64,000 nt of DNA from Singulisphaera sp. GP187. GTDB lineage: Bacteria; Planctomycetota; Phycisphaerae; Phycisphaerales; SM1A02. Within the stretch, counting starts at the first letter, position 1. The number at the start of each line of letters is the position of its first letter. Of this stretch, positions 1-64,000 are shown piece after piece. The notes below the pieces were generated by a model, which was not told the origin of the DNA, did not search any database, and saw nothing but the letters and a program-made list of their open reading frames with translations. The stretch is from the NCBI GenBank assembly GCA_945868805.1, contig CAMBMO010000002.1, positions 159,978 to 223,977 of the forward strand, read 5' to 3'. The position numbers were made by a program, and so were the translations under genes.

Positions 1-368
1 TCGGAACGATGGATGAACTCTTCGAATCGCTGACACTCATCCAGACGTTGAAGATCGTTCCGTTTCCGGTCGTGTTGATCGGCAAGAAATTTTGGCAACC
101 CTTGCTCGACTGGATGCGCACGACTCTTTGCGAAGAGCACGCCACGATTTCAGCGGAAGATTTCGAGATTTTCCGAGTGACGGACGACGTGCGCGAGGCC
201 GTCGACATCGTCCATGAAGTGCATTCGGGAAAGCGACTCTGGGCACCGAAGCTTCCGAGGTTCGCCTCCGACCCGCCGCTCGCAGATGAAGAGGGAATTC
301 GCTCGGGAGTCCATCCGCGAAGACATCTTCAAGGAGACGCGTCTCTGGGAATCGACAATCTTGAATAG
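1..368 (+). CDS. LOG family protein (TIGR00730-type Rossmann fold), C-terminal part; gene starts before the window
   Basis: Frame open to the window edge; 'TLIQTLKIVPFPVVLIGKKFWQPLLDWMRTTLCEEHATISAEDFEIFRVTDDVREAV' matches the C-terminal pattern of LOG/lysine-decarboxylase-like proteins. Confidence 0.75.
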   Translation, partial: GTMDELFESLTLIQTLKIVPFPVVLIGKKFWQPLLDWMRTTLCEEHATISAEDFEIFRVTDDVREAVDIVHEVHSGKRLWAPKLPRFASDPPLADEEGIRSGVHPRRHLQGDASLGIDNLE

Positions 369-414
369 TCGAGTCCCCGAGATCGATCCATTCCCATCCG
401 CCAATCAGCGGCGC

Positions 415-2982
415 TCAGCGCCACTCGTGTCGCGGATATCGACGACGAAGTTCGTTCCGAATCTCGGGATAGAGCACTCGCCAGAATCCTGCGAGATCAG
501 CTGTGACTTGCAGTGGCCGGCGATTTGGACCGAGAATTTCCAGCCGAATCGAGACTTGCCCGCCCGCCACTCGCGGAGTCTCATCAAGCCCGTAAAAATC
601 CTGAATCTTCGCGCTTCCAACCGGTGGTTGCCCAGACTCGTACGCGAGCTTCATCCGGAATCCACTCGGCAATCGGAAGTCGGCGGGCGCCATCCGCTCA
701 ACAAATGTTCGGTCGTCGTATGACATTGCGGCGACGAGCGATTCGAGGGATGGGCGAACGCGAACCTGACTCCAACGTGTCGCGCCGGCGGCGAATTCTG
801 CGAACAGAATTCGGAGGTCATCGTCCGTGTAGGTCAAGAGCCCACGCTGTGGAAAATTCTCGGCGACCCACCGCGATCGAGTGATCCACTGCTCGCCTTG
901 CTCGGTCCAATCATCTGGACGAAGTCCGTCTTCGATCATGTGTGAAGCGATGATCTCGCAAGCCGTCCCCAGATTTCGAGCTGGGCGCACAGTCTTCTCA
1001 ATGACCGTGTCGTCGAAGAGTCGCTCTTCAATCTCCTCGACCGCCTCGGTTGCCGATTCCCAGCGCTCCTCCACGCGTGTCGCGAATCGTCGCGGGAGTG
1101 TCGACTCGAGCGTTGCTTGCTCGATCGCTACCGTCATGGAGAGTGAAGTCTCGGCGGTGTCTCCCCCTCCAGAGTGACGAACTTCAAACGCAAGAAACGG
1201 GCCAGATCCGTCGAAGAGACTTCGCTTGTCGATCGAAACTCTCCGTCTCCCAGCCATGGCCGCGTGCGGTCGATTTCGATCAAGTTTCCATGCGATTCGG
1301 TCGGGGAAACCGATTATGAACGACTCGCAGAGCGCCTCGGTCGAATCGACCATGTCCTGCGAGAGAGCAAGTGAATCGCCCGCAGCTCGGCGTGCGGCGG
1401 TCGCGAGTTGATCGGCCGCCCGCGAGACCTCTCGCGCAGCGTCGGCATCAATCGAATTTCGATTCGAGTGACTTGCACGCCACGCGACGAGTGCTCGCTC
1501 TCGCGCGATGAGATCGCAGGGCCGATCACCCGATTCCAAGTGACGGCGGAGCGACTCCAAACTTTCACGGTCGAACGGATCGCGCTCGGACAACATCGCC
1601 GCCCAGATCGCGGCGCGGTCGGCGCATCCTCGACGTGCGCCTTCCAAGAGTGCCCGCGCCAATCGAGGGTCCGCAGGAATCTTCGCCATCGCACGTCCCG
1701 TGTCGTTCAAGCGGCCATCTGCGTCGAACGCTCCACATGCCTGCAGGACCCGTCGTGCGCGATCGAGTGAGGATGACTCGGGCGCGTCGATCCACGGAAA
1801 CTTCGCGGGATCGCTCTCGCCGATAACCGACAAACTCAAGAGTGCTTCGGAGAGATCGATGCGATGAACTTCGGGAGCATCGAATTCGACTCGGCGCGAA
1901 TGCGACGACTCGCTCCAGAGTCGCACGCAAACTCCGGGAGCGGTGCGGCCCGCACGACCGGCACGCTGCCGTGCACTGGCTTGGCTAATCGGTTCCAGCT
2001 TGAGAGCGTTGAGATCACGCAGAGGGTCGAATCGATGAACCCGCGCGAGCCCGCTATCCACAACGAATCGAATCCCTGGAATTGTCAAGCTGGTTTCAGC
2101 CACATTCGTCGCCACCACGATCTTGCGTCGATCCGAAGGCTCCAACGCTCGATCTTGCTCCTCGGGAAGTTGCCCTCCATGAAGCGCGAGCAAATCAAAT
2201 CCACCACCAGGAAGACGCGCACTCAACCCTTCGATCGTTTGCTGAATCTCGCGGCGGCCTGGCATGAACACAAGTCCGTCACCGAGGTCGTCGCGAGGGT
2301 CTCCCGCGAGTTGGACAACTGTCGAGACAGCGCGATCGACCACATTCTCATCAACCCGACCATCGCCTGCGAATCGCACGTCGACCGGGAAGAGTCGACC
2401 CGGAATGTGAAGTGGCTCGACCGAGAAGACCGATCCTAAACGCGTCGCATCGAGCGTCGCGCTCATGATCGCCACTCTCAGATCTGGACGTCCCTTCGCT
2501 TGCAAGCGACGCACCATCCCCGCCGCGAGGTCGGTCGATATCCCGCGCTCGTGAAACTCGTCGAGAACGACAATGCTGATTCCGTCGAGTCCCGACGGTG
2601 ACTGCGCCAAGCGCACGAAGAGTCCATCGGTCATGAACAAGACTTTCGTCTGTGCGCTTTCGACCCGCTCATAGCGCGTGCGATAGCCGACCGTTCCTCC
2701 CTCGCGCTCTCCCAGTTCGAATGCAACCCTTCGTGCCACCGCACGTGCCGCAAGTCGTCTCGGTTGGAGCACGACGATCTTCCCGCTGCCGGCGATTCCT
2801 GACTTCAGCAGAATTTGTGGGACCTGCGTGGTCTTGCCCGATCCAGTCTCCGCAACGAGCACAAGCACTTGATCGGACACAATTCTGCGAACGATTTCCC
2901 GCGCGAACGCGACGACTGGAAGCGGCGTTCGCTCCGAGCGTGGCGACGACGGGGTCCTTCGCCCCCCTCGTTCAGAATGCAT
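415..2982 (-). CDS. hrpB: ATP-dependent RNA helicase HrpB-like
   Basis: ETGSGKTTQVPQ (Walker A), DEFHERG (DExH), QRAGRAGR motif VI, HrpB-type C-terminal domain; start placed at the internal Met after the upstream gene overlap. Confidence 0.9.
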   Translation of the reverse strand: MHSERGGRRTPSSPRSERTPLPVVAFAREIVRRIVSDQVLVLVAETGSGKTTQVPQILLKSGIAGSGKIVVLQPRRLAARAVARRVAFELGEREGGTVGYRTRYERVESAQTKVLFMTDGLFVRLAQSPSGLDGISIVVLDEFHERGISTDLAAGMVRRLQAKGRPDLRVAIMSATLDATRLGSVFSVEPLHIPGRLFPVDVRFAGDGRVDENVVDRAVSTVVQLAGDPRDDLGDGLVFMPGRREIQQTIEGLSARLPGGGFDLLALHGGQLPEEQDRALEPSDRRKIVVATNVAETSLTIPGIRFVVDSGLARVHRFDPLRDLNALKLEPISQASARQRAGRAGRTAPGVCVRLWSESSHSRRVEFDAPEVHRIDLSEALLSLSVIGESDPAKFPWIDAPESSSLDRARRVLQACGAFDADGRLNDTGRAMAKIPADPRLARALLEGARRGCADRAAIWAAMLSERDPFDRESLESLRRHLESGDRPCDLIARERALVAWRASHSNRNSIDADAAREVSRAADQLATAARRAAGDSLALSQDMVDSTEALCESFIIGFPDRIAWKLDRNRPHAAMAGRRRVSIDKRSLFDGSGPFLAFEVRHSGGGDTAETSLSMTVAIEQATLESTLPRRFATRVEERWESATEAVEEIEERLFDDTVIEKTVRPARNLGTACEIIASHMIEDGLRPDDWTEQGEQWITRSRWVAENFPQRGLLTYTDDDLRILFAEFAAGATRWSQVRVRPSLESLVAAMSYDDRTFVERMAPADFRLPSGFRMKLAYESGQPPVGSAKIQDFYGLDETPRVAGGQVSIRLEILGPNRRPLQVTADLAGFWRVLYPEIRNELRRRYPRHEWR

Positions 2983-3685
2983 TGGAGTAACGCTTGCGGA
3001 CGTTGTCGAGAAACTTCGCAATCTGCCCCTGCTGCTTTGGGCTCGCGGTCACCTCGACCTCCCTCTGCCACAAGCTCATGAACCCGAGAGCCCCATCCTC
3101 GCCGAGACCTGGAAGGTCGCGATCCTTGAGTCGCTCCTCGCCACGATCGGATTGCGATTGAATTCGCTCGAGTCGCTCCTTGTCGGTCTGATCGCTCTCT
3201 TCGCCACGCGTCAATTTCTCACCCATCTTCGTCCAATTCACAACCCAGTCATCGATGTACTTGCCTTGTTCGCTCGGCGCAGCATCGAAATATCCAGCCG
3301 CGCCTTGCACGAGGATGTCTCTGGCCAGAACGCGAACATTCTGCGTCATCTGCTTGCGAACTGGACCCGTGAGCCCAGCGAAAAATCCTGCCATCGCCGC
3401 GCTGTCAGAGTTCTCCATTCCGCGGAATCGCTCGCTGAGTTCAAGAAGGAACCTCATCCGCTCCTCGAGCGACAGCTCGTTGAAATCATCCATCGCGAGA
3501 TATCCCAGCACATCGTCGACTGGCGTGTCGAAGATCGACGGTGGTGGCCGCCAGCGCACCGTCATCCACCACCAAAGCCCAACCGTCACGAGGAGTAGCA
3601 TCGCCACAACCGCGCCGATGCGAATCAGCTTCGATTTGCGCTCTCGTATCGCGTACTTCAGTTCATGAAAGTTGATGAATGCCAT
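2972..3685 (-). CDS. Hypothetical single-TM protein
   Basis: Likely start MAFINFHELKYAIRERKSK; one TM segment (IGAVVAMLLLVTVGLWWWMTV); the ORF-track extension upstream overlaps the pilin gene and is probably not translated. Confidence 0.6.
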   Translation of the reverse strand: MAFINFHELKYAIRERKSKLIRIGAVVAMLLLVTVGLWWWMTVRWRPPPSIFDTPVDDVLGYLAMDDFNELSLEERMRFLLELSERFRGMENSDSAAMAGFFAGLTGPVRKQMTQNVRVLARDILVQGAAGYFDAAPSEQGKYIDDWVVNWTKMGEKLTRGEESDQTDKERLERIQSQSDRGEERLKDRDLPGLGEDGALGFMSLWQREVEVTASPKQQGQIAKFLDNVRKRYSNAF

Positions 3686-3740
3686 GATATTGCCATGCTC
3701 GGTTGATAAAAAATAAAGGACTGCGTCGTGATGCTCGAAT

Positions 3741-4373
3741 TCAGTCGGCCGTTGTCGTCTCCTCGACTTTGGTCGCTCGGGTTGCCCCGTCAAGATAGAC
3801 GCCATTTCGCGGCACACGAGTCCCTGGGTGTCGGTCCGCACTATCCATCAGGATAGGAAAGAGGCCGTTCGTATCGTTCTCAAACAGTCTCGCCACGAGT
3901 TTGGATTCGGCTCGCAATCTCGCCGTCTCACGCTGTCGTTCGCCCGTGTCGGCGGGAAGATTCATGAGGACTTGAACGACCTCCATCTGCACCTGTGGCG
4001 CGTAGCGCAAGAGTCCAGGCAAGTATGTGTAGCTGGTGCCGGTTGCTGTGGATTCGAGATCATCGTCGGCGGGACAGAGCCACGACCGACCGTCCGAAGC
4101 TATGTACTTCGACAGAAGATTCGGAAGTCCGCCTTCGATTCCTTGCGGAGTCACGACCGGCAGAAATTCGCACATCGGAAGCAATCCTTTGTTTGCCGAT
4201 TGATACGACTGCCACGCCACATAGTTTTGGCGGAGGTTGCTGAGGCAGTTCGTGTTTTGCGACTCGGCCCTGAACATCTTGAACGCTGGCATGATGAGAC
4301 CGGTCAACACCCCGATGATCCCGACGACCACAAGAGTCTCGACCAGCGTAAAGGCTCGTGCGTGCCCGATCAT
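3741..4373 (-). CDS. Type II secretion/prepilin-like protein with N-terminal methylation motif
   Basis: N-terminus HARAFTLVETLVVVGIIGVLTGLIMPAF is a prepilin cleavage/methylation motif; planctomycete-type pseudopilin. Confidence 0.85.
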   Translation of the reverse strand: MIGHARAFTLVETLVVVGIIGVLTGLIMPAFKMFRAESQNTNCLSNLRQNYVAWQSYQSANKGLLPMCEFLPVVTPQGIEGGLPNLLSKYIASDGRSWLCPADDDLESTATGTSYTYLPGLLRYAPQVQMEVVQVLMNLPADTGERQRETARLRAESKLVARLFENDTNGLFPILMDSADRHPGTRVPRNGVYLDGATRATKVEETTTAD

Positions 4374-5320
4374 GCCGAGATGGTAGCTCCGTCGACGGAA
4401 AAAACGGCATCGATGAATCGATCCGCGTCGAAGGGCTGAACATCTTCGGGAGATTCGCCCACGCCGATCAATTTCACGGGAAGTCCAAGCGCATCGTGGA
4501 TTGCGATGGCGACCCCGCCCCGTGCGGTTCCATCCATTTTGGCGAGAAAAATCCCAGTAATATCGACTGCCTTGCGAAATGCGGCGGCTTGGACAACCGC
4601 GTTCTGGCCACTCGTTGCATCGAGCACGAGGAGGGTCTCGTGAGGAGCGCCTGGTATTCGCTTGCGGATCACATCGCGGATCTTGACCAATTGTCGCATG
4701 AGATTTTCTTCGTTGTGCAATCGTCCGGCTGTGTCGACGAGCAGAACATCAACCCCGCGGGTCATCGCCGCTTCTGCCGCATCAAACGCCACGGCTGCTG
4801 GATCCCCTCCTGGTGCGCCGCGAATGATGTCGACACCAAGTCGCTGCGCCCAGATTTCCAATTGCGCGACCGCGCCCGCACGATAGGTATCCGCGGCCGC
4901 GAGGAGCACCGTCCTTCCGGAGGCGCGAATCGAATGAGCAATCTTTGCGACACTCGTCGTCTTCCCGACACCATTCACACCGACGACGAGTACAACTGCT
5001 GGCTTTGTCGATGAACCCGCGATTTCCAATGTCTCCCCTGGCCCTGGAGCTAATCGTTGCTTCATTGTTCGCTTGAGATGCTCGAGAGCGTCCTCTCCAC
5101 GTTCGCATCGGCCGGCAAGAAATTCAGCTCGGAGCGATGCAACAAGCTCGCGTGCGGCTCGCACACCAACATCGGCGGAAATCAACTGCGCTTCGACTTG
5201 GTCGATCAGCGCATCATCGAGTCTCCTGCCATGCAGCATGCTCCGTAATCCAGCACCGAAAGCCGACGCCGTACGCAGGAGCCCGCGACGAACTGCGTCA
5301 ATGGCTGACTTAAAAAACAT
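4370..5320 (-). CDS. ftsY: Signal recognition particle receptor FtsY
   Basis: GVNGVGKTTSVAKIA, DTYRAGAVAQL, DTAGRLHNEENLM, KMDGTARGGVAIA; start at MFFKSAIDAVRRGL. Confidence 0.93.
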   Translation of the reverse strand: MFFKSAIDAVRRGLLRTASAFGAGLRSMLHGRRLDDALIDQVEAQLISADVGVRAARELVASLRAEFLAGRCERGEDALEHLKRTMKQRLAPGPGETLEIAGSSTKPAVVLVVGVNGVGKTTSVAKIAHSIRASGRTVLLAAADTYRAGAVAQLEIWAQRLGVDIIRGAPGGDPAAVAFDAAEAAMTRGVDVLLVDTAGRLHNEENLMRQLVKIRDVIRKRIPGAPHETLLVLDATSGQNAVVQAAAFRKAVDITGIFLAKMDGTARGGVAIAIHDALGLPVKLIGVGESPEDVQPFDADRFIDAVFSVDGATISA

Positions 5321-5333
5321 GCTGTGATTCGTC

Positions 5334-5843
5334 CTAGTCGTCAATGACCGCGGCAGCAGGCTCTGGCGCGACCGACCCGACAGTCGCCTCGACCACGGGG
5401 TGCGCGATTCGATCGAGCACACCGTTAACGAACGCCGCGCTCTTCTCGGTGCTGTACGCCTTCGCCAACTCAACCGCTTCGTTGATCGCAACAGCCGGTG
5501 GAACCGATCCATGACGGATTTCCCAAAACCCCAGTCGCAGAATGTTGCGATCGACGTTTGGTTGTCGATGGGGTGGCCACTCTGGGGCGAGCTCTTCGAT
5601 CGATCGGTCCGCTTCTTCGCGCGTCGACCACGCCTTCTCAGCCAATGCGATTCCCCCTGCAACGGCAGGAAGCGTGAAGTCGCATTCACTTTCGATCGGA
5701 TCGACCGAGCGGGCTTCGCGGGCGCGACCCTCAAAGGATTCTCGCACATGCGCAAGATCAGTCGCGAGATCGACGGTTCCCCCGAGGTCGAATTGAAACA
5801 TTGCCTGAAGGGCGCAACAACGCTGCTCGTGCGGGACGCTCAT
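5334..5843 (-). CDS. nusB: Transcription antitermination factor NusB
   Basis: RCCALQAMFQFDLGG...RNILRLGFWEIRHG..PPAVAINEAVELAKAYSTEKSAAFVNGVLDRIA typical NusB. Confidence 0.92.
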   Translation of the reverse strand: MSVPHEQRCCALQAMFQFDLGGTVDLATDLAHVRESFEGRAREARSVDPIESECDFTLPAVAGGIALAEKAWSTREEADRSIEELAPEWPPHRQPNVDRNILRLGFWEIRHGSVPPAVAINEAVELAKAYSTEKSAAFVNGVLDRIAHPVVEATVGSVAPEPAAAVIDD

Positions 5844-6367
5844 CGCCTCGCTCCGACGTGGGTGCGACTTCCCGACTTGATCTCTTGAATGACCCGAACT
5901 GCGGCGATTGCAGCGTTCATCGCTTCAACTCCCTTGTTGCCCTTGCTTCCTCCAGCACGTGCTTGCGCTTGCCCGATCGTCAAGCAAGTCAAGACTCCAA
6001 ATGCGATTGGCTTTCCTGTTCGCACCGTAATGTCGACCAGCCCTTTCGCGACCGCATCACAGATGTATCGGTCGTGACTCGTCTCGCCTGTCAGGACGCA
6101 CCCGAGAGCGACCACTGCGTCGATATCGCTTCGCTCCGCAAGCGCCACCGAGATCGCGACCAATTCGTACGCGCCCGGCGCGAGAACTTGGATCAGTTCG
6201 TCGGTATCTCCGCCCGCCGAAGCGAACGCGTCCACCGCTCCCAGCGCGAGAGCAGAGCAGACATCGTTGTGATATGTGCTTTGAACGATCGCGATACGCA
6301 TCCCTCGCGAATCCATCTCGTTGCGCCCACTCTGCGCACCGGCCGAATCGTTTCCTGTCGTTTTCAT
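5840..6367 (-). CDS. ribH: 6,7-dimethyl-8-ribityllumazine synthase
   Basis: GAYELVAISVALAERSDIDAVVALGCVLTGETSHDRYICDAVAKGL..PIAFGVLTCLTIGQAQARAGG; overlaps nusB. Confidence 0.93.
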   Translation of the reverse strand: MKTTGNDSAGAQSGRNEMDSRGMRIAIVQSTYHNDVCSALALGAVDAFASAGGDTDELIQVLAPGAYELVAISVALAERSDIDAVVALGCVLTGETSHDRYICDAVAKGLVDITVRTGKPIAFGVLTCLTIGQAQARAGGSKGNKGVEAMNAAIAAVRVIQEIKSGSRTHVGARR

Positions 6368-6393
6368 GCGGATCGCAATGGTAGCCTCGAAGC

Positions 6394-7368
6394 GTGCTCG
6401 GCGTATCAAAGAAAGTCGTTTCCGCGGTCGAATTGACCCGACTTTCGATGGCATTTGGTGCCATCACCGATCTGTGGCTCATCGTGATTCTCTCGCGCAG
6501 TGTCGATGAGTATCACTACATGCCAGTCGCATCGATGTCGTTGCCACAAGCACTGTTTTGTTCGGCGGTCACTGCGATCGGACTCTTTTCGTTCGCGGCT
6601 TCGCTGAATGACCTCCTCGACGCAAAGCACGATCGTGTTTTCAGTCCAACTCGTCCAATCGCATCCGGTGAGATCGGCGCGGCCCAGGCCTTCACGGTTG
6701 CACTCGCGTCTTTGCTCCTCGCGCTCGTCGGAGTGCTTTTCTTCGGCCGGGACGCTCTCTTTATAGCAATCTTGATCGCGGGCGGAACGCTTTTTTACAA
6801 CGGCATCGCGAAGTACATCCCAGGCGTTGGCTTGTTGACAATCGGAGTACTTCATGCCGGGCACATGCTCATTCCCAATCATGATTTCACATTCACACTG
6901 CCCGCTTGGGTGGCGATGACACATGCGACAGCAGTGGCGACGATCATGCATTTCATTCAGGCGAAGAGACCCGCGCTTTCTCGACGCGCCATGTGGTCGC
7001 TCGGTCTGGGTTGGATGGCGTGTAGTGTGGCGTTGATCGGATTTGGAATCTCGAAATCCACAGGATCGTTCTGGCCAGCATCGACGCCCTCTTATGGCCC
7101 AATCTTTCCGGTTCTCGCGATGATCGCTTTCGTTTTCGTCGTCATCCGAAAGGTGCGCCGAGCGACATCTCCCGTGATCGCGGCTGAGAAGGTTGCGAGG
7201 TACGGCGCTCTCTGGCAGTCTCTCTACGCGGCCGCATGGCTCCTTGCGTGGGGGGAATTCTGGTGGGCTCTGGTCGCTCTCGCGGTCGCGGGTACGGGAT
7301 TCGGCGCGATGACATTGCTGAAGGAGTTCGGGGGATCCACCAGGTCTCCAATCGCGTACCGAGGTTGA
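6394..7368 (+). CDS. UbiA-family prenyltransferase-like membrane protein
   Basis: LNDLLDAKHDRVFSPTRPIASGEI motif with multiple TM segments. Confidence 0.8.
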   Translation: MLGVSKKVVSAVELTRLSMAFGAITDLWLIVILSRSVDEYHYMPVASMSLPQALFCSAVTAIGLFSFAASLNDLLDAKHDRVFSPTRPIASGEIGAAQAFTVALASLLLALVGVLFFGRDALFIAILIAGGTLFYNGIAKYIPGVGLLTIGVLHAGHMLIPNHDFTFTLPAWVAMTHATAVATIMHFIQAKRPALSRRAMWSLGLGWMACSVALIGFGISKSTGSFWPASTPSYGPIFPVLAMIAFVFVVIRKVRRATSPVIAAEKVARYGALWQSLYAAAWLLAWGEFWWALVALAVAGTGFGAMTLLKEFGGSTRSPIAYRG

Positions 7369-7383
7369 AGACTCTTCGTACCA

Positions 7384-10300
7384 TTGCGACCAATGATGCG
7401 ACATGTGGTCTGGGAGACGGCGAGAGACACGGCAAGGACGATTCTCTGCATCGCGTCTATCGCCTGCATCTCGGTCGAAAGTAGCGCGCAGGAACTTCGA
7501 GATGTTCCGATTTCGGGGCAGTCGCTCGGCGGATTCGTCATCCCGATCGAGCCAGTGGCGACAGACATCATCATCGATGGAACGCGTGCATGGGCATGGA
7601 CGGTCGACGATACGAAGCGACTGCAGATCGAGGGCGATGTCCGAGTGAAATTTGGCGGGTACTACTTCTCGAGCACGAACGCGGTCATCTGGATCAACCG
7701 CATCCCAAGCGCAGGTGGACTGATCAATCAGATAGCCGTGTACTTCCCCGAAGCGGAGGAGCCCACCCGGCGAGCGGGGCTCGGAGCGAGCGGAAGTGAT
7801 CTGCTTGTCACTGGAAGCACGCGCGGCGAAATTGTGCTCTCCATCACGATGCTCGACGAGCACGCTCCCGCCGACAATCCCATTCTGCGCAGGGCCACCG
7901 AGCGCGTCCAAGGGTATTTGGATTCCGTCGCTCGCGGCGCGTTGCTTCGTTCGAGGCCTCAACTCGATGCGCCGGTTGCCGTCGTCGAACTTCCCCTGAC
8001 TGTCGGGGCGCCGGTTCGGCCCCCGTTGATCGAGCAACCCCCTTCCCTGGCGACGACTTCGCAACTGACTGACGAAAGTGCGATTTTCTCTCCGACGGGA
8101 ACGATTACGTTTTCTGCGCGTGATACGACCATTGAAACCAAGAGCGACTGCGTCATGCTCTCGAATTCTGTGCGTGTCGACTACTCGAGCCCGCCGGGGG
8201 TTGGCCCGGTGAAGGAACTCCAACTCTCGGCCGATCGCGCGGTCATATTTCTCGCTCCGAAAAGGGGAGCATCGACATCGAGCGACTCGGGAATCCTTGA
8301 TGCGAAAGATGTCGTAGGCATTTATCTCGAGGGAGATGTCGTGGCAACTGACTACCAGTACACACTTCGAGGTCGGCGGGTTTATTACGACCTCGCCCTG
8401 AATCAGGCGATTGTGATGGACGCCGTGATGCGAACATCGACGCGATCCGGAGTTCTTGCGTACGCGCGTGCCGACGAAATGCGACAACTCGCCGCTGGCG
8501 AATTCACGGCGGTGAATGCGCGTGTCTCCACGAGCGAATTCTTCACGCCCCATCTCTCGGTCGGTGTTCAGCGACTCACCATCACGCAGCAACCCGAAGA
8601 AGCCGGTGGCGGTTCGTACATGCTGGGAACCGGCGCGACCTTGCGAGCCAACGGAACTCCGTTTTTCTACTGGCCCCACATTGCGGGATCGCCCAATCAG
8701 ATCCCACTCAAGAACCTGAATATTGGATTTCAGGACTATCAAGGAACGATCATCAAGTCGGAGTGGGATCTCTTCGATCTGATGGGCGTTGATAAGCCAG
8801 AGCCGCTTTCGGAAGTCACACTCATTCAGGAGGCATACACGAAGAACGCCGTCGGGCTGGGAGTGAAGGCGAGAGCAAATATCTTTGGCGCAACAGGCGA
8901 CATCAAGATGACGGGGTACTACGACTTTCAAAACGAGGAACAGACCGCAGCGGGCGGAATCGTCACGAGCCCCGACCAGTACCGCGGTGAATTGCAGGCG
9001 CATTGGAACGGAAAACTCGCGAGCGATGTGACGCTGGACATGCAGATGTCGATTTTCAGCGATCAGAACTTCGTCTCGGTCTTTCACTGGAATGACTACC
9101 TCGAGCGACGGGAATATGAGTCGAGCGGGTTCTTGAACTGGCAGAGCGGCAACAACTCGCTCTCCCTCCTGCTGAAATACAACCCGAACGATTTTCTCAG
9201 CAACGCCTACATGATCGCGTCGCGACCCTATTCGGTCGACAAGTTTCCCGAGTTGGCATACCAGCGATATGGCGAGTCACTCTTCGGAGACCGCGCGACC
9301 TGGACTCAGAATTACTCGGCGAACTTGATGCGGCTACAAGTTCAGTCGGGAACGCCCCAGGACCTGGGCATCAGCTCGCTCGCATTCTCCGAAAACCCGA
9401 CATTCGCCGCTGACCAAAACATCCGCGATGCGTACAACGCGGCTGGCTACGACGACTTGATGCGATCACGTTTGTACTCGCGCCAAGAAATCGCGCTCCC
9501 TCTCTCAACGGGACCGATCAAAATCGTTCCGTTCGCGCATGGACAGGTTGCTGCGTACATCCTGAACAATTTCCAGGACTACTCGACTGATAGTTCGGAC
9601 TACCGAACCCTCGTGGGAACCGGAAGTCGATTCTCAACAGAGCTCACCTCGAATTACAACTCTGTCCGCAGTTCATTCCTCGATCTCAATCGCCTGCATC
9701 ATGTGATCCAACCCACCGCAATGCTCTGGTACGGCTGGGAATCGAACAGTGTGCTCGACATGCCCGTGTACGACCAGGATGTCGAAGGTGTCTCCGGCGC
9801 AGCGGTCGCTCAAGCTGGAGTCACCAACACGCTTCAGACCATGCGTGGTGGTCCTGGGAACTGGAGATCGGTCGATTGGGTCGTCTTCAATGTCGGAGCG
9901 GTGCTCGACAATCAAGGCGATTCGATGCAACGGCAGATGACGGATCCCGGCACTCCAAATCAGTACGGCTTGCGATACGCGCAGTCGCCGATGCCAAGCT
10001 TCTATTCATGGCGACCCGAATATTCGCAGTGGGGCGACCATATCTATGCGAGTGGAACGATGCAGGTCAGCGATGCGCTCGCGCTCTATGGACAAGGCAC
10101 ATACTTGCTTCAGGATCGGGGCAATTCCGAGAACAGCTTTGGTCTCGACGATCTTGGCCGTGGCACGATTGGCGGCAGCATCCAGCAAAGTCCAGATGTT
10201 CGGTTCTATCTCGAGTATCGATATGTCAACACCTTTGACGAATCTGGGCTTTACCCCGCAGACGAGTTCGTTCAAGGTGGCGTCGAGTATCAGGTCTCGA

Positions 10301-10542
10301 AGAAGTACTCGCTGACGATCAGTCCCCAGTACGACCTCGTCGAATCGAACTTCCGTTCCGCATCGGTGGGACTGACACGCACATTTCCAGACTTCTATCT
10401 CTCAATCGGCGCGTCGTTCAATCAGATCGTCGACAACACGACATTTTTCGCTTCGATCCGTATCCCCGGAATCGGAGGAGCGCCAGCCAATTCAATGGCG
10501 AGTTCGGACGGCGACGGTCAGTCCGGATTCGGGCGGCAGTGA
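7384..10542 (+). CDS. LPS-assembly protein LptD-like (OstA N-terminal region plus outer-membrane barrel)
   Basis: Signal-like N-terminus, OstA-like region, long beta-rich C-terminal half with repeated aromatic strands. Confidence 0.7.
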   Translation: MRPMMRHVVWETARDTARTILCIASIACISVESSAQELRDVPISGQSLGGFVIPIEPVATDIIIDGTRAWAWTVDDTKRLQIEGDVRVKFGGYYFSSTNAVIWINRIPSAGGLINQIAVYFPEAEEPTRRAGLGASGSDLLVTGSTRGEIVLSITMLDEHAPADNPILRRATERVQGYLDSVARGALLRSRPQLDAPVAVVELPLTVGAPVRPPLIEQPPSLATTSQLTDESAIFSPTGTITFSARDTTIETKSDCVMLSNSVRVDYSSPPGVGPVKELQLSADRAVIFLAPKRGASTSSDSGILDAKDVVGIYLEGDVVATDYQYTLRGRRVYYDLALNQAIVMDAVMRTSTRSGVLAYARADEMRQLAAGEFTAVNARVSTSEFFTPHLSVGVQRLTITQQPEEAGGGSYMLGTGATLRANGTPFFYWPHIAGSPNQIPLKNLNIGFQDYQGTIIKSEWDLFDLMGVDKPEPLSEVTLIQEAYTKNAVGLGVKARANIFGATGDIKMTGYYDFQNEEQTAAGGIVTSPDQYRGELQAHWNGKLASDVTLDMQMSIFSDQNFVSVFHWNDYLERREYESSGFLNWQSGNNSLSLLLKYNPNDFLSNAYMIASRPYSVDKFPELAYQRYGESLFGDRATWTQNYSANLMRLQVQSGTPQDLGISSLAFSENPTFAADQNIRDAYNAAGYDDLMRSRLYSRQEIALPLSTGPIKIVPFAHGQVAAYILNNFQDYSTDSSDYRTLVGTGSRFSTELTSNYNSVRSSFLDLNRLHHVIQPTAMLWYGWESNSVLDMPVYDQDVEGVSGAAVAQAGVTNTLQTMRGGPGNWRSVDWVVFNVGAVLDNQGDSMQRQMTDPGTPNQYGLRYAQSPMPSFYSWRPEYSQWGDHIYASGTMQVSDALALYGQGTYLLQDRGNSENSFGLDDLGRGTIGGSIQQSPDVRFYLEYRYVNTFDESGLYPADEFVQGGVEYQVSKKYSLTISPQYDLVESNFRSASVGLTRTFPDFYLSIGASFNQIVDNTTFFASIRIPGIGGAPANSMASSDGDGQSGFGRQ

Positions 10543-10566
10543 GTCGGTCCTGCTCGTTCCGACGAC

Positions 10567-11622
10567 TCATCCACCGAAGAGCGGCGGGATTCCATCGTCA
10601 TCTGTTTGGGATCCTTCGTCGCGGAATGGGACGCCGATGTGCTGCGCCCCCATTCGGGTGATGCGCCTTCCCTGCCGTGTTCGCGCAACGAACCCCGACT
10701 GAAGCAGAAACGGTTCGACGACATCTTCAAGCGTTCCGCCATCCTCGCCGATCGTTGCCGCAAGCGCGTCCACTCCGACTGGACCGCCTTCGTAGACCGT
10801 CGCGAGCGTGCGCAGGTAGCTCCGATCGAGTGCGTCGAGGCCGAGCGCATCGACAGATTCTAATTGCAATGCGGCATCGACGGTCGCCTCGGTCACTCTG
10901 CCGTCTCCACGCACAATCGCGAAGTCGTGCACGCGCCTAAGCAGTCGAAGCGCAACACGTGGCGTGCCACGACTGCGCGATGCGATCATCTCAAGCGCCG
11001 GAACTCCGACACGCCCGACATCCATGATGGTGCACGCGCGCGTCAAGATCGCCAGGAGATCATGCTGCGGATAGAAGCCCAAGTGATGGGTGATTCCGAA
11101 ACGGGTTCGCAACGCCTGCGTCAGCAATCCAGGGCGCGTCGTCGCGCCGATGAGCGTGAATGCCTTCAAGTTGATCGTGACGACTTTTGCGTGCATTCCC
11201 GAATCGACGGTGAAATCGATTCGATAGTCCTCCATCGCGGGATAGATGTACTCCTCAACCGCGGCGGGAAGGCGGTGGATCTCGTCGATGAAGAGCACAT
11301 CGCGATCTTGCATCCTTGTCAATGTCCCGACGAGATCTCCGGCCTTCGTCAGCGCGGGCCCACTCGTCACCGATGCGTGCGAACCCATCTCCGTTGCAAT
11401 CACATGCGCGAGCGTCGTCTTGCCGAGCCCTGGCGGTCCATGCAGGAGGACATGTTCCATCGGCTTGGTTCGCTGACGTGCGGCACGCAACGCGATATCA
11501 AGTCGTTCCTTCAATGCGCTTTGTCCGACGTACTCGGCGAGCGTGCGCGGACGAATCGATGGCGCGACGACTTCCTCGTCAGAAGGTTGCTCTGTCGCAG
11601 ATACGACTCGTTCTTTGGCCAT
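10567..11622 (-). CDS. ruvB: Holliday junction branch migration helicase RuvB
   Basis: RPRTLAEYVGQSALKERLDIALRAA..HVLLHGPPGLGKTTLAHVIA..DEIHRLPAAVEEYIYPAMEDY..IGATTRPGLL. Confidence 0.97.
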   Translation of the reverse strand: MAKERVVSATEQPSDEEVVAPSIRPRTLAEYVGQSALKERLDIALRAARQRTKPMEHVLLHGPPGLGKTTLAHVIATEMGSHASVTSGPALTKAGDLVGTLTRMQDRDVLFIDEIHRLPAAVEEYIYPAMEDYRIDFTVDSGMHAKVVTINLKAFTLIGATTRPGLLTQALRTRFGITHHLGFYPQHDLLAILTRACTIMDVGRVGVPALEMIASRSRGTPRVALRLLRRVHDFAIVRGDGRVTEATVDAALQLESVDALGLDALDRSYLRTLATVYEGGPVGVDALAATIGEDGGTLEDVVEPFLLQSGFVARTRQGRRITRMGAQHIGVPFRDEGSQTDDDGIPPLFGG

Positions 11623-11676
11623 CCGTGCCCTTGGAGTGAGTGAGTGAGTGAGTGACTTCGAGCGAAAGCGTGATTG

Positions 11677-12246
11677 TCAGAACTTCACGACGGGAACAGA
11701 CCGATCGGCCTCGTCTGCCTTGAAAAAATCGAATGCCTTGAACGCAAACATGCCACCAATGATGTTTGCTGGAAACTGGGCAAGGGTCGTGTTGAATGTC
11801 TGCGCAGAACCGTTGTAGCCACCGCGCGAATGGGAGATCCCATTTTCGAGATTCGACAGCTCGCCCTGAAGCTGAAGAAAGTTTTGATTTGCTTTGAGAT
11901 CAGGGTATGCCTCAGCGATCGCCATCAATCGACCGAGCGCTCCAGTGAGCTGACCCTCGGCGGCTGATCTTTCTCCGATGGTTCCCGCATTCATCGCAGA
12001 GGCGCGCGCTTTGATGACAGCTTCGAGCGTCCCCTTCTCGTGCGATGCATATCCCTGCACGGTGCTGACGAGATTTGGAACAAGATCGTGTCGACGTTTC
12101 AATTGCACATCGATTCCGCTGAGCGCACTCTCGGTCGCGACGCGAAGTCGCTGAAGTCCGTTGTAGACCCCCAACACATAGAAGGCGAGGATGATCGCGA
12201 CAACGATCACTCCAACGAGGCCGCCCACAATGATCATTGCACTCAT
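11677..12246 (-). CDS. LemA family protein
   Basis: YNGLQRLRVATESALSGIDVQLKRRHDLVPNLVSTVQGYASHEKGTLEAVIKARA. Confidence 0.92.
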   Translation of the reverse strand: MSAMIIVGGLVGVIVVAIILAFYVLGVYNGLQRLRVATESALSGIDVQLKRRHDLVPNLVSTVQGYASHEKGTLEAVIKARASAMNAGTIGERSAAEGQLTGALGRLMAIAEAYPDLKANQNFLQLQGELSNLENGISHSRGGYNGSAQTFNTTLAQFPANIIGGMFAFKAFDFFKADEADRSVPVVKF

Positions 12247-12285
12247 ATCGAATACTCCTTCGGCGCTTCGCGCCCAAACCTTCGA

Positions 12286-13032
12286 CTATTCCGGACACGC
12301 GCCGATCAGTGCTTGCTCGAATCGCGACCGATCTCGATAATCCTTCAAGACTTCGCTCGAACCCGCCACTGCAAGGCGCGCGGCGCGATCGCCGTGACCG
12401 ACTCCGACAAAACCGTATCCACCTGACCTTGCGGCTTCGAGATCCCAAACGCCATCACCCACATAGACGACTGGGATGTTAGAGGATTTGTGGTCCGTGC
12501 CATTCGCGCGCCGGACTGCCCAGCGAATGATGTCCACCCGCGCAAAGGCGTGGTCGGCGCATGCGAAGGGCATCCCCGCGAGAGGGATTCCAGCACGCTC
12601 AAGTTTGCACCTCGCGGATGGACCCCAACCTCCAGTGGCGATCGCGACCTGCCATCCCATCGATGGAAGTTGCTGCACGACTTCGCGCGCGCCGCCGACT
12701 TCGGACCAACCATTCGGATCCGTTCGACTTCGTTCGCCGATCAGTTCAATGAACCGCGCGCGAACGGCACGGAAGTCACGACCCGTTGGCGCGCGTCCGC
12801 AATGCGTCTGGATGATTTGACTCAGGATTCCGTTATCAGTGGAGTGTTCGTATGCGCCCCAGTCCGTCGAAATTCCCGTCACTCCAAGCACTTCTCCCAC
12901 CGCTTGTTCGTAACACGACTCGTCGACGGCATTCGTATGTGTCAGCGTTCCATCGATGTCGAATATGACTAATCCATGCCGATCTTGTGCGGACATGACT
13001 TGCAAGGATAGGGAATGGATGCCCATCCGCAA
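12286..13032 (-). CDS. HAD-superfamily hydrolase (phosphatase-like)
   Basis: VIFDIDGTLTHTNAVDESCY ... GDGVWDLEAARSGGYGFVGVG HAD motifs I and IV. Confidence 0.85.
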   Translation of the reverse strand: MRMGIHSLSLQVMSAQDRHGLVIFDIDGTLTHTNAVDESCYEQAVGEVLGVTGISTDWGAYEHSTDNGILSQIIQTHCGRAPTGRDFRAVRARFIELIGERSRTDPNGWSEVGGAREVVQQLPSMGWQVAIATGGWGPSARCKLERAGIPLAGMPFACADHAFARVDIIRWAVRRANGTDHKSSNIPVVYVGDGVWDLEAARSGGYGFVGVGHGDRAARLAVAGSSEVLKDYRDRSRFEQALIGACPE

Positions 13033-13049
13033 GAGCGAGCGCGAACCGA

Positions 13050-13802
13050 CTATTTGAGTGGCTGTGCAGGAGTTGGGGGCGTCGCCGGCGCAGTTGGCAC
13101 CGCAATGCCCGTGACTTCATCGGGCGACCATCGAGCAATCATCGTCCGCGCCATTTCGACCAGCGCATCGCGATTGTCAATTCGCACGACTCGCGAGGAC
13201 GATGCGATCGCTGCCTGAACTTGCTCGACCGGTATCGCTTCAATTCCGATCCTGTTCGCGAGAACTGCTTCGGACTTCAACACCGCGCCATCAACCGATT
13301 CGGGTAGTTGCGGCGTACCGAACCAGACGCGCAATCCATTGAGAGTGCGCGCGGGGGAACCTTGCTCTTGAACTGGAGATGGAATGAAGCAGACCCGGTG
13401 TCCGCTCGCCGAGCCATGATTGAACCACTCGACAGACTCAACCCAATCTTCGCCACTTGCGATCAGCAACGGCTCCGCGACTGCACGCGGGGCAAGCACC
13501 GCCACATCCGCGCGAATCACCAAGAGCCACCCCGACGCGATCTGTGGGTGCTCCTTTCGAAAATCGGTGGCGTAAGTCTCGCTGAGCGATACGGGCTGGA
13601 GCGAAACGACTCGTGGAACCGTCGCAATCGATGGAGTCGGCGCAAGTGCAGGCAGGGTCGCCGCGGAATTGCCCTGCGCCGATCCAGCATTCTGCTTAGA
13701 CGTATGCCCAGACGCGTGCCCAGACGAAGCATCGGCGATGACAATCGCCATCAAGCTCAAGCTCGCCATGCGCACCATCCGAGTTGTGATTCCTGCACTC
13801 AT
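13050..13802 (-). CDS. Hypothetical exported protein
   Basis: N-terminal hydrophobic segment, Ala/Pro-rich linker, no recognised domain. Confidence 0.5.
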   Translation of the reverse strand: MSAGITTRMVRMASLSLMAIVIADASSGHASGHTSKQNAGSAQGNSAATLPALAPTPSIATVPRVVSLQPVSLSETYATDFRKEHPQIASGWLLVIRADVAVLAPRAVAEPLLIASGEDWVESVEWFNHGSASGHRVCFIPSPVQEQGSPARTLNGLRVWFGTPQLPESVDGAVLKSEAVLANRIGIEAIPVEQVQAAIASSSRVVRIDNRDALVEMARTMIARWSPDEVTGIAVPTAPATPPTPAQPLK

Positions 13803-13808
13803 CGTTCG

Positions 13809-14735
13809 CTACTCCTTTGTGAATTGAAGGTCATCCATTATAAACCGACCGAGTGACGATCCAAAGGACCCTCCAACCTCGATTCGCACACTGGAAATCA
13901 TCGACAACTTGAGACCAGTTCCGCCACCTTGAAAATCTCGCAATCGAAGCCGAATCGTTCTAAAATCGTTTTGCCAACCTAACCCCGAACCATCGCCGAT
14001 GCGTTGATATGGTTGATTGACGGCTTCCCCTTGTGCTGACGAGGACACACGCGCCTCGATCCCGAGGGCATCCCGCAAGATGATCGAAAAATTGGCTCCT
14101 CCGTTGAGCGCAACCGTATTGGGATGTCGTGTGCCTTGGGCAACCCGGAGTTCGACGAAGTCCATCGCCGACATGTCGGTCATCGATGCGGGCACCGTCC
14201 ATTCCATGCGCTGATTCGAATTCCAATCCCACGCGACCATCTTTTGGCTATCGGTCGAGAGTGCGCGAACTGATCCATTGTGGGGATTCGTCGCGAGCCA
14301 CGTGTATGTCGCGTCAGTATCTTTCGCGGCCGCCTCTGAAATGTTGGTCACAGTCGATACCACCGTGCCACCAGAACTCGAGAGAGAGGTCGAACTCTGG
14401 GTCTGAAAACTGTCGATCACTTTAACACTTGCCGAGGCGGGTACGACCATTTCCTTCACCAGAATCGTGGAGTCCGCGACGACCGGCGGTCGCAAAGTCG
14501 AACCTGGACGCCACATGAATTCTTTCATCGGAGTTTCCGTCTCGATGTGAAACTTGAGCCCCGCGAGGATGAATGCCTTCGCCACCGCCTGCGCTCCTTC
14601 GTTCCCAATGGCGGACTCCGCTGGACCCGTGAAGTCAGACCAACCACAGCAAGTGAAGTCATTGTGGTCCGCGCCATGAATGTAGACCGTGTTGCGAAAT
14701 CCGACGGATCGTTCCGCGATGGCACTAGATGCGCT
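13809..14735 (-). pseudogene. 5'-truncated alpha/beta-hydrolase (esterase/chlorophyllase-like) with C-terminal beta-rich domain
   Basis: ORF track gives GTG start at 14585, but the frame stays open upstream and reads ...ERSVGFRNTVYIHGADHNDFTCCGWSDFTGPAESAIGNEGAQAVAKAFILAGLKFHIE, i.e. hydrolase-like sequence continues without a start codon up to the 3' end of the upstream gene. Confidence 0.6.
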
Positions 14736-15445
14736 CAGTTCCAGCTCACGCCTCTTGGCGTTTCTCGTCCGAGTTGCTCTTCCGCTTTCGCAATGAAACG
14801 GTCGGTCCGATGCAAATCGGTCCAGATGAGCTTGGCACGTTCGAGCGCATCGCTCTCGGAGAGAATTTGATATCGCAGTTCATCGTCCTTGACGAGCGCG
14901 AATGCGACAAGCTCCATCGCGCCGTGATGGGAAAGTTCCTTGCGCTCGATCCACTCGAGAACAGCTCTGGCACTTTGCATTCGCTGAAAACGCAATCCGG
15001 AGAGCAGTGATTTCACTTCGTCGCGAACGCGCTTCAATCCTGGAACGACCAGCGTCGGATCTTCGATCGGTCGAACAATCGCCTCGCGGTATAAGCGTGG
15101 TCCTGACGGTTCGTCGAGTCGCTCAATCGCCGCACGGCAGAGTCCCTGGAGCACGATGTCATACCGACCATCACCGTGGGCACGGTGCTGAACGATGTGA
15201 GCCACACAGACAACCTTGCGAAGCGGAGGGTTGCGTTGCGAGCCCTTCGCGATGGGACTGATCGATGCAAGCGCGAGCGGCTTCGTTCCCGTCGAAGCGG
15301 ACCCACGAAGCGCATGCTGGATCATCTGCCGATAACGCGGTTCGAAAATCTGGAGCGGAAGTGCTGTGTGCGGCAAGAGCACGACTCCCGGCAATGGAAA
15401 AATCGCGACTGGTTCTGCGAAATTGATTGAGATCATTTCCGGCAT
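14735..15445 (-). CDS. LON substrate-binding domain protein (Lon N-terminal-domain-like)
   Basis: VAIFPLPGVVLLPHTALPLQIFEPRYRQMIQHAL ... VGCVAHIVQ-like pattern; start at MPEMISINF. Confidence 0.88.
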   Translation of the reverse strand: MPEMISINFAEPVAIFPLPGVVLLPHTALPLQIFEPRYRQMIQHALRGSASTGTKPLALASISPIAKGSQRNPPLRKVVCVAHIVQHRAHGDGRYDIVLQGLCRAAIERLDEPSGPRLYREAIVRPIEDPTLVVPGLKRVRDEVKSLLSGLRFQRMQSARAVLEWIERKELSHHGAMELVAFALVKDDELRYQILSESDALERAKLIWTDLHRTDRFIAKAEEQLGRETPRGVSWN

Positions 15446-15578
15446 CGCACCCAATGGTATTCCACAGTACTTTAGAAAGTCAGAAGATTCAGACGAGTTC
15501 GGGCAATTCATCGCCCCAAACCCGACTCTCCCGCCCGCAGCTTCCAACGCACCTCCCGCTCGCGGATAACCTCAAAGC

Positions 15579-16496
15579 ATGCCTGAGCAGATGACTGCCG
15601 TGACACATGATCTGCGCTGCGTGAAGTGCGGATTTGTCCTGCGCGGACTCCCAGTGACTGGGTACTGCCCAGACTGCAACACAATCGTGATGCATACGCT
15701 CGTCGAGACGATCGATATTCCATCGCAAGCCCTCGCACGCCCGATTCACGCCCGTCGCGTGGCACGGGCGATGCTCGCTGTCGCCGTCGGCATCCTCCTC
15801 TGGACCGTCGGGACGACCGCTCCGATGATCTCCCGCGGAATTCTCGTCGCCTTCGGATCGTCAGTTCCGGGCGAAGGTGCATTCGCCGATCGGCTGGGAG
15901 TGATCGTTGGATTCTTGGGGGTCCTGATGATGACGATCGGTTCGTTGCAATTGACTCGCCGCGACGACAAGATCCTGCGATCAGAAACCGGAAGAGCGGA
16001 TCGCTGGCTTTTGACCGGGGTCGGCATCTGGATCGTCGCAGCTGGCGCATCGGTCGCCGACATCGCCTTCGGCTTTCGCGCGATCACGCGACTCTCCGCT
16101 GACGGACCCTGGTTTGCATGTCTGGCGGTCGAACTCATCGGAGCGACGATCGCATCAGTGGGACTGCGAAAGTTCACGACCGTCCTCGGCAGAAGGTGCA
16201 GACGGTTTCGGCACGCGGGGAACGCGCGGCAATCGATCGAGACGATGGTGGTCGCGGGGGCGATCGCATTGGTCGCCGCGTTGGGGGGCGAGATCCTGCC
16301 TCGGTTGGACTATCCAGATGCCGCATTCGTGGCGCGGATCGTGTCCTTCATTACGGGTGGCCTCCTCCTCATGGGAGCGATTTATCTGGTGATCAACTTT
16401 GGATGGATCCACCGGATTCTTTCCAATCCTCCACCTCAACTCGAAGATGTCGTGCGGGTCGTCCTCCCGCTCGGCGAGCGCGATTGCGCAAACTGA
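15579..16496 (+). CDS. Hypothetical multi-TM protein with N-terminal zinc-ribbon-like CxxC..CxxC
   Basis: CVKCGFVLRGLPVTGYCPDCN followed by several hydrophobic segments. Confidence 0.65.
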   Translation: MPEQMTAVTHDLRCVKCGFVLRGLPVTGYCPDCNTIVMHTLVETIDIPSQALARPIHARRVARAMLAVAVGILLWTVGTTAPMISRGILVAFGSSVPGEGAFADRLGVIVGFLGVLMMTIGSLQLTRRDDKILRSETGRADRWLLTGVGIWIVAAGASVADIAFGFRAITRLSADGPWFACLAVELIGATIASVGLRKFTTVLGRRCRRFRHAGNARQSIETMVVAGAIALVAALGGEILPRLDYPDAAFVARIVSFITGGLLLMGAIYLVINFGWIHRILSNPPPQLEDVVRVVLPLGERDCAN

Positions 16497-16686
16497 GTCA
16501 TTGAAGTTCGTCCCCTGCCTCTTTGGCATACCCCGGATTGGGATGGCGATTCTCGAGCCCCACGCGCTATTCGAGCCACTCTGAGAACATTCGAGAGACG
16601 TCTTCGACTGGCATGCAATTTGCTCTGCTGTCCACTTCGTTTCGTCTACAAGGCATAGATCCCGAACCACTCAGCTGGAGAACACC

Positions 16687-18399
16687 ATGGCAGTCAAGGA
16701 CCTCACATTTGATACTCAAGCCCGCAAGCAACTCCTCGCAGGCGTCGAGAAACTCGCATCGGCAGTCAAGAGCACACTTGGCCCGCGGGGTCGCAACGCA
16801 GTGCTCGACAAGAGTTGGGGCGGACCATCGGTGACCAAGGACGGCGTGACCGTCGCGGAAGAGATCGAACTCCGAAACAAAATCGAAAATATGGGCGCGA
16901 AGCTCGTGAAGGAAGCCGCATCCAAGACTTCTGACGATGCTGGCGACGGAACGACAACAGCGACTGTGCTCGCCGAGGCGCTCTTCCGCAGCGGATTGAA
17001 GTTCATCGCGGCCGGAGCGGACGCGAATGCGCTCGTGCGCGGAATGCGCAAGGCAGTGATGCATGTCACCGAGACAATCTCCGCGATGGCAAAGCCCGTC
17101 GCCAATGTGAACGGCGGAATTGAAAATGTAGCGACGATCAGCGCGAACAACGACACCGAAGTCGGAGCGATCATGGCCGACGCGTTTGAAAAAGTTGGCA
17201 AGGACGGCGTCATCACCGTTGAAGAAGGAAAGGGACGCGACACGATCGTCGACGTTGTCGAAGGCATGCGATTCGACCGCGGATACCTCAGCGCCAACTT
17301 TGTGACGGATACCGAAAAGATGGAAGTCGTCTTCGAGAAGGCACTCATCCTGATCCACGAAGACAAGATCGACTCGGTCACGAAGCTTGTGCCATTCCTC
17401 GAGAAAGTCATGGAGTCAAAGCGGCCACTTCTTATCGTCGCAGAAGACATCACTGGAGAAGCGCTCACAACGCTCGTCATCAACAAGATGCGAGGCGTTC
17501 TCAATGTCTGCGCAGTGAAGGCTCCCGGGTACGGAGATCGTCGCAAGGCGATGCTCGAAGACCTTGCGATTCTCACGGGGGCGACCGCGATTATGAAGGA
17601 TCTCGGCATCGAGCTCGACAAGGTCGAACTCAAGCAACTTGGACAGGTGAAGAAGATCACCGTTGACAGCGACAACACGACAATTGCAGAAGGCGCTGGA
17701 AGCACCAAGAGCATTCAGGGTCGTTGCGCACAGATTCGCAGCGAGATCGAGCGAACTGATTCCGATTACGACCGCGAGAAGCTTCAAGAACGCTTGGCAA
17801 AGCTTGCTGGCGGAATCGCGCAGATCAAGGTCGGCGCAAGCAGCGAAACTGAACTCAAGGAGAAGAAGAGTCGCGTCGAAGACGCGCTCCACGCGACACG
17901 AGCAGCAGTTGCAGAGGGTGTCGTCGCTGGCGGAGGCTTGTCCTACATCCGCGCGATCCCCGGACTGAAAAAGGTCCGAGCCGAATGCATCGGAGACGAG
18001 TGCTTTGGAGTCGACACCGTTGCCGAAGCACTGGTTGTTCCACTGCGAACCATCGCTGACAATGCCGGCGAGCGCGGGACAGTCGTCGTATCAAAGGTCT
18101 CCGAGATGAAGGGCTCCGAGGGCTTCAACGCGCTCACTCGCACCTACGGCGATCTTTTCAAGCAAGGCGTCATCACTCCAGCCAAGGTCGATCGAAGTGC
18201 GCTGCAGAACGCAGCAAGCGTCGCTGGACTTTTGCTCGTGACCGATTCGACCATCACCGAAGCTCCGAAGGCAAAGGATGACGCCAAGGGTGGCCATGGA
18301 CATGGTCATGACCATGGTGGCGGCATGGGTGGCATGGGTGGCATGGGTGGCATGGGCGGCATGGGTGGCATGGGTGGCATGGGTGGCATGGATTTCTGA
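16687..18399 (+). CDS. groEL: 60 kDa chaperonin GroEL (copy 1, His/GGM-rich tail)
   Basis: [63 protein letters not shown]-terminus [15 protein letters not shown]...GGMDF. Confidence 0.97.
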
Positions 18400-18438
18400 T
18401 CGATCAACAACAACACTTTTCACACTGGAGATTTACAA

Positions 18439-18741
18439 ATGAGTCAAATGAACACAGTTCGACCTCTCGAAGACCGCATCGTTGTCAAACCACTCGACGC
18501 AGAGACGAAAACCGCGTCGGGCATCTTTCTTCCCGAATCTGCGAAAGAGAAACCAATGCAGGGGAAGGTTATTTCCGTCGGTCCAGGCAAGCTGATGGAA
18601 AACGGCACTCGCCTCGCACCAACAGTCCGCAAGGGCGACACCGTCGTTTACGGCAAGTACTCCGGCACTGAAATCGAGATCAAGAGCGTGACTCACCTCA
18701 TCATTCGCGAGAGCGAATTGCTCGGCATCATCGACGGCTGA
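18439..18741 (+). CDS. groES: 10 kDa chaperonin GroES
   Basis: RPLEDRIVVKPLDAETKTASGIFLPESAKEKPMQGKVISVGPG...VRKGDTVVYGKYSGTEI. Confidence 0.97.
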   Translation: MSQMNTVRPLEDRIVVKPLDAETKTASGIFLPESAKEKPMQGKVISVGPGKLMENGTRLAPTVRKGDTVVYGKYSGTEIEIKSVTHLIIRESELLGIIDG

Positions 18742-18773
18742 TCGCACCCTCTCACAGAGACAGGAAAACACAT

Positions 18774-20387
18774 ATGTCCAGTAAGCAAATGAAATTCTCG
18801 ACCGCAGCTCACGCAGAACTCAAGCGTGGCGTCGATCAAATCGCCAGAGCGGTTGCCGTCACGATGGGCCCTGCGGGGCGCAACGTCATCGTTTCCAAGT
18901 CATTTGGAAACCCGTCCGTCACCAAGGACGGCGTGAGCGTCGCCAAGGAAGTCGAACTCTCGGAACCCTTCCAGAACATGGGCGCGAAACTCGTGCACCA
19001 AGTCGCGAAGAAGACCGCTGATGTTGCCGGCGACGGCACGACTGCCGCCACCGTCCTCGCGGCCGCCATCTTCAATGGCGGACTGAAGTTTGTCGCCACC
19101 GGAGCGAACGCGGTCGCGATTCAACGCGGCATCAACGCCGCCGCGAAAGCTGCCGGCGATCACATCGGTTCGTCGGCAACGAAGTGCAAGGGCAAGGACG
19201 ATCTGACGAAGGTCGCCACAGTGAGCGCGAATCACGACAGCGAGATCGGCGAGCTGATCGCAGAGGCCATCCACAAGGTGGGCGCGAATGGAGTCGTCGA
19301 AATCGAAGAAGGCAAGACCGCCGACACGACCCTCGACTATGTCGAAGGAATGTGCTTCGACAAGGGCTACCTCTCGCCGTATTTCATGACGGACCCAAAG
19401 AAGGCCGAATGCATTCTTGAGAATGCCCTCGTCCTGATCTACGAGAAGAAGATCTCGAATCTCGTTGACTTCCTTCCGTTGCTCAACAAGGTCGCGACCG
19501 CATCGAAGCCACTCCTCGTCATCGCAGAAGAAGTCGAGAACGAGGCTCTGGCGGCGCTTGTCGTCAATCGCCTGCGTGGCGTACTGCAGATCTGTGCGGT
19601 GAAGGCTCCAGGTTTCGGCGATCGTCGCAAAGCGATGCTTGGCGATATCGCAACTCTCACTGGTGGCGTCTTCTTCGCAGAAGACATCGGTCGCAATCTC
19701 GCCGATGTCGAACTTTCTGAACTCGGGAGCGCTCGTCGCGTCGTGATCACCAAAGACGAGTGCACGATCATCGAGGGATCTGGCAAGAAGGCTGCGATCG
19801 CAGACCGTGTCGCACAGATTCGAGCCCAGCATGACAAGTCGACTTCCGACTACGACCGCGAGAAGTTCAACGAACGACTCGCCAAGTTGACTGGTGGCGT
19901 GGCGATCGTCCATGTCGGTGCTGCGACCGAAATCGCTATGAAAGAGAAGAAGGATCGCGTCGACGATGCTCTGCACGCGACACGCGCCGCGGCGAAGGAG
20001 GGATATGTCGCTGGAGGCGGCGTCGCATACTTGCGCGCCATCCCCGCAATCATGACCGCTCGCAAGTCAGCCGAAGGAGACGAAGTCTTCGGATACGACA
20101 TCGTGGCCGAAGCACTCCGCCGTCCAACCTGGCAGATTGCCACCAACTTTGGCATCGATGGCGATGTCGTGGTCGAGAAGGTTCTCGAAGGCAAGGGCGC
20201 GTTCGGATTTAATGCCTCGACCGGCGTGTACGAAGATCTGACGAAGGCTGGGATCATCGATCCAGCGCTCGTCGCCAAGACCGCCATTGAGAACGCTGCG
20301 AGCATCGCGGGTCTTATGTTGACCACTGATGTCCTCGTCACCGAACTCAAGGACGACACGGCTCCAACCGAAGGGGCGATTTCCTGA
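18774..20387 (+). CDS. groEL: 60 kDa chaperonin GroEL (copy 2, no GGM tail)
   Basis: [64 protein letters not shown]; tail LKDDTAPTEGAIS. Confidence 0.96.
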   Translation: MSSKQMKFSTAAHAELKRGVDQIARAVAVTMGPAGRNVIVSKSFGNPSVTKDGVSVAKEVELSEPFQNMGAKLVHQVAKKTADVAGDGTTAATVLAAAIFNGGLKFVATGANAVAIQRGINAAAKAAGDHIGSSATKCKGKDDLTKVATVSANHDSEIGELIAEAIHKVGANGVVEIEEGKTADTTLDYVEGMCFDKGYLSPYFMTDPKKAECILENALVLIYEKKISNLVDFLPLLNKVATASKPLLVIAEEVENEALAALVVNRLRGVLQICAVKAPGFGDRRKAMLGDIATLTGGVFFAEDIGRNLADVELSELGSARRVVITKDECTIIEGSGKKAAIADRVAQIRAQHDKSTSDYDREKFNERLAKLTGGVAIVHVGAATEIAMKEKKDRVDDALHATRAAAKEGYVAGGGVAYLRAIPAIMTARKSAEGDEVFGYDIVAEALRRPTWQIATNFGIDGDVVVEKVLEGKGAFGFNASTGVYEDLTKAGIIDPALVAKTAIENAASIAGLMLTTDVLVTELKDDTAPTEGAIS

Positions 20388-20405
20388 TTCATTCGCACGG
20401 ACAAT

Positions 20406-20449
20406 GGAGGATCGAAGCGCCTTCGAAGCTCTTCGGTCCTCCGTTTTTT
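20406..20449 (+). terminator. Rho-independent terminator between groEL2 and dnaJ
   Basis: GGAGGATCGAAG ... CTTCGGTCCTCC inverted repeat (one G:U) followed by GTTTTTT. Confidence 0.8.
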
Positions 20450-20496
20450 CTGGCTGCCGTGGCACGCGAGTTTCATCCGAGATTTCACTAGGATTC

Positions 20497-21654
20497 ATGA
20501 TGGCAGTCGAACGCGACTATTACGAAGTCCTTTCCATCGAACGTGCGGCCAACGGCGACGAGGTCAAGCGCGCCTATCGCCGGATGGCGATGAAGTGGCA
20601 TCCAGATCGGAATCCGGGAGACCCCAAGGCCGAAGTCGAATTCAAAGCTTGCGCGGAAGCGTACGAAGTGCTCTCGGATCCCGAGCGCAAACAGCTCTAC
20701 GACACGCACGGCCACGCGGGACTCCGGCAAAGACCTGGCCATGACTTCTCGCGGATGCGCCCCGATGACATCTTCTCGATTTTCAACGACATCTTTGGTG
20801 GAAGTGGCGGTGGATCGAGTCATGGCCGACGCGGACCAGTGCGTGGATACGATCTTGAAACCAGCGTCGAGATCGAACTGCTCGATGTGCTCAATGGCAA
20901 GGATGTCGAAGTTGCGTTCACCCGTCGTGATGTCTGTGGGTCCTGCGAAGGATCGGGTGCAAAGTCCGGCACGAAGCCGATCAAATGCCCAACATGCGGT
21001 GGCGGTGGACAAGTTGCGCAACAAGGGCTCGGCGGAATGTTTCGGATGGTCACCACATGCCCCAACTGTCGTGGTCGCGGACAGGTCATCACCGAATTCT
21101 GCCCCGAGTGCAGAGGTCATGGTCGCGTACCAAAGAAGCGTAAGCTTAATGTGAAAATTCCGGCCGGTATTTCGGACGGACAAGTCATTCGTGTTTCAGG
21201 CGAAGGCGAACCACCTCCTCCTGAAGCCGATCCAGCTGGCAAGGGACCGCGTGGCGACCTGCATGTCGTGATCAGCGTGACCGAACATGAAGCGTTCGAG
21301 CGCGTCGAAGACGACCTCGTGACCGCGCACGATGTTAGCTTTCCGCTCGCAACACTTGGAGGAATGACGACGATCGAAACCCTCGACGGATTGAGGAAGA
21401 TCGAAATTCCCAAAGGAACTCAGCACGGCGCAGTCATCACGATCGAAGGATCTGGTTTGCCGCACCTGCGATCGCCGAAAGTCCGTGGAAATTTGCGGGT
21501 CGGGATGTGCATTCGTGTTCCGAATAAGATCACCCCGGAACAAAGGGAATTGCTGGAGCAGTTCGCGAAGACCCAGACGAATCCGGACGAAGAGATTCGA
21601 CCCGCGGGCAAGGGTGTCTGGAAGAAGATCAAGGACTCGATTGCAGGAAGCTGA
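20497..21654 (+). CDS. dnaJ: Chaperone DnaJ
   Basis: DYYEVLSIERAANGDEVKRAYRRMAMKWHPDRNPGD, Gly-rich region, four CxxCxGxG-type zinc motifs. Confidence 0.95.
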   Translation: MMAVERDYYEVLSIERAANGDEVKRAYRRMAMKWHPDRNPGDPKAEVEFKACAEAYEVLSDPERKQLYDTHGHAGLRQRPGHDFSRMRPDDIFSIFNDIFGGSGGGSSHGRRGPVRGYDLETSVEIELLDVLNGKDVEVAFTRRDVCGSCEGSGAKSGTKPIKCPTCGGGGQVAQQGLGGMFRMVTTCPNCRGRGQVITEFCPECRGHGRVPKKRKLNVKIPAGISDGQVIRVSGEGEPPPPEADPAGKGPRGDLHVVISVTEHEAFERVEDDLVTAHDVSFPLATLGGMTTIETLDGLRKIEIPKGTQHGAVITIEGSGLPHLRSPKVRGNLRVGMCIRVPNKITPEQRELLEQFAKTQTNPDEEIRPAGKGVWKKIKDSIAGS

Positions 21655-21662
21655 AAGATGAG

Positions 21663-22199
21663 ATGACGATGAGCGAAACGACGAAGCAACCAGACGAGAG
21701 GATCGATCCAGAGGCGGATCCCATCGCGGACCAGACCACGGTCCTCGCTCAGATGCAATTGCAGGTCGAAGAGAAACAGCAGGCGTACCTTCGTGTTCTT
21801 GCCGACTTTCAGAACTTCAAGCGACGTGCCATCGAGAACGAAGCGCGTGCTCGGGATCATGGAGTCAGTCAGGTGGCACGAGCGATCGTCCCGGTGCTTG
21901 AAAACATGGATCTGGCTCTCGGACACGATCTCCGTTCGCTCGAAGCGAGCAAGCTCGCCGACGCGGTCGAACTGATGCGCGGCGAACTCCTGAAGGCACT
22001 CGCGCAGTGCGGCATCGAACGGATCGCTCCCCTGCCAGGTGCAGAATTTGACCCGCACTATCACGAAGCTGTCATGCAGCAACCCGCCGACAAGATCGCG
22101 CCGGGTCGAATCGCGCACTGCCTGCAGGCGGGCTATCGCTATGGAGAAGTGCCTTTGCGAAGTGCGAAGGTCGCAGTCACTCCCCAGCCGGATTCCTGA
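21663..22199 (+). CDS. grpE: Nucleotide exchange factor GrpE
   Basis: YLRVLADFQNFKRRAIENEARARDHG..PVLENMDLAL ... PLPGAEFDPHYHEAVMQQPAD..GYRYGEVPLRSAKVAV. Confidence 0.92.
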   Translation: MTMSETTKQPDERIDPEADPIADQTTVLAQMQLQVEEKQQAYLRVLADFQNFKRRAIENEARARDHGVSQVARAIVPVLENMDLALGHDLRSLEASKLADAVELMRGELLKALAQCGIERIAPLPGAEFDPHYHEAVMQQPADKIAPGRIAHCLQAGYRYGEVPLRSAKVAVTPQPDS

Positions 22200-22715
22200 A
22201 TGCCCACATACGAATATGTCTGCCGCGCATGTGGCCACGAGTTTGAGCAGTTTCAACCAATCACTTCATCGCCAGTGAAGACTTGCCCGAAGTGCAAGCG
22301 AAAGCGCGTCGAACGCAAGATCGGCATTGGCGCTGGGGTGCTCTTCAAGGGCGGCGGGTTCTACGAAACGGACTATCGAAGCGATTCTTATCGCAAGTCA
22401 GAAGAGGCAGAAAAGAAGGAGTCCGAGAAGAAGCCGGAACCGGAAAAGGCAGAAGCAACGAAGACACCAGAGAAAACAGCGGAGAAGACAGCAGAGAAAC
22501 CAACAGAGAGGCCCGAAGACAAGCCGGCGGCGAAAGAAACAACATCGGACACACCCAAGGAGACGCCCAAGAAATCAGCGGCGACTCCACAAGACAAACA
22601 ACCCAAGAGATCCGCCCGCCAAGGTCGCGGCTTCGGAAACCTCAAGCAATCAACACAAATGAAAGCAATACAAGTGAAATCAAAGACAATGAAAGCAAAG
22701 AAGAAAACAAAGTGA
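22200..22715 (+). CDS. FmdB-family zinc ribbon protein with Lys/Glu-rich tail
   Basis: MPTYEYVCRACGHEFEQFQPITSSPVKTCPKCKRKRVERKIGIGAGVLFKGGGFYETDYR. Confidence 0.9.
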   Translation: MPTYEYVCRACGHEFEQFQPITSSPVKTCPKCKRKRVERKIGIGAGVLFKGGGFYETDYRSDSYRKSEEAEKKESEKKPEPEKAEATKTPEKTAEKTAEKPTERPEDKPAAKETTSDTPKETPKKSAATPQDKQPKRSARQGRGFGNLKQSTQMKAIQVKSKTMKAKKKTK

Positions 22716-25099
22716 GTGAAACATTCAGACATCAGATATTGAACCACCTCGGACACAACGGGTATCAACCCGTGCGACAGCGCGAACTTGAAAAACAGAT
22801 GCGCGTTCTGGAGGATCAGGCGCAAGAATTCCGCGCGACTCTCGACGCGCTCGCGACCGAGGACTACATCGACATCAGCAACGACGACATCGTTCGCTTG
22901 ACCCGATTCAAGGACGAGACGATCGGGCGAATTCGGATCAGTCCGCGTGGCAATGGCAGCGGATTTGTGATTCCAGACATTCCAAGTCGCGAGGGCGACC
23001 TCTATGTGGCCGATTGCGATACCGGTGGCGCCATTAGTGGCGACCGTGTTCGTGTGGCAATCATTCGCAAGGGAAAGGACTGGGACCGCGCACCCGACAC
23101 TCGCCCAACAGGTCGCGTGGTCGAAATCATCGAGCGCAAGCAAACACGCTTCGCTGGGCGATTGGAAATGGAAGGACGCGGATGGATCGTCGTCCCGGAT
23201 GGGCGCAGTCTGACCGAACCAATCGTTGTTCGTGACCCCGGCGCGAAGGACGCGAAGGTTGGCGACAAGGTCATCTGCGAGATCACGCGGTTTCCAGATG
23301 CCCGCGCGCGCGCTGAAGGAGTGATCACCCAGCGTCTTGGCGCCGCGGGCGAGCCCGACGCCGAAACGAAATCCGTGATGGTGACATACGACTTGCATGA
23401 GGAGTTTCCACCGGAAGCACTCGAGGAAGCGGCGGACGCGGCGAGAAGCTTCGAGTCTCATCGAGAAGGTCCCTGGGATGGTCGCGAAGATTTGACCGGC
23501 ACGTCGATCTTTACGATCGATCCACCAGATGCACGAGATTTTGACGATGCGATTTCGATCGCCTTCGACGCAGTCAAGGAAGAGTGGACGCTGGGAGTGC
23601 ACATCGCCGACGTCGCATCGTTCGTAGCACGCGGAAGTGCGCTCGATGTCGAGGCACGATTGCGTGGAAACAGCGCGTATCTGCCCCGCAAGGTCATTCC
23701 GATGCTCCCCGAGACACTCTCCAACGGAGTCTGCTCTTTGCAAGAAGGCGTCGCGCGATTTACCAAGAGCGCGTTCATGACCTTCGACAAGAACGGGCGT
23801 GTGCTTTACGAGCGATACGCATCGACGGTCATCAAGTCGCGCAAGCGCATGACATACCTCGAGGCGCAGGCGATCATCGACGGCGACTTGAACGAGGCGC
23901 GCAAGCAGGCGAAGACCGAAACCCATGTCGATGAGCTACTCATTGAAGAACTGCGGCTCTGCGATAGGCTTGCCAAGATCCTCCAGGTGCGGAGGCTCAA
24001 GGATGGAATGCTGGTGCTCGCACTTCCCGAGAGCGAGCTGGTTTACGGCGATGACGGCCGAGTGACGGATGTCGAACCGGAAGACAGTGCATTCACGCAC
24101 AAGTTGATCGAAATGTTCATGGTCGAGGCGAACGAAGCGGTTGCACGGCTCTTCGCATCGCTCTCGATTCCCGCGCTTCGGCGCATTCATCCCGAGCCAT
24201 CGTTCCACGATGTCGAAGAGCTTCGGATGTACGCGCGTTCCGCGAAAATTCGGCTTCCCGAAATTCCAACACGCAAGGATCTTCAGGCATTGCTCGACGC
24301 TGTGCGCGGCACCGAGAGCGAGCGTGCGATCAACTTCGCAGTCTTGCGATCGATGTCGAAGGCGACATATGCCCCTGCGCTCGTCGGGCATTTCGCGCTC
24401 GCGAGCGAGCACTATCTGCATTTCACGAGCCCGATTCGCAGATATCCCGATCTCGTCACCCACCGCATGCTCGAAGCATGGACGGAAATGACCGACAACG
24501 GTCGAACACCCCCTGGCGGCAAGCGCCGCCGAGAACTGCTGGACAAATTGCGCACGGACCCACGGGTCGAGAATGCGGACGCACTCGTTGAATGCGGGTC
24601 TCACTGCAGCGAGACCGAAGTGAACGCAGAAAGCGCTGAGCGCGAGCTGCGAAGTTTCTTGGTTCTGCAATTCCTCAATGACAATTTCCTCGGGCAGACG
24701 CTCAAGGGCGTCATCACCGGAGTCTCACCAGGTGGCGGCGGGGTCTTTGTGCTCCTTGACCGCTTCCTTGCAGATGGAATGATCAGACTGCGCGAGATCG
24801 GTTCGGGCGAGCGTTGGCAGAAGCAAGAATCGACCGGCAGGATGACTTCGCCGCGAAGTGGCGCGAGTCTCGGCGTAGGCGATGCTGTCGAAGTGAAAAT
24901 TGCAAACATTAATCTCTCGATGCGTCAGATGGAATTGAGTCTCGTGAAGGTCGTGAAGAAGTCGAGTGTCGGCGGCGGCGACGACACCATTCGTGGCAAG
25001 CGCGATAAAGGTTTCGTCGGTGGTCGCGGCGCGCCACGCAGCGAACGAGGCCACAAGAAAGGCTTCAAACAAGGACGACGAGGCAAGAGGGGGAAGTAG
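22712..25099 (+). CDS. rnr: Ribonuclease R (RNB family)
   Basis: TIDPPDARDFDDAISI, HFTSPIRRYPDLVTHRML, C-terminal S1 domain and basic tail; likely GTG start overlapping the fmdB stop (KVSETFRHQIL). Confidence 0.93.
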   Translation: MSETFRHQILNHLGHNGYQPVRQRELEKQMRVLEDQAQEFRATLDALATEDYIDISNDDIVRLTRFKDETIGRIRISPRGNGSGFVIPDIPSREGDLYVADCDTGGAISGDRVRVAIIRKGKDWDRAPDTRPTGRVVEIIERKQTRFAGRLEMEGRGWIVVPDGRSLTEPIVVRDPGAKDAKVGDKVICEITRFPDARARAEGVITQRLGAAGEPDAETKSVMVTYDLHEEFPPEALEEAADAARSFESHREGPWDGREDLTGTSIFTIDPPDARDFDDAISIAFDAVKEEWTLGVHIADVASFVARGSALDVEARLRGNSAYLPRKVIPMLPETLSNGVCSLQEGVARFTKSAFMTFDKNGRVLYERYASTVIKSRKRMTYLEAQAIIDGDLNEARKQAKTETHVDELLIEELRLCDRLAKILQVRRLKDGMLVLALPESELVYGDDGRVTDVEPEDSAFTHKLIEMFMVEANEAVARLFASLSIPALRRIHPEPSFHDVEELRMYARSAKIRLPEIPTRKDLQALLDAVRGTESERAINFAVLRSMSKATYAPALVGHFALASEHYLHFTSPIRRYPDLVTHRMLEAWTEMTDNGRTPPGGKRRRELLDKLRTDPRVENADALVECGSHCSETEVNAESAERELRSFLVLQFLNDNFLGQTLKGVITGVSPGGGGVFVLLDRFLADGMIRLREIGSGERWQKQESTGRMTSPRSGASLGVGDAVEVKIANINLSMRQMELSLVKVVKKSSVGGGDDTIRGKRDKGFVGGRGAPRSERGHKKGFKQGRRGKRGK

Positions 25100-25126
25100 A
25101 AGCGCGGGGAGATTGCCCATCTTTAG

Positions 25127-25171
25127 CTGTTTCGTCTATTTCGTTTGTTGCGTTTGTTTCGTTTGAGCGTA
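25127..25171. repeat. Degenerate 9-bp tandem repeat (ctgtttcgt/ctatttcgt/ttgttgcgt/ttgtttcgt/...)
   Basis: Read directly; about five degenerate units just after the rnr stop. Confidence 0.7.
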
Positions 25172-25195
25172 GAGTCTCACAGACGAAGTACCGCC

Positions 25196-25684
25196 ATGCG
25201 AACGCAACGATCTGATCTTTCCGCCGGCATCGCCGCTCCTCTGTCCCCCACCGATTTAGATATGCGCCTCGCACGGGAATCCAGCCGACGCCTCGCGCAT
25301 CTCGCGAATCGCACACGTGCTCTTCGACTCTCCCCTGCCCAACTCTCGCCGAAGGAACTTGGCAGCGAACCGATCGAGCTTCCCGCGCCTGCGGTCCGAC
25401 TGCTCGTGCAGGCACTCTCAGCAATGGCGAGTGGTCGAACCGTGATTCTCACGCCCCTTGACGCCGAACTCACCACGCAACAGGCCGCGGACCTGCTTGG
25501 GGTCTCTCGGCCGTTCATCGTGAAGCAGGTAACGACCAACAAAATTCCTTCCAGGCGCGTTGGTTCGCACCGACGCATTCTGTACGTCGATCTGATGAAG
25601 TACAAGGACCGAATCGATGCCACGCGCCAGAAAGTGCTCGACAAATTGACCGCCGAGGCTCAGAAGTTGAAGCTCGGGTATTGA
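25196..25684 (+). CDS. Excisionase-family (MerR-like) HTH protein, probable antitoxin of a PIN toxin
   Basis: LTTQQAADLLGVSRPFIVKQVTTNKIPSRRVGSHRRILYVDLMKYKDRID; immediately followed by a PIN-like start. Confidence 0.78.
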   Translation: MRTQRSDLSAGIAAPLSPTDLDMRLARESSRRLAHLANRTRALRLSPAQLSPKELGSEPIELPAPAVRLLVQALSAMASGRTVILTPLDAELTTQQAADLLGVSRPFIVKQVTTNKIPSRRVGSHRRILYVDLMKYKDRIDATRQKVLDKLTAEAQKLKLGY

Positions 25685-25717
25685 TCGAGGTGCTGCCGGG
25701 CATCTGCGAACACCACG

Positions 25718-26175
25718 ATGCATCACTCGCCGGCCGTCGTGCTTGATTCCTGCGTGCTCTATCGAGCACCTCTGTGCGACCAGCTCATTCGACTCTCGCT
25801 CGCGAGGTTTTTTCGAGGACCGTGGACAGCGCAGATTCACGAGGAATGGATCGGAGCACTCTTGCGCAACCGCCGAGGTGATTCGTCGACTCGTCGATAC
25901 TCGCACACTCGTCAAGGTTGGTTGCGGCATCTACTCGCATGCAGAATGCGCGGCACGATCTGCCTGCTCTCGGCGCTCCAGTACCACGGCATCGGGACTC
26001 AACTTCCTCACAAAGTCTGGATGATGATCGACCGTCGCGCACATTGCCAACACATCGATGCGCCACCCATGCGATGCGTCCTCGCATCTGCCCGCGCGCG
26101 CACGACGGGTGTCGAGCGGGTCGAAATCGACGGCGATTCGGATCCATCCTGCGCCCCTACCTCGAAGCACTCGCG
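25718..26175 (+). pseudogene. Truncated PIN-domain toxin fused to a frameshifted AbiEi-like antitoxin remnant
   Basis: Frame 2: VVLDSCVLYRAPLCDQLIRLSLARFFRGPWTAQIHEEWIGALLRNR (PIN N-terminus). Frame 3: EVIRRLVDTRTLVKVGCGIYS (AbiEi-like wing). Back to frame 2: GTICLLSALQYHGIGTQLPHKVWMMIDRRAHCQHIDAPPMRCVLAS (AbiEi-like). Confidence 0.6.
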
Positions 26176-26237
26176 TGACAAACCAAAAGAGCGCGGGTGG
26201 CGATGCCACCGAAGCCCGGTCAGTTATGCTTGCGTTC

Positions 26238-26774
26238 ATGAGCACCATCAACACCCCGAACGCCATGTACTCCATGCAAACTGCTCGCGACGCGCACACT
26301 TGGCTGCGCTGGCTCACCGGACGAACTCTTGACGCTGCGGCGGCACTACCCGATGCTGACTATCGCCGCGAGTTTCCCATTGGCATGGGAAGTGTCCACG
26401 CGACACTCGTACACCTCGTCGGGGCTGAAAATGTTTGGATCAGCGCGCTCGGAGGCGATTCCGCTGTGGCGATCATGCGCAGCGAGGAACTTCCCGACAT
26501 CGCTTCGATCCGTGTGGCATTTACGAAAGTGCGCGCACGATGGGATTCGTATCTCGCACGGATTACTCCAGCCGAGTGCGAACGCGTGGTCTTGCGCATT
26601 CGCGATGGTCGCGAGGTTCGCCAAAGCGCCGCAGACGTGATCATGCAATTGCCAACTCATGCGCTTTATCACAACGCGCAGATCTCGTTCATGTTCCGCA
26701 GTATGGGACATGCGCTTCCAGATTCAAGTTGGATTATCTGGGGGAGAGAACGGCTCGCCAGCGCCATGCAATAG
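26238..26774 (+). CDS. DinB-family protein
   Basis: GSVHATLVHLVGAENVWISAL ... VIMQLPTHALYHNAQISFMFRSMG with DinB-type His pattern. Confidence 0.82.
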   Translation: MSTINTPNAMYSMQTARDAHTWLRWLTGRTLDAAAALPDADYRREFPIGMGSVHATLVHLVGAENVWISALGGDSAVAIMRSEELPDIASIRVAFTKVRARWDSYLARITPAECERVVLRIRDGREVRQSAADVIMQLPTHALYHNAQISFMFRSMGHALPDSSWIIWGRERLASAMQ

Positions 26775-26887
26775 GACCAGCGCCATGCAATAGGGCCAGC
26801 GCCATGCAATAGGACCAGCGCCATGCAATAGGACCAGCGCCATGCAATAGGGCCAGCGCCATGCAATAGGACTAGCGCTGCGCAATA
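26758..26887. repeat. 19-bp tandem repeat (gccatgcaataggaccagc), about 6-7 copies
   Basis: Read directly; first copy contains the C-terminal codons and TAG stop of the DinB gene, last copy is degenerate (gactagcgctgcgcaataag). Confidence 0.95.
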
Positions 26888-26889
26888 AG

Positions 26890-27609
26890 TCACCCCGCGA
26901 AACACTCCTTCAAGAATCCTTCAAGACGCGTGAACGCGCGCGCGCAGGTGGTCGCGTCGAAGTTCATGCCGCTTGCCTTGTCCTGAGCCGCTGGATTTGT
27001 GAACGCGTGAACGGTGTTTCCGTACACATCGATCTCCCACCGTGCCCCTGCTGAGGTCATCTCCTTCGTCAGCGCAAGCATCGCATCGGGCGGTGCGAGC
27101 GGATCATCGAAGCCGTGCATCGCGAGGACACGTGCTGTGATTGGTTGTTGCGGTCCAAGATTTGGCGCAGTGAAGAGCCCGTGGAATGCGGCAACGCCGA
27201 TGACGCCGGGGATCCCTGCTCGCGCGCAGTCGAGCGCGCAGAGCCCGCCGAAGCAGAATCCCATCACGACGATTTTCTTTCCGTCCGCTCCAGGAATCCG
27301 TTGAGCGGCGGCGACTGTCGCGCGGAGTCGCTCGCGAAGCATCGCGCGATCGGCGATAAACGGATTCATCAGCGCAGCGCAGGATTCGCTCTCGGTACCA
27401 ATCTGGTGCCGTCCATACAGATCCGCGGCGAACGCGATGTAGCCCATCGCAGCGACCTCCTTCGTACGTTGGTCCATGAGCGCATCGCGACCGCTCCAGT
27501 GATGGCAGATCACGACAACCGGCGCTGGAAGATCGAGTGCCGCTTTGCGCGCAACGAATCCTTCGCAAGGCAGATCGCCACACGCATACTTGTAAATCTC
27601 ATGTTGCAT
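26890..27609 (-). CDS. Dienelactone hydrolase family protein
   Basis: VVVICHHWSGRDALMDQRTKEVAAMGYIAFAADLYG ... VVMGFCFGGLCALDCARAG ... nucleophile G-F-C-F-G-G. Confidence 0.9.
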   Translation of the reverse strand: MQHEIYKYACGDLPCEGFVARKAALDLPAPVVVICHHWSGRDALMDQRTKEVAAMGYIAFAADLYGRHQIGTESESCAALMNPFIADRAMLRERLRATVAAAQRIPGADGKKIVVMGFCFGGLCALDCARAGIPGVIGVAAFHGLFTAPNLGPQQPITARVLAMHGFDDPLAPPDAMLALTKEMTSAGARWEIDVYGNTVHAFTNPAAQDKASGMNFDATTCARAFTRLEGFLKECFAG

Positions 27610-27648
27610 GGAGGGAGGTTTTACCTGTTCGTGCGCGAAGGCGTGTGT

Positions 27649-27690
27649 CGCGGGCAGATCGCGCCCTTTGAACGGCGTGACCTGCCCGCA
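27649..27690. repeat. REP-like imperfect palindrome, shares gaacggcgtgacytgcccgca with 39270
   Basis: GCGGGCAG-A-TCGCGCC-ctttgaac-GGCGTGA-C-CTGCCCGC stem-loop. Confidence 0.6.
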
Positions 27691-27773
27691 GGGCGGGGTT
27701 TACGAAAAATGGGGGCGGTTACGAGAACCCATTGGCGAAGCTCTAGAGTCCGGTCCTTGAAGGGAGACGGAAG

Positions 27774-29126
27774 ATGATGATCGAATTAATAGTGGCGGGA
27801 TCACTCATGGCGGATGCGCAGTGGAAGCACCGAGCGCGACTCGACGCACCGAAAGAAATGTTGCCGTTGGGTCTTGGTGCGGCAGTCGCTGCGAGCGAAA
27901 CGGGCTGGATCGCAGTGGGTTGCGGGCGTGACTCGGATATCGGCACGGACGCAGGAGCAGTCGCGATCTGGCGTAGTGAAAGTGAAGGGATTCGCTTCGA
28001 GGAAGTTGTCGCACACCCAAGCAACCGGCGCGACTGCGCATTCGGCGCAGCGCTCGCGCTCGATCAACTCGCAAGTGTGCTCGTGATCGGTGCACCTAAC
28101 GAAGATGGGCGGGGCGAGTGGCCCGACGATTTTCAAATGGGACGGGTGTATCTCTGCGAGTGGCGAGAGCGATGGAAGGTCCGCGCCACAATCGAGTCTC
28201 CGCATCCCGGCATCGGCGCACACTTCGGAGCAGTCGTCGCCACAGATGGCACCCGAATCGTCGTTGGTTCACCTGATCACAGCGGTGCCGGATTCGCGAG
28301 CGGGCGTGCAGATGTCTTTATCCGCCACGGAGATTCGTGGGTCTGCGAGGGAGCGTTACTTGCGCCCGACGACGGCAGTGGTTCCATTTCAGGACGAAGA
28401 TTTGGAACGAGCCTCGCAATCAGCAAGGACACGATCATCGTCGGCTCGCCACAGTCCAGCGGCGTTGGCTATTCAAGCGGTCGCGCCGACATCTTCAGAC
28501 TCTGCAAGGATGGATGGCAACACTCTGCGCGAGTCGACGCGCCTTCGCCACAATCCAGCGCGATGTTTGGAATGAGCGTGGCGATCTGGAGTGATCGACG
28601 CACGCTCCGAGAGGCAATCGCCATCGGAGCACCAGGAGAGACGCCCACGCAGTCGCAGTCATTCCCGAAGCATGCTGGCGTCGTTCACTTGTACGACAGT
28701 CACGGCGCTGGAACAGAATTGGAACGATGGACTCTCTCCACCACACTCACCTCGCCACAACCCTGGTGCGGGAGCGCGCAGTTTCGTCCCGAGGCATTTG
28801 GAATGTCGATGGCGCTTCGACTGGGAGTGATCGCAATCGGCGCATCGGAGTCGTGCAATCCGGCAGTGGCCGGCGAGGGACACGAAGAGGGCGAAGGTAG
28901 CGGAGCGGTGTATGTGTTTCGCTCGACGGATTTATCGGCTGACACAGGCAATTCGCCGTGGACCTTCGATGCACGCATCACCGCTCCAGATGCCGCACTT
29001 GAAGTGCACGACGGCTATCGAATCGCGCTCGGTTTCGGTCATCGCCCCCTGCTCATCGTTGGTCGGCTGGGAAACCCGGACCTGTCGCCAGGACCGGGGA
29101 GAGCGAATGTCTATGAAAGACCGTAA
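27774..29126 (+). CDS. FG-GAP repeat protein
   Basis: Repeated 'FGxxVAxxGxxIVVGSP' style units (GAVVATDGTRIVVGSPDHSG, GTSLAISKDTIIVGSPQSSG, GMSVAIWSDR..IAIGAPGE). Confidence 0.8.
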   Translation: MMIELIVAGSLMADAQWKHRARLDAPKEMLPLGLGAAVAASETGWIAVGCGRDSDIGTDAGAVAIWRSESEGIRFEEVVAHPSNRRDCAFGAALALDQLASVLVIGAPNEDGRGEWPDDFQMGRVYLCEWRERWKVRATIESPHPGIGAHFGAVVATDGTRIVVGSPDHSGAGFASGRADVFIRHGDSWVCEGALLAPDDGSGSISGRRFGTSLAISKDTIIVGSPQSSGVGYSSGRADIFRLCKDGWQHSARVDAPSPQSSAMFGMSVAIWSDRRTLREAIAIGAPGETPTQSQSFPKHAGVVHLYDSHGAGTELERWTLSTTLTSPQPWCGSAQFRPEAFGMSMALRLGVIAIGASESCNPAVAGEGHEEGEGSGAVYVFRSTDLSADTGNSPWTFDARITAPDAALEVHDGYRIALGFGHRPLLIVGRLGNPDLSPGPGRANVYERP

Positions 29127-30232
29127 TACTTCTCAACAACCGCGCTCCACTGCGCAGAATTCGAGCAGCGGATGAACTCGGCCTTGACCACATCCGCCTG
29201 CGGGTGATGGGCCGCAAACTTGATTCCGAACTTTCGCATCCGCCGACTCGTGACATTCTCCCCGTAGAGCACCTTCGCGAGTTCGAAGTGCTCCAAGAGC
29301 GCCGATCGCTGCTCACCGATCGTCGGAGGTGTTGGATTCCTTCCCGCCATCATCTCGCGCGCCTGTCGGAAGATCCACGGGTTGCCGATGCATCCGCGTG
29401 CGACGCTGACACCACTCACTCCGCACTGATCGATCATCGCAAAGATGTCGTTGACGGTCCAGACATCGCCCGAACCGAAGATGACACGATCGGTGTGGCG
29501 TGCAGTCAGTTCGCTCAAGAACTCCCAGCGACCTGGACCTGTGTACTTCTGTTCGACCGTACGGCAGTGCACAGTCGTCCACGCGTACCCACACTCATAG
29601 GCCGCATTGAAGATCCGTTCGAAACTCGCCGCCATCTCTGCGGTGTCGTCGTATCCGCGACGCAACTTCACCGTGCATGGCACACGCCCACCGACCGCAT
29701 TAATCACCGCACGCAGGATGTCGATTGCCTTATCGGGGTGCGCCAAGAAATGCCCGCCCCGATTATTCGCGCTGATCTTCTTCACGGGACACGCAAGATT
29801 CACGTCCACGACATCGTGGCCCATCGTGACAATCAGATCCGCGGCGCGTGCCATCTCGTCGGGATTCGATCCCATGATCTGACCCGCAAGCGGATGATCG
29901 TCGACCGTCGCAGCGATGTTGTCTTCGACCTCTCCCATGCCGCACTCGGTCGCGATCAGATCGGGATCTTCGCGGATCTTTCCCTTTCCGCCATTGAGAA
30001 GCGTGCGGTCAAGGAGCGCTTCGGTCACGCAAAATGGACACCCATGACGACGCGCAATCAGGCGCATCGCGCCGTCGGAGTAGCCCGCGAGCCCCGCTTG
30101 GAAGAACGGCGCGTCGAATCGAGGCAGAAGTGCCTGCACCCGTGGATCGACCCGCGCAAGCTTCGCCGTCTCCGCAGGCGACCGCGAAAGGGTCCGCGCG
30201 GGCAATTCGCTCGGTGTGAGTTCGACGCTCAT
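29111..30232 (-). CDS. tRNA-dihydrouridine synthase
   Basis: GQIMGSNPDEMARAADLIVTMGHDVVDVNLACPVKKI..NRGGHFLAHP..VNAVGGRVPCTVKLRRG...VHCRTVEQKYTG..IFGSGDVWTVND..SVARGCIGNPWIF. Confidence 0.93.
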   Translation of the reverse strand: MSVELTPSELPARTLSRSPAETAKLARVDPRVQALLPRFDAPFFQAGLAGYSDGAMRLIARRHGCPFCVTEALLDRTLLNGGKGKIREDPDLIATECGMGEVEDNIAATVDDHPLAGQIMGSNPDEMARAADLIVTMGHDVVDVNLACPVKKISANNRGGHFLAHPDKAIDILRAVINAVGGRVPCTVKLRRGYDDTAEMAASFERIFNAAYECGYAWTTVHCRTVEQKYTGPGRWEFLSELTARHTDRVIFGSGDVWTVNDIFAMIDQCGVSGVSVARGCIGNPWIFRQAREMMAGRNPTPPTIGEQRSALLEHFELAKVLYGENVTSRRMRKFGIKFAAHHPQADVVKAEFIRCSNSAQWSAVVEKYYGLS

Positions 30233-30272
30233 GGCTGAAGTCTACGGAGCGATCTCCTACACTTGCACCTGA

Positions 30273-30713
30273 ATGATCTGCGGTCGAATTCAGTTGCATA
30301 TCACCTCTCTCCTCATCGCGAGTGCGCTCTGCGGGTGCGGTGCCAACCTCTATGACCCGAAATTGGCGACGCGCGCCTACCCCGAGGCACTTGTGCAATC
30401 AGAAGTCGTGCAGATACAGGCCGTGCCCAAAGAAACGACTCTTCAGATCATCAACGCGACCGCAACCCAATACAACAACATCGACGTCTGGGTCAATCGC
30501 AGATTCGTTCAGCATGTCGACGTGCTCCTTCCTGGACAGACCATCGAGCTGCAGATCGACAAGTTTCGCGATGTCTGGGGACAGTGCCCTCAACCTGGTG
30601 GATTCTGGAGAACGCGCGCGCCGACACCGCTGGTGCTTGTGCAGATTCAGCGTAGCGAATCAACCACGCTCGTCGGACTTGTCACCGTCGTCCCTGAAGA
30701 CGCGCGGTACTAG
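30273..30713 (+). CDS. Hypothetical lipoprotein
   Basis: Signal peptide with lipobox-like [14 protein letters not shown]; no known domain. Confidence 0.6.
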
Positions 30714-31741
30714 CTCTTCAACTCGCTCTTCAACTCGCTCTTCAACTCGCTCTTCGTGAGCGGCGTCGCCGGAACCGCGATCCCTAACTGTGCGCACTTC
30801 ATCTCGAACTCCGCAGTCTCGCGCTTGTTCGACGTCGCGAGCGGCTTGCTGGACTTAATCGCTTCGATTTCCAGTTTGGTCAGGTGCATCGCGCCCAGTC
30901 GATAGTCCTCGAATGCCTCGCATGAAATCGGGACGATCGGCTTCATCAATTCGTACATCGCATCGGCAAAGACTCGAATCTCGTACTGCGCGTGTGGGTC
31001 CATTCGCAGCGAAAGGAAATGGAACAAGTTGTGCAGATCGCACTTCCAATACCACTCGGTGTAGACCGAAACGGGGAGTGCCGCCCGCGCCAATTCACGC
31101 GCGACACCCTTGTCGGTCAGGTTGAGGTAGTCCTTGTACAGATCCTCGGCACGGTCGAGGAGCCCGAGAAATTCCTCGGCTGTTCCCGCATCGACGAGCC
31201 CATCGCCGCCCTGCCTGTTCGATGCGCTCTGCGAACGAATGGAATCGGGTGTTGGCCGATAGAAACGATCCGGCACGATTGAATAACGCGCGCTGTACTC
31301 GTTGACATTCGCGGTGCGATGTCGAATCCACTGCCGTGCGACAAAGATCGGCATCGCGATGTGAAACTTGAACTCGACCATCTCAAATGGAGTCGTGTGA
31401 TGATGGCGCAAGAGGTACCGCACCAATCCCCGGTCTTCGTTGACTTGCTTGGTGCCTTCGCCATACGAAACTCGCGCGGCTTGCACGATGGAAAAGTCTG
31501 CTGTCTTCCCGACGGGTGCCATCCGCGGCATGCAGTCGATGAGCGCGACGAATCCATGATCGAGCACTCGCTTTTCAATGCGCGCCGCGCCACCCATCAC
31601 GTCGATCATCGGCGAGTCCGGCATCATGCGGACAGTTGCATTGTTGGGATGGATGGTCGGCTCGGTTGCGTTGTGCGTCGATGCGTCAGAACTCATGTTG
31701 CTCACTTCTGTATTGAGAGATTTCCGTACGCAGTCAACCAA
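30710..31741 (-). CDS. thyX: FAD-dependent thymidylate synthase ThyX
   Basis: [42 protein letters not shown] (ThyX motif RHRxxSxNExSxRY-like); C-terminal [14 protein letters not shown] repeat. Confidence 0.95.
30714..30755. repeat. 12-bp tandem repeat (ctcttcaactcg) x3 plus partial
   Basis: Read directly; encodes ELKS repeats at the ThyX C-terminus on the minus strand. Confidence 0.95.
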
Positions 31742-32184
31742 CCGTTGACGACTTCTAGAGTATCGATTCCGCTCGGATTCCCACGCGCGATTACATGCGG
31801 CGCATCAATGGGATTTTTGGAAAACTCGAGACCTGCAATCTTGAGGGCCTCAGCCGCCGATGGGGGAATCAACATCCCAGCCATCGCAACCTCGCGCGTG
31901 TCGGGCCAGCCAGGGCTCTGCACTTCGATTCTCTCGCAGGGCCACGCCCCCCCTGCGACGGCGAGAATCGACGCCTCCGAGTCCGGCCACGTGCGATCCC
32001 CCTGCTGGACATAGCACAGACACGCCCAAGCGACTGATCGAAGTGCGCCGTCGGTTTCCTTCGCACGCGCACGAACCTTGTTTGCGACCATGAATCCCCA
32101 GATGAAGGTTCCAACGGTGATGATGATGAAGGACGCGAAGAGCACTCGCGCGGTCGTGCGCGAGCCAGGGAGTGGCTGATTCAC
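31702..32184 (-). CDS. Hypothetical membrane-anchored protein
   Basis: N-terminal TM ([23 protein letters not shown]); overlaps the ABC ATPase stop by ATGA. Confidence 0.5.
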
Positions 32185-33029
32185 ATCCGCATCCCTTCGA
32201 GCTTCACTCGTTCTTTGCGACGCATCGGGTCAGCCTCGGGAACGGCCGACAGAAGCGCTTGGGTGTACGGATGCTTCGGCGAGTTGATGATCTCGTCACG
32301 CGTCCCCTGCTCGACGATCTTCCCGTTCCACATCACGATGATCCGCGCGCACGCGTGGTGAATGACTGCCATGTCGTGGCTGATGAACAGATATGACAAT
32401 TTAAATTCGCTCTGAAGGTCGGAAAGGAGATTCAGAATCTGGCTCTGGATTGAAACGTCGAGCGCGCTCGTCGGTTCGTCGCAGACGATCAGTCGCGGTT
32501 CGAGCGCGAGCGCCCGCGCGATGCCGATGCGCTGTTTCTGACCTCCCGAGAATTCGTGCGGATATCGATCTGCAGCGCCACGCCACAATCCGCACCGTTC
32601 GAGCAGGCTTCCCACGCGATCGCGGACTGCTTCTTTCGGCACGATGTTGTGGACTTCGAGTGGCTCGCCGATGATGCGCCCGACGCGCATGCGCGGGTTG
32701 AGCGAACCACCGGGATCTTGGAAGATGATCTGCATCTGTCGACGCAGTTTGCGCAAACTCGTCGCCCCCTGTGCAAAGACATCGACGCCGTCGAAGTGAA
32801 CTCGGCCACCCGTCGCCGGGATCAATCGCAGAATGGCGCGACCAACTGTGGTCTTGCCACATCCCGACTCACCGACGAGTCCAAGCGTCTCGCCGGGTTG
32901 GATGGAAAAACTCACTCCGTCCACGGCGCGCCGGTAATCGACGATGCGCTGGAGAATCCCACGACGCACGGGGAAGTGCACTTCGAGATCCTGAACTTCG
33001 AGCAGTGGTTTGGGATTCTGGGGTGTCAT
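32181..33029 (-). CDS. Oligopeptide/dipeptide ABC transporter ATP-binding protein
   Basis: [80 protein letters not shown]. Confidence 0.93.
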
Positions 33030-33032
33030 CGC

Positions 33033-34514
33033 TTACCGAAGTGGTATGTCAAAATCACCGAGCGTGCCCGATGGAAGTGCGATCGTCAAAATCGCGCTTG
33101 TTCGACCGATCCCCCGCCGTGTCACTGCCCCGCGACCGAGTCGGACATAGAACTCTTCGATGTTGCCGATCGATTGGCCGCCGATAGCGACGATGATCGA
33201 TCCAGCCGGAACGATTCCATCGAGCTTTGACTCGGGAGTGACTTCCTGCACGATCACGCCTCGCCGATGGGGCACACCCAGCGAGCCACAAGATTCCTGA
33301 GTACTCGTCGCAAGCTTGGCGAATCCGTAATTGCGAAGAATGTCGGCGATGTCGACCGCTTCCATTTGAGGATCGCGCTTGATGAGTTCGACCGCAAACT
33401 TCATCTCTTCGCCTCGACCCTGTTCAAGTTGGGGGCGCCAAACCTGAAACTCGATCGTCTGCCCTGGTTTGCGCGTACCGATGACCGATGGAACATTGTC
33501 TGCCTCGATGATTCGAACTCCGTCGATCACCGTGATGACATCCCCGACTTTCAGTCCCGCACGCTCTGCGGGGCTCCCGGGTGTGATTCGCGTCACCACT
33601 GCGCCATCCGCATTGAAGTGTTCGGCGACGAATCGGAAGACTGGGTCACGCATCTGTGGAGCAAGAATGGAATTGACTGGTTGCACCGCGACGCCTGAAA
33701 AACCCTTTGCGACTTCGCCTGTCGCGATCAGCTGCTCCACGACAAACTCGATGATGTCCATCGGAATCGCGAGGCCGATCCCGCCGAACTGCCCTTGCCC
33801 GAGTGTGCTTCCTCGTCCCGTCGCAATCGCCGTATTCATGCCGATCACTCGTCCATAGATATCCGTGAGCGGTCCGCCCGAATTGCCCGGATTGATCGCC
33901 GCGTCAACTTGAATGAAGTTCTCATAGTCAACATCCGAAAGTCCCGCGCTTCGCCCGACACCAGAGACAATCCCCGCGCTCATCGAGAATCGGAAGTCAA
34001 ATGGTGAACCGAATGCGAAAACCATATCCCCTTGCGTTGGAATGTCGATCGAACGCTGTGCCGGAATCAACTCATCCGCATCGATGCGAAGCACCGCGAT
34101 GTCGGTCTTGAGATCCAGCCCAATCAACTGTGCCTGAACGATCTGCCCGCTGTGCAATTGCACATCGATGCGATCCGCGCCATCGACGACATGGCCATTG
34201 GTAACGATGTGTCCGTAGACGTCGTAGACCCACGCAGAGCCCGTATTGAGAAACGGACGGCCGCCGCCTCGCCCCGCCTGCGATCCCTCGGCACTCAATG
34301 ACAAGACTGACGGCTCGACAACGCTTGCAATATCTCGTGTCGCCTGATTCAATTCTTCGAGTGCGTTGCTTCGACTGAGTCGCCCCTTTGCAGCGACGAG
34401 TTCCGCCTCGACGCGCGCCTGCGTCAGACTGCGGACCGCACGCGGAGTCGCGATGATCACCAGCACGGCAGCAATTCCGACGACTGCCGCAGGAAGGAGA
34501 GTTTGGACCTTCAT
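33033..34514 (-). CDS. Trypsin-like serine protease with PDZ domain(s) (HtrA/DegP family)
   Basis: ITNGHVVDGADRIDVQL, DIAVLRIDAD, INPGNSGGPLTDIYGRVIGMNTAI, PDZ AERAGLKVGDVITVIDGVRI. Confidence 0.92.
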   Translation of the reverse strand: MKVQTLLPAAVVGIAAVLVIIATPRAVRSLTQARVEAELVAAKGRLSRSNALEELNQATRDIASVVEPSVLSLSAEGSQAGRGGGRPFLNTGSAWVYDVYGHIVTNGHVVDGADRIDVQLHSGQIVQAQLIGLDLKTDIAVLRIDADELIPAQRSIDIPTQGDMVFAFGSPFDFRFSMSAGIVSGVGRSAGLSDVDYENFIQVDAAINPGNSGGPLTDIYGRVIGMNTAIATGRGSTLGQGQFGGIGLAIPMDIIEFVVEQLIATGEVAKGFSGVAVQPVNSILAPQMRDPVFRFVAEHFNADGAVVTRITPGSPAERAGLKVGDVITVIDGVRIIEADNVPSVIGTRKPGQTIEFQVWRPQLEQGRGEEMKFAVELIKRDPQMEAVDIADILRNYGFAKLATSTQESCGSLGVPHRRGVIVQEVTPESKLDGIVPAGSIIVAIGGQSIGNIEEFYVRLGRGAVTRRGIGRTSAILTIALPSGTLGDFDIPLR

Positions 34515-35479
34515 CGCTTCGGCTCGGCACCGGATCGGGTCTCGTTCGATCCGCCCGTGCGCAACTTCACCGCCTCGAGAAATTCAGCCCGCTGCGCGTC
34601 CCCCATGACATAAGGATGCTCACCGAGATTTCCAGTCGACACTCGCCGCATCCAATCTCGTGCCGCTTCGGAAATCTGTAGACCGATCTGCGCCGTCGGA
34701 AGTGCAAACGCGGGTTGCCACGCGGTCATGCCAAGCAAGTCTTGTAAGACGACGACTTGTCCGTGGCACGAAGGACCGGCACCACAACCGATGACTGGAA
34801 CAGTCGATTCACGCACGATCTGCTCTGCAACCTCAGCGGGCGCCGCTTCGACAAGCAACATCGTCGCTCCAGCCTCAATCATCGCCTTCGCATCGTCGAG
34901 CAACGCAACCGCCGAGTGCGCGCTCTTCCCCGCTGCGTAGTAACCGCCGTGCAACTTCGCATGCTGGGGTCGCGATCCGATGTGCGCAACAACAGGAACT
35001 CCGGCGCGACTCATTTTCGAAACCAGATCTGCGAACGATCGATCGACCTCGATCTTCACGAGATCGGCGAGGCCCTCCGTCATAAATCGACCGGCATTAC
35101 GAATGGCTTCGGAATCGCACGCCTGGTAACTCATGAATGGCATGTCAGCCATGACGAGGGTCTTCGGCGCACCGCGCTTCACCCCAGCCGTCAGTGCAAT
35201 GAGAAACTCGAGTGGCGTGTGGACCGTGCTTGGAAATCCAAGGATGACCTCACCCGCGGTGTCGCCCACGAGCAGCACGTGCAAACCAGCATTCTGCAAC
35301 CAACGCGCGGTCGTCGCGTCGTAGCAGGTGAGGCATGCGAACTTTTCGCCGCCACGAAACATCTTCAAAATCGTGCGCAGTGTGAACGGGGCGCGATTTC
35401 GCGCCACCTCCGAGGGGTCATTCGCCCCGACTGCGAGCTGTCCGAGTGTCTTGTCCGATTCGTGTGGTCCAGCGGTCAT
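34511..35479 (-). CDS. panB: 3-methyl-2-oxobutanoate hydroxymethyltransferase
   Basis: KFACLTCYDATTARWLQNAGLHVLLVGDTAGEVILGFPSTVHTPLE..VMADMPFMSY..VVAHIGSRPQ..GCGAGPSCHGQVVVLQDLLGM. Confidence 0.95.
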   Translation of the reverse strand: MTAGPHESDKTLGQLAVGANDPSEVARNRAPFTLRTILKMFRGGEKFACLTCYDATTARWLQNAGLHVLLVGDTAGEVILGFPSTVHTPLEFLIALTAGVKRGAPKTLVMADMPFMSYQACDSEAIRNAGRFMTEGLADLVKIEVDRSFADLVSKMSRAGVPVVAHIGSRPQHAKLHGGYYAAGKSAHSAVALLDDAKAMIEAGATMLLVEAAPAEVAEQIVRESTVPVIGCGAGPSCHGQVVVLQDLLGMTAWQPAFALPTAQIGLQISEAARDWMRRVSTGNLGEHPYVMGDAQRAEFLEAVKLRTGGSNETRSGAEPKR

Positions 35480-35519
35480 AGTGTCCTTCGAGAGAATAGT
35501 GGTTCTCTTGCGCGCAAAC

Positions 35520-36254
35520 TTACTCGCTCGTGCCAGCATTCATGAATCTGCCGAACGTTCCGCGCATCGGATTGAAAACGACATTGTCGCGCCCGAGCAC
35601 AAATACATCGGCGATTTCGATCGCCTCTCGAAACGACTCCTGCGCGTGTTTCATATCTTCACACGGAGTTGTGATTCGACCCGCGCCCAGATGCTCTTCC
35701 GTCACGATGGCATCGCCTGTGACCAGGATGGTCGACGAAGGAATCGAGAGAAGGAGTCCAGCGGTCCCGGGGGTCACGCCTGGCAATGGAAAGAGGTCGA
35801 CTCCATCGGCGAGTCGGTCGGGAGCGTCCTTCACTCTGCGACCAACTTCGATCGAGGTCTTCACAAAATCGATGACACCCCGAGCCTGCGCGTCACCCGC
35901 CTGCGACTCATCCACATCAGAGAGTCGTTCCACTTCTTCACTCACAGCTGCGAGACGCTCGCGATCTGCGGCAGCCATCCACCATGATGCCTTGGGAAAG
36001 AGCGTGATGCCACGGAACTGCGCAGGACTCTTGCTGGTCAAGAAGACATCGGTGATTTGGTCGGGAGTGACACTGGTGCGCGACTGCATGCGTGGCAGAA
36101 GAATGTTCGGCGGGAGCGATGGATCGACAATGATCTTGCGATCGCCTGACTCGATCAGCGTGGTTGTGGAGTGCCCTTCCCTCGTCGCAACCTTTTCCCC
36201 CCAGAGCGGGTGAGCGCCGAGCGCGCCGATGGAGATGATGCGAAAGTGGAGCAT
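35520..36254 (-). CDS. MBL-fold metallo-hydrolase-like protein
   Basis: HSTTTLIESGDRKIIVDPSLPP, VFLTSKSPAQFRGI, PLPGVTPGTAGLLLSIPSSTILVTGDAI; His of HxHxDH appears substituted. Confidence 0.65.
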   Translation of the reverse strand: MLHFRIISIGALGAHPLWGEKVATREGHSTTTLIESGDRKIIVDPSLPPNILLPRMQSRTSVTPDQITDVFLTSKSPAQFRGITLFPKASWWMAAADRERLAAVSEEVERLSDVDESQAGDAQARGVIDFVKTSIEVGRRVKDAPDRLADGVDLFPLPGVTPGTAGLLLSIPSSTILVTGDAIVTEEHLGAGRITTPCEDMKHAQESFREAIEIADVFVLGRDNVVFNPMRGTFGRFMNAGTSE

Positions 36255-36288
36255 GGAAAATTCCTCTGGGACCCTTCGACGAATCAGC

Positions 36289-36873
36289 TCAGTCTGCCTG
36301 CGTTTCAAGTGCCAATCGCGCGAGCGAATGATTCGGATCATTCAACTTCTCGCCGATGGCCTGCGCGACATTCGGCGGCACGAACGGCTTGAGTTTCTCC
36401 ATCGATCCGCCAAATGCGGCAATCTGCCGAATGAGACTCGAAGAAAGAAAGGCATACGCCTCGCCCGTCACGACGAAGACCGTCTCGACGCCTGCGACCT
36501 GTCGATTGGTGATCGCAAGCTGGCACTCCGATGCGAGGTCGGTGACATTGCGAATGCCACGGATGATCCCGGATGCGCCGCAGGTGCGTGCGAAGTCGAC
36601 AGTCAGTCCCGAGTAGGTCGAAACCGAGACTCGCGCACCATCCGGCTCGCGCATGACGATTTCGGCGACGAGTGGCTCGAGCAATGCGATGCGCTCTTCG
36701 ATGGGGAAAAAGTCGGGCTTGTCGGGATTGCGTCCGACGGCGACCACCACTTCATCGAAGAGTCGCCGAGCGCGACAGAGCACATCCAGATGTCCTAACG
36801 TTGGGGGATCGAACGACCCGGGATAGATCGCGAGGTGGTGCTTCGGGTTGTGTCGGGTTGAACTGCCAGCCAT
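36289..36873 (-). CDS. coaD: Phosphopantetheine adenylyltransferase
   Basis: AIYPGSFDPPTLGHLDVLCRARRLFDEVVVAVGRNPDK ... ASGIIRGIRNVTDLASECQLAITNRQ ... SSSLIRQIAAFGG. Confidence 0.95.
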   Translation of the reverse strand: MAGSSTRHNPKHHLAIYPGSFDPPTLGHLDVLCRARRLFDEVVVAVGRNPDKPDFFPIEERIALLEPLVAEIVMREPDGARVSVSTYSGLTVDFARTCGASGIIRGIRNVTDLASECQLAITNRQVAGVETVFVVTGEAYAFLSSSLIRQIAAFGGSMEKLKPFVPPNVAQAIGEKLNDPNHSLARLALETQAD

Positions 36874-36939
36874 GAACGCAAGTGTAGGGTGTCGATAATG
36901 AAAATTCAGAAATCTCCAGAACTGGACTTGCACTGCCTC

Positions 36940-37084
36940 TTGGGAATCCGATCATTGGGTTGCAGTCGCAGTTGTGTTCGACTGAGGAGGCATGAAACGG
37001 GAAGCGAGAGGTTCGCAATCCCGACTGACAACCCTGGATCGGCCCCGCATCGGATCTGCCTCCCCGAGCGGGGCCTCCATTTTT
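36940..37084 (+). ncRNA. Candidate structured ncRNA (three-way junction) followed by intrinsic terminator
   Basis: CCGATC(36948-53)/GATCGG(37037-42), GGGTTG(36957-62)/CAACCC(37029-34), CAGTCG/CGACTG, CGGGA.GCGA/TCGC..TCCCG; then GGCCCCGC(37041-48)/GCGGGGCC(37068-75) and TTTTT. Confidence 0.4.
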
Positions 37085-37123
37085 GCCTATTCGTTCTCGG
37101 CGCCCGGTTTCACCGAGCCCGAC

Positions 37124-38530
37124 TCACCGAGCCCGACTCACTGACCGCATTTGGGCGAACTGACGATGTCCATATTTCCCGCTGTGAAATCCATGACCAG
37201 ACTGTCGTGCACCGACCCATGGACTCCCTGTAGCACCACCACATCCGCGGTTGATTCCCACCATCCCAGCAGTGAGTTGCTCTGCAACGCGCGCGGCGCG
37301 ATCCTGTGATCCAAAGACGGCAGCGCCAAGTCCGTAAGGCGTGTCGTTGGCAAGCGCGACGGCTTCATCATCGCTCTTCACACGCATGATCGATGCGACG
37401 GGTCCAAATGTTTCGTCGCGCATGATCGACATCGCATGAGTGACACCGACGAGCACTGTGGGGCGAATGAAGTTGCCTGCGCTTGCGGCATTTCCATCGC
37501 ACTCTCCGAAGAGACACTTCGCACCGTCAGCGATAGCACCACGCAGTTGATCCATGACGATCTTCTTCTGACGTGCGCTTGCCATCGGACCGATCTCCGT
37601 CGTCGCGAGCGCGCCATCCCCCTGCTTGAGTGCCCGAGCGCCATCAACGACTGCAGCTGTGAATGCATCGGCGACTTTGTCAGCGACATAGATTCGCTCA
37701 GTACTCACACAGACTTGCCCAGAGTTTCGAAACGAATTTCGCACTGCAAACGCTGCCGCTGCGGTGATGTCGGCATCCTCAAGCACGATCAGCGGGTCCT
37801 TTCCGCCGAGTTCCAGAATGAGCCGCTTCAACCCAGCGGCCGCGTCGCGCATGATGAGCGCGCCCGTCGCACGACTGCCAGTAAAAATGATCAGATCGAC
37901 GGCACTACGCACAAGCGCACTGCCCTGCGTGCCATCGCCGTGCACAATCTGCAACACTCCAGCGGGCAGAACATTGATCAGACACTGCGCCCACATGTCA
38001 GCACAGAGTGGCGAGACTTCGCTTGGCTTCAACACGACGGTATTGCCCGCAATCAATGCTGGGACAGCCGACTGGGCTGGCATGAGAATCGGGAAATTCC
38101 ACGGCGTGATGACTGCGGCGACTCCCAGCGCATCGAAGTGCAGGCGCGTCGAGGTCTTCTCGTCTTCGAGCACCTCGGGACGGAGCGCCTCGACGATTTC
38201 ATCGATTTCCCGCGCGAGCCCATCCGCGGAGTAGTTCGCCTCACCAATCGCCTCGCTGAGTGGCTTTCCCATTTCAGCGCATGCAAGCGCGCCCATTTCC
38301 GCTGCGCGAGACTTGAGCGCATCGATTGCGCTCTTGACGACCGTAGCACGCGCATCGACTCCAAGTGCGACCCAAGCGGGCTGTGCGGCGCGCGCACGTG
38401 CGACGGCGCATTCGATTTCACCGAGCGATGTTGGGGCGATCGTCCCAGCGACTTCGCCGGTTGCTGGATTTCGAATTATGATCGAAGGAAGGACCGCAAC
38501 GGAGCTTGAGGGTGCAGTATGAGTTGACAT
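37124..38530 (-). CDS. NAD(P)-dependent aldehyde dehydrogenase (succinate-semialdehyde-type)
   Basis: VITPWNFPILMPAQSAVPALIAGNTVVLKPSEVSPL, FTGSRATGALIMRDAAAGLKRLILELGGKDPLIVLEDAD, NSGQVCVSTERIYV. Confidence 0.93.
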   Translation of the reverse strand: MSTHTAPSSSVAVLPSIIIRNPATGEVAGTIAPTSLGEIECAVARARAAQPAWVALGVDARATVVKSAIDALKSRAAEMGALACAEMGKPLSEAIGEANYSADGLAREIDEIVEALRPEVLEDEKTSTRLHFDALGVAAVITPWNFPILMPAQSAVPALIAGNTVVLKPSEVSPLCADMWAQCLINVLPAGVLQIVHGDGTQGSALVRSAVDLIIFTGSRATGALIMRDAAAGLKRLILELGGKDPLIVLEDADITAAAAFAVRNSFRNSGQVCVSTERIYVADKVADAFTAAVVDGARALKQGDGALATTEIGPMASARQKKIVMDQLRGAIADGAKCLFGECDGNAASAGNFIRPTVLVGVTHAMSIMRDETFGPVASIMRVKSDDEAVALANDTPYGLGAAVFGSQDRAARVAEQLTAGMVGINRGCGGATGSPWVGARQSGHGFHSGKYGHRQFAQMRSVSRAR

Positions 38531-38651
38531 GAGTCGCCGATGTTAGTGCCGTCGACGCGAGCTCAAGGGTTGTTGGCGTTGAGCGATTCGGTCGGTGGCA
38601 AACCCAGCACTCACGGCGTACGCGCGACACGGAAGCCCTCGAACTCGTCGA

Positions 38652-39203
38652 TCAAGCCGCTGTAGACCAGCAGGCGCGCCGACGCACGGCAGTGGGCGGA
38701 GCTAGATCCCAACCCCCCCGCCGCCCCCGCCCCTCGTGCAGCTTCTCACGCTCGCCGACGCGTGGTGCGAGGCGTGAGCGAGGCCGTATTGGGTCGATTT
38801 TTGTGGTTTTCTGCCATGATGGAGACTGCTGTTTGCCCATCGTGTCTGGAGCGTACGGAAGTGTCTCATCAATATTGGCACGGAGGGTTCGACCCTCGCT
38901 TCGCGCTTGACGACTGAGACGGCTCCAAAGCCACGCCGTGTCCGAATCGACTTGAAGCAACTCGAAGTGATGCAGAAACCGCATCGCAGAGCTACGACTC
39001 GCATCGTCGTACCGTTCGATCAATTCCGCTGATGACACAGCACTCATCCCGATCGCCGAATCGCCACGCTTCGAAAGAAAAGTAGCAGCGCGCCCTGGCA
39101 CACGGCGCTTGACCTCGCGTTCAAGATCGATGAGAAACGTCGTGTCTGCGATCACAAATCGCTCCGGCGATCGCGGCGTGGTCAGGTGGGATCTTCTGCG
39201 CAA
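38652..39203 (-). pseudogene. PIN-domain (VapC-like) ORF with replaced/truncated C-terminus
   Basis: FVIADTTFLIDLERE...GMSAVSSAELIERYDD...LLQVDSDTAWLWSRLSRQARSEGRTLRAN is PIN-like; the following IDETLPYAPDTMGKQQSPSWQ... lacks the ANDLWIAATAL motif. Confidence 0.55.
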
Positions 39204-39308
39204 GTGCCGCGGCCAACTTGGCTCGTGGCGGTCGAGTGGGCCGTGTTGTATTGACAGGTTACCCCCCCTCGAACGGCGTGACTTGCCCGCAACATCGCGG
39301 TTTGGCGG

Positions 39309-39818
39309 TTATCCCGACTTCGGCAGCAATCCGCCCAGAATCGCCCTGAAATTTTCACCGAAGACAAAGTTGTGCTCTGGCAAATCCAATCCTGCGCGAT
39401 TCTGATCGACATGACTGAAAATGATCTCGGTGCGACCAATGTTGATCCACCCTCCGCCACGATGATCAAATCTGCTGATCGTTCCCTTGGTCGATGCACC
39501 CATATCGTCCATACGTTCGATCGTCGCGTCGTAGCGAATTGACTGGCCAGGAAAAACATCGCTCTCGAAGATTGCCTCTGTGACCTTCGCCAAGATCACC
39601 TTCTCTTTGAACTGACGAACGCTTCCCACCAAGATCCCCGCCGTCTGTGCCATTCCTTCAAGCATCAGGCTTGCGGGCATCATCGGCTGAGCTGGACCAT
39701 CCGCCCCTTCGGCGAAATGTTGGTGCAGGTGATCCTCGGCAAGCGAGACATTCTTGATTGCCACAAGCCGAGCATTCGGTTCATGCAGCAGAATCGCGTC
39801 AATCCAAAGCCAGCGCAT
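39309..39818 (-). CDS. FabZ/FabA-like 3-hydroxyacyl-ACP dehydratase family protein
   Basis: WIDAILLHEPNARLVAIKNVSLAEDHLHQHFA..PMMPASLMLEGMAQTAGILVG hotdog dehydratase pattern. Confidence 0.85.
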   Translation of the reverse strand: MRWLWIDAILLHEPNARLVAIKNVSLAEDHLHQHFAEGADGPAQPMMPASLMLEGMAQTAGILVGSVRQFKEKVILAKVTEAIFESDVFPGQSIRYDATIERMDDMGASTKGTISRFDHRGGGWINIGRTEIIFSHVDQNRAGLDLPEHNFVFGENFRAILGGLLPKSG

Positions 39819-39833
39819 GCATTACGCCACGCG

Positions 39834-40226
39834 TCAGGCGGGCGCTCCTGCTTTCAACTTGTTTGCGACGAAACTCACGAGGCTGTTCACCGTGAAGACT
39901 TCCGAAACCTTCTCCAACTTCGGATCCGCGGCGAACGCGCTGAAATCAACATGTGGCATCTTCTCTTTCAAGAGTGCAAGCCCAGCAGCATTCACGACGC
40001 CATCGTTGACATACTTCGGATCGTTGATGTTGTCCGGGAAGAGCTCACCTTGACCAATCTTGAAGCCAAACGCCTTCTCAATTCTGAAGACGATGTCGAG
40101 AAAGTCGATCGACTCTGCGTGCAAGTCGGTCGTCAACCGCGCGGTTGGGGTGACTTCCTCGTCGTCGACACCCAGCGCGTCGACCAGCACACCCTGAACC
40201 TTGTTGAAAATCTCGTCGTGACTCAT
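39834..40226 (-). CDS. Acyl carrier protein (extended form)
   Basis: EIFNKVQGVLVDALGVDDEEVTPTARLTTDLHAESIDFLDIVFRIEKAFGFKI; D-S-I motif (LHAESIDFLD). Confidence 0.9.
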   Translation of the reverse strand: MSHDEIFNKVQGVLVDALGVDDEEVTPTARLTTDLHAESIDFLDIVFRIEKAFGFKIGQGELFPDNINDPKYVNDGVVNAAGLALLKEKMPHVDFSAFAADPKLEKVSEVFTVNSLVSFVANKLKAGAPA

Positions 40227-40245
40227 GGACAAATTGAACCTCCTG

Positions 40246-40719
40246 TCAAAGTTGAAGCATCCGTACTGGTCGCATTGTAAAGCGTCCGCTGACAGCCGTA
40301 TCGGCGTTCGAGGCACTGCTTCCTGCAGAAGAATTCGCCGCGCATCGAATCACCGTCGCGCTCCCTTTGAAAACCACGCATCCGTCATCCGTCTCTTTGT
40401 CGATGGTCACTTCGCTTCGAAGCCCCTCTCCAGGCCGAACAAAGTTTCCGTATCGCAAGGCACGCACGCCGCCGAGCACCATTCGCTTCGGAACGCCACC
40501 CGCCACCGCTCGGTCTCTCGCCGCCAGAACCAACCGCGCAGATTGCACTAATGCCTCCAGCATGAAGACCCCCGGCAGGACATGGAACCCAGGAAAGTGA
40601 TCCTGCAAGTACTCCTCGCTGAGCGTCACGTTTTTGACGGTCACAGCTCGATTTGGCCCACATTCCAAGACTTGATCGACGAGGCAAAAGTGCATGAATC
40701 CGAAGGGTAATTGATTCAC
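40246..40719 (-). CDS. FabZ-like 3-hydroxyacyl-ACP dehydratase family protein
   Basis: FCLVDQVLECGPNRAVTVKNVTLSEEYLQDHFPGFHVLPGVFMLEALVQSARLVL. Confidence 0.88.
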   Translation of the reverse strand: MNQLPFGFMHFCLVDQVLECGPNRAVTVKNVTLSEEYLQDHFPGFHVLPGVFMLEALVQSARLVLAARDRAVAGGVPKRMVLGGVRALRYGNFVRPGEGLRSEVTIDKETDDGCVVFKGSATVIRCAANSSAGSSASNADTAVSGRFTMRPVRMLQL

Positions 40720-40743
40720 GGCGGTCTGTCCTGCCGATATTTG

Positions 40744-43371
40744 GCTATGGCAAGGAAGTCGCCTATGGCTATCGCACGCCCGAGCAGCAGCTCGGGGGTT
40801 CTCCCTCCCGCATCGATGACAAGCAAGGTCATTTGGTTGGCCTGTTCGGCAATGTGGCTCTACGCCGTCGCGAGCATGCTGAGTTTCTCAAGTAGCGACT
40901 GGCCAAGCCACACGGTCGCGGTTCAACAGTATCCCCCCGAAAACTGGGGAGGGCGAGTCGGGTCAGTTCTTGCGTACGCCGTCTACGAAGGACTCGGATT
41001 CGGATCGTGGGTCGTCCTGCTTTGCGGCGGGTACGCACTGGCCGTGATCGCGACTGGTCGTGCGATTCCCCATCCAATTGTCCGAACAATAGGTGCGGTT
41101 CTTGCGATGCTCTCCGTATCGGCGCTCCATGCACTTTGGTTTCCACATATGGGACCGCTCGCGGGTGCGGACGCGGGATTGGTTCCGGGTTGGATGGCAG
41201 ACCAAATTTGGGGGCGATTCGGCCCGATTGGGGCAAATATTGTCGTCCTTTCGGGATGCCTCATCGGATTCATTGTCGCGGTCGACGAAGTTGTGATGGC
41301 TCTCCCGGGTGCGCTTGTGAAAGCGGTTCAGGCACTCGATCCAGTTTGGGGCTTTGATTATCGTTCTTGCTTCAAGGGATGCTTCGGTCGGGTCTTCGGA
41401 CATAGGGAAGCTCGTCTCCAACCAGCCGTCGTGGTTGGCGAGCTGCATGATGGGGCGGATGTTGAGGAAAAGGAAACATCGGAGAGTGCGCTAGATCGTC
41501 GCCGTCGTCTGGTGCGAGAGTCGCGCCAGGCTGCGGCGGCGGCTCGCCGTGGAGTCGTCGCCGAAGCGGATGAGGACGAGGAAGTCGGCGACGCATACTC
41601 GACCACCGAGGATTCCGCGAAGTCGCAATCCGAAGAAACAACCGAGAATGCAGACGAAACTGATGAAGAAATAGTGTTCGCTCGACCTGCACTCAGCCCG
41701 CAAGAATTGCGCGAGCGGATCGCGCGCATGCCCGTCAGGATGGCGGGCATCAACAAGATTCTCGCGCGCGACGAAGACATTCCTCGTGAAGTGGATTACA
41801 CGGGATACAAGTTTCCCACGCTTGACTTGCTCGAAGACCCCGAGGAGAACTTCTCTCAGCGCATGGAGAGTTTCGTACGCGAGCAAGCTGGAGTCCTGAC
41901 CGAAACGCTTCGCACCTATCAGTTGGACGGCGAAGTCGTCGGCATCGAGAGCGGACCGGTCGTCACCCTTTACTCAGTCGAACTCGCGCCAGGAACGCGC
42001 GTCGCTCGACTCGAGACGATTTCCAAGGACATCGCACGTGCCCTCAGCGCGCCAAACATCCGCATCATCCCGAACATGACCGGGAGGACTGCTGTCGGGA
42101 TTGAAGTGCCAAACCGCACCAAGGAAAAGGTTCGACTGCGCGAATTGATGTCGAGCGGCCATGCGGAGGGCATGCGCCTTCCCATGTTCCTCGGCAAAGA
42201 CAGTTCGGGCGAGCCACTCGTACTCGATCTGACCAAGATGCCTCACGTGCTGATCGCTGGAACTACCGGATCCGGAAAGTCCGTCTGCATGAACAGCATC
42301 ATCATGTCATGGATCTACACCAAGCGTCCCGACGAGCTGAAGTTGGTGCTCGTCGATCCAAAGATGGTCGAGATGAGTCAGTTCGCATGCATCCCACACT
42401 TGATGGCTCCGGTTGTCACCGATATGAATCAGGCGGCGGGGATCCTTGAGTGGACGGTCGGCAAGATGGAAGAGCGATACGAAATGTTCCGCGCGACCGA
42501 AGTGCGGGATATTGCTGCCTACAACGCTCTCGGCGAGGAGGAACTCTTCGCCCGACTCAAGCCAGAGGACGACGCCGCCAGGGCCAGAATCCCGAAGAAA
42601 CTGCCATATATGGTCTTCGTTATCGACGAATTGGCCGACCTCATGCTGACCAACAAAGAGGTCGAAACTCACATCGTCCGGATAGCCCAGAAGGCGCGGG
42701 CGGTCGGAATTCACTTGGTCCTCGCGACCCAAAGACCACAAGCCAATGTCGTCACAGGACTTATCAAGGCGAACATGCCATGCCGTATCGGCTTCAAAGT
42801 CGCAAGTGGGATGGACAGCCGAATCGTGCTCGACCAAAAGGGAGCAGAATTGCTCCTTGGTCAGGGCGACATGATGGTCCTGACCCCATCCGGTAGCGGT
42901 GAACTTCGGCGGTGCCAAGGCACTCTTGTGACCGACAACGAGACTCGAAAGGTCGTCACATTCCTCAAAGATGTCGCAGCTCCAAGCTTCGAGCGAAGTC
43001 TGCTCGCAGTAAAGAGTTCCGCGCAGTTGAACTCTGCTGCGAACGCGGGCGACGGAGGCGATATCGACCCAAACGAACGAGATCCGATGTTTGACAAAGC
43101 AGTCGACATTCTCATCGAGACTGGGCGCGGTTCGGTCAGCTTGCTTCAGCGACGGCTCGCAATCGGATACGGGCGTGCATCGAGACTTGTCGACCAGATG
43201 TCGATGGCAGGAATCCTCTCGGACCATAAGGGGTCGGTTGCACGCGAGGTTCTGATCACCGGCGAGGACTGGTCTCGCATGAAGGCGATGGAAGCGGGCG
43301 AGGATGATCCAGACGAACGTGGGGATGAACGGCGGGGCGACCTGACCGTCGAGCCAGTCACCGACGATTGA
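40744..43371 (+). CDS. ftsK: DNA translocase FtsK/SpoIIIE
   Basis: PHVLIAGTTGSGKSVCMNSIIMS, LVLVDPKMVEMSQF, MVFVIDELADLMLT, ATQRPQANVVTGLIKANMPCRIGFKVAS, gamma domain RRLAIGYGRASRLVDQMSMAGIL. Confidence 0.95.
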   Translation, partial: AMARKSPMAIARPSSSSGVLPPASMTSKVIWLACSAMWLYAVASMLSFSSSDWPSHTVAVQQYPPENWGGRVGSVLAYAVYEGLGFGSWVVLLCGGYALAVIATGRAIPHPIVRTIGAVLAMLSVSALHALWFPHMGPLAGADAGLVPGWMADQIWGRFGPIGANIVVLSGCLIGFIVAVDEVVMALPGALVKAVQALDPVWGFDYRSCFKGCFGRVFGHREARLQPAVVVGELHDGADVEEKETSESALDRRRRLVRESRQAAAAARRGVVAEADEDEEVGDAYSTTEDSAKSQSEETTENADETDEEIVFARPALSPQELRERIARMPVRMAGINKILARDEDIPREVDYTGYKFPTLDLLEDPEENFSQRMESFVREQAGVLTETLRTYQLDGEVVGIESGPVVTLYSVELAPGTRVARLETISKDIARALSAPNIRIIPNMTGRTAVGIEVPNRTKEKVRLRELMSSGHAEGMRLPMFLGKDSSGEPLVLDLTKMPHVLIAGTTGSGKSVCMNSIIMSWIYTKRPDELKLVLVDPKMVEMSQFACIPHLMAPVVTDMNQAAGILEWTVGKMEERYEMFRATEVRDIAAYNALGEEELFARLKPEDDAARARIPKKLPYMVFVIDELADLMLTNKEVETHIVRIAQKARAVGIHLVLATQRPQANVVTGLIKANMPCRIGFKVASGMDSRIVLDQKGAELLLGQGDMMVLTPSGSGELRRCQGTLVTDNETRKVVTFLKDVAAPSFERSLLAVKSSAQLNSAANAGDGGDIDPNERDPMFDKAVDILIETGRGSVSLLQRRLAIGYGRASRLVDQMSMAGILSDHKGSVAREVLITGEDWSRMKAMEAGEDDPDERGDERRGDLTVEPVTDD

Positions 43372-43569
43372 GATCGACGACCGAAAGCCAACTCTGCAAA
43401 TCGGGTTTTTGGTGATTGGAACTTGTTATTTTTTGCCAATCGGGTGTAATGCCAGAGTCACAATTTGGTGTCAGCGCAGCTCGGTGCGATTGGCTTGAAA
43501 CGGATTTCTCGCAACCGCGGTTTGATTTCAGTGATGCTGGGCGCGCGACGACCAAGGAAGGCTGGCCAG

Positions 43570-46500
43570 ATGATCGCAAAACCCGAAGATATTCAGTCCT
43601 CTGCTTATGACCTTCGACGAGCCAATGGGTCGATCCTGCACGGGATCACTCCGAGTCAGGTTCGAGAGATGGCGCTCTCAAACGACCTGTATGACGATGA
43701 CATGATTTCTCGATCTGGTCAGGATCGATGGCGATCCGTTACAAAGCTCAGCGGTCTGTCGATTCGCGCGCGTCCGGTGATGAGCGAACCGACTATCGAA
43801 CCGATTCCGGAGGTCTTCCCAATCTCCCATCCGAATCTCGAACATGAGACTCGCCGTGCCGAGCAACTACAGACGGCTTGTGATCGACTCTTGATTGAAC
43901 GAGACGAATTGCTCGGTGCCATGGACGCCCTTCGTCGCGAATGCGAAGGAGCCACGCGATCAATCGACGGACTTCAAGCTCGTTGCGAACAACTCGAAAC
44001 GGAAGCACAGCAGATCCCGCAACTGCGATTGAACATTGGAGACCTTCAGAAACAAAGCGATGCGCTCGGACAGGATCTATTGCAGGCCGAAACCGCGCTC
44101 GAAACCCAGACCAATGCGCGAACACGGGCGCAGAATCTTGCGGAAGATCTTCGCGAGCAACTGGAAGCGGTCGGTTTGCGCGCTCGGCAAGCGGATACGG
44201 CCCATGAGTGTGAGGTCAATCTGGTGCGAGAGCAGGCTGCGACGATTGAGTCCGAACTCCGCAAGCGACCAGAACAGTCCGAAGTGGATGCGCTCGAGAA
44301 CGCGATGCGCGAGCGCGACATCGCGCAACTTCAATCTGCCGAGGCGCTCGCCCACACCCGCCAGCAGTATCGGCAAGAGCTTGAATCGGCTGAGCAGATT
44401 GCCCGAAATGCACGAGTCACCCACGATGTCGAAGCGTCACTTTTACGTAGCCAGGTCAAGAACCTGACCGAAGAAATCCGCGAGCGCCCCGACCCTTCCA
44501 TCGTTCAAGATCTCGAGGCTGCCACACTTGAACGCGACCGTGCGCAAGAGTCCGCGCAGATCGCAGGCGCCGAACGCGACGAGTTGGTAACAACTCTTGG
44601 ACAATCCCAAGATGCGCTTCGTGCAGGAGACGACCTTCGCAGAGCGCTTGAGAAGTCGCTGAACTCGATGAAGATAAATGTCGCCGAACTGTCCGACGAG
44701 CTTGCACGAGTTCGAACGGCTGAGAGCGAACTGCAATCCGCGTACTCGCTCGTGCTTGCCCGCGCGGATTCCGCGGAAGCATCTGCCACTCAAGAGCGAC
44801 TGGCTCAGGAAGAATTGAAGTCATTGAGTGCGCGATCACAAGCAGAGCGCGACTCGATTGCGAAGTTACGTGAAGTTGCGGTCTCGCAACGCGATGCCGC
44901 ACTCTCTGAGCGCGATTCGACCCGCCTCGCCGTTGGTGCGACTCAAACTGAATTGCTCAAAGTTCGACGGGAGTTTGACGCCCTGAAGAGCGACTTCGAC
45001 TCGTCATGCATCGCACTTTCGGAACAGACCGCGCGCGCTTCCGCACTCGAAGGATCGGTTGCTGCGATGCGCTCGCAAAGCGAAGCACTCGCGACTGATC
45101 TTGATTCGAGGATCGACGAGATCGCGCAACTCAATTCGCGTGCCGAAAGCACTGCAAAGCAGACGCGAGAGGATGCACGACGCCACGACGAGTTCTTGCA
45201 AAGGATCGGAGTCCTTGAATCGACCGCAATGGACGTGGAACACGAACGCGACTCAGCACGAGCCGATGCAACCACTTTGCAGGTCGAGCTTGCCTCCACG
45301 CGCGAATCCGCAACCGTCGAGTCGCAAAAACATGCCGCGACACTGCGGGAACTCGCCGAGGAACGATCTCGTGTCGTCGCCCGCGACGAGCTCATTTTCC
45401 GAGAGTCTCTGCGATGCGAGGAGCGCGAGACCGAGAGCCGACGACGCAGTGCCGATCTCGCCGCACTCCGCGCTGACTGCGAGACTGAGCGTCGCCGCGC
45501 GGATGACGCGACGATGCAGATCGCAACATCGCAACGAGACCTCTTTGAATCACGCAATGTCGCGACAGCGCAGGCGGTGCAGTTACAGGACTCCCAGCTC
45601 CAACTTGAAGCACTGGCCGCGCTCGAGCAATCCGCTCGGTCGTCTCTCGTCGCTGCGAGTCGTGAACGTGACGAGTTGTCCTCTGCACTCGCAACTGCGC
45701 ACGCTGCAATCGCTTCGCGCGAGCAACAGGTCTCGGCCGAGCGTGGGCTCCGCGATCAGGCGGAGGGAAGCTCTCGCCAATTGCTCGCGAGCTACGAAAA
45801 GCTTGCCGACGACACTGGGAGAAGGATCACCGACCTCGAAATCAAACTGTCCGATTCGAACCACACGATTCAAGCTGCCCGCGCGCGCGAGGAAGAGCTC
45901 GTCGGTTCGCTCTCCGAGGCGCACTCGCAGATGAAGTCAATCTCGCACAAGCTTGCGAGCGTTGAGGAACAACGTTCAGCGATGACCCGTGACCGCGACT
46001 CGCACGCGAAGCGTGCTTCGAACGAGGCAGCAGCACGGGCAGTCGCAGAAGAGAAGATCAGCGCAACAAACGAACGTGCACTCAAGGCTGAGCGCGACGC
46101 GCGATCGACCTATGAGCGCGCCGTTCAAGTCGCATCGGTGGCGCTGTGCGGAGCCAAACAGCGGCTCGAAGAAGACTATTCCAAGTCGCAGACCGAACTT
46201 CACGCGCTCGAGCACATCGTCGCCGAGGCGAGCAAGCAGGTCATCGCCACCGGCGGGACGCTTCCTGGAGTGCCGTTACTTCCGCGCGAAGCTGCGGCCC
46301 AAGCTGAAGAAATCGCGAGGTCGATCGCCGAAGCCAAGAGGTTTGCCGACGCGAAGGCACTCGCCGATGAGAAGGCTGCGGTGGATGCCGCGGCCGCGGC
46401 TACTTCCGCCGCTCTCGCGGCTCGCGTCGAGTCGCAGAGGAACGCGACACCACCAACGAGCTATCGCATGATCGATGGCGGGCTTGACGACACGACGATC

Positions 46501-48885
46501 TCACGACCACAGTCGCCCCGCGCCGGAGTGACGAACTCGCAGTCTCGTTCAGGTGGACAGCGCGAGCGCGTCTCGCAGCCTCGGGCGCAAAGTTCGAGCT
46601 CGGCTTCAGACGACGATTCCAGTTCTACGAACGACAATTCCTGCGCGCTTCTTGAGACGAAAAAGGCGGCGCCACAAGTCGATCCAACGCGACCTCCAGT
46701 TTCGGCGCGTCGAGCCGGTGCAGGACCAGTTCTTGACGATGCGTGGATCGATGATCACTGCGCATCTGATGCTCGCGAAGTGCCATCGAGCGCATTCAGG
46801 CTCGTGACTCTCACGGCTCTCGCGGTCACTTTCACGGCGACGATCTCAGCGCTCCCTGACTTCGCGCTTCTCGATTTTCGCGCGGCGTTCACTCGGATTG
46901 CGAGTTGGGTCGTGGCGATCCCCGCCCTCATCGCTCTGGTGCACCTCATCGCGCGACGATGTGAGCCAGTGCTCTCACGACGCATTCCAATTCTTGCGGC
47001 TGGAATGATCTCGATCGCTCCACTTTCCACGATGGCATTTGGATCATCGCCTTGGATTGGCGTAATGATTGTCGTGGCCGGCGCGTCTTTACCGTGGCTC
47101 ATGTGCTATGCCGCTTGGCCCGATCCATCCCAAGTGGGACTCGTCCGCCGCGAAGATCTCGTGGTCGGCACATTCGATCGTCGCGCGACCGTCGCTTCGA
47201 TCGTCTGTGCAGCTCTGGCAATCGTCGGAGTCGCCACGACATTCTTGCCCTGGGACGCGACAATGAAGGTCGCCATCGCAACACCGACGGGAGGATGCTT
47301 CGCAGTTCTGTTGGTGTCGCTCGTCAGCGTACTCCTGACACCTTCCATTCGATCGCATGCGTCCATCGCAGCTTGGGGTGCGCTTGCGGTCATCGTTGCA
47401 TTCCTCGCCGACACTTTTCGATCGCAGGGCATCAGCCAAGCGCTCTCGACGATTGAACCGTCGGTGTGGATCGCGCTCTTGGTCGCATGGTCGTCGGTCG
47501 CGGCGAGTTCGCTCGCTTCGGCGTGCGATGCGCGTCGCATCTCCGAGGCGCTTCAAGCGATCGCCGACGATGACGCTCCCGCACTCGTCGCGCACGAACG
47601 CATCCACGCGGCGTGCATCATGGGATTGACCGCGGTCCTTCCACTACTTCCGGCACTGGTGGCATTCCATCTCGTGCGGGAAAGGTCACGGCGCGCCGAG
47701 AGCCAATTGCGATCGCTCGCCAATCTCGAAATCTGGTTCGTGCTCGCACTCATTGCCGGAGGCGGCGCTGGAATCGTCTTTCCGTCAGTCATCGGAGCAT
47801 CGATCGTGATCGGACTTCTTGCGGGGCACGCCGCGATCTGCATCGCCGCAGCAATCACAGTCGGCGCGGACAGATTCGTCCGATTCCCGTCGCCAGCGGC
47901 GCTGCTTGCTCGCCCCGGAGGCGGGCTCGACCTCCCCGTGCCCCTTGTCACCATCCAGCGAACTGCGAAGCACTCGCCTCATCGACCAATTGTTCATCCG
48001 TGCGGAACGACGATTTGGGGTCTTGCCACGATCGTGCTTGGATGCCTTGCGGTCGCGAGCGCGACGAAGAGCCCCGCACTCTCGCTCGCTCTTGGACCGA
48101 TTCTCGGGCTAGCGATCTGGACTCCCTCCTTGATCGCATCGCGTTGTCGACATCAGGACACGATCGTGCTCTGTGCCCTTGCGACACTCTTGCCCGTGAT
48201 CTTCGCGATCGCTGGTTACGCGCTTGATGTCACAGCGAAGCCCGAAGGAATCCCGATGCTGGTCGCCATCGGTGGCGCCGCGTCGGGAATATGGGCGCTC
48301 CTTGTCGGTTGGGCATTCAAGGGGATGAACCAACTCTCATCGCTGACTCAATCAGCCTCGTTTGAGGTTGACGAATTCGGCGAGACGATCGCTCCCACTG
48401 AACGACCCATCGCATGTCGACGACGAGAAAACCTGATGCGGCGAGTCGCAATCGGTTCTTCCGGATTCACCGCAGCATCTGCGCTCGTGCTTGCGCTGCC
48501 GAGTGCGGGTTCGATCGCACCCTCACCATCGCTCGTCTGTGGCACGGTTGCGTTGACGCTCGCGACGTCGGTCTGGATGATGGCGATCCTTGGCGATCGG
48601 ACTCGAGTCGTCCGCAGCGCAGGATTGTTCACGGCGATGCTTCTGGCGAGCTCGTTCTTTGCCGTACTTCCGATGTTTTTCCGCGCCACTGAGATTGGTG
48701 CGCTCGGCGCGGTTGGAGCGCTTCCATTCTGCGCGGTTGCATCCATCGCCGCATTGCTGACGGCGGGGATTCTCAACACGATGAGGTCACCGAGTCGCAG
48801 CGGTCGGTCGCGAACGCCAGTGAAGCTCGCAGCATCGGTCAAGCGCTCCGATTCCGCACCCAAACGAAAGCATGTCGCAATATGA
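43570..48885 (+). CDS. Giant protein: GYF_2/DUF4339-like N-terminus, very long coiled coil, low-complexity linker, multi-TM C-terminus
   Basis: YDLRRANGSILHGITPSQVREMALSNDLYDDDMISRSGQDRWRSVTKL; ~900 aa Glu/Arg/Ala heptad-like sequence; C-terminal third with many hydrophobic segments. Confidence 0.8.
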   Translation: MIAKPEDIQSSAYDLRRANGSILHGITPSQVREMALSNDLYDDDMISRSGQDRWRSVTKLSGLSIRARPVMSEPTIEPIPEVFPISHPNLEHETRRAEQLQTACDRLLIERDELLGAMDALRRECEGATRSIDGLQARCEQLETEAQQIPQLRLNIGDLQKQSDALGQDLLQAETALETQTNARTRAQNLAEDLREQLEAVGLRARQADTAHECEVNLVREQAATIESELRKRPEQSEVDALENAMRERDIAQLQSAEALAHTRQQYRQELESAEQIARNARVTHDVEASLLRSQVKNLTEEIRERPDPSIVQDLEAATLERDRAQESAQIAGAERDELVTTLGQSQDALRAGDDLRRALEKSLNSMKINVAELSDELARVRTAESELQSAYSLVLARADSAEASATQERLAQEELKSLSARSQAERDSIAKLREVAVSQRDAALSERDSTRLAVGATQTELLKVRREFDALKSDFDSSCIALSEQTARASALEGSVAAMRSQSEALATDLDSRIDEIAQLNSRAESTAKQTREDARRHDEFLQRIGVLESTAMDVEHERDSARADATTLQVELASTRESATVESQKHAATLRELAEERSRVVARDELIFRESLRCEERETESRRRSADLAALRADCETERRRADDATMQIATSQRDLFESRNVATAQAVQLQDSQLQLEALAALEQSARSSLVAASRERDELSSALATAHAAIASREQQVSAERGLRDQAEGSSRQLLASYEKLADDTGRRITDLEIKLSDSNHTIQAARAREEELVGSLSEAHSQMKSISHKLASVEEQRSAMTRDRDSHAKRASNEAAARAVAEEKISATNERALKAERDARSTYERAVQVASVALCGAKQRLEEDYSKSQTELHALEHIVAEASKQVIATGGTLPGVPLLPREAAAQAEEIARSIAEAKRFADAKALADEKAAVDAAAAATSAALAARVESQRNATPPTSYRMIDGGLDDTTISRPQSPRAGVTNSQSRSGGQRERVSQPRAQSSSSASDDDSSSTNDNSCALLETKKAAPQVDPTRPPVSARRAGAGPVLDDAWIDDHCASDAREVPSSAFRLVTLTALAVTFTATISALPDFALLDFRAAFTRIASWVVAIPALIALVHLIARRCEPVLSRRIPILAAGMISIAPLSTMAFGSSPWIGVMIVVAGASLPWLMCYAAWPDPSQVGLVRREDLVVGTFDRRATVASIVCAALAIVGVATTFLPWDATMKVAIATPTGGCFAVLLVSLVSVLLTPSIRSHASIAAWGALAVIVAFLADTFRSQGISQALSTIEPSVWIALLVAWSSVAASSLASACDARRISEALQAIADDDAPALVAHERIHAACIMGLTAVLPLLPALVAFHLVRERSRRAESQLRSLANLEIWFVLALIAGGGAGIVFPSVIGASIVIGLLAGHAAICIAAAITVGADRFVRFPSPAALLARPGGGLDLPVPLVTIQRTAKHSPHRPIVHPCGTTIWGLATIVLGCLAVASATKSPALSLALGPILGLAIWTPSLIASRCRHQDTIVLCALATLLPVIFAIAGYALDVTAKPEGIPMLVAIGGAASGIWALLVGWAFKGMNQLSSLTQSASFEVDEFGETIAPTERPIACRRRENLMRRVAIGSSGFTAASALVLALPSAGSIAPSPSLVCGTVALTLATSVWMMAILGDRTRVVRSAGLFTAMLLASSFFAVLPMFFRATEIGALGAVGALPFCAVASIAALLTAGILNTMRSPSRSGRSRTPVKLAASVKRSDSAPKRKHVAI

Positions 48886-49343
48886 CCCACCAACTCAGCG
48901 GCGAAGTGATTGAGCGAGGTCTCGTCGCAGCGATCGAGCAAGCCGAGAAAGGATGGCGCGAGGGAGGCATCCCGATCGGATCGTCCTTGCTCGATTCCGA
49001 TGGCAACATCGTCGCGCGAGGTCACAATCAGCGCGTGCAGTCTGGAGATCCCACTGCGCACGCCGAGGTCGACTGTGTTCGCAAAGCTGGGCGACGACGC
49101 GACTGGAATCGACTCACGCTCGTCTCGACACTCTCCCCCTGCCCGATGTGTTCCGGAACCGCCATCCTCTTCAAGATTCCACGAGTCATCATTGGCGAGA
49201 ACAAAACATTTCTCGGTGCTGAAGATTGGATGCGCGCGTCTGGGATATTGCTGACAGTTCTCGATGATCCGCGTTGCATCGCGCTCATGGAGCGCATGAA
49301 GCGCGAGAAGCCCGATCTCTGGGCGGAAGACATCGGGGAGTAG
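48882..49343 (+). CDS. Cytosine deaminase-like nucleoside/nucleobase deaminase (yeast Fcy1-type)
   Basis: EGGIPIGSSLLDSDGNIVARGHNQRVQSGDPTAHAEVDC...STLSPCPMCSGTAILFKIPRVIIGENKTF...KPDLWAEDIGE. Confidence 0.85.
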   Translation: MTHQLSGEVIERGLVAAIEQAEKGWREGGIPIGSSLLDSDGNIVARGHNQRVQSGDPTAHAEVDCVRKAGRRRDWNRLTLVSTLSPCPMCSGTAILFKIPRVIIGENKTFLGAEDWMRASGILLTVLDDPRCIALMERMKREKPDLWAEDIGE

Positions 49344-49364
49344 CGAGGACTTTCAGTCGGAGGT

Positions 49365-50345
49365 TCACCCGCTCGCGAGTGTCGACCGTAATCCCTCTGC
49401 GAAGGGCACGATCGGCTCGTATCCAATGAGAACCTTCGCGGCGTCAATCGCAGCCATGCTGTCGCGAACATCGCCTTGTCGTACTGGCTCGAAGATGGGC
49501 TTCGACTTGACACCCAATACTTCGCTCATCTGCTCGAGCAATTCGAGAAGTGAATACTTCGACCCGCATCCGATATTCACCATCTCGCCCTGGAGTTTGC
49601 GCGTCGCCAATCCAGCAAGAAGATTCGCATGGACCGCATTGTCAACATGAGTGAAGTCGCGCGTCTGTCCGCCATCACCGAAGATCGTCGGTGAGGTTCC
49701 TTCGCGCAGTGCGGTTGCAAATTTGGGAATCACCGCCGCGTACTGCGAGTCGGGTCGCTGCCTTGGGCCAAAGATGTTGAAGTACCGCAAGCTGATTGTC
49801 GAAAGTCCGTAGCAAATTGCCCACGCTCGACAGAGATGCTCGCCTTCGAGTTTCGTGACCGCATAGGGTGAACGGGGATCGGGCACCATCGTCTCGATCT
49901 TTGGCAGTGTCGGCGTGTCGCCGTATGCACTGCTCGACGCGGAATAGACGACTCGAGCGCATCCCGCCGCTCGCGCTGCATTCAACACCATCATCGTTCC
50001 CGTTGCATTCGCCGCCTGATATCGCTCAGGAGTCACGAGTGATGCAGGGACCGAGCCCAACGCAGCAAGATGGAAGACCACGCTCGATCCTCGAACTGCG
50101 CTCTCGAGTGCGACCTCGTCCAGAATGCTCCCCTCGATCAACTCGACATTCTTCGAACACCCCGCGAGATTCTCCCGTCGCCCATTCGAGAGGTCATCGA
50201 TCACCCGCACCCGCGATCCCATTGCGTCGAGAGCGCTCACGATGTGCGAACCGATAAACCCGGCGCCACCTGTGACGCACACTTCTCTCTTCACATATGA
50301 ATCGCGATGCTGGTCATGCCAGCGACTGGTCATGCGGGCTTCCAC
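49365..50345 (-). CDS. NAD-dependent epimerase/dehydratase (UDP-glucose 4-epimerase-like)
   Basis: [57 protein letters not shown]; true start may be the internal GTG near 50294. Confidence 0.9.
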
Positions 50346-51886
50346 GCAGACTTGAATGTCTTCAGCGCGGAGAGGAACTTCTCGTCAAGACCCTTGAAGG
50401 ATTTCCCAGCCGCCAATTCGGCGCGGAGCGCCCTCTGAGGTCCCGCAAAGTACGCCAGCATGTCGCGCTCGAACGCGTTCACCTTGTCCAAAGCGACATC
50501 GTCGAGGATGCCCTTCGATCCAGCGAACATCGAAATGCACTGATCGATCGTGTCAAACGGCGTGTATTGCCCCTGCTTGAGAATCTCGACCATGCGCGCT
50601 CCTCGCGCGAGTTGCCGAGTGCTCGCCTGATCAAGTTCCGTCCCGAGCTGCGCGAACGCTTCAAGCTCTCGGTACGCAGCGAGATCGAGTCGCAGTGATC
50701 CCGCGACTTCCTTCATCGCCTTGATCTGCGCCGCTCCACCCACGCGACTGACGGAGATACCGACATTGATCGCGGGTCGCACGCCTGCCGAGAAGAGTTC
50801 GGGTTGCAGATAAATCTGGCCGTCGGTGATCGAGATCACATTGGTCGGGATATACGCCGAAACGTCGCCTTCTTGGGTCTCGATGATCGGTAGCGCTGTC
50901 AGCGATCCGCCTCCATTCTCCTTCGAGAGTTTGGTCGATCGCTCAAGCAATCGCGAATGCAGATAGAAGACATCGCCTGGATATGCCTCCCGACCTGGTG
51001 GTCGGCGCAGAAGGAGCGAAAGTTCGCGGTACGCGACAGCTTGTTTCGACAAATCGTCGTAGACGCAGAGAACATGTTTCGGGCCGGTGTACTTCGGATC
51101 CTTACCCTTCCACATGAAGTACTCGCCCATTGCGCAACCGGAGTATGGAGCGATGTACTGCATCGGCGCCGACGAAGCTGCGCCGGCGTTCACCACGATC
51201 GTGTACTCCATTGCGCCGTGACTCTTCAGCGTGTCGACAACGCCAGCGACAGTCGAATCCTTCTGACCGACCGCGACATAGATGCAGACCACGGCGTCGG
51301 GCGTTCCCCAGTACTGCTTCTGGTTGATGATGCAATCCAAGCAGATCGCCGTCTTGCCCGTCTTGCGATCGCCGATCACGAGTTCGCGCTGACCGCGACC
51401 CACGGGGACCATGGCGTCGATGGCCTTGATTCCGAACTGCATCGGTTCCTTGACCGGCTGACGCGCCGCAATTCCAGGGGCGACGATATCGACCTTGCCC
51501 GTCTCGGTCGCGCCGAGCGGTGCGCCACCATCGAGTGGCTTGCCGAGCGGATCAACCACGCGACCGAGCAACTCTGGACCGACGGGAACTTCGAGCAATC
51601 GGCTCGTCGATCGAACCGTGTCGCCTTCGCGAACGCCGATGGCATCACCGAAGATCGCGACACCGACAGTGTCCGACTCCAAGTTCATCACTTGGCCCAT
51701 GACCGTGCCGGCTTGGGTTTCAAACTCGACCAGTTCGCCGGACATCGCCTTGCCGAGGCCGTAGATGCGCGCGATTCCATCGCCAACTTCGACGACCTGG
51801 CCGACATCGCTGATTTCCAGCTTGTTGCCGAATTGTTCGATTTCGTGGCGGATGACTGATGCGATTTCGTCGGTCTTGATTTTCAT
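50330..51886 (-). CDS. atpA: ATP synthase F1 subunit alpha
   Basis: [42 protein letters not shown]; start [16 protein letters not shown]. Confidence 0.97.
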
Positions 51887-51946
51887 GTGTGTTTCCTCGT
51901 AAGAACTCTCGATACTCAACAAAATGGTCCTGTGTCAGGCACTGGG

Positions 51947-52546
51947 TCAGGCAATAAACCTCTTGGAGTCAGCGCGAACGGCCGCTCCACCCGATTCCAC
52001 GATCGTTTCCTGTAGTCGTCGCAGGCGCGTCGCGACCGATCCATCGACGAGTTGATCGCCGATTCGCAATTTGATCCCGCCAATCATCTTTTTGTCTGCG
52101 TAATAGTGGAAGATCGCCTCTTTGCCAATCGCCGCACGCAATTTCTCGCGCATCATGGTCTCGGATGCATCTCCCATTGGCTTGCCGTCGATCGTGAAGA
52201 CATCGACTTCGGTTTTTCCGAAGAGCTTCTGGAGCAATCCATCGTAAGACTGCCCCATCTCGAGCAGGTGCCCAAGTCTTCCTTTGTGATTCACGACACT
52301 CACGAATCGGTAAAGCGTCTCGCTCACTCGGCCCTTGAGAATGCGGTCGATCGTCGCGGTTCGTGCCGTCGAGTCGATCGCGGGCGATCCGAGAAAGCTC
52401 ACAAATGCCTTATTGCCGACGATGACTTCGCAAAGCTCACTCAGCTCGTCGCCAATCTCCTGCGCACGCGAGTTGCCACCCTCTTTGACCGCCAGCTCGA
52501 GGAGAGCGTTGGCGTACACGGTTGCGATTTCCTTCGTGGCGGTCAT
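51947..52546 (-). CDS. atpH: ATP synthase F1 subunit delta
   Basis: ATVYANALLELAVKEG...IGGIKLRIGDQLVDGSVATRLRRLQ. Confidence 0.92.
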   Translation of the reverse strand: MTATKEIATVYANALLELAVKEGGNSRAQEIGDELSELCEVIVGNKAFVSFLGSPAIDSTARTATIDRILKGRVSETLYRFVSVVNHKGRLGHLLEMGQSYDGLLQKLFGKTEVDVFTIDGKPMGDASETMMREKLRAAIGKEAIFHYYADKKMIGGIKLRIGDQLVDGSVATRLRRLQETIVESGGAAVRADSKRFIA

Positions 52547-52591
52547 GGGTTGCTTGCGTTCATGGACTCGAACTTCTTCTGCTGCGATCGA

Positions 52592-53104
52592 TCAGTTTCG
52601 CTTGCTGGACATTCCTGCGAGCGACTCTTCGACCATTCGCTTCTGATCCGAGGGATTGATCTCGCGCTGAAGAATGCGACCCGCGATCGAGATCGCGAGC
52701 GTCGCCGCATGCGACTCGAGTTCCGCCACGGCAGTACGCCGGGCGTTCTCGATTTCTTCTCCAGCTCGCCGTGCGCGCGCCGTCAATTCGGCCTCGTTCT
52801 TTGCACGAATTTCTTCGCCAAGTCGGACAGCTTCGGCCTTTGCCTCTCGAATCATCACCGCCGACTGCTCGAGTGCTTCCGAGAGCTTCTGCTCGAACTC
52901 CTTCTGTTTCGCAGAAGCCGCAACGCGAGCTGCCTCGGCAGAAGCAATCTCGTGCAAGATCTTTTCATTGCGTTCGTCGAGCCCCTTCTGGATCTTTGGC
53001 CAGACGTAGATGCTCAACGCACCCATGACAATCGTGAAAACCACGATCGTCGTGATGAATGGAAGCAGATTGAATGCGAGCGGATCAGCGGATGCGATCA
53101 ACAT
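52592..53104 (-). CDS. atpF: ATP synthase F0 subunit b
   Basis: N-terminal TM then long charged helix; between atpE and atpH. Confidence 0.92.
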   Translation of the reverse strand: MLIASADPLAFNLLPFITTIVVFTIVMGALSIYVWPKIQKGLDERNEKILHEIASAEAARVAASAKQKEFEQKLSEALEQSAVMIREAKAEAVRLGEEIRAKNEAELTARARRAGEEIENARRTAVAELESHAATLAISIAGRILQREINPSDQKRMVEESLAGMSSKRN

Positions 53105-53161
53105 AAGACGTACTCCTCGTCATGACCATGCACAAGCACGGTCGCGGAACCATCGATCGAA

Positions 53162-53488
<327 letters not shown>

Positions 53489-53604
53489 TCAGTCTTGAAA
53501 CATTGTCCTGAACATGGTTCTCAAATGAAACTTGAGGGCGAACATCGCCCGCAAGGGGTCAACAATATACAGAGTTCTGCCCATTCTGCTTTCGAGCGTG
53601 CTCT

Positions 53605-54570
53605 CTAGTGTGTGGCATGCGTGGCTTGGGGTTGCGAACCATGAGGATCTTCCTGTCCTGCTTCTTCTTCGTGTGACATCAGGCTGATGAAAACTGCCGT
53701 CAGAAACATGAAAATGAACGCCTGAAGGAGCGCCACGAAGACTTCGAGGAAGGTGATCAAAATCGCGCCGATTCCACTGACGAGCGTGATTGCGCCAACT
53801 GCCAAGGTTCCCAGACCGGCCTTCATCGCCATCGCGCCGAACATCGTGACAGTGATGAGCAAGGTATGACCCGCCACCATGTTGGCGAAGAGTCGGATCG
53901 CCAACGCCGCGGGCTTGACGAAGAGACCGAAGAACTCGACGACAAAGATGATCGGAATCACGAGCCATAGAAAGATCGATCCGTGGACGAGCTCGTGACC
54001 GCCGCAAAGATGCTCGAGCCATCCCTTGATGCCGAGTTCGCGAAAACCCTGCGCCTGGATCACGATAAACGCAACCAACGCCAACCCGCCCGTCACGGAG
54101 ATACTCGCCGTCGCGGCACCACCAAAGACCGCAGCTGTCTGGTGTTCTTTCAGGTCAAACTTCTTTCCCATCAATCCGTAGATCGCGTCCTGAATGTCGA
54201 CGAATGGCACCAAACCCACAATATTCAGCGCCAATATGAAGAAAAACATCGACAAGAGAAACGAGAGATATCGCTTGGTTAACCGCTTACCCATGACGGG
54301 TACGAGCATCTCGTCACGGAGATAGACAATGATCACTTCGACGACCGATGCGAACGACCCTGTCGGGATGTAGCGCTTGTTCCCCATCGACTCGGGTCCA
54401 GTCGAGATTGATCTCGCGGCTCTTAGGAGGAGGTAGAAAACCACACCGGCACAGACCATGAGCGTCACCATACTCAGCATGACCGGACTATCGAAAATCG
54501 CCTTGTCGACGATGTGTGCAACTGGGTCGTCACCACTCGCCAAGATCATTGAACTCGAAAGTACGGACAT
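53605..54570 (-). CDS. atpB: ATP synthase F0 subunit a
   Basis: FVVEFFGLFVKPAALAIRLFANMVAGHTLLITV, C-terminal LLQAFIFMFLTAVFISL. Confidence 0.94.
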   Translation of the reverse strand: MSVLSSSMILASGDDPVAHIVDKAIFDSPVMLSMVTLMVCAGVVFYLLLRAARSISTGPESMGNKRYIPTGSFASVVEVIIVYLRDEMLVPVMGKRLTKRYLSFLLSMFFFILALNIVGLVPFVDIQDAIYGLMGKKFDLKEHQTAAVFGGAATASISVTGGLALVAFIVIQAQGFRELGIKGWLEHLCGGHELVHGSIFLWLVIPIIFVVEFFGLFVKPAALAIRLFANMVAGHTLLITVTMFGAMAMKAGLGTLAVGAITLVSGIGAILITFLEVFVALLQAFIFMFLTAVFISLMSHEEEAGQEDPHGSQPQATHATH

Positions 54571-54582
54571 TCGACGCGTGCC

Positions 54583-55053
54583 TCAGAGTCGGGGTTTTTC
54601 TTGCCTTGCGTCGCCGACTACGCCGCGCGGCAAATTCGCTGCAATCGCGCCGACTTCAGTCATCAAGACCACGAAGTAGACCGCCCCAACTGCCGCTACG
54701 AATTCGCGGGAATCACATGGGGTTCGGGAGTATATCGCGAGGCACAAAACTGGGGTCGCGAGGAGTCGAACCACCGTTCCGGCGAGCCAAATCGTGATCC
54801 AATCGACTGCGGGACGCGGCCGCCAAGGGAGCGTGATGACCCAGCCGAAAATTGCGATCGGCACGACCGCCAGGAATGCGCGAACCGCCATTGACCAGGA
54901 TTCCCAACCCCAGAGTGGCGCGAGGAATCCCCATGCGACCGCGGTCAGCACTCCTGCTGCGGTGAAAGCCGAAAGAACCATCATCCAGGGAATTCGTAGT
55001 GGCGGACCAAACTTGGCGTCGAGGCTCTGATTGGGTTCACTTGGACTTGTCAT
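54583..55053 (-). CDS. Probable ATP synthase-associated membrane protein (AtpI-like position)
   Basis: Four TM segments, located between atpB and atpZ-like gene. Confidence 0.55.
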   Translation of the reverse strand: MTSPSEPNQSLDAKFGPPLRIPWMMVLSAFTAAGVLTAVAWGFLAPLWGWESWSMAVRAFLAVVPIAIFGWVITLPWRPRPAVDWITIWLAGTVVRLLATPVLCLAIYSRTPCDSREFVAAVGAVYFVVLMTEVGAIAANLPRGVVGDARQEKPRL

Positions 55054-55351
55054 TGTGCCCGCCCTTCACTCCCGACCGAGTTGCTTGATCGATACGATCG
55101 AGTGATGCGTTCAGCTTGAGCGCACCTCGAATGAGCGTGTAGGTCGCGACGATCAGCCCGAGCCCGGTTCCGATGAGGGCGCCAACCGTCTCGTCGCCAA
55201 ACCAGATTCCGATTCCCCATCCTAGGAATGCACCCGCCAACATCTCAGTGACGAACTGCCAGCCCAAGCCCATCATTTTCCATCCAATTCGCATCTCCTC
55301 GCTTCCCTGGTCGGAGCGCGAAGGCCTTGGCGATGTCGGGGCGGAATTCAC
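55037..55351 (-). CDS. AtpZ/AtpI-type F0F1-ATPase assembly protein
   Basis: GWQFVTEMLAGAFLGWGIGIWFGDETVGALIGTGLGLIVATYTLIR two-TM AtpZ pattern. Confidence 0.75.
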   Translation of the reverse strand: MNSAPTSPRPSRSDQGSEEMRIGWKMMGLGWQFVTEMLAGAFLGWGIGIWFGDETVGALIGTGLGLIVATYTLIRGALKLNASLDRIDQATRSGVKGGHNDKSK

Positions 55352-55406
55352 GCCCGCATACTAATTGAGTCCCATCTCTCTGCCGGCGACACTATCCTTT
55401 GGTGCG

Positions 55407-55964
55407 ATGCCCATGCGAGACGATGAAGTAGTCGATGTCACGCCCAAGAAATTGACGTTGGGCGAAAACCTTTTCGTTCCGAGCATCATCAAGGGTCTCG
55501 GCACGACGATGCGCCACCTTGTCGAGAATTTCGGTCGCAACGGCACCAACAAGAAGAACCTGTGGGTCGTGCAGTACCCCGAACAAAAGCGCGACGACCG
55601 ACCTGTCGAAGAGGGCGGTCAGTTTCGACCGACATTCCGCGGTGTTCACAGATTGAACAAGGACGAAGACGGTCGCGTGCGGTGCGTCGCGTGCTTCATG
55701 TGTGCGACGGCGTGCCCTGCTGCGTGCATTCACATCGTCGCAGAAGAGAGCCCCTGGGAAGATCGCGAGAAGTATCCCAAGCAGTTCGACATCGACGAAT
55801 TGCGATGCATCTATTGCGGGATGTGCGAGGAAGCGTGCCCGGTTGATGCGATCGAACTGACTCCGCACTACGAAATCACTGGGATGACGCGCGCCGAGAT
55901 GATTTTCGACAAGTCGAAGTTGCTCGAAGTTTTCGACCAGACCGTCGCTGAAAAGCCCATGTAG
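55407..55964 (+). CDS. nuoI: NADH-quinone oxidoreductase subunit I-like 2[4Fe-4S] protein
   Basis: CVACFMCATACPAACIHI and CIYCGMCEEACPVDAIELT; FRGVHRLNKDEDGRVRC. Confidence 0.93.
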   Translation: MPMRDDEVVDVTPKKLTLGENLFVPSIIKGLGTTMRHLVENFGRNGTNKKNLWVVQYPEQKRDDRPVEEGGQFRPTFRGVHRLNKDEDGRVRCVACFMCATACPAACIHIVAEESPWEDREKYPKQFDIDELRCIYCGMCEEACPVDAIELTPHYEITGMTRAEMIFDKSKLLEVFDQTVAEKPM

Positions 55965-55996
55965 GTGTCTGGATCGGCGGGGCGACGGACGAAGGC

Positions 55997-56044
55997 GGAC
56001 TCGGACAAGGACTCGGACAAGGACTCGGACAAGGACTCGGACAA
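55997..56044. repeat. 12-bp tandem repeat (ggactcggacaa) x4
   Basis: Read directly, 33 nt after the nuoI stop. Confidence 0.97.
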
Positions 56045-56233
56045 TCAGATCGAGATGGCCGCGAAAAGACCTCCCGGCGCTCAAACATGCTCGATGGGCG
56101 CGCGGACGCCTGCCAGCTCCGCAACTCGCGCAGGAGGATTTTCGACGGCCTACACGGTCAGTGTGGTTCCCTCGCGCAATACGCACACCGTATTGGTCCG
56201 CCGTCTCTGTTTGGGTTCCGTGAGACGAGCCCG

Positions 56234-59200
56234 CTACTTGCCGAAAAGTTTGCCGATGTCTTTGAGCGTTCCGCCGATGTTCTTGATCCCGTCCTGAATC
56301 TTCTTGCCATCGAGGCTTGACGCGTCGAAGACCAATTTTACCTTGCTCGCAAGTGGCACGGACTTCCCCTGAACTTCGCCAAGCGGTCCAGAGAGCGTGA
56401 TATCGACTTGCATAAGGTCCCCTGGATCGACCGGCAATTTCGAGATCGCATCGCTGAGTTGCTGCATTGTCGATGAGAGCCCAGATGACGCCCCGCCAAT
56501 TGTGCGACCGAGTGACGAAAGCGGATATCGACAGGTAATGGCAATGGCGTAGGGCGGAGTCTTGCAAAGGTCGATGTCGCCCGAGAGTTTCAACTTCTGC
56601 TGCCATTGATCGCCGAACTTCCCTGCCTCCACGCGGAAGTCCGAATACCGCAAAATCCCCTTTCGAACGGTGATGATAAGCGGTTCGATACGCGCTGGAA
56701 TTGTGTCGGACTTCGCGCTTTGCGCGAGCGCGAGAACCCCCAGCACTTGATTGCTCCGTACGACTTCAACATCTCCGACATCGACGCGTGCGTCGAGATC
56801 AAGTGTGCAGAGATTTCCGTCAAGTGGGTACGACGCGCGCGACACATGCAACTGGATCGGTGGCGCGCTACGGATGTCCGCCAAAATCGGATTGAGCGGT
56901 TCCAACAGTCGACGCTGCAAGACCTTGTTGATGGTGAATGTGACTGAGAGCGGATTGGTACTCGAGATGAGGACCACCCCATTTCCGATCTGCACATTCG
57001 CAGCGGCAATCGACAGGTACTGCGACTTGACGGTCGCATCAACGATGGTCGTTGGCAATCCGCTTGCGTCGGTCGCGACTTTCGCATCAACGGTTGCGTC
57101 GAGTTCTGGGCCAAGTGCCTCGACCAATTGCCCGCCTTGACCGCATGCGGCATCAATGATCGCAGTTGCAATCTTGCTCGCTCGCAACTGCGCCGTCCAA
57201 GCGCCAGCGGATGGATCGAAAGCTCCCGACGGATCGGCAAGTCCGCTCCCGCTGGCTTGCGCCGTGAACGAACCCGACTTGACGCCACTGCCTGACATCG
57301 AAATGGTGAGCGAATCAGCCAATCGTGGTGAGCGCGCGGTGAAGTTCGTCGCCGCGAGCCCGACAATCGGTTTGCCCTTCGGCTCGACCTCGATCGGTGC
57401 GAGATCGACCGAAACATCGAACGAGGCGTTCGTCAATCCATTCGCAGGGAGATTGAGCGACTTGAGATGAATGCCTGCATCGATCGAACCGAGCCGTGTC
57501 ACTGCTGAGCTCGCGTCCTTGTTCCCACTCGCCCAATCCGCAAGTGCGAGTGCGAGTGCGCCAGGAAGCTTGACTTGCAATTCGCTTGCTTGCAGTGTGA
57601 GTGGAACTTTGGTCGCGCCGAAGAACGAGCGCAAGTCGCCACTCGCAGCCACAGCGAGAGAGACCGGCCCAGGCGCAGAATCACCTGCTTGAAATGTGCC
57701 ATCGATTCCGACAATGAGTTCTCGATCGAAGGCCACCGATTTGACAGTAAATGCTGTCTTTCCGAGAGCTAATTTCGGTTTGCCCGTTGGTTCGACCGCG
57801 ATCGCGGCAAGATCGAGCCGAAGGTCTGCCGATCCCGTCGTCGTCGCACCGATCGGGAGCGCGAGCGAGTTGATCGTGAATGCCGCGTTGATATCGCCTA
57901 GATTGGTGATCGACTTCGAGAGCGAATCTGATCCTCTGCTCCAACTTGAAATCGCAATCGCGAGCGCGCCCGGAACCTTCACTGCGAGCGTGCTGGACTT
58001 GAGCGAAAGTGGATAGTCCCCCGCGCCAAGAAGCGACCGCAGGTCACCATTGGCATCGAGTACGACCGACAAGGTTCCAGAGCCAGCCGCGCCCACTGTG
58101 AATTCCCCGCTCAATGCAGCTTGCGCGCGTTCTGCCAAACGTGGGCTCTTGACGCTGAGCGCAACCTTGCCGAATGAAAGAGCGGCGCGATTCGGTGGCT
58201 CGATTGAACCTGGTTCCAAGTCGAGATTCATGACGACTGATGCATCGTCCGCCTTCCCCGTCCATTTGAGACTCTCGACAACAAGCGAACCGCCGATTGT
58301 TCGCCCACCGGTGCGCCCAATCAGCTCCTTCCAATCAACGCCCGAGCGAAGCCCAAGCGCCTGCTCGACGATTTCAGTCGGCACATTGAATGTGGCCGTC
58401 GACTTCGCAACGTCGATGTGACCCGTCGCTGGATCTAGGCTTCCCGAAGTTTTTAGCGTGAGCCGTGGCAACGCGACATCGGCGGTGAAGGAATTGGACG
58501 AGCCGCTTCGATTGAATGATCCCTTGATCGAACCCGGACCGACGAGTGTTGCGCTTCCTTCGCCGATATCGAGCATCGTCGCGAGCGTGTCGCCACTCGC
58601 GATTGCGAGGTCAATCGTCGACTGAAAGTTCGCACTCCCGAGATCTGGCAAGCGAATGGTCGTTACGATCGATGCTGCCTCGCGAGAGCCATTCAGCGCG
58701 ACCGTCAGAATCTTCGACTGCAACTGCGCGTCCAAGCCACCGATCGAGCCGTCCGAGTTCGTTGTGATCGTTGCGCTCGCGACAACTCCTCGCAGACTTC
58801 CTCCGCGAACCAATCCTGGAGCCATCGCGAGATCGATGCGATCCGCCGAGATCTTTGCATTGATCGTCGCGGGAAGGACTCGCCCAGCCGAGTTCGCAGT
58901 CCAGCTTCCTTCGATAGCTCCGACTTGCAGAGCGATTCGCGCTGGTGAATCGAGTGCGACCGCGGGACCGGCAAAGTGCGCGACCAGCGACGGTGCGACA
59001 GTCAGCGCGCAGTCAATCGGCTTCGTCGAAAAACCACTCTTCGTCCAAGCGATATCCGTCTTCACTTCCGTCGCGCTGAGTACGAGCTTGAGTGTTGCCG
59101 TACCGGCCTCCACCGTTCCATCGTTGCTCACGTTCGCGGCAATGGTTGTGACCGCGCACTCCGCCAGGAGATTGCGCGTTTGCGCATCAAGCCATGGAAG

Positions 59201-60760
59201 CGTCGCGAGCACGACAGGCGCGATCTGCACCGATCCCCTCGCGCGCGCTGAATCGATGGCGAGCCCGCCTGCATCGACAAGTCCGCTGATGACCTGATCG
59301 ACCACCAGAGCCGATCCATCAATAGAAGACTGCACCCGAATGTTGACGGCCGACATCGGATCACTCGTCTGAACCGCAATCGTGGTCGCGCCAATTGCGA
59401 GCGAGACCATCGACGAAACCGAAAGCGACATCGGTGCGACCGAAATGTTCGCGTTCACGCGCGCATCCTTCCAGGGCAGCACTGCGGCACCTCCAAACAA
59501 GACCGGAAGAGTGATTGCGTTTCCTTCGATCGTGACTGCGACTGGCGCGGAAATCTTGAGGGATGGTGGCACGAGCGCGGGATCGACTTGCGCACTGATC
59601 GAGAGTCGATCAATCGTCGCCAGATCGCCGCTCTCCGACAGCGCACCTGACGCATTGAACGCAAACTTCTGCGCGAAGATTTCCGCACCGCCCTTGCGAC
59701 CGTCGAGTGTGATCGTCGCGTTCAGATTCGGACCGAGATCACGCGCGGCATCGAGCGGCGCCGGCAAGTACGGCGCAAGCGCGGACGTTGGAAGGTTGAC
59801 GACAGAGATTGACCCCGCGACGGATCGCTTCGCGGCAGCAAGCGGATTCGCCGCGTTCAAATCAATCGTTGCCTGCGCAGATTCGCCAGTTGGAAGTTGG
59901 ATGACCGTATGCGCCATAACCCGCACTGCATCAGCGATCTTCGTCGAAGAGACCTTGAGAGAGATCGATTCCACTTCAAGGGGAATTCCCACCGCTGGAA
60001 TCGCGAGCGCACTCGCCCGAAAGTCGAGATCGACAGACGCCACTGCCACATCAACGGAACCATCGGCGGCGAATAACCCGTCGATGCGTCCATCGAGAGC
60101 GAGCGATCCAACTTTCTCCCCGACTTTCGTTCCAGATGCAAACGAAGCGCGAATAGCCAAATTCTCGACCGCGACCTTCCCCTTGAAGTCTGTAACTTCG
60201 ATGCGCGGGCCACTCTGCGAACTCGTCGCGACGAACTGAAGCGATGTGATCTCGACGACAAGGCCGCGCAATGTCTCTGCGAGCGACCCACTTGTCGACT
60301 GTGGCTTCGCGACAACCGGTGAAGTTGCGGACGCGTCGACAGGAACTTGAAAGAGTTCCGTCAGCGAGAAAGTGCCGTCGGGTCGATAGACCGTCGCGAT
60401 CGATCCCAAAATCGTGAGGTGTGGAGCTTCACTCCCACGTGCGAGCCCAATCAGGCCGTTGTTGGCGGTGACATCGACCCTGATCGACGCGCCGTCCTTC
60501 CCCTTGACTGCGAACCCGCGAATGACCTGTGGTCCAGACCAGGAGAGCGAGAGATCCGAAATCGAAACCTCGCCTTGCACCATAGGTTGGACGGCGCCCG
60601 TAATGAGACTCCGACCGATCGAACCGGAGAGGATCGTCGGCAAGAACCCAACGATGACGGCGATCGCGACAATTGAAACGGCGACGCCGATCAATCCACG
60701 ACGAAGCCACTTTCGACGAGACGGCGTAGCCGACGATTCCGGATTTCCATTCGGTTCCAT
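56234..60760 (-). CDS. AsmA/TamB-like large membrane-anchored protein
   Basis: N-terminal TM, then VQGEVSISDLSLSWSGPQVIRGFAVKGKDGASI; long repetitive beta-rich sequence. Confidence 0.75.
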   Translation of the reverse strand: MEPNGNPESSATPSRRKWLRRGLIGVAVSIVAIAVIVGFLPTILSGSIGRSLITGAVQPMVQGEVSISDLSLSWSGPQVIRGFAVKGKDGASIRVDVTANNGLIGLARGSEAPHLTILGSIATVYRPDGTFSLTELFQVPVDASATSPVVAKPQSTSGSLAETLRGLVVEITSLQFVATSSQSGPRIEVTDFKGKVAVENLAIRASFASGTKVGEKVGSLALDGRIDGLFAADGSVDVAVASVDLDFRASALAIPAVGIPLEVESISLKVSSTKIADAVRVMAHTVIQLPTGESAQATIDLNAANPLAAAKRSVAGSISVVNLPTSALAPYLPAPLDAARDLGPNLNATITLDGRKGGAEIFAQKFAFNASGALSESGDLATIDRLSISAQVDPALVPPSLKISAPVAVTIEGNAITLPVLFGGAAVLPWKDARVNANISVAPMSLSVSSMVSLAIGATTIAVQTSDPMSAVNIRVQSSIDGSALVVDQVISGLVDAGGLAIDSARARGSVQIAPVVLATLPWLDAQTRNLLAECAVTTIAANVSNDGTVEAGTATLKLVLSATEVKTDIAWTKSGFSTKPIDCALTVAPSLVAHFAGPAVALDSPARIALQVGAIEGSWTANSAGRVLPATINAKISADRIDLAMAPGLVRGGSLRGVVASATITTNSDGSIGGLDAQLQSKILTVALNGSREAASIVTTIRLPDLGSANFQSTIDLAIASGDTLATMLDIGEGSATLVGPGSIKGSFNRSGSSNSFTADVALPRLTLKTSGSLDPATGHIDVAKSTATFNVPTEIVEQALGLRSGVDWKELIGRTGGRTIGGSLVVESLKWTGKADDASVVMNLDLEPGSIEPPNRAALSFGKVALSVKSPRLAERAQAALSGEFTVGAAGSGTLSVVLDANGDLRSLLGAGDYPLSLKSSTLAVKVPGALAIAISSWSRGSDSLSKSITNLGDINAAFTINSLALPIGATTTGSADLRLDLAAIAVEPTGKPKLALGKTAFTVKSVAFDRELIVGIDGTFQAGDSAPGPVSLAVAASGDLRSFFGATKVPLTLQASELQVKLPGALALALADWASGNKDASSAVTRLGSIDAGIHLKSLNLPANGLTNASFDVSVDLAPIEVEPKGKPIVGLAATNFTARSPRLADSLTISMSGSGVKSGSFTAQASGSGLADPSGAFDPSAGAWTAQLRASKIATAIIDAACGQGGQLVEALGPELDATVDAKVATDASGLPTTIVDATVKSQYLSIAAANVQIGNGVVLISSTNPLSVTFTINKVLQRRLLEPLNPILADIRSAPPIQLHVSRASYPLDGNLCTLDLDARVDVGDVEVVRSNQVLGVLALAQSAKSDTIPARIEPLIITVRKGILRYSDFRVEAGKFGDQWQQKLKLSGDIDLCKTPPYAIAITCRYPLSSLGRTIGGASSGLSSTMQQLSDAISKLPVDPGDLMQVDITLSGPLGEVQGKSVPLASKVKLVFDASSLDGKKIQDGIKNIGGTLKDIGKLFGK

Positions 60761-60782
60761 AGTGAGCCGAACATTCTATAGA

Positions 60783-61994
60783 TCAATCCACCAGCACACC
60801 CTTCGGCGCGACCTGTCCAAGCATTCGCTCGAGTGCCACGCGTGCATACTTGCGCGCGTCGGGATGCACTCGGATTTCGTTCACGACTCTCCCCTGCGCC
60901 AGCTCATCCAGAACCCACGCGAGGTGCTGCTGGTCGATGCGGTACATCGTCGTGCACAAACACTGGCAACCGGAGAGCATTTCGACGCTGACACCACGTT
61001 CTGACGCCGCACGCGCGAGACGAGTCACGAGATGAACCTCTGTCGCCACAGCGAATCTCGCACCGACCTTCGCGCGCTCAATCGTCTGGATGATGTACTC
61101 GGTCGATCCCGACAAATCGGACTCGTCGACGACCTCCTGCGAACACTCGGGATGCACCAAGACCGTCGTCCCATCCTTGCGCGCGCGAATCGCGTCGACG
61201 TGCTCGGGCCGGAACAATTTGTGAACGCTGCAGTGCCCCGCCCACAGAATGACTTCCGCCGCACAGAGCGCTTGCGCGGTCGCGCCCCCGAGTCCGCCTT
61301 GTTTGCGCGGGTCCCACAACACAGTTTGCGCCGGCTTCTTCGTTTTCGCAGAGTCGACCTCGGTCACCAGTCCGCGCGCGTGTGCGGTGTTGCGACCAAG
61401 ATGCTGGTCAGGCAGAAAGAAAACCTTGACGCGCTCGCCACGTTCGCGACGCACATCCCCACCCGCGAGAGCCCATTCGAAGACTTGCTTGGCATTCGAA
61501 CTCGTACAGCACGCTCCGCCATTTTTCCCGACGAATGCTTTGATCGCCGCGCTCGAATTGACATACGTGACCGGGATCACTCGCCACTTCGTCGATCCCG
61601 CATGCTTCTTGATCGCGCCATGAATCGCATCCCACGCTTCGACGGCATCTTCGTATGCAGCCATGTCCGCCATCGAGCATCCTGCGCCAAGATCCGGCAG
61701 AACGACTCGGACCGAATCATCAGTCAGCACATCCGCAGTCTCTGCCATGAAGTGCACGCCACAAAAGACGATGAACTCGGTTGCGCGCAACTTCGCTTGC
61801 TCCGCCGCGGTCTGACTCAACTTCAGACTGTCTCCGATGAAATCCGCGTGCTGGATGACTTCGTCTTGCTGATAATGATGCCCCAGAATCATCAAGCGAT
61901 CGCCGAGTTCGCGTTTTCGACCGCGGATCATCTCCGCAAGAGCGTTCTCGCTCGCGTCGCGGTACCGCGCTGGAATTTCCGGTTGCCACTGCAT
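60783..61994 (-). CDS. nadA: Quinolinate synthase
   Basis: LMILGHHYQQDEVIQHADFIGDSLKLS, FCGVHFMAETADVL, LPDLGAGCSMADM, VTYVNSSAAIKA, PEC and CQCLCTTMYRI. Confidence 0.95.
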   Translation of the reverse strand: MQWQPEIPARYRDASENALAEMIRGRKRELGDRLMILGHHYQQDEVIQHADFIGDSLKLSQTAAEQAKLRATEFIVFCGVHFMAETADVLTDDSVRVVLPDLGAGCSMADMAAYEDAVEAWDAIHGAIKKHAGSTKWRVIPVTYVNSSAAIKAFVGKNGGACCTSSNAKQVFEWALAGGDVRRERGERVKVFFLPDQHLGRNTAHARGLVTEVDSAKTKKPAQTVLWDPRKQGGLGGATAQALCAAEVILWAGHCSVHKLFRPEHVDAIRARKDGTTVLVHPECSQEVVDESDLSGSTEYIIQTIERAKVGARFAVATEVHLVTRLARAASERGVSVEMLSGCQCLCTTMYRIDQQHLAWVLDELAQGRVVNEIRVHPDARKYARVALERMLGQVAPKGVLVD

Positions 61995-62120
61995 CCAATC
62001 AATGTTATCTCCGCAAATTCGCCGACTTGCACGAATATGAAACTCATTCCGTCGGAAAGTATCGAATTCGCTTGGCATTTGTCCGTCGATATGCGATCAT
62101 CCGAAGCCCAAGTTGGTCGC

Positions 62121-64000
62121 ATGACATTCGCCACTGAGAGCATCGTCAGTTTTCGTCGCCAAATCATGAGCGCAGTTGCTGTGTGTGTCGCGACAATTCT
62201 CTGCTCGGCGGTCACAACGGCGAACGCAATCCCTCCAATTCAGACAATCAAACTGACTTCGACTGATGGTGCGGCAAGCGACCAATTCGGGAACGCGACG
62301 GCACTCTCGAATCTCACAGGTTTCGCCGGGGCGCAACCGAACATCGCAATCGTGGGATTGCGATACGACGACATTGGAGCGGCGGTCGATCGAGGTTCAG
62401 CAAACGTCTACAAGTTGAATGCCTCAGGCGTGTGGGTCTTCGAGGCGAAGCTCACTGCGTCCGACGGTCTCGCAGGCGACACTTTCGGATACTCCGTCGC
62501 GATCTTTGGAAACACTGCGATCGTGGGCGCCCCATTCGACGATAACACGCTCGTCGATCAAGGATCGGCCTACATCTTCACACGTAGCACAGCAGGTGTC
62601 TGGACCCAAACGGTGAAGGTGCTTCCAACCGACCCTGGCGCATCTGACTATTTCGGCTACTCGGTTGGAATCACGAATACGGTTGTGGCAACAGGGATAA
62701 TCGGAGATCTCGCCATCGTGGGATCAGTCCGCGACGACAACACCGTCTTCACCGACCAAGGATCCGCGTATGTCTTCAAGCGCGCGACAGCTGGAACGTG
62801 GGCTCAAGAGTCGAAATTTGTTGTGACTGGGACGGACCAAGCAGCGGGCGAAGATTTTGGATGGTCAGTGTCGATCTACGGCGACCGGGCGCTCGTCGGT
62901 GCTCCAGCCGACGACATCAGCAGTGTGGTCGATCGCGGGTCTGCGTACACCTACAAGCGAGCCACGACTGGTATCTGGACGCTCGAAGCGAAGCTCGTCG
63001 CAACCGATGGCGCGTTGCAGGACTACTTCGGCTACTGCGTCTCGCTCTTCAATAATCAAGCGATGGTCAGCGCTCCTTACGACGACTTCAGTGGCGCAAC
63101 CGATCGTGGATCGGCGTATCTCTTTCAACTTTCAGGAACATCCACTTGGACTCAGGAAGCGAAAATCGTCGCGAGCGACGGCGTCGGAGCGGATTACTTT
63201 GGCGCATCCGTTGGACTTCAAGGAAACCTCGCTGTCGCAACGGCACCGAATGACGATGGACCGGCCCAAGGTGGCGCAACGACATTCGCGAATATCGGGT
63301 CTGCGTACCTCTATGTTCAGACTGGGACATCGACTTGGACACAGCAACCACGATTCACGGCCGCCGATGGCCAGATCGACAAATTCTTCGGAGCCGCGGT
63401 CGGAATCTATGGCGAAGTCGCCCTCATCGGTGCCAATGGCGACGATGTCGGAACTCCGCTCAAAGTCGACCAGGGATCCGCGTACATTTTCAATCTGCGA
63501 CCAATCGATTGCAACAACAACGGCATCCCCGATCCCGAAGACATCGCGACGGGAATCGCGCAAGATTGCAACCTCAACGCGATTCCGGACAGTTGCGACA
63601 TCGCCAGTGGATTCAGCTCGGATGTCGACAGTAATGCGATCCCCGACGAGTGCCAGGTCGACTGCAACAATAACGACATACCAGATTCATGGGAGATCGC
63701 TCTGGGAACCGCTCCCGATTGCAATGCGAATCTCATTCCTGATGCCTGCGATCTCGCGAGTGGGTTGAGCCTCGACTGCAATGCGAACTTGATCCCCGAT
63801 TCCTGCGACATCGCCAGTGGATTCAGCAAGGACTGCAATGCGAACTTGATCCCCGACTCCTGCGATATCGCCAGCGGATTCAGTCTCGACTGCAATGCGA
63901 ATGGTCGCCCTGATAACTGCGACATCTCTGGCGGATTCACTCCCGACTGCAATCTGAACGGCAAACCAGACAGCTGCGACATCGCCAGCGGATTCAGTCT
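62121..64000 (+). CDS. Secreted FG-GAP repeat protein with C-terminal DCNxNxIPDxCDIASG tandem repeats; runs off the window
   Basis: Own translation from ATG 62121 (no stop before 64000, so absent from ORF track): signal peptide, ~6-7 units 'DxFGxSVxIxGxxAxVGAPxDD..DxGSAYxF', then DCNxNLIPDSCDIASGFSxDCNAN repeats. Confidence 0.85.
   Translation, partial: MTFATESIVSFRRQIMSAVAVCVATILCSAVTTANAIPPIQTIKLTSTDGAASDQFGNATALSNLTGFAGAQPNIAIVGLRYDDIGAAVDRGSANVYKLNASGVWVFEAKLTASDGLAGDTFGYSVAIFGNTAIVGAPFDDNTLVDQGSAYIFTRSTAGVWTQTVKVLPTDPGASDYFGYSVGITNTVVATGIIGDLAIVGSVRDDNTVFTDQGSAYVFKRATAGTWAQESKFVVTGTDQAAGEDFGWSVSIYGDRALVGAPADDISSVVDRGSAYTYKRATTGIWTLEAKLVATDGALQDYFGYCVSLFNNQAMVSAPYDDFSGATDRGSAYLFQLSGTSTWTQEAKIVASDGVGADYFGASVGLQGNLAVATAPNDDGPAQGGATTFANIGSAYLYVQTGTSTWTQQPRFTAADGQIDKFFGAAVGIYGEVALIGANGDDVGTPLKVDQGSAYIFNLRPIDCNNNGIPDPEDIATGIAQDCNLNAIPDSCDIASGFSSDVDSNAIPDECQVDCNNNDIPDSWEIALGTAPDCNANLIPDACDLASGLSLDCNANLIPDSCDIASGFSKDCNANLIPDSCDIASGFSLDCNANGRPDNCDISGGFTPDCNLNGKPDSCDIASGFS

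Follow-up and report, generated by a model that had tools for sequence, protein, structure and literature searches.

The window analysed here is a stretch of 64,000 nucleotides from a 2.5 Mb planctomycete MAG (47 contigs), whose coaD relatives are those of Phycisphaerales-type MAGs. On its minus strand it carries a coaD gene for phosphopantetheine adenylyltransferase (36289-36873, recognised by its open reading frame and its relatives), and divergently from it, on the plus strand, a region that an initial annotation had folded into a three-way junction and taken for a candidate novel structured RNA. Direct reading of the plus strand found each of the strings of that proposal in its place: CCGATC (36948-36953) and GGGTTG (36957-36962) for the 5' part of a closing stem P1, CAACCC (37029-37034) and GATCGG (37037-37042) for its 3' part, CAGTCG/CGACTG (36963-36968/36979-36984) for P2, CGGGA-GCGA/TCGC-TCCCG (36998-37023) for P3, and the two halves of a terminator stem (37041-37047/37069-37075). 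The region 36930-37090 folds better than its shuffles on the plus strand (z = -2.1, with 4 of 200 shuffles equally good), and likewise on the minus strand (z = -3.0), so that folding energy alone cannot settle either the strand or the reality of the structure, and it is homology that does. By that measure the structured RNA is real and was placed on the right strand, but the fold was partly wrong and the element is not a riboswitch.

With positions 36900-37100 as the query, blastn against 61 genomes returned a chain of clear matches. Several members of the genus are 95-97% identical in the 3' 58 bases; at the level of the family, identity is 84-91% over some 45 bases, and at the level of the order the matches are weaker. 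These fall on the 3' part of the plus strand, CCCTGGATCGGCCCCG..GCCTCC..CGGGGCC, and every match better than about 1e-5 is this same 3' core; the homologue search that had been proposed with the initial annotation thus finds the region kept in most relatives. After 49 homologues had been aligned, a covariance model (R1) was built and used to enlarge the set. Model R2 places the core in 201 of 400 Phycisphaerales genomes and 98 of 163 genera, nearly always as one copy per genome. Beyond the order, a few good R1 matches lie elsewhere in the class (family f9, at about 1e-10), whereas those across the phylum are weak and mostly unconvincing; phylum matches of 23-35 bits were left out of the counts, those that were inspected having no loop or lying inside genes. 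Neither the window nor any of 40 homologous loci matched a family of Rfam 15 at its gathering score, which agrees with the earlier statement that no known family could be recognised, and a permissive Rfam scan gave chance matches only. The existence of a conserved structured RNA gene is thus strongly supported by comparative sequence analysis, and these loci would be the founding set, in the Phycisphaerales, of a previously uncatalogued sRNA family, with no match in Rfam and no mention in the literature searched.

The heart of this RNA is the hairpin GGCCCCG-UCGG-AUCUGCCUCC-CCGA-CGGGGCC (37041-37075, plus strand), which had been seen only as a terminator and which covariation and an invariant loop identify as the key conserved part. 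Among the 49 homologues of the unfitted alignment A1, 8 of its 12 pairs change on both sides. In alignment A4 (69 sequences) 96.6% of the cells of the core stem are paired and double changes occur in 11 of the 12 pairs (100 cells), with none of 500 shuffles reaching any of the covariation measures; A4 is fitted to the model and leans towards its structure, but the result holds in the unfitted A1 as well. Covariation was counted on A4 because the MAFFT alignment A3 puts the stem of family f6 in the wrong place. While the letters of the stem vary freely (GGCCCCG/CGGGGCC becomes GGGUCUCG/CGAGACC in family f6), the loop GCCUCC (37058-37063) shows no change in 65 aligned homologues. The description as a candidate novel structured RNA is upheld by conservation across the order, by the strong covariation of the core and by the lack of an Rfam family.

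A conserved unpaired segment, CAACCCTGGATC (37029-37040, plus strand), precedes the hairpin, and its TGGA was invariant in the first 49 homologues. Family f2 has the variant CCCCUG(CGAA or GUGUG)..GCCUCC, in which CCYUG is kept despite the replacement of GGAUC. What defines the RNA as a whole is thus a core of two parts, CCYUG(GAUC) and, after it, a terminator-like hairpin whose loop reads GCCUCC. Minimal forms of about 65 nt contain little besides the core hairpin, and the core is therefore taken as the functional unit. The lineage of L132 carries GCCUCC in the loop of a second hairpin too. Three loci (L229 and L232 of genus g432, and L142 of genome G049, genus g28) keep CCCUGGAUCGG or CCUUGGAUCGG and have lost the GCCUCC loop; the g432 variant without the loop is still divergent from coaD. 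As the loop is lost there and the 5' strand kept, the strand must matter as well, which suggests for CCYUGGAUC a role of its own that a simple loop-seed model would not explain. CUGGAUC and CCUCC (37032-37063) also recur in the 3' end of 16S rRNA, CUGGAUCACCUCC, a likeness weakened by the lack of GGAUC in much of family f2. No 16S gene was found in the MAG of the window.

A T run (37080-37084, plus strand) follows the core hairpin, which thus forms an end like that of an intrinsic terminator, and a T-rich tract lies 3' of the core in all members of the genus. Since the core is terminator-like in most lineages, with a T run after it, one might see in it merely a conserved intrinsic terminator, or else a chance fold. 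Terminator function, however, requires neither an invariant loop nor an upstream CCYUG strand; moreover, there is one such hairpin per genome only, it is followed by a separate terminator-like hairpin in the clades of L079, L054 and L107, and a conserved promoter-like motif lies upstream, all of which leaves this explanation with almost no probability. Further hairpins and a separate terminator come after the core in several lineages.

The promoter-like element is situated within GAATCCGATCAT (36928-36955, plus strand), a motif conserved upstream of the cores, with a -35-like TTGC (36928-36931) and a -10-like GATCAT (36950-36955). The element, TTGC-N-GAATTSGAtnnT, was counted as TTG[CAT]-N-GAA..[GC]AnnnT. 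Of 111 distinct loci, 43 have it upstream of the core, where shuffles would lead one to expect 0.9; since these loci are not independent of one another by descent, the ratio overstates the independent support. A looser form of the motif gave 62 against 6.9 in the same 111 loci. The element recurs in distant families with differing spacing to the core, and a count over 402 kb of the window genome showed no enrichment at other places. GAATTSGAtnnT (36944-36955 in the window, and its counterparts in the homologues) is unlike the sequences before four tRNA genes of the same genome, and may be read by a dedicated sigma factor. Given the position of the -10-like element, transcription should begin near 36962, and the predicted sRNA transcript would extend over about 123 nt, from this start to the T run (36962-37084, plus strand). 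For this predicted transcript, the excess of the promoter-like motif, the T run and the existence of loci without a nearby coaD argue for independence from the neighbouring genes; its own promoter-like element, the order-wide conservation and the loci without coaD favour the stand-alone sRNA that the initial annotation had put forward as a possibility.

The 5' half of the proposed fold fared less uniformly. The two halves of P1 are paired in 74% and 49% of cells, with no double-sided change at all, and P1 is broken in most congeners; as its 5' strand falls on the promoter-like element, this strand is most likely untranscribed promoter. The three-way junction that P1 would close is not retained either, for want of covariation in P1 and because its 5' strand overlaps the -10-like element. 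P2 holds as a 5' hairpin (36963-36984), with 95.5% of cells paired and double changes in 4 of 6 pairs over 15 members of the genus. P3 (36998-37023) holds in part: a hairpin is predicted there in nearly all members of the genus, and compensatory changes occur at several pairs despite alignment gaps, but its sequence and length are variable. Near the end of P2, the linker GAGGAGGC (36984-36991, plus strand), conserved in the genus only, is complementary to the GCCUCC loop. Within the genus this pairing is kept in 91%, without double change because the loop is invariant. The proposal that AGGAGGC pairs with either of two copies of GCCUCC is thus conserved in the genus but not demonstrably beyond it, and the second copy (37073-37078) is not conserved even there. 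As a family-wide trait, internal GGAGG-GCCUCC pairing was rejected, with 9.1 against 4.9-6.2 expected over 36 lineages, no better than the control GGTGG.

An ATG at 36993, after AGGAGG, means that in the window AGGAGGCATG could start a peptide, MKREARGSQSR..., and the RNA could then be a small messenger. The spacing of one base is too short for this, the ATG is missing in most members of the genus, the frame and the length of the 5' domain vary, and the minimal forms have no room for a frame; a messenger is scarcely credible. The frame from 36993 is not kept in the genus, in line with the earlier remark that no open reading frame could be recognised.

In other lineages the stretch from promoter to core measures about 16 to 231 nt and has no, one or several hairpins. 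In L019, L057, L060, L061, L069 and L072 it is occupied by short hairpins repeated in arrays, with GGGCCC..GGGCCC stems or UGGAGGGA loops, their number differing between species. In L079, L080, L085, L101 and their relatives, a highly conserved hairpin with the loop UAAGGGACUC stands 5' of the core, while 3' of the core there is first a hairpin whose loop has GAGG and then a separate terminator.

Families f1, f2, f5 and f6 have the RNA divergent from coaD, a gene order which suggests that the linkage dates back to the origin of the order. No coaD, however, lies within 1.5 kb on either side of the RNA in families f4 and f9, and in a marine clade the RNA is on the other side of coaD. That the RNA lies upstream of coaD in most families, and that the minus strand folds well too, could point to a cis-acting leader or riboswitch, for a gene on the plus strand or, read from the minus strand, for coaD itself. 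Yet it is the plus strand that carries the T run and the promoter-like motif, with no plus-strand gene downstream, P1 does not covary, and the RNA occurs without a neighbouring coaD (f4, f9) just as coaD occurs without the RNA. As each is found without the other, the element is neither a coaD leader nor a riboswitch, readings to which we attach very little probability. The riboswitch-like overlap of P1 with the terminator, as first described, falls with them: no gene follows on the plus strand, P1 is unsupported, and several lineages have separate terminators.

The absence of an adjoining coaD in f4 and f9 implies that the RNA can act in trans. We consider it somewhat probable that it is a stand-alone, Hfq-independent, trans-acting sRNA, the terminator loop of which pairs with GGAGGC-like sites of mRNAs. 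The conserved core is an unpaired C/U-rich loop in a covarying hairpin, as in the mode of action of RepG and αr14, and from such a fixed loop in freely changing stems, common to RepG, αr14 and GsrN, we infer pairing in trans by UGCCUCCCC. The sRNA, some 120 nt long (about 65 nt in its smallest form), would be transcribed from near 36962 to the T run near 37084, and its terminator loop would present UGCCUCCCC to target mRNAs, pairing with G-rich or Shine-Dalgarno-like sites that have a GGGGAGGCA core. Such pairing would change the translation of the targets without Hfq, which is absent from 21 of 21 genomes. The GCCUCC loop and CCCUGGAUC are expected to be open in the 123-nt RNA; in this genus, the GAGGAGG stretch that links the two 5' hairpins may cover the loop and modulate its accessibility. 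If the loop is the active part, one would expect just such forms of about 65 nt, with nearly nothing but the core.

The three systems differ from the planctomycete RNA as much as they resemble it. RepG of Helicobacter pylori is likewise stand-alone, with a C/U-rich terminator loop as its pairing part (PMC8295292); no sequence relation to it was found, and where RepG has a homopolymeric G repeat in tlpB as its partner, the loop here is a fixed GCCUCC. The αr14 sRNAs of alphaproteobacteria (NfeR1) also combine an ultraconserved CCUCC-type anti-Shine-Dalgarno loop motif with freely varying stems (PMC10746234), but they have three hairpins with CCUCCUCCC in their loops, whereas the planctomycete RNA has one GCCUCC loop and an unpaired CCYUG strand, and no Rfam match. 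In GsrN of Caulobacter a C-rich loop, again its most conserved part, binds G-rich mRNA leaders (PMC5869019), but this loop is in the 5' part and the gene is tied to the general stress response, not to coaD. In 402 kb of the window genome, the start regions yielded weak candidate sites only: GGAGGC precedes 5 of 592 candidate starts where 1.6 were expected, the cases not being independent, and a 7-base match to the loop before a start was found for one gene only. Shine-Dalgarno sequences are weak in this genome, so that a generic anti-Shine-Dalgarno mode would have few sites.

Binding of a protein is the other way in which the RNA might act. A decoy of the CsrB/RsmZ kind would bind CsrA through GGA motifs in hairpin loops and free CsrA-repressed mRNAs; CsrA genes are present in 40 of 41 related genomes, Hfq is absent from the 21 genomes searched for it, several hairpins with GGAGG-type loops occur in L019, L060, L069, L072 and L086, hairpin number varies as in CsrB-type RNAs, and most members have UGGA within the core. 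CsrB and RsmZ, however, have many GGA loop motifs, while the 5' domains here show no overall enrichment (140 GGA against 148 expected) and the minimal 65-nt forms have few; much of family f2 lacks the core UGGA, and members of the genus without the RNA still have CsrA. A decoy is thus unlikely. The genus of the window (G000:C8:58437-58601 and relatives) has a divergent CsrA-like protein only (about 55 bits), and many other Phycisphaerales have both this protein and a standard CsrA. Rather less implausible, though still doubtful, is a protein scaffold, in which a conserved protein would recognise the CCYUG strand and the GCCUCC loop and the RNA would act in a ribonucleoprotein, not by pairing. 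Its single copy, its order-wide occurrence and the sequence conservation of both unpaired segments would suit such a role, as would the retention of the strand with loss of the loop in g432 and g28; against it stand the lack of a protein candidate, the highly variable and dispensable 5' domain, and the many genomes of the order without a detectable copy, which also indicate that the RNA is not essential.

More tentatively, and beyond pairing by the loop, the CCYUG strand and the GCCUCC loop may jointly form a recognition site of two parts, to which either mRNAs or a dedicated protein would bind, in an order-wide RNA class that works without Hfq and is possibly the first such global sRNA in the Phycisphaerae; no order-wide regulatory sRNA of this class was found in Rfam or in the literature searched. 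For a phylum with many uncultured species, the RNA offers a concrete handle on post-transcriptional control in bacteria that have no Hfq and seldom rely on Shine-Dalgarno sequences, and hundreds of genomes can be annotated with the covariance model of its core.

6S RNA (RF00013), likewise single-copy, stand-alone and of similar size, has a different architecture, and it was rejected as an identity for the RNA, since 6S matches, where present in the relatives, lie at another locus. Within the Phycisphaerales (loci G045:C12:12644-12826 (L154), G041:C99 (L155) and G043:C57), 6S RNA can be recognised in some genomes, while in others, the window genome included, it is borderline or missing.

The R2 search gave no match in four genomes of the window's own genus. 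In the near relatives L043, L045, L046 and L047 there is a clean absence of the RNA gene from the interval that separates coaD from a FabZ-like gene, and the gene that stands there beside coaD is the one that follows the RNA in other relatives; these four are a natural knock-out for comparison.
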